Virus record (IMG/VR): IMGVR_UViG_3300025910_000137 | Coordinates: 1-27,745 of that record | Source of the DNA: a virus | Strand: one strand, 5' to 3' | Length of the DNA: 27,745 nt | Part shown: piece after piece, positions 1 to 27,745 of the stretch | Numbering within the stretch: position 1 is the stretch's first letter | How the letters are laid out: each line of letters opens with the position of its first letter | Translations under genes and position numbers: made by a program | The notes under the pieces: generated by a model | Told to the model about the DNA's origin: nothing | Seen by the model: the letters and a program-made list of their open reading frames with translations, nothing else | Database searches by the model: none

Positions 1-1008
1 ATAGCGACGTTTGACCAGACGCTCTATTACGGGTTCGTGAATAAGTATTGCACCAATCTGCGCTGGTCAGGCACGCGGGCAACGCAGGCGGCGAACGTGC
101 GCGCGCTCACCCCCGACGGCATCAGGTGGGAGACGCTGAAGCCGCGCTCGAATGAGTATCCGAGGCATGGGCGGATAGAAAATGCCGGGTGGCACTTATC
201 GTATTTTGGAGACGCCGAACATATCCGGCAGAAGATGACCAGCTTCTTGCATCAAGAGCTTGTTAGCGAAGCGAGCACGAACCTGGAGACGATCGAGCGG
301 CGGCGCCTGGGTACCGATGACCTATGGGGGCGCAGCGAACAGGTATTCGCGTTCGGGCCGGCGTCCGACCTGCCGTGGGCGATACGCTGCGACCCGGTGA
401 AATACGCGCAATATTTCCATCCCGATTGGGCGCCGGTGTTCACTGAGGATTGGTCGCAGGGAGAGCAGCTCGCAGTCGTGGGGCACTTCGCACAGGTCGC
501 GCCGGCTGAGGGGGCGATTGTGGAGATTGGCGCATGGGAAGGGCGTAGTACCGTCTGCATCGCGCAGAGCGTCGCGCCGCGCAAGGTTATCGCGGTTGAC
601 CACTGGCGGGGGAATGAGGACGAGCTGGCGGCCAAGGGCGGCGATCGGGCGGAGCCGTTCGTGGATTTCGGAGTTGAGGCGGCGAAAGCGCGGGATGTAC
701 ATGCGACGTTCTTACGCAATATGAAGTTGCTCACGCCAGAGAATGTATGGGCATATCGTGGGGACTGGCGCGAGTGGGTAGCGAAGTGGCACGAGCCGAT
801 CGCCTTCCTGCACCTCGATGCCGCGCACGACTATCAATCCGTTAGGGACTGTCTAGAAGCGGTCAAGCCCCATCTTGTATCGGGGGCGGTGCTCTGTGGT
901 GACGACTATTATGGGGACGGGGTGCATAGGGCGGTCAATGACGCGCTAGGGGCGGGCGTGCGCGACGTAGGCGGGCGGTTGTGGGTGTGGCAGAACCCGA
1001 AGGAGTGA
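1..1008 (+). CDS. GT17-like glycosyltransferase / class I methyltransferase fusion (5' partial)
   Basis: The frame is open from the first base of the window, so the gene begins to the left; a GTG at 37 is only an internal codon candidate. The N-terminal third resembles the end of glycosyltransferase family 17, with the motif GWHLSYFGDAEHIRQK followed by HQE. The C-terminal half looks like a SAM-dependent methyltransferase of the Methyltransf_24 type: motif I VEIGAWEGRST, then AVDHW, then FLHLDAAHDYQSV and a final GDDYYGDGVHRAV. Such enzymes could decorate a glycan or a phage surface structure, but the substrate cannot be read from the sequence. It lies directly upstream of tail genes, a place where accessory cargo genes often sit. 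The domain assignments are family knowledge, and the fusion is seen as one uninterrupted frame. Confidence 0.75.
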   Translation: MATFDQTLYYGFVNKYCTNLRWSGTRATQAANVRALTPDGIRWETLKPRSNEYPRHGRIENAGWHLSYFGDAEHIRQKMTSFLHQELVSEASTNLETIERRRLGTDDLWGRSEQVFAFGPASDLPWAIRCDPVKYAQYFHPDWAPVFTEDWSQGEQLAVVGHFAQVAPAEGAIVEIGAWEGRSTVCIAQSVAPRKVIAVDHWRGNEDELAAKGGDRAEPFVDFGVEAAKARDVHATFLRNMKLLTPENVWAYRGDWREWVAKWHEPIAFLHLDAAHDYQSVRDCLEAVKPHLVSGAVLCGDDYYGDGVHRAVNDALGAGVRDVGGRLWVWQNPKE

Positions 1009-1105
1009 GCGCGGCTCAGAGATACCGACTAGGACGGCCCGCGCTCCTCTGAAAGAGCTGAGCACACTCCGACACGCATATCGCCGCGCTCGAAAGGATT
1101 ATATC

Positions 1106-1582
1106 ATGGCAACAGGTATCGAACTCGCATGCACGTTAGTCCAGCAAAAGATTCGTTCTTTATCCCCCGCGTTTATCGCCAACGCCCCCGACTCGGACAA
1201 CTACCCGACGGCGATGGACGACGCGCTGTGCCCCTACGCGCTGACGTGGGCCGGGCCGGGGTCGTGGTATCAGAAGGGCGGCGGGTACAAGGTGGATGAG
1301 CGCGTGCTAGAGGTGTTCGTGTTCGTGGAGAGCTTAGCGCAAAAGGACATCCCGACGCGCACGGCGCAAGGTGAGCGCGTGCTAGAGGCGGTCAAGAACC
1401 TGTTCCTTACCCCCGCCAATATCCCGCTTGACAACGGCACAATCAGCGGGTATCAGATTACGATCGAGAGCAAGCCCGGCAGCCCGCACACGGATACCGG
1501 CCTCGTGTCGAGCTTGCCGTATTCGGGCAAGCCGTGGTTTGGGTATAACATTCACCTGAACTGCCGAATAATGTGGCTATAG
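1106..1582 (+). CDS. Putative tail completion / tail terminator protein
   Basis: A 158-residue protein starts at ATG 1106 behind the ribosome site AAAGGA. It has no transmembrane segment or signal peptide. Its size, mixed alpha/beta composition, and position between head-side cargo and the tail tube gene match the tail terminator/completion proteins of siphoviruses, which cap the tail tube at the head end. No diagnostic motif is visible, so the role is inferred mainly from synteny. The gene is separated from the tail tube gene by an inserted antisense HNH gene and a short promoter-hairpin region, which breaks the usual tight tail operon. Confidence 0.5.
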   Translation: MATGIELACTLVQQKIRSLSPAFIANAPDSDNYPTAMDDALCPYALTWAGPGSWYQKGGGYKVDERVLEVFVFVESLAQKDIPTRTAQGERVLEAVKNLFLTPANIPLDNGTISGYQITIESKPGSPHTDTGLVSSLPYSGKPWFGYNIHLNCRIMWL

Positions 1583-1602
1583 CATAGGCGCCTGCGGTGT
1601 GG

Positions 1603-1716
1603 TATACTAGGGGCACAGACGGCTCGGAGAGACGAGCGCTAATCAAATAGCCATCGGGTCATCTCGGCGGCGGCTTGTCAAAACTCCTTTGGGGGCGGCG
1701 ACAACCCGCCGCTTTT
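1603..1716 (+). ncRNA. Candidate short RNA with extended -10 promoter and terminator
   Basis: An extended -10 promoter, TG-G-TATACT, has its hexamer at 1603-1608, with no good -35. It is followed by a hairpin GCTCG/CGAGC (1622-1626 with 1633-1637). A GC stem GCGGCG/CGCCGC (1695-1700 with 1707-1712) is followed by TTTT, as in an intrinsic terminator on this strand. No coding frame of note lies between. The stem could equally serve as a bidirectional terminator for the tail gene and the facing HNH gene, so a discrete RNA is only a possibility. Confidence 0.35.
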
Positions 1717-1725
1717 GCGTGCCCG

Positions 1726-2538
1726 CTAGGTAATGCAGCCGCCGTGCTCAATAGTTCGATGGCACTTAGCGCAGAGCGATATGAGGTTGTCAAGATGATT
1801 GGCTTCCTCGTGTCGGGATAGTCCGAAATCACGGAACGGGATGTTGTGGTGTACGTCAAGTTCTTTGCCCAACTCAGCCTCGGTTTTACCGCAACGCCGG
1901 CAAGCATAGCCGTCGCGCCCGCGCGCCTTGCGGCGCTGTGGGCGCCAGCTAGGGCCATAATACTTGAAGCGCAGCCCGCCCTTCCAATTGTGGTTAAGCG
2001 CGCCAGCGCGGGCCGGGGGCGGGTGAGGGGCACGCGCGCCGTACCAGCGCCCCTTACAGACATGGCTGCAAAACGAGCCGTACCCCGCATAAGTCAACTG
2101 AGCGGGCTTTATCTCGAATGGTTTGCCGCACTCCTTACACGCTCGTTCTACAGGGTCAACGCGCCGCGCGGTTATGTGCGCCGGTATATTGACCTTTTGC
2201 CAGTCACCGAAACACCGAAGCGAACAGAAGTGGTTAGGCGCATCCGGTCGGTAGTTGCTCATCTTCCTCGTAAGCTCTTTTCCGCATTGGTCGCAACTGA
2301 ACGTGATGTGTTTCTCAAGGTTCGCCAGTCGGCGCCCGCAAGTCTTCGAGCAACAGTCGGTCGGGTCACTCCTTCGGCGGGTGAACGACTTGCCGCACAT
2401 CGGGCAGTCTTTGGTAATCCACGACGCGACGTGGAAGCACTTCTTCGAGCAATGCACCTTGGGCTTGTCAGGATAAGACGAGGGGAAATAGCTAAAACTC
2501 TCACCGCATACCGGGCAGATAGCCGTGATTTTCTTCAT
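1726..2538 (-). CDS. HNH homing endonuclease with multiple zinc ribbons
   Basis: A 270-residue protein is encoded antisense to the tail operon. It carries serial Cys pairs (CPVC, CPMC, CDQC, CKEC, each with a partner pair 15-25 residues later), giving four treble-clef or zinc-ribbon modules likely to bind DNA. A C-terminal HNH domain follows: RDGYACRRCG, then LDVHHNIPF, then NLISLCAKCHRTIEHG. HNH proteins of this type are free-standing homing endonucleases that cut a cognate site and spread by repair. The gene has its own extended -10 promoter (2575-2580) and an AAAGGG ribosome site, so it is independent of the tail transcript. It separates two tail genes without destroying either. Confidence 0.88.
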   Translation of the reverse strand: MKKITAICPVCGESFSYFPSSYPDKPKVHCSKKCFHVASWITKDCPMCGKSFTRRRSDPTDCCSKTCGRRLANLEKHITFSCDQCGKELTRKMSNYRPDAPNHFCSLRCFGDWQKVNIPAHITARRVDPVERACKECGKPFEIKPAQLTYAGYGSFCSHVCKGRWYGARAPHPPPARAGALNHNWKGGLRFKYYGPSWRPQRRKARGRDGYACRRCGKTEAELGKELDVHHNIPFRDFGLSRHEEANHLDNLISLCAKCHRTIEHGGCIT

Positions 2539-2574
2539 TGCAATGCCCTTTAACTCTCAATCTTATCTGTCATA

Positions 2575-2583
2575 ATTATAGCA
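2575..2583 (-). promoter_or_regulatory. Extended -10 promoter of the HNH gene
   Basis: On the minus strand the sequence reads TGCTATAAT, a perfect extended -10 (TGnTATAAT), about 37 bases before the HNH start codon. No clear -35 is needed for this promoter type. The other antisense HNH gene, at 20.4 kb, has the same architecture. Confidence 0.6.
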
Positions 2584-2614
2584 CATTCATGCTAGCAAAG
2601 CAAGGAGCAAACCG

Positions 2615-3712
2615 ATGCCGGGGGTAAAAGAACTTCGTCAGATGCGCCTCAAAGCGGAAACGTCTCCAGGGTCACAATCTAGCCCCCGCTTCCTCTGGCG
2701 CGGGCCGGTGGAGGGGATCGACGACCAGAGGGAAGTGACCATCGCCGAAGAGAACGTCGGCATCTTCGGCGGCACCGACCGCAGTTACACCGCCAAACTG
2801 ATGGCGGAACTGCCAATCCCTGAAACCGAAGCGACGTATGAGCAACTACCCGACCTGTTCATGATGTGCGGGTTCGGGACGAGCGGGGGCGGCAACCGCG
2901 CAGGCAGCGCGCAAGGCGCCAGCGGTAGTACCGTCGTCTTTACGCTCCCCATTCCCGCCAGCACTACCCCGATTACCTACTCCTGTACCGCCGAAGTCGG
3001 CGACGACAACCCGACCGGCGCGAACCACAACGCCGAAGTCGTGACCTACGCGCTGTGCAAAGAGTTGACCTTGACGTTCGAGGGCGGCGCGGCGATGAAG
3101 GTCGAGGCGACGCTGTTCGGGCGGAGCGGCACGCCGACAAACGCGATGGGTTCCTACTCCGTCGCCGGCCTGGGCACGCTCGTCACGGTTGAGGAAATCC
3201 TGTCAGGCAACGGCACGGTCTACCTGTCGCCGACGACCTCGGTATTCAGCAGCAACAAAGTCACGCCCGGCAACATCCTTGCGGGCAACATCAAGTTCAC
3301 GCCCGCGTGGACGCCGAAGTTTAGTGTTGACGCGGGCCGGCTCGACTTCGCTACCGCCGTCTTCACCGGCTGCGAAATCGAGGGCGAGCTGACCATCGAG
3401 CACCAGATTAGCGGCACGTTCGGCGCGTCGGGGAGCCTCGGTCAAGTCGAGAAGTGGCGGCAAGAGCAGACACAGCTTATGCGTATCGACGTACCGGGCG
3501 GGGCGATCGCCGAAGGTACGACCTTCCTGAACAAACTACTCCGCCTCGACTTGCCGATTAAGTTCGATAAGGTCGCGCCGCTTGATGACCAGGACGGCAA
3601 CGATATTCGCGTCTTTAGCTTCCACTCGCGCTACAACGAGGGCACGGCGGCGGCGGGGCGCGGGACGATTACGATCGCAAGGCTGGGCACTTCCGAAATC
3701 TCAGGCGCGTGA
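2615..3712 (+). CDS. Major tail tube protein
   Basis: A 365-residue protein starts at ATG 2615 after the ribosome site AAGGAG. The N-terminus MPGVKELRQMRLKAET leads into a beta-rich sequence (GIDDQREVTIAEENVG, followed by repeated strands) typical of siphovirus tail tube proteins, which polymerise as hexameric rings around the tape measure. The gene is immediately followed by the chaperone pair and the tape measure, the canonical order. It is somewhat long for a tail tube protein, and residues about 85-130 (GTSGGGNRAGS and following) could form an added surface domain. The assignment rests on fold-like composition plus strong synteny. Confidence 0.8.
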   Translation: MPGVKELRQMRLKAETSPGSQSSPRFLWRGPVEGIDDQREVTIAEENVGIFGGTDRSYTAKLMAELPIPETEATYEQLPDLFMMCGFGTSGGGNRAGSAQGASGSTVVFTLPIPASTTPITYSCTAEVGDDNPTGANHNAEVVTYALCKELTLTFEGGAAMKVEATLFGRSGTPTNAMGSYSVAGLGTLVTVEEILSGNGTVYLSPTTSVFSSNKVTPGNILAGNIKFTPAWTPKFSVDAGRLDFATAVFTGCEIEGELTIEHQISGTFGASGSLGQVEKWRQEQTQLMRIDVPGGAIAEGTTFLNKLLRLDLPIKFDKVAPLDDQDGNDIRVFSFHSRYNEGTAAAGRGTITIARLGTSEISGA

Positions 3713-3782
3713 TTAGGACGCGGAATAATGGCGCTTACACGATAGCGGTATGTAAAACGTGAAACAGGTTGAGGGGGATAGT

Positions 3783-4019
3783 TTGATACTTGTCGAGATA
3801 ACAATCGACGGCGCGACGAAGCGCTGCTCATTCGAGCCGGACGACATCCCGTTGCTGTTCCTGGAGGCGATGGACGAGGCCAAGTGGAAAGAGGTGCGCC
3901 TATCGCTGGCGGGGATGCTCGGCCTGACGGACGACGAAAGCAAGGCGCTCACCGTCAGGAACCTCAAGCAGATTGGGCAGGGCATCAAGGACTCGGTGAC
4001 AATCCCAAAAGCGACATAA
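3783..4019 (+). CDS. Tail assembly chaperone, short form (gpG-like)
   Basis: The product begins MILVEITIDGATKRCSFEPD, a usual opening for tail assembly chaperones. TTG 3783 is chosen because GAGGGGG lies about 8 bases upstream; GTG 3759 in the same frame is possible but has no ribosome site. The protein is 78 residues from TTG (86 from GTG). Chaperones of this type coat the tape measure before the tube polymerises. The gene sits between the tail tube and tape measure genes and ends just after an in-frame slippery heptamer, from which a longer product is made. Confidence 0.75.
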   Translation: MILVEITIDGATKRCSFEPDDIPLLFLEAMDEAKWKEVRLSLAGMLGLTDDESKALTVRNLKQIGQGIKDSVTIPKAT

Positions 4020-4222
4020 GCGCGTTGTTCTACGCGATACGCTACGGGAAGGGCAAAGCGCCGATGTGGGTCACAACGCTACGGCTCGCGGAGCGGTGGC
4101 ACGTCTTACCGTCGGAAGTCGAGCGGATGCCGGGCGGGTTGAAGTGGGCGAACCGGCAGAGCGCCCTCGATGAAGTGGACTCGCGAATCGCAAAGATAGA
4201 CGCTCAGAGAAACAAGAAATAG
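3783..4222 (+). CDS. Tail assembly chaperone, -1 frameshift long form (gpGT-like)
   Basis: At 4004-4010 the message reads C CCA AAA in the zero frame, a textbook X_XXY_YYZ slippery site. After a -1 slip, reading continues as AGC GAC ATA into a frame open to TAG 4220-4222, which adds 70 residues (SDISALFYAIRYGKGK onward) after residue 76 of the short form. The downstream frame has no convincing start of its own, and its part before 4004 is only a shadow of the short form. This matches lambda gpG/gpGT, where the T extension recruits the tail tube protein. The TAG is followed directly by the tape measure ATG at 4223. Confidence 0.85.
4004..4010 (+). promoter_or_regulatory. -1 ribosomal frameshift site CCCAAAA
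   Basis: The heptamer CCCAAAA lies in the correct phase (C CCA AAA), three codons before the zero-frame stop TAA at 4017-4019. Pro and Lys tRNAs can re-pair on CCC and AAA. No strong downstream stem was identified by eye. Confidence 0.85.
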
Positions 4223-6703
4223 ATGGCCGCAACCGTTTCCATTGTCATAAGCCAGTCCGGTAGCGGCTCTGCTGTGGCCGATGCCAAGAAGGGTCTTGAG
4301 GACATCGGCGGGGCCGCGAAAGACGCCGGGGGCGGGCTGAATGTCTTCCAGGAGATAGGCGTAGGGGCATTAAGGGCCGTTGGAGAGGCCGCCCTAGGTC
4401 TTGCAGTCGGTGGATTAAAAGCACTCGGTAGCGTGATAACCGACGGTATCGCGGATGCTCGTGAAAATGCGAAGATACAAGCCCAGACCGCTGCTGTTAT
4501 CAAGAGCACGGGGGGTGCGGCTGGAAGGACAGCGCAACAGGTAGCAGACTACGCAACGAGCCTATCAGCAGCCAGTGGAAAATCGCTATTCGGCGATGAC
4601 CAGATACAACAGTCTGAAAATCTGTTGATGACCTTCACGAATATCTCCAAAGGTTCATTGGATGCGGCGACATCAATGTCGGTTGACCTCGCCCAGGCAA
4701 TGGGCGGCGCGCCCAAAGACTCAGCTATCCAGTTAGGCAAAGCCCTTAACGACCCCATAAAGGGGATTACCGCCCTCACCCGTATCGGCGTGACGTTCTC
4801 TGACGAACAGAAAGACCAGATTAAGGTCATGCAAGAGTCGGGGGATATGGCCGGGGCGCAAGCGGTCATCCTCGCGGAACTGAATAAGGAGTTCGGCGGG
4901 AGTGCGGAAGCGGCGGCCAAGGCCGACGGCGGGATGGCGCAATTCAAGGACCGAATGGGCGAGGCGAAAGAGGCGATCGGTACGGCGCTCTTGCCCTTGC
5001 TCGGTCAGCTGGCGGGGTTCCTCAACGACACGATCGCGCCGGTTGTGGAGAAGGTGGCGGCGGCGTTTGGGGTGTTCGTCAAGGGCATTGACATCCAGGG
5101 TATCGCCGGCATCTTCACCGTATTCGAGGACGGCAGCGGAGTATTTAGCGACTTCCTGCAAGCGCTCGGCGTCGGTGAAGGGGCCGCTACCGGGATAAGC
5201 CAGGCCATCGGCGGCGGGCTGAACGTGGCGATGTCGATACTCAATGAGATAGTCAAGGTACTTCAGCCGGTCTTCCAAAGCCTTGTTGATACCTTCACGA
5301 ATGCGTCAACGCCATTCGAGGGCATCCTTGATGTGCTCTCGCGTATATCCCCATCATTCGCGCTGCTGCGCGGCATGGTCGAGATGGCGTGGCCGCAAAT
5401 CCAGGCGCTCACGGCGACACTCAGAGACGACCTGATGAACGGCTTTACGGTCGTGTGGGACTATATCCAGGCGAACATCATGCCGATCCTCAACAACCTG
5501 GCAACCGCCGTGATGCCGCTGCTCTCCGCCACAATCCAGGTACTTGCGGGGCTGTGGACGGACGTGCTGAAGCCCGCGCTGATAACCGCGTGGGAGATAT
5601 TTACAACGTTCATCGTGCCCATTCTCGCGGTCGTCGCGAAGTGGCTCGCCGAGAACTTGCCGCCCGCTATTCAGGCCGTCGCCGACTTCATGACCGGCAC
5701 GCTGTTCCCTGCGCTGCATACGGTGTTCGACTGGATACAAACAAACGTGCTGCCCATCCTTGCCGACGTAGTGCTGTGGCTGCAAACGAACGTGCCCGTC
5801 GCTATTCAAATGGCGTCGGACTTCTGGAATAACGTGCTACTGCCGGCGATTACCGCGATATGGAACTTCATCAGCGTTAGCATCTTGCCGATATTCTCCA
5901 CGCTCTACACCTGGCTGTTTACGACGCTGCCGGCGGGTATCGGTGTGCTGGCCGGCTTCTGGAATAATACGCTACTTCCGGCGATAACGGCGGTGTGGAC
6001 GTTCATCAATACCTACATCATCCCGATCTTTACGGCGCTGGTGAACGTCAATATCGCGCTGCTTGGGCTGGCGCTTCGCACGCTGGAGGGCATTTGGAAG
6101 ACCGTGCTGTTGCCGGCGATTACGAGCGTGTGGGATTTCCTCAATACCTACATCGTCCCGATATTCGTGAATATCTATAACGTGGTGTTTCCAGCGGTCA
6201 AGAGCGCGATGGAAAGCGTGGCGTTTTTCATTCTCGGCACGCTCTACCCGCAGTTCATGTCGATTAAAACCGTACTAAGCGGCACGGTTGGTCCGGCGCT
6301 CGAAACGGCACAGAGCGCGTTCGGCGGTGTCGAGGGCGCGCTTAGCAGTATCAGCGGCGCGGTGCAGGGGGTGATTAAGTGGCTGAACGACCTAGCGTCG
6401 AAGCTGAATAGCATCTCGATCCCCGACTGGCTGCAGGGCCATTCTCCGCCGCCGATGGCGAACTGGTTTTCGTCCATCAGCGACGCGGCGCAGCAGTTCG
6501 CCAAAACTGATTTGCCCGCGCTGCGGTTCGGACTGAACGGCATGGCGCCCGCGCTCGGTCAGTCCGGTATCGGCGGGGCGGGCGGGAGTAATAGCAGCGT
6601 CGCCAGTAGCTATAACCGTAGTGTTGAGATGAATATCACGAACAATCTGAGCGGGACCGAGGGGATGGATTACAGCCTAGCCGCATCGCTAGCGGGGATT
6701 TAA
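4223..6703 (+). CDS. Tail tape measure protein
   Basis: An 826-residue protein starts at ATG 4223, directly after the stop of the frameshifted chaperone. The N-terminal region (to about 290) has the alanine/glycine-rich helical sequence typical of tape measures (QIQQSENLLMTFTNIS, then GKALNDPIKGITALTRIGVT). The middle (about 440-660) is built of degenerate tandem repeats of roughly 45-50 residues around the core LLPAITAxWxFI and LPIFxxLYxWL, giving amphipathic or membrane-seeking helices. The protein is stored extended in the tail lumen, sets tail length, and is ejected ahead of DNA. At about 0.15 nm per residue it predicts a tail near 120 nm. The C-terminus (PDWLQGHSPPPMANW) is a motif recurrent in tape measure proteins. 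Confidence 0.93.
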   Translation: MAATVSIVISQSGSGSAVADAKKGLEDIGGAAKDAGGGLNVFQEIGVGALRAVGEAALGLAVGGLKALGSVITDGIADARENAKIQAQTAAVIKSTGGAAGRTAQQVADYATSLSAASGKSLFGDDQIQQSENLLMTFTNISKGSLDAATSMSVDLAQAMGGAPKDSAIQLGKALNDPIKGITALTRIGVTFSDEQKDQIKVMQESGDMAGAQAVILAELNKEFGGSAEAAAKADGGMAQFKDRMGEAKEAIGTALLPLLGQLAGFLNDTIAPVVEKVAAAFGVFVKGIDIQGIAGIFTVFEDGSGVFSDFLQALGVGEGAATGISQAIGGGLNVAMSILNEIVKVLQPVFQSLVDTFTNASTPFEGILDVLSRISPSFALLRGMVEMAWPQIQALTATLRDDLMNGFTVVWDYIQANIMPILNNLATAVMPLLSATIQVLAGLWTDVLKPALITAWEIFTTFIVPILAVVAKWLAENLPPAIQAVADFMTGTLFPALHTVFDWIQTNVLPILADVVLWLQTNVPVAIQMASDFWNNVLLPAITAIWNFISVSILPIFSTLYTWLFTTLPAGIGVLAGFWNNTLLPAITAVWTFINTYIIPIFTALVNVNIALLGLALRTLEGIWKTVLLPAITSVWDFLNTYIVPIFVNIYNVVFPAVKSAMESVAFFILGTLYPQFMSIKTVLSGTVGPALETAQSAFGGVEGALSSISGAVQGVIKWLNDLASKLNSISIPDWLQGHSPPPMANWFSSISDAAQQFAKTDLPALRFGLNGMAPALGQSGIGGAGGSNSSVASSYNRSVEMNITNNLSGTEGMDYSLAASLAGI

Positions 6704-6707
6704 CGCT

Positions 6708-9209
6708 ATGCCTATCGGAAGCGCATCAGCCTTCGGAATTGTCTTGCCAGTCAGTAAGACCAACATCTTCAGCAACCCTTCATTAGAGCGCGACGCGACG
6801 AATTGGGCTTCGCAAACGGGTTTCGCGGTACGCTCATCCGGCGCGCAGGCGTTCGGCGCGTGGTGCTATCAGATACCGACGAACAGCGCCGGCACGCTGG
6901 ACATGGCCGCCGGGCCGTGGACTGCCGGTGTCGGTACGGCCTACACCGTGTCAATCTACGCGAAAGTACAGACCGGTAAGACGCTGCGGGTGGGTGTTCT
7001 CACGACCGCGAACTACGCGACGGGCGCGTGGCTTGGCTCTACCGCCTTCACGACCGGCGGGACGTGGCAGCGCTACAGTGTCAGCTATACCGAGGCGTCC
7101 GGCGGCGGCAACCGCTTCATCGAGGCGTACATCGAGACGGCGGCGACAACCGCACCGTTCTCGGTTGACGGCGCGATGGTTGAGGTCGGGAGCCAGACGA
7201 CGTATGTGGACGGCGACGAGGACGGCTGCTACTGGCTCGGCGCGCCACACGCCAGCCAATCGGCACGCAGCGGCACGTACCGTGGCGGCGGGTCGGTTGT
7301 GGCCCTGGCTGACTTAGGGCTGCGGGTTGACCAGGCGCTCGGTATCGGCATGATGCCGCTGGAGAATACCGCGATGTCGTTCGCCCTGACGGACGGGGCG
7401 GAGTACCAGCACACGCGGGCCAAAGAGCGGCCCTTCACGCTCACGGCCTACGTAGGAGGCACGACACAGCGCGACTATCACGTAACCCGCCGTACCATCC
7501 TGAATGCGCTCAAAATCGACGTGGTAGACCCACAGCAGCCCTTACGCCTGTGGTACGTCGGCGGCGAGGGGACGGTCACGATTGACGCGGTGCTCGACGC
7601 CGGGATGGAAGGGCAGCAGAAGATTGGACAGACGGGTTTTGGGGAGAACGCGGCAATACGGTTTATCGCGCACGACCCGTACTGGCACGCGACGACCGAT
7701 GAAGGGACGACGCTGGCGAGCCGGGTCAACCTCGGCAGCACGAACTGGATCGCGTGTCGTGACCCACAAGGGCGCTGGGGCACGATGGGGGTGAACGGGT
7801 CAACGTTCGATAATCAGGTGCTTACGATGGCGATGAGTCCGAGCGGAACGCTGTTCGCGGGCGGGCAGTTCGGCAGCGCGGCAGGAAGCGCCGTCGGCGG
7901 CGTCGCGATGTACATGCCGACAAACGGGCTGTGGGGGACGCTGACCGGCGGCACGCTAACCAACACCAGCGTGCTATCACTCGTGTTTAGCCCCGCCGGG
8001 ACGCTCTACGCCGGCGGGCTGTTCGGGCCGATCGCGGGCACGGCGCAAAAGAACCTCGCGCAGTGGAACGGGGCGTGGGGAACACTGGCGGGCGGGTCGG
8101 CGAACCAGCTTGTGGAGGCGTTGGTATTTAGCCCGAACGGGACGCTGTTCGTCGGCGGGAACTTCACGGCGATCGGCGGCACGACCTACCCCGCCGTAGG
8201 AATGTGGTTCCCCGATACTAAGAAGTTCGGGACATTGCAGGGCGGCACGATCGGCAACGGCGCGACGACCGGGACGGCCTATTCGCTGGCGATGGACGCG
8301 AGCGGGGTGCTCTACATCGGCGGCGTATCGGTGACGACGGCGGGTGGGACGGCGAGCGCGAATGATATAGCGAGCTGGAGGAGCGGTACGTTTGGGACGC
8401 TGGCGGGCGGGATGGCGCTTGGGGGTGCTGGCGGCTTTGTGCGCGTGTCGAGCATTGCCGTCGGGCCTGACCAGCGCGTCTACATCGGCGGGCACTTCGG
8501 GACGGCGGGCGGTGGGTCAGTACAGAACATCAGCGTATGGAACGGGGTTAGTCACACGGCGCTGGCGACTGGTATCGGGACGAACGGCGCAACCGGGGTC
8601 ATCGGCGTGACAGCGATATTCGTGCAACAGAGCGGGGAGCTCGTAGCAGTTGGCAATACGCTCGGAACGCTGGCGGGCGCTATTCCGCTGCCGGATGGCG
8701 GGGCCCGCTGGAACGGCTACGCCTGGACGCCGCTCGACATCAGCCATCAGGCGTTCTTCGATACCTACGCGGTGGTGCGTGACAACGCCGGTACGGTCTA
8801 CTTCGGCGGCGCGTTCGCGGGCACGGCGCAAGCGGCTGCGGTCGCGCAGGTTCCGAACACCGGCATGGCCGATGCGTACCCGATTGTCAAGATGCGCTAC
8901 ACCGGCGCGACCGGCACGTGCCGCCCGTACCAGCTCCTAAACGGATTGACCGGCGATCGGGTGTTCTTCAATATCGCCATGATACCGGGCGAAGAACTAA
9001 CGCTTGACCTCACGCCCGGCGCGCGGTCTTTCACCAGCGACTTCCGTGGGAACGTGTTCGGCAAGATACTCGCGGGGAGTAACCTGTCAACATGGCGGCT
9101 ACTCCCCGGTGTCAACTATGTTTCGTTCTTCGCCGATAGCGATAACCTCTCGACAAGTATCTTTTGGCGAACTCGTGGGCACTCCGCCGACAGCGGAACG
9201 GCGGTCTAG
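6708..9209 (+). CDS. Dit-like distal tail protein with carbohydrate-binding module and seven-repeat propeller
   Basis: An 833-residue protein. Residues about 15-190 resemble a CBM_4_9-type carbohydrate-binding jelly roll (NPSLERDATNWA through VDGAMVEVG). Residues about 200-335 match the N-terminal half of siphovirus Dit (Sipho_tail) proteins (PFTLTAYVGGTTQRDYH, then HDPYWHATTD). A block of seven repeats follows (about 360-690), each with a strand like LFAGGQF: AGGQF, AGGLF, VGGNF, IGGVS, IGGHF, a variant VAVGN, and FGGAF. This count suits a seven-bladed propeller. The last about 120 residues return to the Dit C-terminal half (PGEELTLDLTPGARSF). Dit forms the hub where tail tube and fibres meet, so the propeller and CBM are likely receptor-binding decorations. 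Confidence 0.8.
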   Translation: MPIGSASAFGIVLPVSKTNIFSNPSLERDATNWASQTGFAVRSSGAQAFGAWCYQIPTNSAGTLDMAAGPWTAGVGTAYTVSIYAKVQTGKTLRVGVLTTANYATGAWLGSTAFTTGGTWQRYSVSYTEASGGGNRFIEAYIETAATTAPFSVDGAMVEVGSQTTYVDGDEDGCYWLGAPHASQSARSGTYRGGGSVVALADLGLRVDQALGIGMMPLENTAMSFALTDGAEYQHTRAKERPFTLTAYVGGTTQRDYHVTRRTILNALKIDVVDPQQPLRLWYVGGEGTVTIDAVLDAGMEGQQKIGQTGFGENAAIRFIAHDPYWHATTDEGTTLASRVNLGSTNWIACRDPQGRWGTMGVNGSTFDNQVLTMAMSPSGTLFAGGQFGSAAGSAVGGVAMYMPTNGLWGTLTGGTLTNTSVLSLVFSPAGTLYAGGLFGPIAGTAQKNLAQWNGAWGTLAGGSANQLVEALVFSPNGTLFVGGNFTAIGGTTYPAVGMWFPDTKKFGTLQGGTIGNGATTGTAYSLAMDASGVLYIGGVSVTTAGGTASANDIASWRSGTFGTLAGGMALGGAGGFVRVSSIAVGPDQRVYIGGHFGTAGGGSVQNISVWNGVSHTALATGIGTNGATGVIGVTAIFVQQSGELVAVGNTLGTLAGAIPLPDGGARWNGYAWTPLDISHQAFFDTYAVVRDNAGTVYFGGAFAGTAQAAAVAQVPNTGMADAYPIVKMRYTGATGTCRPYQLLNGLTGDRVFFNIAMIPGEELTLDLTPGARSFTSDFRGNVFGKILAGSNLSTWRLLPGVNYVSFFADSDNLSTSIFWRTRGHSADSGTAV

Positions 9210-9216
9210 CGTAGTG

Positions 9217-9235
9217 GGGCGTATCGCATACGCCC
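9217..9235. terminator. Bidirectional hairpin between convergent genes
   Basis: An 8-bp perfect stem GGGCGTAT/ATACGCCC with a 3-base loop lies between the stop of the Dit-like gene (9209) and the stop of the antisense secreted-protein gene (9239). It has no T-run, so it is a terminator by position only. Confidence 0.5.
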
Positions 9236-9238
9236 ATA

Positions 9239-9634
9239 CTATCCGCCCCCAACAATCGGCAGAAGCACGACGCCCAGGACGCCCGTGCGGGCCGAGACAG
9301 CGGCAGCGCCGCTCACGACGCGGAACGTATCGCCCATCTCGGCGGGGGTGTCAAGCGTACCCGCCGCGCAGCCGATGAAGGTATGCACACCCGTCGTGCG
9401 GTAGCGGTGGAGGCAAGCGGTACCGAGCCAGGACGCACGGGCAAGGCCGGGGCGCAACCAGACGACCAAGAGCGCGGGCGCGAGCGCGGGGGCGGCAGTC
9501 GGCGTGCCGAGCACGATATGGTCGGACGGCGTAGGGGTGGGTGTAGGGCCGTGCGGGGCGGCAGACGAGCCGGGCGCGGCAGCGGCAACGGACAGGAGTA
9601 GCGCGATGGCGGCGATGATGATGAGATGTCGCAT
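9239..9634 (-). CDS. Small secreted protein of unknown function (antisense cargo gene)
   Basis: A 131-residue protein has a clear signal peptide (MRHLIIIAAIALLLSVAAAA) and then a PTPTPTP linker. The remainder is Ala/Val/Gly-rich, ending VLGVVLLPIVGGG. Proline-threonine linkers of this kind are common in exported Chloroflexota proteins, which is a weak hint to the host. The ribosome site is AAGGGA ahead of ATG 9634. The gene lies antisense inside the tail operon, bounded by the hairpin at 9217-9235, so it looks like a moron or lysogenic-conversion gene expressed from its own promoter. A TTGACG upstream could be a -35, but its -10 is poor. No known function. Confidence 0.55.
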   Translation of the reverse strand: MRHLIIIAAIALLLSVAAAAPGSSAAPHGPTPTPTPSDHIVLGTPTAAPALAPALLVVWLRPGLARASWLGTACLHRYRTTGVHTFIGCAAGTLDTPAEMGDTFRVVSGAAAVSARTGVLGVVLLPIVGGG

Positions 9635-9703
9635 GGGTTCCCTTCGTTAATGCAAGCAAATGCCTACGCTCTCTATACGTCAAAACACGGGTAAAGGTTA
9701 CGC

Positions 9704-10831
9704 ATGGCATCGGCAACTCATTCGATATACCTCTCTGACGGGTTCGGGCAACGGCTTGCCGACGCATCGCGGTTCGTGAGCCTGAAGTATAGCCGGGTCG
9801 TCAACGGCATCGGCAGTGCGGTGCTGGTACTGCCCGGCGACTTCGATACGCAGATGATACGCGCCCCTGATGGGCGGCTGGAGATATGGCGCAAGCTGGC
9901 AGGATCGAGTAGAGAGTACCTTGATACCGAAACGGTATGGCTAATCAAGGCGATTGACTATACCCGCGATGATAAGGGGCGGGCTACCATCACGGTTGAG
10001 GCCGATACGCCGCTATGCCTCTTGCGCGAGCCGGGGCGCTTCAGCTACTACGACAGCGACACGGCGGCGTCAAGCGTCTCAGCGCAGCCCGCCGACGACG
10101 GGATTAAGCAGATAGCGCGCGACAACATCGGCGCGACGGCGCTGCAATCTACCTATCGTGACATCTCGGCCTATGTCACGATCGCGCCGAACCTTAGTCT
10201 CGGCGCGTCCGTCTCGAAATCGTTCGCGTGGCGCGACTTGCTGAAGGTCATGCAAGAGCTGGCAGCGGCGAGCACGCAATCGGGCACGTATCTCGCGTTC
10301 GATATCGTCTCCCCCACACCCGATACGATGGAGTTTCGCACGTATGTCGGGCAGCGCGGGGTTGACCACCGCTTCCCCGGCGGACAGAACCCGGTCATCA
10401 TCTCGCCTGACTTCGGCAACATGGGCGCGTGCAGTCTCAGGTATGACTACCGCAACGAAGTGACGTTCGCCGTAGCGGGCGGCAAGGGCGAGGGCGCGGC
10501 GCGGCTGCAAGCGACGGCGCAAGACAACGGGCGCATCGGCCTTAGTCCGTTCGGGCTGCGTGAGAAGTTCGTAGATGCGACCAACTACGACACAACCACC
10601 GGGCTAGCGGCGGAAGCCCAGGCGCAAGTCAGGAACGGCAGGCCGCGCACGCTGTTTCGTGGGAAGCTGCTCAACACGGACGATACGCGCTACGGGGTGC
10701 ATTGGGGGTGGGGGGATTTCGTGACCTGTCAGGCGTTCGGCCAATCGCTCGACTGCCGTATCGACGCCGTGAGCGTGACGGTGGCGGGCGGTAAGGAGAC
10801 GGTGGAGGCGGTTCTTCGTAACGACGCTTAG
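9704..10831 (+). CDS. Gp37-like baseplate/tail hub protein
   Basis: A 375-residue protein starts at ATG 9704 behind AAAGG. The sequence pattern (IYLSDGFGQRLADASRF, then LKYSRVVNGIGSAVLVLPG, RLEIWRK, and later RDLLKVMQELAAAS) matches the siphovirus Gp37-like family (ReqiPepy6 Gp37 type). These proteins correspond to the tail-associated hub that follows Dit in Gram-positive-type baseplates. They probably trimerise below the Dit ring and guide fibre attachment and membrane penetration. No peptidase or lysozyme motif is visible. The gene is followed by a repeat-rich 135-base spacer before the adhesin gene. Confidence 0.75.
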   Translation: MASATHSIYLSDGFGQRLADASRFVSLKYSRVVNGIGSAVLVLPGDFDTQMIRAPDGRLEIWRKLAGSSREYLDTETVWLIKAIDYTRDDKGRATITVEADTPLCLLREPGRFSYYDSDTAASSVSAQPADDGIKQIARDNIGATALQSTYRDISAYVTIAPNLSLGASVSKSFAWRDLLKVMQELAAASTQSGTYLAFDIVSPTPDTMEFRTYVGQRGVDHRFPGGQNPVIISPDFGNMGACSLRYDYRNEVTFAVAGGKGEGAARLQATAQDNGRIGLSPFGLREKFVDATNYDTTTGLAAEAQAQVRNGRPRTLFRGKLLNTDDTRYGVHWGWGDFVTCQAFGQSLDCRIDAVSVTVAGGKETVEAVLRNDA

Positions 10832-10832
10832 G

Positions 10833-10960
10833 GGCGGGATTCGGGGTTCGGGAGGAGAGCGGGATTCGGGATTCGGAATTCGGGATTAAGGGCGGAGCCT
10901 CCGTCACGAACCCCGAACCACGAAACCCCAATCCCGAATCCCCCCGAACCCCGAACCCCG
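10833..10960. repeat. Heptad-like GGATTCG repeat array forming a long imperfect inverted repeat
   Basis: The left half (10834-10889) is built from units like GGGATTCG and GGGGTTCG. The right half (10908-10959) carries the complementary CGAACCCC and CGAATCCC units. Between them is CGGAG-C-CTCCG (10893-10903), a small perfect palindrome. Transcribed, the block would fold into a long hairpin. It ends 6 bases before the adhesin ATG, leaving that gene without a recognisable ribosome site. Confidence 0.75.
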
Positions 10961-10966
10961 ATAACT

Positions 10967-11425
10967 ATGTCCGATATAATTGCAATCTCGCGCCGGCTGG
11001 ACGAGATAGAAAGCCTGCTCGAACGGCTCCGCAAGAGCGACGCGGGCGGGGTATCGGTTGCCTATACGCCGACGTACACCGGCACGACGATCGCGGGCGT
11101 GACGACCTACACGACACAAGAGGGATGGTACACCGTTACCGACCGGATGATCTTCGTCAACGGCCTGGTTGTGTGGACGGCGGCGAGTGGCACGGGGAGC
11201 GGGTTGATTAGCCTGCCGACGATCCTCGACACGAACCGGGGGCGCGCGTCGGGGGTCGTGCGAACGTCGGCGGTCACGTTCGCCAACGGCAGTATCCAGG
11301 TGTTCGTATCGGCGACCGTAACCGGCTTTACAATGGAGAGTCCAATCACGAACGGGGCATCTACGAACGTCGCGGTCGAGGCCGCCGGCAACGTAACGTT
11401 CTCGATCTGGTACCCAGTTGCTTAG
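10967..11425 (+). CDS. Tail fibre / adhesin tip protein
   Basis: A 152-residue protein. Residues 1-25 (MSDIIAISRRLDEIESLLER) form a short coiled coil suited to trimerisation. The rest is a beta-sandwich-like Thr/Ser/Gly-rich sequence (YTPTYTGTTIAGVTTYTTQ, then MIFVNGLVVWTAASGTG, ending NVTFSIWYPVA) of the kind found in phage fibre tips. It probably contacts the host surface. The start ATG 10967 lacks a Shine-Dalgarno sequence because the inverted-repeat block runs up to it; this suggests structure-dependent or re-initiation translation. The last 30 codons recur, diverged, at 11713-11805. Confidence 0.7.
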   Translation: MSDIIAISRRLDEIESLLERLRKSDAGGVSVAYTPTYTGTTIAGVTTYTTQEGWYTVTDRMIFVNGLVVWTAASGTGSGLISLPTILDTNRGRASGVVRTSAVTFANGSIQVFVSATVTGFTMESPITNGASTNVAVEAAGNVTFSIWYPVA

Positions 11426-11711
11426 TGCGTTTTAACCGCTTGTAGACTAGACAAACCGCACGTCCTCTGTTATACTTAGCACAGGTGTTTTGCACCTAAA
11501 CAACTGAGCCTTGCGGGTTCGGGCGGGTAAACCTCCGCTCGATAAAAGGTTCAAGGTCTGTGCGACGTGCATCGGTAGCTGAAATTGCTCCACCGCACAT
11601 TCTCCAGGTCGCACCACTACGTAAAGGCGGGGGCACCGCCTTCGGGGACGGTAGCCAATGGGTTGCCGGTTGAACCGAGAAGCCCACGACTAAAGCCGTG
11701 GGAGTTGTCAC
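11426..11711 (+). mobile_element. Decayed, transposase-less IS200/IS605-type element
   Basis: The right end (11711) is defined by homology to the intact TnpB element and by the exact restart of adhesin homology at 11712. The left end is not resolved and is placed after the adhesin stop. Weak traces of a TnpB zinc ribbon (KRFKVCATC in one frame near 11555-11580) are followed by stops, so most of tnpB is deleted. Confidence 0.6.
11448..11476 (+). promoter_or_regulatory. Sigma70-like promoter driving the omegaRNA remnant
   Basis: TAGACA (11448-11453), a 17-base spacer and TATACT (11471-11476) match the consensus at five of six positions in each hexamer. The predicted start near 11483 begins just before a hairpin AGGTG-TTTTG-CACCT and reads toward the omegaRNA-like block. 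The region also contains the short stem GTGCG/CGCAC after the adhesin stop. Confidence 0.65.
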
Positions 11712-11727
11712 AATGGAAAGCCCGCTG
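11483..11727 (+). ncRNA. TnpB-type omegaRNA (reRNA) remnant with 3' guide
   Basis: Bases 11621-11684 match the 3' end of the intact tnpB at 16.6 kb at 54 of 64 positions; one frame still reads KAGAPPSGTVANGLPVEPRS, close to the TnpB C-terminus KAGAPPSG-type sequence. Then comes the terminal hairpin CCCACG/CGTGGG and the end GTTGTCAC at 11711. This is the right end of an IS200/IS605-type element, where TnpB omegaRNAs end and the flanking 16 or so bases become the guide. Here the guide would be AATGGAAAGCCCGCTG, which is adhesin coding sequence. The tnpB gene itself is missing, but a good promoter sits upstream. Processing and activity are inferred. Confidence 0.65.
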
Positions 11728-11805
11728 ACGAACGCCGCGTCAACCAACGTAGCAGTCGAGGCCGCCGGTAACGTCACGTTCTCGATTTGGTATCCGATTG
11801 CCTGA
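11712..11805 (+). pseudogene. Duplicate 3' end of a second adhesin gene
   Basis: From ATG 11713 the frame gives 30 residues ending SIWYPIA and TGA, the same as the last 30 residues of the complete adhesin except three conservative changes. Most nucleotide differences fall at third codon positions, so the copy diverged under selection as a working gene before its 5' part was lost. It begins exactly at the right end of the IS605-type remnant. Confidence 0.8.
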
Positions 11806-11822
11806 TACCCCACGGGGTGCTT

Positions 11823-11892
11823 ATGCCCGTCTTGCCACAAGCGATAGCCGACGCCGTTCTCCTCGACGGCTTGCCGCGTGTCGCCGTCGATA
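11823..11892 (+). pseudogene. Duplicate 5' end of the gene at 12369
   Basis: ATG 11823 opens MPVLPQAIADAVLLDGLPR, paralogous to MPVLPQATADLVATDGLPR of the complete gene downstream. Homology stops where the HEARO-like RNA starts (11893). The frame then runs through the RNA to a TAA at 11976-11978 and is not meaningful. This looks like a gene disrupted by the RNA-bearing element. Confidence 0.75.
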
Positions 11893-12167
11893 GTCATGGA
11901 CTACGGGGATTTATCCCCGTAGCTTGTAGCTGCTCTTTCGCTGCCGTGACACAGGAGCGCTACATTAGCCGGTTGTAATCCGGGTTATCCCTGAGAAACC
12001 CGGCGGCTAGTTAGGCTGCATGACGCAGGTGACGAACCCGTCGCACCGAAGTGCGAAACAGCCTTCTTGCTGAACCCGTCTCCGTCGGCTAACGGCGGTG
12101 ACTGTCGCCAGTCCAAGCCAGCAAGACCAGGGGCTTTTGTCTAAGACCATCACGGGATGGTGTGGGT
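11877..12167 (+). ncRNA. Stand-alone HEARO-like RNA (IscB/IsrB omegaRNA-like) with 5' guide
   Basis: The block is densely structured. P1 GTCATGG/CCGTGAC (11893-11899 with 11944-11950) encloses CTACGGGG/CCCCGTAG. TAGCCG/CGGCTA (11966-11971 with 12004-12009) encloses CCGGGTT/AACCCGG. GGCTG/CAGCC (12014-12018 with 12059-12063) encloses CGCAC-CGAA-GTGCG. CTTGCTG/CAGCAAG (12066-12072 with 12119-12125) encloses GACTG/CAGTC. A final hairpin is ACCATC/GATGGT. This layout, with a guide-adjacent stem and a flanking-gene guide at the 5' side, resembles HEARO RNAs, the omegaRNAs of IscB/IsrB. No IscB, IsrB or other frame follows. The putative guide is CGTGTCGCCGTCGATA. Family membership is from recall of consensus features, not a search. 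Confidence 0.6.
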
Positions 12168-12368
12168 ATAAAACCGTTTTATCCTGCGCGCAGGTGCCTT
12201 ACCCATACATCCATTATACAGCACATCAGTGCGGAATACTAGTATAAGTTCAGTTAAACCGCGCCCCTATATCAAGCCTGGATTTCCTACCTGCGGCGCG
12301 CTATCGGCTCCTCTCCTGAGGTTGAAACCCCGTAGTTTCCGCCGAAAGGATTTATTCGAGGATTAACT
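12168..12368 (+). other. Non-coding tail of the HEARO-like element
   Basis: About 200 bases without a gene. It contains the palindromes ATAAAAC-C-GTTTTAT (12168-12182) and CTGCGCGCAG (12184-12193), a TATAAT on the minus strand near 12212-12217, and GAAAC-CCCGTA-GTTTC just upstream of the next gene's ribosome site GAGGA. An IscB or IsrB gene would be expected here and is absent. The right end of the element is not resolved. Confidence 0.4.
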
Positions 12369-12764
12369 ATGCCGGTTCTTCCACAGGCAACTGCTGACTT
12401 AGTAGCAACAGACGGACTGCCCCGGCAGGCGACGGCAGACGACAACTCGGTACACGTCCTCTACCTTGACGGGGCGCTCGTGCGCTCGATGCTCGCGTCC
12501 GCCTGGCCGCCCCCACTCCCCACACCACCGACCGCGCGCCAGTCAGCCACCGCAATAGCGGCGCGGCAGGCAGCGGCGCAGCAGGCGCTTATCGACGAGG
12601 CCGCGCTTGACGCACGGGTGAAGAACCTTGCGGCGGGCTGCGTCGGGATGAGCGTTGACGACCTACTGGCGGGGCACGTCAAGACGTTCGTGATACTTTG
12701 GTTGCACAGCAAGAAGGCGCTCGACAAGGATGGGAAGATTAAGCCACTGAGTGACTGGTGCTAG
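12369..12764 (+). CDS. Conserved phage protein of unknown function, last gene of the late block
   Basis: A 131-residue protein starts at ATG 12369 behind GAGGA. Residues about 1-45 are variable (compare the duplicate 5' end at 11823). A Pro-rich linker follows, then an Ala/Gln-rich helix (about 57-75). The C-terminal domain is RVKNLAAGCVGMSVDDLLAGHV and WLHSKKALDKDGKIKPLSDWC. The ending ALDKDGKIxPLxxW is recurrent in small proteins encoded downstream of phage fibre genes, so a fibre-associated role is possible, but no biochemical role is known. Its stop overlaps the stop of the leftward gene at 12761, marking the convergence of the two transcription blocks. Confidence 0.65.
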   Translation: MPVLPQATADLVATDGLPRQATADDNSVHVLYLDGALVRSMLASAWPPPLPTPPTARQSATAIAARQAAAQQALIDEAALDARVKNLAAGCVGMSVDDLLAGHVKTFVILWLHSKKALDKDGKIKPLSDWC

Positions 12765-13033
12765 GCATCCGTCGCGCCCCAATTCTGCGGCCCGTTTCTT
12801 CGCTCGCCCCTCGCAATCATGCGCCCTGCATTGAGCAACAGTTGTTGCCTATCGAATATCAGCCCCAGGACGCTAGGGCCGACTAGCTCCGCCGTCGCCT
12901 GCATGAACGCGATCGCGTCGGCTAGCTCCATCAGCGCCCATGGCAGCGCTTCCCCATACGCCTCTGAGCTTCCAAATCTCATTTCGTCGTAATTCGTCTG
13001 CGTTAGCTTGATACGGTCAAGCGGGCTGGGCAT
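12761..13033 (-). CDS. Small hypothetical protein, last gene of the leftward block
   Basis: A 90-residue protein from ATG 13033, chosen because GAAGGGAG lies 8 bases upstream; a GTG at 13051 would place this ribosome site inside the gene. The sequence is helical (NYDEMRFGSSEAYGEALPWA, then LMELADAIAFMQATAELV) with no transmembrane segment or cysteines. The function is not recognised. It converges on the last late gene with overlapping stop codons. Confidence 0.6.
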   Translation of the reverse strand: MPSPLDRIKLTQTNYDEMRFGSSEAYGEALPWALMELADAIAFMQATAELVGPSVLGLIFDRQQLLLNAGRMIARGERRNGPQNWGATDA

Positions 13034-13142
13034 GGCTGCGGCTCCCTTCACAAATAGCGCCCCGTGCCATGATAGGCACGGGGCGCTGCACGGGGTTCGG
13101 AAAGGTTCGGTACTCGCTGTGGTGGGGCAAGGGCCACGGCAT
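13017..13142 (-). CDS. Possible 41-residue small protein
   Basis: ATG 13142 has an ideal ribosome site (GAGAGGAG, 2-3 bases away and in reach) and opens a 41-codon frame, MPWPLPHHSEYRTFPNPVQR onward, ending 16 bases inside the next gene. The overlap fits the coupled style of this block. However, the frame contains the 13-bp stem-loop and has no recognisable family, so it may be only a leader or chance frame. Confidence 0.3.
   Translation of the reverse strand: MPWPLPHHSEYRTFPNPVQRPVPIMARGAICEGSRSHAQPA
13056..13087. terminator. 13-bp perfect stem-loop upstream of the 12761 gene
   Basis: AGCGCCCCGTGCC (13056-13068) pairs perfectly with GGCACGGGGCGCT (13075-13087) around the loop ATGATA. Neither side has a T-run. 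It may attenuate or terminate leftward transcripts, or be a processing or binding site. Confidence 0.55.
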
Positions 13143-13588
13143 CAGCTCCTCTCGATCGGTTCCAAGTCCCTCAAGTCGTCGTCGTTCCTTACGTGCCCGC
13201 GCTGTCGCACGCGAGCATGGCCGCGGCGGTCGGTATGACCCGACACCCCTGGCCTATCCCTCACGATCGACCGGGGCCGGCTTGCGCCGCGATGGACCCG
13301 AACCGCGCGCCGGTGGGGAGGGAGATGCGAACAGGAGTGTGCATGGGCCGGTTATCACGCAGGCTTGGCTTGATAGCGAGTCGGTTCGGGTTAAAGAAAT
13401 CTTAACACACCCGCCAATTAGTATGCTATAGGAATGTAGTCCTACCAAATAGGGGCAAGGAAGAATCCTTACAACGTCAGGGAGAATCCTGACATGAGGA
13501 ACGGCGGCCCCCGTCGGAAGCCGCCGCCGCTGCCCTCAACGCCCCCGGCTCTACTCGTTGGGCGTCGGGGGGAGTATAGCATAGCGGG
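13143..13588. other. Gene-poor control-like region with serial hairpins
   Basis: No frame here is convincing. On the plus strand an extended -10-like TGCTATAGG (13424-13432), with TTAACA upstream at a long spacing, precedes three small hairpins of one pattern: TAGGA/TCCTA (13429-13433 with 13440-13444), AAGGA/TCCTT and GTCAGG/CCTGAC. Two GC-rich stems follow (GGCGGC/GCCGCC and AACGCCC/GGGCGTC-like). On the minus strand the same stems follow the stop of the 13589 gene and may end or attenuate its transcript. Confidence 0.4.
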
Positions 13589-13909
13589 TCAAGAGCGCGC
13601 CCTTGCCCGTATCTCCTCAAGACGCGCAAGCGCACGCGCGTGCCCCGCCAGCGCCTCATCGCGGGTGGAGTAGCGCTCCGTCCAGATATCGCTCCATTTG
13701 CCGGCAAATACCATCGTCTCGAACAGGAGCGGCCTGCCACCGAGGAGGTTGTGGTCAAGGCCGAGGAAGAGGGTTGACACGAGCATGCCGCCGGGCAGTT
13801 CGTCTCTGGCGACGACGCGATCGGCAGTCTCGGACCAGCGCGCCCACGCCAGCACGTCCGATACGGGTATGGGGTTGCCGTTTTCATCGAGGGTGTAGTA
13901 GTAACTCAT
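13589..13909 (-). CDS. Conserved phage protein of unknown function
   Basis: A 106-residue soluble protein opening MSYYYTLDENGNPIPVSDVL, with the core VSTLFLGLDHN, then PLLFETMVFAG and ERYSTRDEALAGHARALARL. Proteins with the pattern FLGLDHNxxxGxPLLFETMVFGG are widespread in phages and prophages, usually among small accessory genes. Their function is unknown. ATG 13909 overlaps the stop of a possible 33-residue frame upstream (ATGA), and no clear Shine-Dalgarno sequence is visible, so translation is probably coupled. Confidence 0.85.
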   Translation of the reverse strand: MSYYYTLDENGNPIPVSDVLAWARWSETADRVVARDELPGGMLVSTLFLGLDHNLLGGRPLLFETMVFAGKWSDIWTERYSTRDEALAGHARALARLEEIRARARS

Positions 13910-14007
13910 GGACTTTGTGAAATCTGTGCGCGTCTGTGCGGGCCGCTGTTGATCGAGGGTACTCCGATACCGCTGATTTTGTTACCGATTATTGGCGGGC
14001 TTCTCAC
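13906..14007 (-). CDS. Possible 33-residue coupled small protein
   Basis: A stop-free frame starts at GTG 14007, overlapping the stop of the 14004 gene as GTGA, and ends in the ATGA that starts the 13909 gene. It would encode MRSPPIIGNKISGIGVPSIN and 13 more residues. Four-base overlaps at both ends suggest a real coupled gene or a ribosome relay, but composition gives no support and chance is possible. Confidence 0.3.
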   Translation of the reverse strand: MRSPPIIGNKISGIGVPSINSGPHRRAQISQSP

Positions 14008-14450
14008 CACCCGCTGACAGGTCGATCTAGGTGTGCTCTGAGTTTCGGCGCTCTTGGCTTCGGGCGACGGGCGGCGACTTGCGCCTTGACCGCCGCTTCG
14101 TTGCCGCCGACGGCATCTCTGATCCGGTTAGCTGAGAGGGGGTAATCGTCGGGTGTTCGGTGGGGGATTGCATAGACCGCGATAAGCTGCTCGTCGGTTA
14201 GATTATGTTCCTCAAGGAAGCGCAGCACGGCGTCAAAATCAGGAACCAATTCCGACGCCGCCTGATGCTGGCGCGGCGGAACCGGTGACACAGCACCGAT
14301 GCCGGAACCATCTCCGCTAGGCTCGGCACCGGTACGTGGAAAGAAGTAGCGAAAGACGGCGGCGATCTTCTGGCGGTTCTGCCAGGCGACACCGCACACG
14401 GCGAACGCCGCGATATAGCCGACAAGGATAGCGCCCTGCTGTAGAGACAT
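14004..14450 (-). CDS. Small single-pass membrane protein
   Basis: A 148-residue protein starts at ATG 14450 behind the perfect ribosome site AGGAGGTGA, which also contains the stop of the preceding gene. Residues 5-24 (GAILVGYIAAFAVCGVAW) form one transmembrane helix, followed by a flexible Pro/Ser region. A charged C-terminal domain with helix-turn-helix-like spacing follows (NLTDEQLIAVYAIPHRTPDD, then ANRIRDAVGGNEAAVKAQVA). It could be a membrane-anchored regulator or part of a lysis/exclusion module with the upstream four-helix membrane protein. No specific function is recognised. Confidence 0.65.
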   Translation of the reverse strand: MSLQQGAILVGYIAAFAVCGVAWQNRQKIAAVFRYFFPRTGAEPSGDGSGIGAVSPVPPRQHQAASELVPDFDAVLRFLEEHNLTDEQLIAVYAIPHRTPDDYPLSANRIRDAVGGNEAAVKAQVAARRPKPRAPKLRAHLDRPVSGW

Positions 14451-14454
14451 GGTA

Positions 14455-14964
14455 TCACCTCCTGAGCAGTTTGATTCCTCCAATCATAAGCCACTCAGGA
14501 ATAAAGGTCAAGACCAGCGACCAGCCGCCCGCGAGATAGTCACTCGCGGCGACTTGCCGCGTTATGAGCCACGCATCGGGCGCGACTTGCTTCACGCCCA
14601 GAAACGTTGACCCGCCATCGGTGAAAACGATGATGACCCAGATGACCCAGATGAGCGCCGCCGCCGTCCAGTCGCCGCGTGCCTTCCACGGTCGATACAA
14701 TTCGACCAGGGAATAGACGAGGCCGATGGGGACAGCAAAGAGTACCGCCATCCCTACGGGCGGCGGTATCTGCGCGGGCAAGCCAAGCCAGGCGGCGAAC
14801 CAATTCAGCCCGTACACCCATCCTGTCAGGGTGTAGCGCGCGCCCGCCAGCCACAAGAGCGCCCCAAAGACGATGAGCGCAATACCGGCAGCGATTTCAT
14901 TCCCGCTCATCTGCCGTCGCGCTGCCGCGCTCGCCATCGGCGCGCTGCGAACGTTGTGCTGCAT
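14455..14964 (-). CDS. Polytopic membrane protein of unknown function
   Basis: From ATG 14964 (ribosome site AAAGGA) the protein has 169 residues with about four hydrophobic helices: EIAAGIALIVFGALLWLAG, PPVGMAVLFAVPIGLVY, TAAALIWVIWVIIVF, and LAGGWSLVLTFIPEWLMIGG. In-frame upstream starts at 15009 and 15042 exist but lack good ribosome sites. Position before another membrane protein and its size allow a holin-like or superinfection-exclusion role, but there is no family evidence. Confidence 0.65.
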   Translation of the reverse strand: MQHNVRSAPMASAAARRQMSGNEIAAGIALIVFGALLWLAGARYTLTGWVYGLNWFAAWLGLPAQIPPPVGMAVLFAVPIGLVYSLVELYRPWKARGDWTAAALIWVIWVIIVFTDGGSTFLGVKQVAPDAWLITRQVAASDYLAGGWSLVLTFIPEWLMIGGIKLLRR

Positions 14965-15026
14965 GTCCTTTTCTTCCCCTCCCGCGATAGCACGCCCGCG
15001 ACGGCGCATGTTAAACAAGAACTCTC

Positions 15027-15761
15027 TCAACTCACATCCCACGCGCGCCGTAGCGGTAGGTCATTCTCGATCGCCTGCTTCAACACGCGCGGGTCAATCC
15101 GCTCGTCCTCTGGGCCGCGCATAGCCTTGCTGGTCTTGTCAACCATCTTGTGCTTAACGAGCCAGTAGGTTGCCCTGCGGAGAAACGCCGTCTCGGTATT
15201 CGCGCAGTACACGCCGACTTTGTACGCGCTACGCCAGATGTCCGGCGATTGCCCGCGTTCGATCAGGTAGCGCACGCCCTCCTCGCCGAGTACCATCAGC
15301 AGCCCGTCAACCGCGTTGGCGGTGCGGGTCGGCAGCCCTTCGACGCGGCCCAGGATATGCGCGGCCATCCACTCCCCGGCGCGCGGCGACCTTGCTCCCA
15401 GGTTGCCCGCCCAAAGCTCCTCAACTGTTAGCCCAGTGTAGATGGCCGGCACTTTGGGGAGCTGCAAGTAGCGGGCGGCTGTCCAGCGACGGTGGCCGTC
15501 GCCGATATACTCATCTTCCGAGAGCAGCAGCGGGCGGAACGGCTCAAAGCCGAACTCTTGCATCCGCCGTATGATGTCGAGCACCGCGCGCCGTGTCGTG
15601 CGGGCTGGCGGGTTCCACGGAACCGGCTTCGGGCGATCAATGTCAACCCAGGTGATAACGAGGTTGACCGGGCGTGATGAATTGTCGGGAGGCGCCGCTG
15701 CCGAAATCGGCAGCGGCGCCTCGACGTACTCTTGTTCAGAGAGTTTCTTCAGTCTGGGCAT
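15027..15761 (-). CDS. ParB-like nuclease-domain protein
   Basis: A 244-residue protein from ATG 15761, preceded by GAGAGGAG; a GTG at 15779 overlaps the upstream stop and is the alternative. Residues about 35-115 form a ParB/Srx-like N-terminal domain: WVDIDRPKPVPWNPP, then RPLLLSEDEYIGDGHRRW with the GDGHRR core, then TAARYLQLPKVPAIYTG. ParB-like domains bind or hydrolyse CTP and in phages accompany DNA modification or regulation genes. The C-terminal half has no helix-turn-helix visible, and no partner parA is present. It is distinct from the ParB-like fusion at 24.9-26.4 kb. Confidence 0.8.
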   Translation of the reverse strand: MPRLKKLSEQEYVEAPLPISAAAPPDNSSRPVNLVITWVDIDRPKPVPWNPPARTTRRAVLDIIRRMQEFGFEPFRPLLLSEDEYIGDGHRRWTAARYLQLPKVPAIYTGLTVEELWAGNLGARSPRAGEWMAAHILGRVEGLPTRTANAVDGLLMVLGEEGVRYLIERGQSPDIWRSAYKVGVYCANTETAFLRRATYWLVKHKMVDKTSKAMRGPEDERIDPRVLKQAIENDLPLRRAWDVS

Positions 15762-15775
15762 CGGGGCTACTCCTC

Positions 15776-16021
15776 TCACGGCGCGACTATCCCCGCGCCG
15801 CCGGGGCAGACGAGCGGCTGCAGCTCAGCATACTTCCACGACGTAGAAACCTCTTCGCCGGTGCTGTCGAGCGTTACGAGGATGTCGGCCACTTCGCCGG
15901 GGTCAAAGCCCGTCACCGTCGCCGGGCCTTCAGGCGTGAGTACGCGCAGACCGATGCGGTACGTTCTCCCGGCAACAACCATGCGGATGCTCGCGGGGTC
16001 AATCTGGTCGCCGTCCTTCAT
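15776..16021 (-). CDS. Small hypothetical protein
   Basis: An 81-residue protein starts at ATG 16021, overlapping the stop of the upstream gene (ATGA). The sequence is beta-rich (VVAGRTYRIGLRVLTPEG, then ATVTGFDPGEVADILVTLD) and could be a small SH3-like or OB-like barrel. Its stop overlaps the GTG alternative start of the ParB-like gene. No function is recognised. Confidence 0.65.
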   Translation of the reverse strand: MKDGDQIDPASIRMVVAGRTYRIGLRVLTPEGPATVTGFDPGEVADILVTLDSTGEEVSTSWKYAELQPLVCPGGAGIVAP

Positions 16022-16440
16022 GGCCGGCTCCGATACTTAATCCCATCACGCAGCACAATCGGCCCGCTCCCGTCGGCGGGGTTAATCACGATGACTTTAA
16101 TCCCCACCGGCGCCACAGGAACCATTGTGGGCGCGCTAACCGGCGCGACGATAGCGGGCGCCGCGTTCTCGCGTAGCGGGGCGCCTGAAGGCTCTGGTGA
16201 AGCCACAGGGGGCAGCGCGGATAGGTCACGAATAATGATGTTCGGCGTGGGGAAGACGGTGGCGGGCCGGGAGAACCAGGGAAGCGCGGGGCGCGCGCCG
16301 CCGGCCAGCAGGTAGCCGATGCCGACGCAGAGAATACAGGTGAGTATGGCGATGACGGCGTTTCGTGGAAGGGCGCGGCGCGCTTGCTGGTACGCCAGTA
16401 GCAGGCGCTCATTCTCGCGGATGACCTCACTTTTTGACAT
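16018..16440 (-). CDS. Single-pass membrane protein
   Basis: From ATG 16440 (ribosome site GAGGAG) the protein has 140 residues: an N-terminal charged helix (MSKSEVIRENERLLLAYQQA), one transmembrane helix (NAVIAILTCILCVGIGYLLAGG), a Pro/Ala-rich linker, and a short C-terminal segment (IKVIVINPADGSGPIVLRDG). The topology suggests a spanin- or anchor-like protein but there is no family match. Its start overlaps the stop of the split small gene upstream, which shows that this gene was once coupled to it. Confidence 0.6.
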   Translation of the reverse strand: MSKSEVIRENERLLLAYQQARRALPRNAVIAILTCILCVGIGYLLAGGARPALPWFSRPATVFPTPNIIIRDLSALPPVASPEPSGAPLRENAAPAIVAPVSAPTMVPVAPVGIKVIVINPADGSGPIVLRDGIKYRSRP

Positions 16441-16561
16441 TCGGTTGCTCCTCTCCCACCGCCCGCTCTCGCGGGGCGTGCAGCTCGTCTGCCGCAATCA
16501 GCGCGGCGTGATAATCGTCGGGTGAACAGCGGCGCAGCCACAGGCCGGATGCCGCGTCGAA
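16427..16561 (-). pseudogene. C-terminal part of a small gene split by the TnpB element
   Basis: Immediately beyond the right end of the TnpB element the frame reads FDAASGLWLRRCSPDDYHAA and then LIAADELHAPRERAVGEEQP to a TGA that overlaps the next gene's start. It has no start or ribosome site of its own. Together with the fragment at 17710-17826 it restores a protein of about 75-80 residues of unknown function. Confidence 0.7.
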
Positions 16562-16700
16562 GTGACAACTCCATCACAGAGGATGGCTTCTCAGTTCAAC
16601 CGCCAGCCCATCGGCCAACGTCCCTGAAGGCGGTGCCCCCGCCCGTAAGATGTTCTTTGCGGCGTTTACGTCCCTGTCAGCAACATACCCGCACGAAGGA
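16545..16700 (-). ncRNA. TnpB omegaRNA (reRNA) at the 3' end of tnpB
   Basis: The last part of tnpB and its downstream hairpin CCATC/GATGG (16571-16575 with 16582-16586) are conserved with the remnant at 11621-11711, including the terminal GTTGTCAC. The tnpB stop codon lies inside this hairpin, as is normal where the omegaRNA overlaps the gene end. The first flanking bases, TTCGACGCGGCATCCG, would be the guide, and they come from the interrupted gene. Confidence 0.65.
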
Positions 16701-17730
16701 CAGATGTGCGTTCGTACTGACAACGACTTCTGAACAAGTTCGCCGCACTGAGAGCAGTCCTGTGTCGTGAAGTGCGGGCTGATTCTGATTACCTGACCGC
16801 CAGCACTTCCGGCCTTGTCAGTCAGGATGGTCAGGAACGCACCCCACGAAGCGTCAAGAATGCTCTTCGATAACACGCTGCGCGCCAGCCCTGCTATATT
16901 CAGGTCTTCTACGACGATGATCTTGTAGGCATCGGCATAGCGTTTCGCTGTCTTGAAGTGGAAGTCGCGCCGCTGGCGGTCAATCTTCAAGTATGTCAGC
17001 GCCACGCTGCGCGCCGCCCTGCGACGACGGCGGCTGCCTTTTACGCGGGCGCTTAACCGGCGCTGCTTGCGCCGCAAGGCCGCCTGACTGGTACGAAAGA
17101 AACGCGGGTTCTCTACCGTGTTCCCGTCGCTATCGGCAAGGAACACCTTTAGCCCAACGTCAACACCAACAGAGGGCCGGTCGTCGGCGGGATGCGAAGG
17201 GTCGGCTTGCGCGGGCAACTCGCATACGATATGGGCATACCAATGACCGTCTGCCCGCCTGACTAAGTAGCCGGTTTTGGGCGTGCCTTCCATCTCACGA
17301 TGCCGCTTGATTTTTATCGCCTTGCCGAGCTTGGCAGGAACATATAGGTATCGGCCATCAAGCCAAGCGTCGCGCCTGCCCGTAAGTTGGCGCAACTGGA
17401 TACTGTGCCACTGATTACCGCTTTTAAATCGCGGGAAGCCCTGCCCCTCGTTGCGCCGGGCAAGAAATGCCTTCAGCGCTTTATCTAGCCGGTCAGCAAG
17501 GCACTGAACAGTAGAGGCCGGAACGTGCGCCGTGCTACGCCCCTTGAACAACGTAGCCAGCCCATACTTACCCAAAAACTTACCGCTGTCTTGGTAGTGC
17601 TGCTTCTCGCTTTCCAGCATCTCGTTATAGAGCTGGCGCGACTCGTATAGGCACGCACTGAGACGGCGGCGTTGCTCCTTGTTTGGGTAGAGGCGGAACA
17701 CGAATGTTTTCATGGTGATTTATCTTTTGC
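16562..17730 (-). mobile_element. TnpB-only IS605-family (IS1341-type) element
   Basis: The right end is GTTGTCAC at 16562, defined by agreement with the remnant at 11711. The left end lies between about 17715 and 17735 and is not resolved, because the flanking gene frame runs on smoothly to a stop at the tnpB start. The element carries tnpB alone, and its movement would need TnpA in trans. Confidence 0.75.
16574..17713 (-). CDS. tnpB: TnpB RNA-guided nuclease (IS605/IS1341-type OrfB)
   Basis: A 379-residue protein with the full TnpB layout: N-terminal helical region (MKTFVFRLYPNKEQ), beta-barrel/REC part, and RuvC motifs I D185 (GVDVGLKVF), II E269 (IIVVEDLN) and III D348 (RDVNAAKNI). A zinc ribbon has C320, C323, C338 and C341. 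All three catalytic acids are present, so it is predicted to be active, unlike nuclease-dead TldR proteins. TnpB cuts DNA next to a short TAM guided by omegaRNA from its own 3' end, favouring retention of the element. No TnpA transposase is nearby. Its ATG overlaps the stop of the truncated host gene (ATGA), so translation may be coupled to the phage operon. Confidence 0.95.
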   Translation of the reverse strand: MKTFVFRLYPNKEQRRRLSACLYESRQLYNEMLESEKQHYQDSGKFLGKYGLATLFKGRSTAHVPASTVQCLADRLDKALKAFLARRNEGQGFPRFKSGNQWHSIQLRQLTGRRDAWLDGRYLYVPAKLGKAIKIKRHREMEGTPKTGYLVRRADGHWYAHIVCELPAQADPSHPADDRPSVGVDVGLKVFLADSDGNTVENPRFFRTSQAALRRKQRRLSARVKGSRRRRRAARSVALTYLKIDRQRRDFHFKTAKRYADAYKIIVVEDLNIAGLARSVLSKSILDASWGAFLTILTDKAGSAGGQVIRISPHFTTQDCSQCGELVQKSLSVRTHICPSCGYVADRDVNAAKNILRAGAPPSGTLADGLAVELRSHPL

Positions 17731-17826
17731 AACCAGCCACCGCGCGACCTCGTGCTGGTCGTTCAAGTCGAGCGACTTCGCGACGAGGAGCGCGTGGAGG
17801 TGGAAGGCGACGGCGGGCGGGGTCAT
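17710..17826 (-). pseudogene. N-terminal part of a small gene split by the TnpB element
   Basis: ATG 17826 with ribosome site TAGGAG opens MTPPAVAFHLHALLVAKSLD and LNDQHEVARWLVA, then continues with element-derived codons KDKSP to a TGA overlapping the tnpB ATG. The matching C-terminal part is at 16427-16561. The rejoined protein would be about 75-80 residues. Its function is not recognised. Confidence 0.7.
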
Positions 17827-17837
17827 TCGTGCAGCTC

Positions 17838-18161
17838 CTATTCCGGCTTGATAAGCCCGATTAAATCAGCGTATGACCCCTGCCAGCGCGGGTCAGTGAC
17901 GAGGACACGCGCAACGCGGGCGCGCTCATTTTCGACTTCAGCGGCAACACGGTCATAGGCTTCCTGTACCTGCCCGTTGCTAAACTCCGTCCACTTGTGC
18001 ATCAGGTCGTTGACCTTACGCTCGCGCTCGCGGCGCTCTGTCTGGTGCCACTCGCGCAGCGCCACAACGAGCGCGATAATCTGGCGGGCGGCGTCGGCGT
18101 CTTGCTCGCGCACACGGTCGGACAGCGCGAATATCCGTGCTTCAATATCAGTCAGGTGCAT
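17838..18161 (-). CDS. Small helical protein of unknown function
   Basis: A 107-residue charged helical protein (MHLTDIEARIFALSDRVREQ, then TERRERERKVNDLMHKW, then VAAEVENERARVARVLVTD) with strong coiled-coil character and no cysteines or membrane segment. ATG 18161 overlaps the stop of the next upstream gene, and its stop is 11 bases from the split small gene. It belongs to the early coupled operon. No family is recognised. Confidence 0.65.
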   Translation of the reverse strand: MHLTDIEARIFALSDRVREQDADAARQIIALVVALREWHQTERRERERKVNDLMHKWTEFSNGQVQEAYDRVAAEVENERARVARVLVTDPRWQGSYADLIGLIKPE

Positions 18162-18466
18162 CAGCGCGGCTCCTCTGGCGCGAGCGCGGCGCGATGCTGC
18201 GCGAGAGCCTTCCTAAATCCGTGCATCGACCTATCAGCACGCTTGAGCGCCGCGTCCGAGCCGTCGTTATAAAGCAACTCCGCAACGCAGTTGACCGCCG
18301 ACTCCGCTACACTAAACAGCCCCCCGCACGCCTCGCGCAGCCGCTGCTCGCGCGCCAGCGTCTCGGTGAGCAGTTCGGCCAATAGCTCCACGTCGCCAGG
18401 CTCGGCAACGCGCTGGCGTTCGATGCGCCGCATGAACTTGTCGAGATTGAATCCTACGTTCGGCAT
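18161..18466 (-). CDS. Small helical protein of unknown function
   Basis: From ATG 18466 the protein has 101 residues (MPNVGFNLDKFMRRIERQRV, then ELLAELLTETLAREQRLREA). It is helical and acidic/basic, with two isolated cysteines. A TTG at 18481 is possible but the ATG lies two bases after the stop of the 24-residue gene, consistent with coupling. The pattern is like other small phage early proteins, with no recognised function. Confidence 0.6.
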   Translation of the reverse strand: MPNVGFNLDKFMRRIERQRVAEPGDVELLAELLTETLAREQRLREACGGLFSVAESAVNCVAELLYNDGSDAALKRADRSMHGFRKALAQHRAALAPEEPR

Positions 18467-18468
18467 CG

Positions 18469-18543
18469 TCAATCGTCCCAATCGTCGGTGTAACTGCCTG
18501 GGATGCCGTCATCCTGGTCGATGATGTCAGTTGGTTCGTTCAT
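18469..18543 (-). CDS. Tiny acidic protein (24 residues)
   Basis: ATG 18543 follows an excellent ribosome site (AAAGGAG, spacing about 7) and encodes MNEPTDIIDQDDGIPGSYTD plus DWDD, then TGA, two bases before the next ATG. Eight of 24 residues are aspartate. Size and charge are reminiscent of phage DNA-mimic or leader peptides, but that is conjecture. Confidence 0.55.
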   Translation of the reverse strand: MNEPTDIIDQDDGIPGSYTDDWDD

Positions 18544-18546
18544 GCT

Positions 18547-18685
18547 CGTGCTCCTTTTTTCATTTTGCCTTTTTAACTTTTCATTCGGTCTCGCGCAGCC
18601 GGCGCGGGCGGGTGGGGAAAGCTGAGAGCAGAAAGATGAAAGCTGAAAGGGGCCGGGCTTCGTTTCATCTCTCAGCTTTTAGCTT
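18547..18685. repeat. Intergenic short-repeat block (AAAGCTGA and AAAAGGCAAAA families)
   Basis: On the plus strand TTTTGCCTTTTTAA-type sequence (18556-18580) is followed by GAAAGCTGAGAGCAGAAAG and ATGAAAGCTGAAAGG (18618-18653), then the complementary TCTCAGCTTTTAGCTTTC (18670-18688), so the two arms can form a hairpin. The same families recur at 19297-19330 and 21797-21836. No gene is seen here. Confidence 0.65.
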
Positions 18686-19042
18686 TCATCTTTCCCCCAG
18701 GCGCTTGATGCTCGATACGAATAGCCCGATTAGCTCGTCGCTCTCGCCAGTCAGCGCCCCGGCGGTTGTCTCGTCAATGTAGTCACGCTCGAACAGCAGC
18801 ACCAGCCATGCGCGGGTTTCCTGTAGCTCCTGAAGGCAGGTTCCTTGTTTCGCTATCTTATCAGCAACGCTCTTGGGCCTAGCGCTCTCAGCGTGGTTTG
18901 CCATAACCGATGTAGCCGAACGACCGACTTGATTAGCGATAATCCCCGATGAGCGGGTATTCGGCAAGCGGTCAACGATGTCGAGTATCGCATTTGCAAA
19001 CGCGGTGGTACGTTTTTGCATCTCAGCATCCCACGGCTGCAT
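18686..19042 (-). CDS. Four-helix bundle protein (S23 / 23S rRNA intervening-sequence family)
   Basis: A 118-residue protein opening MQPWDAEMQKRTTAFANAIL with the family landmarks LPNTRSSGIIANQVGRSATS and VMANHAESARPKS, later LQELQETRAWLVLL. This family (TIGR02436-like) forms a four-helix bundle and pentamers; relatives include the diversity-generating-retroelement accessory protein Avd. No reverse transcriptase or template repeat is present here. ATG 19042 is two bases from the stop of an RHH regulator gene and has ribosome site AGGAG. Its role is unknown; nucleic-acid binding is plausible. Confidence 0.85.
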   Translation of the reverse strand: MQPWDAEMQKRTTAFANAILDIVDRLPNTRSSGIIANQVGRSATSVMANHAESARPKSVADKIAKQGTCLQELQETRAWLVLLFERDYIDETTAGALTGESDELIGLFVSSIKRLGER

Positions 19043-19044
19043 AC

Positions 19045-19218
19045 CTACTCCTGCTTAGGCTTACCCCGCTCCCGCTCCCGCATCAGCCGCTCGCGATTGC
19101 TGGCCTCTAGCTCTAACATAACCGCTACCTGGCTGTTAATCGAGCGGTGCTCATATTCGGCCAGCCGCTTGATGCGTTCGTATAACTCGTCTGATAGCCG
19201 GATATTTGTCTTGACCAT
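19045..19218 (-). CDS. Arc-like ribbon-helix-helix DNA-binding protein
   Basis: From ATG 19218 (ribosome site GAGAGG) the protein has 57 residues: MVKTNIRLSDELYERIKRLA, then EYEHRSINSQVAVMLELEA. The beta strand (TNIRL) followed by two helices with the RSINSQVAVMLE turn is the Arc/MetJ ribbon-helix-helix fold, which dimerises and contacts operators with the strand. It is directly coupled to the four-helix bundle gene and may regulate it or the early operon. Confidence 0.85.
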   Translation of the reverse strand: MVKTNIRLSDELYERIKRLAEYEHRSINSQVAVMLELEASNRERLMRERERGKPKQE

Positions 19219-19263
19219 CTGTGCCTCTCGTGTGCTGCAGGTATGCTGCCATATTACTACCAC

Positions 19264-19325
19264 TGCAAGCTAATGTCAAGAGGGAATATCCCCGCTCCTG
19301 TTTTTTAATTTTGCCTTTTGCCTTT
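19264..19325. repeat. AAAAGGCAAAA short-repeat block
   Basis: Plus-strand TTTTTTAATTTTGCC and TTTTGCCTTTTTAATTC at 19311-19331 repeat the motif of 18556-18580. The block lies between the RHH gene and the 49-residue gene. Confidence 0.5.
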
Positions 19326-19475
19326 TTAATTCGTTCGCTCCTCTCGCGCCCGCGCCGCCATCACGGTTCTGATGCGGTGTTGCGCGGCCAGGCATATCCA
19401 GTACAGCATGGGGTCAAGCGGCTCATGCTCGAAGCAGTACACGACGAGGGCGGCGAGGGCGTTCGGTTCAGTCAT
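19326..19475 (-). CDS. Small protein of unknown function (49 residues)
   Basis: ATG 19475 overlaps the methyltransferase stop (ATGA). The product is MTEPNALAALVVYCFEHEPL, then DPMLYWICLAAQHRIRTVMA and nine more residues, ending at TAA 19326. It is helical with two cysteines. Coupling and codon use support a real gene. The AAAAGGCAAAA repeat family begins directly at its stop codon. Confidence 0.5.
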   Translation of the reverse strand: MTEPNALAALVVYCFEHEPLDPMLYWICLAAQHRIRTVMAARAREERTN

Positions 19476-20350
19476 AATAGGCTCTCCATATCGATTTGGA
19501 TACCATCGGTTCGCTTCTCGGCTAGGTCAAGGTATCCGAGGTCAATACCGATACTGTCGCGCCCGTACCGTTCGGCTACACGCAGGGTTGTGCCAGAGCC
19601 CGCGAATGGATCGAGCACGATGCATCGGGCGGCGCCTTCGTTGTCGTGGGCACAAGTCGGGCGCCAGCCGGTGGTGGTATGCTTGCTGCCGCGCTCCGCC
19701 CACTCCTTGCTGCCGTTGCCGCTCAATGACAGCGTACTCTTTGCCGATTGCAGATGCTTGGGCCGCTCGCGGGCTTCCATGCCGCCGCCTTCCCGCTCCG
19801 TCACCCGCTCCCACGGCGCGCCACAGACCTCGCACGCGCGGGGGCTGCTGCCGGCAAGCACCATCGGCTCGACCAGCTTCTCAGGCCAGGTGGCGAAGTG
19901 TGCGCCGCTGTAGGGTTGGCTGTTCACGACCCACCAGTTGCGGCGGTTGCGGGTTGTGCCGCTCCAATACTCTGTTGTTTTAGGGTTGAGGTAATTAACT
20001 AGGTCGTCCTTTCTCGCCTCCTTGTTGTAACCAGTACGCTTGTAGTCGTTGCGGTCTAGTGTGCTCTGTGTCGCCTGTTCAGCGATTGCGTCGGCATCAT
20101 AAAAATAGCGCGGCTGCTTCGCCAGCAGGAATATCATCTCGGTCGCGCTCGTGGGGCGGTCTCTAACCGATTCTGGCATAGGATTATTTTTTATCCAGGT
20201 TATGGCGGAACGTCCGTACCAGCCATCTTCCATAAGCGCTTGGTAGACACGATGCGGAATCATCAGGTCGTCTTTCGGCTTGGGGCTGATGTTCTTAAAG
20301 AACTTCAGCAAGTGCGGCGGGATTTCGTTCTTCTGGAGTGTTAAGCGCAT
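19472..20350 (-). CDS. DNA methyltransferase, C-terminal part of a split gene
   Basis: A 292-residue product from ATG 20350, with ribosome site AGGTGA; GTG 20359 is an alternative. It starts with the linker-like MRLTLQKNEIPPHLLKFFKN, then KPKDDLMIPHRVYQALMEDG and PMPESVRDRPTSATE, which in intact beta-class methyltransferases follow motif IV. A zinc-binding insert (CEVCG, then CAHD) and motif I DPFAGSGTT (SAM binding) are near the end. The N-terminal part with TSPPYFG is at 20993-21385. The two together carry all motifs, so a two-chain active enzyme is plausible. The split was caused by the HNH gene between them. Confidence 0.85.
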   Translation of the reverse strand: MRLTLQKNEIPPHLLKFFKNISPKPKDDLMIPHRVYQALMEDGWYGRSAITWIKNNPMPESVRDRPTSATEMIFLLAKQPRYFYDADAIAEQATQSTLDRNDYKRTGYNKEARKDDLVNYLNPKTTEYWSGTTRNRRNWWVVNSQPYSGAHFATWPEKLVEPMVLAGSSPRACEVCGAPWERVTEREGGGMEARERPKHLQSAKSTLSLSGNGSKEWAERGSKHTTTGWRPTCAHDNEGAARCIVLDPFAGSGTTLRVAERYGRDSIGIDLGYLDLAEKRTDGIQIDMESLL

Positions 20351-20362
20351 TGTAGTCACCTA

Positions 20363-20371
20363 TGGTATAAT
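20363..20371 (+). promoter_or_regulatory. Extended -10 promoter of the second antisense HNH gene
   Basis: TGGTATAAT matches TGnTATAAT exactly and lies about 28 bases upstream of the HNH start. The ribosome site GGGAGG follows. This is the same promoter type as for the HNH gene at 1726-2538. Confidence 0.65.
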
Positions 20372-20398
20372 ATAGTTAAGCGTAGGGAGGTTAAGCCA

Positions 20399-21130
20399 AT
20401 GAATACCAAACCGCCGAAACAATGGTACTGTATCGACTGCGGCGCGCCGGTTAATCGACGGGTCAAGCGTTGCCCGCCGTGCAATCAAGCGAACCTGAGT
20501 AAGCGCGGCACATACGAGCGAACACCAGAGGCAAGGGCGAACATGAGCAAAGCCAAGAAGGGCAAGCCGCCGCGCGGAACGGGATGGAAGCACTCGGAAG
20601 CTACACGAGCGAAGATAGCCGCCGCGTGGGATGACGAGAAGCGCGAGCGCGCCCGCGAGCGGGGCGAACGTATGGCGGCGGATCAGGAATGGCGGTTGCG
20701 GATAGCGCAAGCGCTGGCGGGCGAGAATAACCCGATGTGGCAAGGCGGCATTACCGGACAGAAGTATGCGCCTGGGTTCAGCAAGACGCTGAAGAACGGC
20801 ATCCGCGAGCGCGACGATTATACCTGCCAGCTGTGCGGCACAACCGAAGATGAGCTTGGTTATCATCTGAGCATCCATCACGCCGATTACGATAAGGCGA
20901 ACCATGATGATATGAGCCTTTTTGCGGTCTGTAAGCGCTGTAACAGCCTGGTCAATACGAACCGCGATATGTGGGGCGGCTACTTCACCGCCCTAGCCGA
21001 CGCACGCCGCCAGTTCAGCGAGAACATAGGCAATCTCATCGGGCGTAAGATCATCACGCAACATGTAGGTATCGTGGGCATCGGCTTTGATGGCGGCCCC
21101 AGTCTGCTCGACTTGTTTGGGATTGACTGA
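20399..21130 (+). CDS. HNH homing endonuclease interrupting the methyltransferase gene
   Basis: A 243-residue protein starts at ATG 20399 behind GGGAGG. It has an N-terminal zinc ribbon (WYCIDCGAPVNRRVKRCPPC), a NUMOD3-like DNA-binding region (TPEARANMSKAKKGK, then HSEATRAKIAAAW), and a C-terminal HNH domain (DYTCQLCGTTEDELGYHLSI, HHADYDK, VCKRCNSLVNTNRDMW). It runs antisense to the methyltransferase. Its last about 45 residues are encoded by the opposite strand of the methyltransferase N-terminal part, so the gene seems to have lost its own stop and borrowed sequence from its target. The arrangement recalls phage Aeh1 nrdA split by mobE. Confidence 0.88.
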   Translation: MNTKPPKQWYCIDCGAPVNRRVKRCPPCNQANLSKRGTYERTPEARANMSKAKKGKPPRGTGWKHSEATRAKIAAAWDDEKRERARERGERMAADQEWRLRIAQALAGENNPMWQGGITGQKYAPGFSKTLKNGIRERDDYTCQLCGTTEDELGYHLSIHHADYDKANHDDMSLFAVCKRCNSLVNTNRDMWGGYFTALADARRQFSENIGNLIGRKIITQHVGIVGIGFDGGPSLLDLFGID

Positions 21131-21385
21131 GCCAGAATAGTAGCTCGATCCCAAATTAATCCACATTACCCCATCGTCCCTGAGCACCCGCCGAACCGCT
21201 CGGAACACGTCAACCAGCGCGGCGACGTACTCGGCTGGCGTCGGCTCATTCCCGATCTGCGCGCCCTCGACATCATATCGGCGCAGCCCGAAGTACGGCG
21301 GCGACGTGACAACACACTGAACGCTCTTTTCAGGCAGAGTGGGAAGTATGGCGCGGTTGTCGCCTTGCAATAACGTAATGGTCAA
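20993..21385 (-). CDS. DNA methyltransferase, N-terminal part of a split gene
   Basis: A 130-residue product from TTG 21385, which overlaps the nuclease stop and has AGGAG about 7 bases upstream. It opens MTITLLQGDNRAILPTLPEK and contains the catalytic motif TSPPYFGLRRYD, typical of N4-cytosine or N6-adenine methyltransferases, and MWINLGSSYYSG. It ends LTPDEIAYVLAELAACVG where the HNH insertion begins. The SAM-binding motif I is in the downstream fragment at 19472-20350. It overlaps the HNH gene by 138 bases on the opposite strand. Confidence 0.85.
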   Translation of the reverse strand: MTITLLQGDNRAILPTLPEKSVQCVVTSPPYFGLRRYDVEGAQIGNEPTPAEYVAALVDVFRAVRRVLRDDGVMWINLGSSYYSGSVNPKQVEQTGAAIKADAHDTYMLRDDLTPDEIAYVLAELAACVG

Positions 21386-21684
21386 TCGATTGCTCCTATC
21401 ACGCGCCACAACTGCTCAACAGTTTCGATAACATGCACCGGACAGCCCGCCAGCCGGAAGCGGTCGATCGTCGCCGTCTCCGCCGCCGTCAGCGCCCGCG
21501 CGCTCTTTGGGCGGGCGGGGTCTTTTATCTCTATGAGGTACAGAACCGATCTGAACCCGATCAAAATATCGAGCGTGCCCGCGAGCGCGTGGATGTCGAG
21601 CACGGCGGCGCCCACGTCAAGCGCGCCCCGGATGATGGCGGCGTGGTTGCCGTCGGTGCGGCGGGCGCGGGTCAATGTCGCCAC
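21382..21684 (-). CDS. VRR-NUC / PD-(D/E)XK-like nuclease
   Basis: About 100 residues from GTG 21684 (TTG 21675 is possible and has a better-spaced AGGA). The sequence RTDGNHAAIIRGALDVGAAV, then LAGTLDILIGFRSVLYLIEI, then K, gives the PD-(D/E)XK signature D...E-I-K, and ALTAAETATIDRFR with VHVIETVEQLW complete the short VRR-NUC fold. Such phage nucleases act on branched or modified DNA in recombination and replication. It sits between a 38-residue coupled gene and the methyltransferase, with overlapping stop and start on both sides. Confidence 0.8.
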   Translation of the reverse strand: MATLTRARRTDGNHAAIIRGALDVGAAVLDIHALAGTLDILIGFRSVLYLIEIKDPARPKSARALTAAETATIDRFRLAGCPVHVIETVEQLWRVIGAID

Positions 21685-21788
21685 ATCCTGATTATGTCGC
21701 GCACGCTGAACAGCGTTATGTGCATATCCCGCTTGCACGCAATCGCCCGCCGAACAAGGCGCGCTTCCTCAAGGTTCAATCGTCGCAT
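21672..21788 (-). CDS. Small helical protein (38 residues)
   Basis: ATG 21788 follows GGGGAG and overlaps the upstream stop (TGATG). The product is MRRLNLEEARLVRRAIACKR, then DMHITLFSVRDIIRMWRH. It is basic, helical, and overlaps the nuclease start. The ribosome site is supplied by the AAAGCTGAAAGGGGAG repeat. The length is below usual gene callers, but the coupling is convincing. Confidence 0.5.
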   Translation of the reverse strand: MRRLNLEEARLVRRAIACKRDMHITLFSVRDIIRMWRH

Positions 21789-22201
21789 CAGCGCTCCCCT
21801 TTCAGCTTTCTGCTTTTAGCTTTCAGCTTTCCCCCGCGCTTGCTCGCACCCCGCCGCGCCCGTGGGAACGTCGCCAGCGTGCCGTTATCAGCCGCCGCCT
21901 TATGACACGCCCGGCACAGCCCGCGCCCGTTAGATTGGCGCCTGTGGCGGCACAGGACACACCTGACCTTGTCGGTCTTTAGTCGCCGCCGCCGCTCCAT
22001 CGCGTAGAGCGCCGCCGCGGTCTTCTTGCGGTAGTACGCCTCGCCCGCCTCGTCGAACAGCAGCCGTGTGTCGGTGAACCATTTGGCGTAGGGGAAGGCG
22101 GAGAGCAGCCCCCGGCGCCGGGCGTACTCGTGGCATGTTCCACAGAGCAGGCGTCCCTTGATGGGCTTCCAGCGGGTGCATAGGGCGCAGTGGAGCATCA
22201 T
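21788..22201 (-). CDS. Zinc-finger protein with a repeat-derived tail
   Basis: A 137-residue protein from ATG 22201, overlapping the upstream stop. Two zinc modules are visible: CALC with CGTC (residues 5-27) and CVLC with CRAC (about 88-106). The fold resembles small HNH-like or zinc-ribbon phage proteins, but no HNH histidines are seen. The last about 15 residues (GGKLKAKSRKLKGER) are encoded by an AAAGCTGAAAG repeat also found between genes at 18618-18688, so a dispersed repeat has been absorbed into the coding sequence. Confidence 0.7.
   Translation of the reverse strand: MMLHCALCTRWKPIKGRLLCGTCHEYARRRGLLSAFPYAKWFTDTRLLFDEAGEAYYRKKTAAALYAMERRRRLKTDKVRCVLCRHRRQSNGRGLCRACHKAAADNGTLATFPRARRGASKRGGKLKAKSRKLKGER
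21797..21836. repeat. AAAGCTGA-family repeat inside a coding sequence
   Basis: The minus strand reads GAAAGCTGAAAGCTAAAAG then CAGAAAGCTGAAAGGGG, almost the same as the intergenic block at 18618-18653. Here it encodes a Lys-rich protein tail and the ribosome site of the following gene. Confidence 0.7.
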
Positions 22202-22371
22202 TCGTGTTCGCTCGCTTCCCACCGCTCCAGGCATCGCTCTAAATCCACGTGGCTGTACCGCTCGCGTCCGTCGATAACCGTCGCCTCGCACGGCTCGCCA
22301 GCGCAAGAGCACTCGCACAGGTCGCAGATGGCGCCGGGCGGGGCGATGAGGATTTGGAATACCTCACTCAT
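22198..22371 (-). CDS. Small cysteine-rich protein
   Basis: From ATG 22371 (overlapping the upstream stop as ATGA) 57 residues: MSEVFQILIAPPGAICDLCE, then CSCAGEPCEATVIDG and RERYSHVDLERCLERWEASE. CDLCECSCAGEPC can bind one zinc, and the C-terminal helix resembles phage zinc-binding regulators. The function is unknown. Confidence 0.6.
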   Translation of the reverse strand: MSEVFQILIAPPGAICDLCECSCAGEPCEATVIDGRERYSHVDLERCLERWEASEHE

Positions 22372-22925
22372 TCTTTCCACCTCGCACCGCTAAGGACTTC
22401 TCGCACCGTCTTCGGGTGAACATGAAACTCGCGGGCCAGCCCTCGCTTTGATACGCCGCCGGACTGAAAGCGCTGGCGTATCTCGCGCACGAGCGCCCAC
22501 GTCAACCGCGACATTCCGTGCTGCTCGCCGCTAACGTGTACAGGGTTGTCAGGCGCTCTCCATCGTCCTTTCCTGTCTCTGTCTTCCGTATTCTCGCGAG
22601 GCGTCCCCGCCCAGAGATGATCAGGCCGCACACACGGCGGGTTGTCGCAGGTGTGGCAGACAAACAGACCATCGGGGATTACTCCATACGTGATTTCGTA
22701 CATGTAGCGGTGGGCCTTGATGTCTTTGCCCTCTTTCCTGAATACGCCGTATCCCCGGTTATCGCGCGTGCCTCTCCATAGCCAGCACCCATCAGCCCTC
22801 TCGACCTTCGACCAAAACCGCGCGCTGATGTTTTTGTAGCAGGCCCGCGAACAGTACTTTGACCGTCGCCCTACGGCATGGGCGAACGTCTTCTCGCAAA
22901 CAGAGCAGACAGAGTTAGTGGGCAT
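22368..22925 (-). CDS. HNH_3-type endonuclease with C-terminal helix-turn-helix
   Basis: A 185-residue protein from ATG 22925 (ribosome site GAGAGGGG), overlapping the end of dnaB by 11 bases. It starts with a zinc ribbon (CSVCEKTFAHAVGRRSKYCS). The HNH_3 core is CWLWRGTRDNRGYGVF, then AHRYMYEITYGVIPDGLFVC and HTCDNPPCVRPDHLWAGT. It ends in a helix-turn-helix (GVSKRGLAREFHVHPKTVRE), which gives site specificity. This is a typical free-standing phage homing nuclease. Unlike the two antisense HNH genes it lies in the direction of its operon. Confidence 0.92.
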   Translation of the reverse strand: MPTNSVCSVCEKTFAHAVGRRSKYCSRACYKNISARFWSKVERADGCWLWRGTRDNRGYGVFRKEGKDIKAHRYMYEITYGVIPDGLFVCHTCDNPPCVRPDHLWAGTPRENTEDRDRKGRWRAPDNPVHVSGEQHGMSRLTWALVREIRQRFQSGGVSKRGLAREFHVHPKTVREVLSGARWKE

Positions 22926-24255
22926 AGCTTGGCCCCTCTCGGTACGATAGGTCGGCAAATCGCGTCGTGCGGGTATCGAAGCGTAGCGGCACAATGCCGA
23001 GCGGCCCATGCCGGTGCTTGGCTATGTGCAACTCCGCTACGCCCTTCTTGTCTGTCTCGCGGTCGTACAGCTCCTCTCGGTAGATGAAGGCTACTATGTC
23101 GGCGGCCTGTTCAATTTCGCCGCTCTCGCGCAAGTCGGACAGCAGCGGCACATGCGACGGGCGCCCTTCAACCGCCCGCGAGAGCTGACAGAGCGCCAGA
23201 ATGGGCGTGCTAAACTCTTTCGCTAAGTTCTTCAGCCCGCGCACGCTCTCGCTTACAATGTCGAAACGGGTCTTGGATTTGGGGTCATTCATCAGTTGCA
23301 GGTAGTCAACAATGATGAGTTCGGGCGCTCCGAGCTGCGCCTGTCGCCGTAGGACGCGCGAGCGGATGTCGTGTACTGATAGCGAGGTCTGGTCATCGAT
23401 GGCGATAGGCAGCGCGTGTGCCCAGCCGAGCGCCCCCATATAGGCGGCCATCCCCTCTTCGCTTAACGCCAGCATACGAACGCTCATCAGGTTTGCCTCG
23501 GTATGCATCGCTATCAGCCGGTCCAGGTTTTGCTCGCGGCTCATCTCCAGGCTGAAGATGTCAACCCGCCGGCCTCCCATCGCTATCTGCATCGCAACGG
23601 TTAAAGCCAGGCTTGACTTGCCGACGCCGGGGCGGGCCGCCAGAACAATCAGGTCGGACTTATGCAGCCCGCCGGTCATCTCGTCAAGGTCACGTAGCCG
23701 GGTCTGGATACCGAGCTGTACCTGTTCGCCGCGCTCGATGGCGGCGTGTATCTCCTGGTAGCGCGCATCAACTATCAGCGACATAGGAACGAGCGTGTCA
23801 TCGGTTGCGGGCCGCTCGGTTGCGCTGTCGAGCGCGTAGTACGCCTCAGCGATGGCGCGGTCTGGGTCGTTGCCCCGGTATCCGAGTGCGGTTATCTGAC
23901 AGCCGGCGGCGATGAGTGACCGCTGAACTGAACACCGCTCGACAATCCGCGCGTAGTGCTCGACGTGGTAGCTAGTCGGCACGGCGTCAACCAGAACCGA
24001 CAAGTAGCCGATGCCGCCGGCTGCCTCTAGCCGGTTGCGCTTGCTGAGTTCATCCGAAATCGTGCGGGTATCGGGCGGTATCTGTTGGTCGTAGCAGGCT
24101 AGCATCGCCTCGAAAAGCCATGCGTGCTTTTCGAGCGAGAAATGCGACGGCTTCAGCCAGGACGAAATCGGTACAATCGCGTCCCTGTTGAGAAGCACGC
24201 TGCCGAGCGTGGCGCGTTCGGCTTCTATGTCGGCGGGTAATTCACGGTCGGTCAT
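22915..24255 (-). CDS. dnaB: Replicative DNA helicase DnaB
   Basis: A 446-residue protein, full length for the family. The DnaB N-terminal helical domain spans about 1-115 (LPADIEAERATLGSVLLNRD). The RecA-like ATPase domain begins about 180 with Walker A ARPGVGKSS at 207-215, IFSLEMSREQ, Walker B LIIVDYLQLM (313-322), LSRAVEGRP and SDLRESGEIEQAADIVAFIY. It forms a hexamer that unwinds the fork. ATG 24255 overlaps the stop of the initiator gene, as in lambda O and P, so the two are coupled. No intein or truncation is seen. Confidence 0.97.
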   Translation of the reverse strand: MTDRELPADIEAERATLGSVLLNRDAIVPISSWLKPSHFSLEKHAWLFEAMLACYDQQIPPDTRTISDELSKRNRLEAAGGIGYLSVLVDAVPTSYHVEHYARIVERCSVQRSLIAAGCQITALGYRGNDPDRAIAEAYYALDSATERPATDDTLVPMSLIVDARYQEIHAAIERGEQVQLGIQTRLRDLDEMTGGLHKSDLIVLAARPGVGKSSLALTVAMQIAMGGRRVDIFSLEMSREQNLDRLIAMHTEANLMSVRMLALSEEGMAAYMGALGWAHALPIAIDDQTSLSVHDIRSRVLRRQAQLGAPELIIVDYLQLMNDPKSKTRFDIVSESVRGLKNLAKEFSTPILALCQLSRAVEGRPSHVPLLSDLRESGEIEQAADIVAFIYREELYDRETDKKGVAELHIAKHRHGPLGIVPLRFDTRTTRFADLSYREGPSYAH

Positions 24256-24929
24256 CGCTTTCGCTCCTCAATACGTTTCATAGCCTCGTCAAGCGGGAGT
24301 GCATCGGGCGGGCGCCAGCTCGGTGGGGGGCCGGTGCCGTTTTGCGCTGGTTTGCGAATGGGCGCCTTAGCTCTCCAGGCCCGGACGATTTGCGCTATCG
24401 ACTGGCCCTCTTTCACCCGCCGCTTGAAATCAGCTATCGCAACGTCCGGCTCCAAGTCTCGAAACTCCGTCGCTGCCCCCATCCCCTGGTCAATCAAAAA
24501 TGCGACGTGCGCCGCCATCGATGATGTTTCTTTAGACTCTTTCTTTTGTGTGTTACCTAGGGTAACCAGTTGGGGGCTTGACTGGTTACCTAGGGTTACT
24601 AGTGCCGGTTCCCCTAGGTTACTAGTTGTCCCGTCTGACTGGTTACCTAGGGTTACTAGTCGATAGCAGAAGCCATTACGCTTTGCCGGCTCGCGGTCAA
24701 TCCAGCCGTTCGCTAGCGCCGTGTTGAGTGCCTTTATGATGTGCCGTCGGCCAAGCCCGGTCATATGCTCTAATTGCGTCAAGCTAATCACGTCGCACTC
24801 TTTCTGCCAGCCGGTCGTTTTTCTGAGGATAGCAAGCACAACCCTTAACTCAGCATCGCCCATCTTGGGCATTGCATCAAGGATAGCGTTCGGTATCTTT
24901 GTCCACTCGCCGCCGGGCTGTTCAGCCAT
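24252..24929 (-). CDS. Phage replication initiator (O-like) containing its own iterons
   Basis: A 225-residue protein. The N-terminal domain (EWTKIPNAILDAMPKMGDAE, then RVVLAILRKTTGWQKECDVI and SLTQLEHMTGLGRRHIIKAL) is the winged-helix DNA-binding domain of lambda O-type initiators. Residues about 90-130 hold a repeated VTLGNQS motif, encoded by DNA iterons (24552-24660). The C-terminal part (EFRDLEPDVAIADFKRRVKE) resembles helicase-loading regions. It would bind the iterons and deliver DnaB, encoded next. Start ATG 24929; its stop overlaps the dnaB start. Confidence 0.85.
   Translation of the reverse strand: MAEQPGGEWTKIPNAILDAMPKMGDAELRVVLAILRKTTGWQKECDVISLTQLEHMTGLGRRHIIKALNTALANGWIDREPAKRNGFCYRLVTLGNQSDGTTSNLGEPALVTLGNQSSPQLVTLGNTQKKESKETSSMAAHVAFLIDQGMGAATEFRDLEPDVAIADFKRRVKEGQSIAQIVRAWRAKAPIRKPAQNGTGPPPSWRPPDALPLDEAMKRIEERKR
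24551..24660. repeat. Iteron array, probable replication origin
   Basis: Four copies of a 20-base unit GGTTACCTAGGGTTACTAGT lie within the initiator gene. Two are identical over ACTGGTTACCTAGGGTTACT and the following AGT (from 24581 and from 24638). One is degenerate (24607-24626) and one is a perfect inverted form GTTACC-TAG-GGTAAC (24552-24566). Start-to-start distances are 33, 23 and 34 bases, near whole helical turns. Confidence 0.8.
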
Positions 24930-24931
24930 GA

Positions 24932-26371
24932 CTACGCCTTGCTGTCAGATGCCAGGTAGCGCAGTTCATCGGGTAGCACTACCGGCGCCGGCTCGTAGCC
25001 TGGGTACTCCCGTATCCGCTCGATAAGGTTTGTCTTTTCATAGACCTGACAACCGGCTGCGTGGGCCTGGTCTTCTATCGCGTTAATCCAGGCGCGCGGC
25101 GGTCGCCATTCGGGTGTTTGTGTCGAGCTTGACGCGCCGCCCAGGACTATCCATTGAAACATGCTCAGGTCGGTGAATTGCAGCGGCTCCAATAGTGGCT
25201 CGCAGCTTAACCACTTGACTTTCGCTCGCACGTTTCGGAACGCCCTTTCTGCGTTCGCCACGCGCGCTTGAGCGTCAACCGACGTACCCACCCAAGCGTT
25301 ATCGGGAAACTCAAATTCGGCCATGCGTATCGGGAACTTGGTAAGAAACAGGAAGTTCCACTCAGGCGCGCGGGTCACCACGTCAAGCACCGCCTCGATC
25401 CACTCGCGCGGCACCCACCGCCCGAACAGATCAGCCATCGAGCATGTGAAGACGTTCTTATAGCCGATGTCGGTCTGGGCGGCTGGCGGCACGGGCGTGT
25501 TGAGTGGCGCGGTCAATCGTTCAGGGATTAGCGCCGGCTCGAACTTCTGTTCATAGAAGCGCATCGCAATATCGCGGGCGTAGCAGTACGGGCAGTTGTG
25601 CTTGCATCCGGTCACCGGGTTCCATGACCACTTCGCCCACTCGATATTGTCGGTTTCCTGTTTGTTAAATCTTCTGTCGCCGGCCTGGTGCAGCGCGCTG
25701 AACCGCGCCGCCTCGTCCATCTTGCTCCACTCGATAAGGGTGATATACTCTTTCGGCTTTGGCTCGTCTCTCGGCCTGCTCTGCGGGATGACGCCGGCCT
25801 CTTGCGCCTGGTTATATGCCTTACCGACATTGTGTCGAACCGTCGTTCGGAGTTGCCCCGCCTCTCGCGCCTTGCCTTGCTCCTCCAGGCGGTCGATTGC
25901 CTCGACGACCCGCGCGGCTCTGCTTGCGGTAGTGTGTGAGACGCCGAGTTGCTCGGCGGCCTTATGGCTTGGCTTTTGAACTTCGGTAAACTGATTTACC
26001 GAAGTTCCGTTTATATCGTTCCGTTGCCCTTGCCTGCTCTCGCGTTCTTCGATAATCCGCCGCAAGGCTGTGTACTCGCGCCCGATAATCAGCCCGTCCT
26101 TATCCCGCTGGCGGTTGCTCTCGATCAGCGCCTCCAGGATGTCCAGTTCATCATCGGAGCGATATAGGACAACCGGCACTTCCATCAAGCCCACCTTGCG
26201 CGCCGCGTCGTAGCGCCGGTGACCGCTGATGATACGACTGTCGTGCGTAATCAGGAGCGGGGTCAATATCCCTTTCTCCCTGATACTCTCTACTAGGTCG
26301 CTATCGGCGGTGTCGCCATAGATGCGGGCGTTCTCAGGGTGGGGGTGTAGCTCGGTAATATTCCTAAGCAC
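24932..26371 (-). CDS. ParB-like domain fused to three-Cys Gp37/Gp68 (DUF5131) protein
   Basis: A 479-residue fusion. Residues 1-75 are a ParB-like N-terminal domain (HPENARIYGD, then IISGHRRYDAARKVGL). Residues about 137-160 form a helix-turn-helix (KAAEQLGVSHTTASRAARVV). From about 245 the Gp37/Gp68 family (PF07505) begins, with SWNPVTGCKHNCPYCYARDI; C256, C260 and C263 give the CX3CX2C motif of radical-SAM iron-sulfur clusters. FTCSMADLFGRWVPREWIEA, then WLSCEPLLEPL and WIVLGGASSS are family landmarks. The chemistry is unknown. A TcmP-type partner is encoded three genes upstream, as expected for this family. Start ATG 26371; gap of 2 bases to the initiator gene. Confidence 0.88.
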   Translation of the reverse strand: MLRNITELHPHPENARIYGDTADSDLVESIREKGILTPLLITHDSRIISGHRRYDAARKVGLMEVPVVLYRSDDELDILEALIESNRQRDKDGLIIGREYTALRRIIEERESRQGQRNDINGTSVNQFTEVQKPSHKAAEQLGVSHTTASRAARVVEAIDRLEEQGKAREAGQLRTTVRHNVGKAYNQAQEAGVIPQSRPRDEPKPKEYITLIEWSKMDEAARFSALHQAGDRRFNKQETDNIEWAKWSWNPVTGCKHNCPYCYARDIAMRFYEQKFEPALIPERLTAPLNTPVPPAAQTDIGYKNVFTCSMADLFGRWVPREWIEAVLDVVTRAPEWNFLFLTKFPIRMAEFEFPDNAWVGTSVDAQARVANAERAFRNVRAKVKWLSCEPLLEPLQFTDLSMFQWIVLGGASSSTQTPEWRPPRAWINAIEDQAHAAGCQVYEKTNLIERIREYPGYEPAPVVLPDELRYLASDSKA

Positions 26372-26386
26372 TATGGCCTCCTCGTT

Positions 26387-26668
26387 TTACGCGACTCTTA
26401 CGCTACCCTCATAGACACGTCCATCGGGCGTATAGGTCTTGTGGGTGCCTCGTTTATAGCCGCGCGACTCGCTCCACTTGCACAGGCGCGGCACATCGCT
26501 GAGTGTCAGGTTGGTTTTGATGACCTTGTAGCCGCTTGTGCCGAGACTAGCTTCGCAGTGATGGCAGGCGTGGTCATCGTCCGGCGGGAAATGACAATCG
26601 CAGAGCAGGCAGTGATATAGGCTCGGCTCGTCAAAGAAGTCGGCGCAGACTGGGCAGATATAAAGCAT
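26387..26668 (-). CDS. Zinc-ribbon protein
   Basis: From ATG 26668 (ribosome site AAAGGAG) 93 residues: MLYICPVCADFFDEPSLYHC, then LLCDCHFPPDDDHACHHCEA. Three Cys-pairs (CPVC, CLLC, CHHC) give two zinc sites in the N-terminal half. The C-terminal half (VPRLCKWSESRGYKRGTHKT) is basic. It is probably a small nucleic-acid-binding or adaptor protein. It is preceded by the HNH gene with one base between stop and ATG. Confidence 0.7.
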   Translation of the reverse strand: MLYICPVCADFFDEPSLYHCLLCDCHFPPDDDHACHHCEASLGTSGYKVIKTNLTLSDVPRLCKWSESRGYKRGTHKTYTPDGRVYEGSVRVA

Positions 26669-26669
26669 G

Positions 26670-26918
26670 TCAGTTCTCCTTTCCGTGTATCTCGCAGTGG
26701 CAAGGGTGGCATATAGCAATCAGGTTCTCAGGCACATCGAACGTGCCCCATTTCGGGTAGCGCAGATGATGAACCTCGGTAACCGGGCGCATCGCACACC
26801 GTTCACAGACGCCGCCGGCTCGTTTGATGACCTGGGCGCGGATGGCGCGGAACGTCGGGTGTCGCAGGTACTCCTTATAGGAGCGGTACGGGCTAGAACG
26901 GTAGCGGCTGCTGCCCAT
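26670..26918 (-). CDS. Small HNH endonuclease
   Basis: From ATG 26918 an 82-residue protein: MGSSRYRSSPYRSYKEYLRH, then a compact HNH domain VCERCAMRPVTEVHHLRYPK, NLIAICHPCHCEIHGKEN. Both Cys pairs (CERC, CHPC) and the HH dyad are present. The ATG lies inside the 3' end of the TcmP-like gene, with AAGGAG about 13 bases upstream; longer in-frame starts upstream would run through shadow sequence. Small HNH proteins of this size may act in packaging, restriction or homing. Confidence 0.82.
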   Translation of the reverse strand: MGSSRYRSSPYRSYKEYLRHPTFRAIRAQVIKRAGGVCERCAMRPVTEVHHLRYPKWGTFDVPENLIAICHPCHCEIHGKEN

Positions 26919-27609
26919 AAATTTCTTGACGCTCCTTTTCCGTATAGGTGCAATACTCGAAAATCGCCTGTCCGATTTGGCTGTCATATCGATAGAAGCT
27001 CTCGCGCGCCCAGCTCCTTTGCTCATCGTAGTTCGTGCCGTAAAGCACCGTCCATCCGAGGCTCCCGTTATCCGGCTTGCGGATGAGCCACACCGATTTA
27101 TCGACCGTGGCAAGTTCGTCTTTTAGGTGCTTGAATTGCTTGTGTACCGTGCGGATGAATTTATATATTCGTGAAGGGAATGTCATGAGGATGTCGAGCC
27201 GCCTCGTCGCCTGCATGCCGTTAAGTTTTCGTATTGCCTCAAATGAGGGCGCGCCGAATGGGTCATGGTATATTAGTCCGTAGGGCGCGTAGCGCAGTAG
27301 TTCGCAGCACTCAGGCAAAAGCCGGTTATGGTCACCGTGACGTGCGCTCGCGCCGAACCGCTCGCGCAGCGCCTTGTATAGCGCCGGCTTTTGTTCGATG
27401 AGGACAGCCTGATACTGCAATCCGAAGTGCCGCGCTTCCTCATCAAAGATCGACGGGCTGCCGGCTCCGTCTGCCGCGTTCGTGTCGATGTAGAGATACG
27501 TCCCTACTCGATAGCGCTCGATAATCCCTTTGGTCATCGGGATGTGCATACCAAGAAACCTGCGAAAGAACCGCTGCTTCTCTGGTGTAAAGCTACTCGG
27601 ATACGGCAT
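26893..27609 (-). CDS. Three-Cys-motif partner protein (TcmP-like)
   Basis: A 238-residue protein from ATG 27609 behind GAGGA. The pattern YLYIDTNAADGAGSP, then AVLIEQKPALYKALRERFG, HGDHNRLLPECCELL, and GLIYHDPFGAPSFEAIRKLN follows the TcmP family (TIGR04474), which has a methyltransferase-like fold: acid after motif I, GD, and DPFG. TcmP proteins are encoded with Gp37/Gp68 three-Cys proteins; here that partner is the fusion at 24932-26371 in the same operon. The SAM-binding glycine loop is DGAG rather than a classic GxGxG, so catalysis is uncertain. Confidence 0.78.
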   Translation of the reverse strand: MPYPSSFTPEKQRFFRRFLGMHIPMTKGIIERYRVGTYLYIDTNAADGAGSPSIFDEEARHFGLQYQAVLIEQKPALYKALRERFGASARHGDHNRLLPECCELLRYAPYGLIYHDPFGAPSFEAIRKLNGMQATRRLDILMTFPSRIYKFIRTVHKQFKHLKDELATVDKSVWLIRKPDNGSLGWTVLYGTNYDEQRSWARESFYRYDSQIGQAIFEYCTYTEKERQEIYGQQPLPF

Positions 27610-27662
27610 GCTGTCCTCGGCAATACGAAGCCCGCCAACGTGATACACAGCGCGGCGGGCGG

Positions 27663-27745
27663 TTATGGGTATACAAAGACCCGCTTATGCTGGCGTATCG
27701 GCTGCTTACACACGATACAGGTGCCAGCACAAGCGGGCTTGTCGC
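27663..27745 (-). CDS. Partial zinc-knuckle protein (3' end only)
   Basis: The frame enters from the right edge and reads KPACAGTCIVCKQPIRQHKR, then VFVYP and TAA at 27663. CAGTCIVC is a CX3CX2C cluster, here most likely a zinc knuckle. It is the last part of a gene that begins outside the window, 54 bases upstream of the TcmP-like start. Confidence 0.5.
   Translation of the reverse strand, partial: DKPACAGTCIVCKQPIRQHKRVFVYP

Follow-up and report, generated by a model that had tools for sequence, protein, structure and literature searches.

We analysed a window of 27,745 bases from one IMG/VR virus record, whose tail genes encode tape measure, Gp37-like and minor tail proteins and whose closest relatives suggest a Chloroflexota host. 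An element of this window, here called E1, is in our view most probably (at roughly 0.72) a stand-alone omegaRNA gene, the RNA of which would be loaded into a TnpB in trans and direct cutting of uninterrupted copies of its own insertion site; its function and partner we infer. An earlier note on this DNA had read E1 as a tnpB-less omegaRNA with an adhesin-derived guide, and this reading agrees with our analysis, the guide starting at 11712 and the word 'adhesin' being given by gene position only. A conserved 5' domain, a pseudoknot and a second element at 11892-12368 are additions to that note.

Position, promoter and fold of E1

E1, its parts and its flanks are:

10967..11425 (+): A1, intact 152-aa adhesin-like ORF with TTTAC-AATGGAGAGTCC at 11327-11343 (ORF; 'adhesin' from position)
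11448..11476 (+): sigma70-like promoter TAGACA-17-TATACT with extended -10 (TG) (promoter search; related copies with a -10-like box)
11483..11711 (+): E1, stand-alone omegaRNA scaffold, from the predicted transcript start to the last scaffold base (fold z -3.67; homologues)
11499..11560 (+): conserved 5' domain (model R1), two nested helices, 62 nt (56 distinct sequences, covariation)
11625..11641 (+): omegaRNA stem 1, AGGCGG/CCGCCT, with loop GGGCA (alignment A3: covarying stem, invariant loop)
11632..11635 (+): pseudoknot 5' strand GGCA, partner TGTC at 11706-11709 (alignment A3; same position as the ISDra2 pseudoknot, PMC10097598)
11642..11678 (+): omegaRNA stems 2 and 3 (alignment A3)
11683..11703 (+): terminal hairpin, stem 4 (fold)
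11704..11711 (+): right-end motif GTTGTCAC, including TGTC, the pseudoknot 3' strand (sequence)
11710..11804 (+): A2', diverged direct repeat of the A1 3' end, right flank of E1 (80% over 92 bp)
11712..11727 (+): guide AATGGAAAGCCCGCTG, out of A2', the second copy of the adhesin 3' end (sequence comparison)

The promoter, already judged strong by the earlier note, carries an additional TG and was the only promoter-like site found in the 1.9 kb from 10900 to 12800, with 0.6 expected by chance. The fold of 11483-11710 reached -97 kcal/mol (z -3.67), and none of 200 shuffled sequences folded equally well. By blastn, positions 11626-11684 (+) were identical to the 3' end of the phage's own tnpB (16643-16585, minus strand) at 52 of 59 positions (88%, E 2e-14), close to the 54 of 64 shared bases counted previously. 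In three Chloroflexota genomes, tnpB loci matched the 3' scaffold of E1 at 80-87% identity; the tnpB-like frame in E1 amounts to the last ~30 codons' worth only. As had also been noted before, the terminal hairpin stems of E1 and the phage tnpB differ (CCCAC/GTGGG versus CCATCC/GATGG) but both are complementary, and GTTGTCAC is kept. A search of 4227 Rfam models gave no match for E1, the second element E2 or their relatives (group I or II intron, riboswitch, HEARO or other), and these identities were therefore rejected for E1.

Family copies have a left-end hairpin. None was found in E1, the promoter of which begins at 11448, after the end of A1 at 11425. Insertion of E1 just after the A1 stop codon was rejected, as neither a left-end hairpin nor a convincing target motif lies there; a recombination junction between A1 and E1 is more likely. 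We conclude that the left end of E1 has since been lost, with the A1 gene now abutting E1, and that E1 is probably no longer mobile. Given its missing left end, E1 could also be a dead insertion that is yet to decay.

The tnpB locus of the phage comprises:

16562..16646 (-): omegaRNA 3' scaffold of phage tnpB, right end at 16562 (blastn, alignment A3)
16574..17713 (-): phage TnpB, 379 aa, candidate partner nuclease (PF01385, PF07282; RuvC D-E-D, zinc finger)

Alignment to solved TnpBs showed that the RuvC D-E-D residues and the zinc finger are kept. The element as a whole (16562-17730, minus strand) lacks nearly all of a left end and is inserted within a small gene, which it splits (..EVARWLVAKD / FDAASGLWLRRCSPDDYHAAL..). 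Elsewhere in the window, 13420-13520 holds promoter-like and repeated GGGAGAATCCTGAC-like sequence outside clear genes, possibly a further RNA gene, and 24932-26371 (-) encodes a ParB_N domain fused to DUF5131.

A conserved 5' domain and its tnpB-less family

When 400 genomes of the Thermogemmatispora phylum (Chloroflexota) were searched at the DNA level, the relatives of the left half of E1 differed from those of the right half. The left half matched short tnpB-less elements (L025, L030, L031, L033 and L042), and the right half matched the right ends of tnpB loci (L023, L024 and L027), the TnpBs of which are 60-61% identical to that of the phage. The left half has homologues of its own and hence is no leftover from a regular IS605 element. 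Model R1, built from alignment A1 of seven left halves, was found in 14 of the 400 Chloroflexota genomes, at a maximum of 12 copies per genome, and in 12 of 292 cyanobacterial genomes (the Nostoc phylum), at a maximum of 10; these copy numbers are lower bounds owing to genome sampling and strict score filters, many of the sampled genomes being MAGs with repeats at contig ends. The domain was absent from the tnpB-linked omegaRNAs examined, and strict and looser IUPAC patterns of it gave no true match in IMG/VR, where one chance match fell inside a coding region.

Over 56 distinct sequences, 90.7% of the cells pair in the R1 structure and 16 of 17 pairs changed on both sides; the covariation score was 0.487, compared with 0.186 upon shuffling (0/500) and at most 0.118 upon sliding, a very large effect in an alignment whose fitting to the R1 model favours the structure. 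A -10-like box lies just upstream of the RNA in R1 copies, and most of them have left end hairpins. With a single TnpB query, which could miss distant TnpBs, a nearby match was seen for L060 only among the 61 Chloroflexota loci examined, and for no locus among the 10 cyanobacterial ones. Because E1 does not lie at a tnpB 3' end and 60 of the 61 Chloroflexota loci have no TnpB match beside them, E1 is a stand-alone variant. It is a member of a conserved tnpB-less family and not a decayed remnant, contrary to the description in the earlier note of an element that had lost tnpB. The dispersal of the family suggests that, in many cells, guides lie scattered over the genome and are served by one common nuclease.

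The exception, L060 (G311:C30), is the single case of a stand-alone RNA directly upstream of tnpB, and its guide region points towards the tnpB start. In Cyanobacteria, L177 and L179-L189 combine the 5' domain with IS605-type right-end hairpins, and no TnpB match was found nearby in the loci checked.

Kinship of the 3' half to tnpB-linked omegaRNAs

TnpB domains were found in 13 of the 14 Chloroflexota genomes carrying R1. The 3' half of the stand-alone copy L056 matches, in the same genomes, both other stand-alone copies and nine sites that immediately follow a TnpB domain. In genome G027, the tnpB-linked scaffold of L160 is near-identical to stand-alone copies over ~100 nt up to the guide, and the subfamily ending in CCGTCAC likewise has tnpB-linked counterparts, in G224, G269, G311 and G064. 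A hairpin that is protein-coding in tnpB loci is kept as a hairpin with another loop in stand-alone copies. In two pairs of orthologous insertions, scaffold and flanks were both 97-100% identical.

Covariation of E1 with the phage tnpB scaffold, a check proposed with the earlier reading, was determined in alignment A3, where E1 stands beside eight relatives, with tnpB loci contributed by the phage, G150, G182 and G246. Here 94.7% of the cells paired, and 10 of 22 pairs in stems 1-3 and the pseudoknot GGCA:TGTC changed on both sides; the stem around the pseudoknot loop varies between GGCGG/CCGCC, GGCAG/CTGCC and GGCCA/TGGCC. A TnpB omegaRNA architecture with stems 1-4 and a pseudoknot is thus strongly supported as the predicted structure of the E1 3' half.

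The ISDra2 omegaRNA has a pseudoknot in which the stem 1 loop base-pairs with the nucleotides immediately preceding the guide (PMC10097598). Of 28 non-redundant stand-alone copies, 15 showed a perfect match between the six bases at the scaffold end and a complement lying between -100 and -63, in eight 6-bp versions (GTAAAC:GTTTAC, GTAAGC:GCTTAC, GTAAGT:ACTTAC, GTCAAG:CTTGAC, GTCAGA:TCTGAC, GTCAGT:ACTGAC, GTCATA:TATGAC and GTCATG:CATGAC). When the ends were re-dealt, 2.2 matches were obtained on average and 8 at most, and none of 10000 trials reached 15; the zone had been picked after the first matches were seen, and related copies are not fully independent. In the 13 copies without perfect pairing in this zone, some pair elsewhere and some appear decayed. 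The pseudoknot of E1 itself has only 4 bp, one of them G-U, and it gives no covariation of its own since it is invariant within the E1 group. In L066, L081, L101 and L108, a longer AAGATGAAAG-type palindrome (nested repeat) stands in place of the stem-1 loop region, by which the pseudoknot strand is removed.

Guide and target motif

A1 has no Pfam or PHROG family match, and hence its name reflects its position. In A1, the site homologous to the guide consists of TTTAC (11327-11331) followed by AATGGAGAGTCCAATC; as described previously, its first 6 bases equal those of the guide, with 11 of 16 identical overall and mismatches at guide positions 7, 10, 13, 14 and 16. Owing to these mismatches, A1 should escape cutting by TnpB with the E1 RNA. 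Comparison of left flanks showed that homology starts after TCAT or TCAC in most copies and right after TTTAC in L051, L074 and L084, which have the right end CCGTCAC. These TTTAC flanks agree with the TTTAC before the A1 site, and L051 is the nearest relative of the E1 5' half. TTTAC is thereby supported as the likely insertion and target motif of E1 with a putative TAM role, in line with the suggestion of the earlier note.

A search for guide matches next to TTTAC, also suggested there, came back empty: the guide 17-mer has seven exact matches in IMG/VR, which is chance level, and none of the seven follows TTTAC. No second exact target for the E1 guide was found, nor did phages, plasmids or IMG/VR yield any relative of the adhesin or of the E1-E2 region. 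Between the Gp37-like gene and A1, 10835-10960 forms a large imperfect inverted repeat of CGGGATTCGG-like units, which gives spurious miRNA matches in Rfam.

A probable second element in ORF X

At a distance of 180 bp from E1 lie the following features:

11823..11891 (+): X1', 5' part of ORF X, right flank (guide side) of E2 (in-frame join to 12369)
11892..12368 (-): E2, probable second stand-alone omegaRNA-type element, ends +/-1 base (folds, right-end hairpin, in-frame empty site)
12019..12024 (-): candidate pseudoknot strand GTCATG of E2, perfect complement of the scaffold end CATGAC (11893-11898) (sequence; same pair in L059)
12213..12220 (-): extended -10 of E2, TGTATAAT (sequence)
12369..12764 (+): X2, intact ORF X from the left end of E2 (ORF, in-frame join)

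E2 is probably a second stand-alone omegaRNA-type element similar to E1, and it is inserted in the N-terminal repeat of ORF X. When E2 is left out, X1' and X2 join in frame (MPVLPQAIADAVLLDGLPRVAVD-MPVLPQATADLVATDGLPRQATAD), and thus E1 and E2 each lie between diverged direct repeats of the phage gene that contains them. The minus-strand RNA of E2 folds strongly, and the plus strand also folds well; its left end is a left-end-like double hairpin, and its right end has a hairpin and CATGAC, as in L059. The stem filter of the pseudoknot search did not accept the GTCATG/CATGAC pair for E2, and the -10 was not among the promoter-search results, as it has no good -35. The E2 guide TATCGACGGCGACACG reads into X1', the guides of E1 and E2 reading towards each other into A2' and X1'. 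DNA searches gave no sequence homologue of E2, and its assignment therefore comes from architecture only. The A1/A2' and X1'/X2 arrangement may also be a misassembly (chimera) of two phage strains around direct repeats.

Proposed mechanism and alternative explanations

From its own promoter, with a predicted start at ~11483, E1 would be transcribed into a 229-nt scaffold followed by a guide of ~16 nt from the flanking DNA. The 3' half would fold as a TnpB omegaRNA with stems 1-4 and the pseudoknot, and the 5' domain would replace the tnpB-coding part of an ordinary omegaRNA transcript, where it probably aids folding, protection or loading of the RNA without tnpB translation. Action in trans through TnpB, as put forward in the earlier note, is the most natural reading; the phage's own TnpB (16.6 kb), with its D-E-D kept, would be the natural candidate and a resident Chloroflexota TnpB the alternative. 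As the phage tnpB scaffold is alike but not identical to E1, the partner may indeed be another TnpB. By analogy to ISDra2, the loaded TnpB would cut DNA with TTTAC-AATGGAAAGCCCGCTG, i.e. the element-free insertion site, and the predicted substrate of TnpB with the E1 RNA is TTTACAATGGAAAGCCCGCTG. Repair from an element-bearing copy would then keep or spread the insertion. Such repair-driven retention has already been proposed for complete IS200/IS605 elements. In ISDra2, a guide of ~16 nt comes from the flank, the TAM is the insertion site and the 5' part of the omegaRNA is dispensable; TnpB works there with an omegaRNA that lacks this part and comes from a separate construct (PMC8612924, PMC10097598).

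E1 might instead be a passive, non-autonomous (MITE-like) IS200/IS605 element, in which hairpins are substrates of TnpA only and the RNA has no function. In favour of this, the family has hairpins at both ends, left flanks that are precisely TCAT, TCAC or TTTAC, and a high copy number, with TnpA (Y1) genes in 9 of 12 of these genomes. We nevertheless hold it to be unlikely: TnpA needs neither a promoter, nor a 62-nt domain covarying over two phyla, nor a covarying pseudoknot, and the E1 RNA has been kept despite the lost left end. Between phages, the mechanism proposed for E1 could also make it a weapon, the element-free adhesin gene of related phages being cut and E1 spreading by repair in the manner of a homing endonuclease. 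Both guides reading into neighbouring phage genes, and the hybrid A1/A2' and X1'/X2 arrangements, would suit this use, but no related phage with a target was found in the phage, plasmid and IMG/VR collections searched and the seven IMG/VR 17-mer matches are those of chance with none after TTTAC, and we consider it improbable.

The earlier note had raised regulation or diversification of phage adhesin genes, here through the intact A1, which we regard as very improbable. Although TTTAC and the first 6 bases are common to guide and A1, and a guide of only 6 nt can suffice for TldR repressors (PMC13418256), the guide differs from A1, the sole adhesin copy of the window, at 5 of 16 bases, of which two fall in its first 10, and no other target was found; moreover, the guide is merely the insertion flank, as in every family copy. 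Since the nuclease residues are kept, TnpB binding at A1 would cut the phage's own genome. A cis-regulatory leader or a small self-splicing, IStron-like element is hardly credible for E1: L052 and L068 are directly followed by a ribosome-binding site with its start codon, and IStrons without both ORFs exist (PMC4227781), but no Rfam intron or riboswitch matched, right flanks differ between copies and the 3' half is of the TnpB omegaRNA type.

Relation to known systems and implications

Reportedly, omegaRNAs encoded away from IscB were found in Ktedonobacter (Altae-Tran, 2021). These would be similar to E1 in having guide loci apart from the nuclease gene in Chloroflexota, but the IscB type has a 5' guide, whereas E1 is of the TnpB type with a 3' guide and a dedicated 5' domain. 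With the omegaRNA (reRNA) of TnpB in IS200/IS605 elements such as ISDra2, E1 shares the four-stem 3' scaffold, the stem-1-loop pseudoknot before the guide, a right-flank guide of ~16 nt and a target motif at the left flank. Those omegaRNAs overlap tnpB and are processed from tnpB mRNA (PMC10278001, PMC12558985), whereas E1 overlaps no tnpB gene, has a promoter of its own and carries a separate, conserved 5' domain. The family resembles PATE or MITE-like IS200/IS605 elements in its end hairpins, insertion after TCAT/TCAC/TTTAC, lack of an ORF and many copies, but differs from them by a promoter-driven RNA of conserved fold, and E1 is without a left end. Like TldR guide RNAs, E1 is phage-borne and of TnpB type, but TldR is a nuclease-dead TnpB, whereas the phage TnpB has its D-E-D, and the E1 guide matches an insertion flank and not a promoter. 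A broken tldR locus has been suggested to supply guides in trans (PMC13418256). IStrons also combine IS605-type ends with a structured RNA, but no group I intron core was found by Rfam in E1, E2 or relatives.

A wider reading, which we consider rather unlikely, is that stand-alone guide RNAs feed resident TnpBs in trans across phyla and that the phage uses two of them against insertion-free relatives. If this were true, cells would hold a scattered guide collection, and the two guides of the phage would point into neighbouring tail genes. A conserved family of promoter-driven omegaRNAs apart from tnpB, with a 5' domain common to two phyla, would mean that guide and nuclease could already be separated in TnpB systems, as in CRISPR-Cas12, and the split-guide step would thereby be testable in living systems. 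Moreover, the family would offer naturally trans-acting, self-contained guide RNAs for TnpB.
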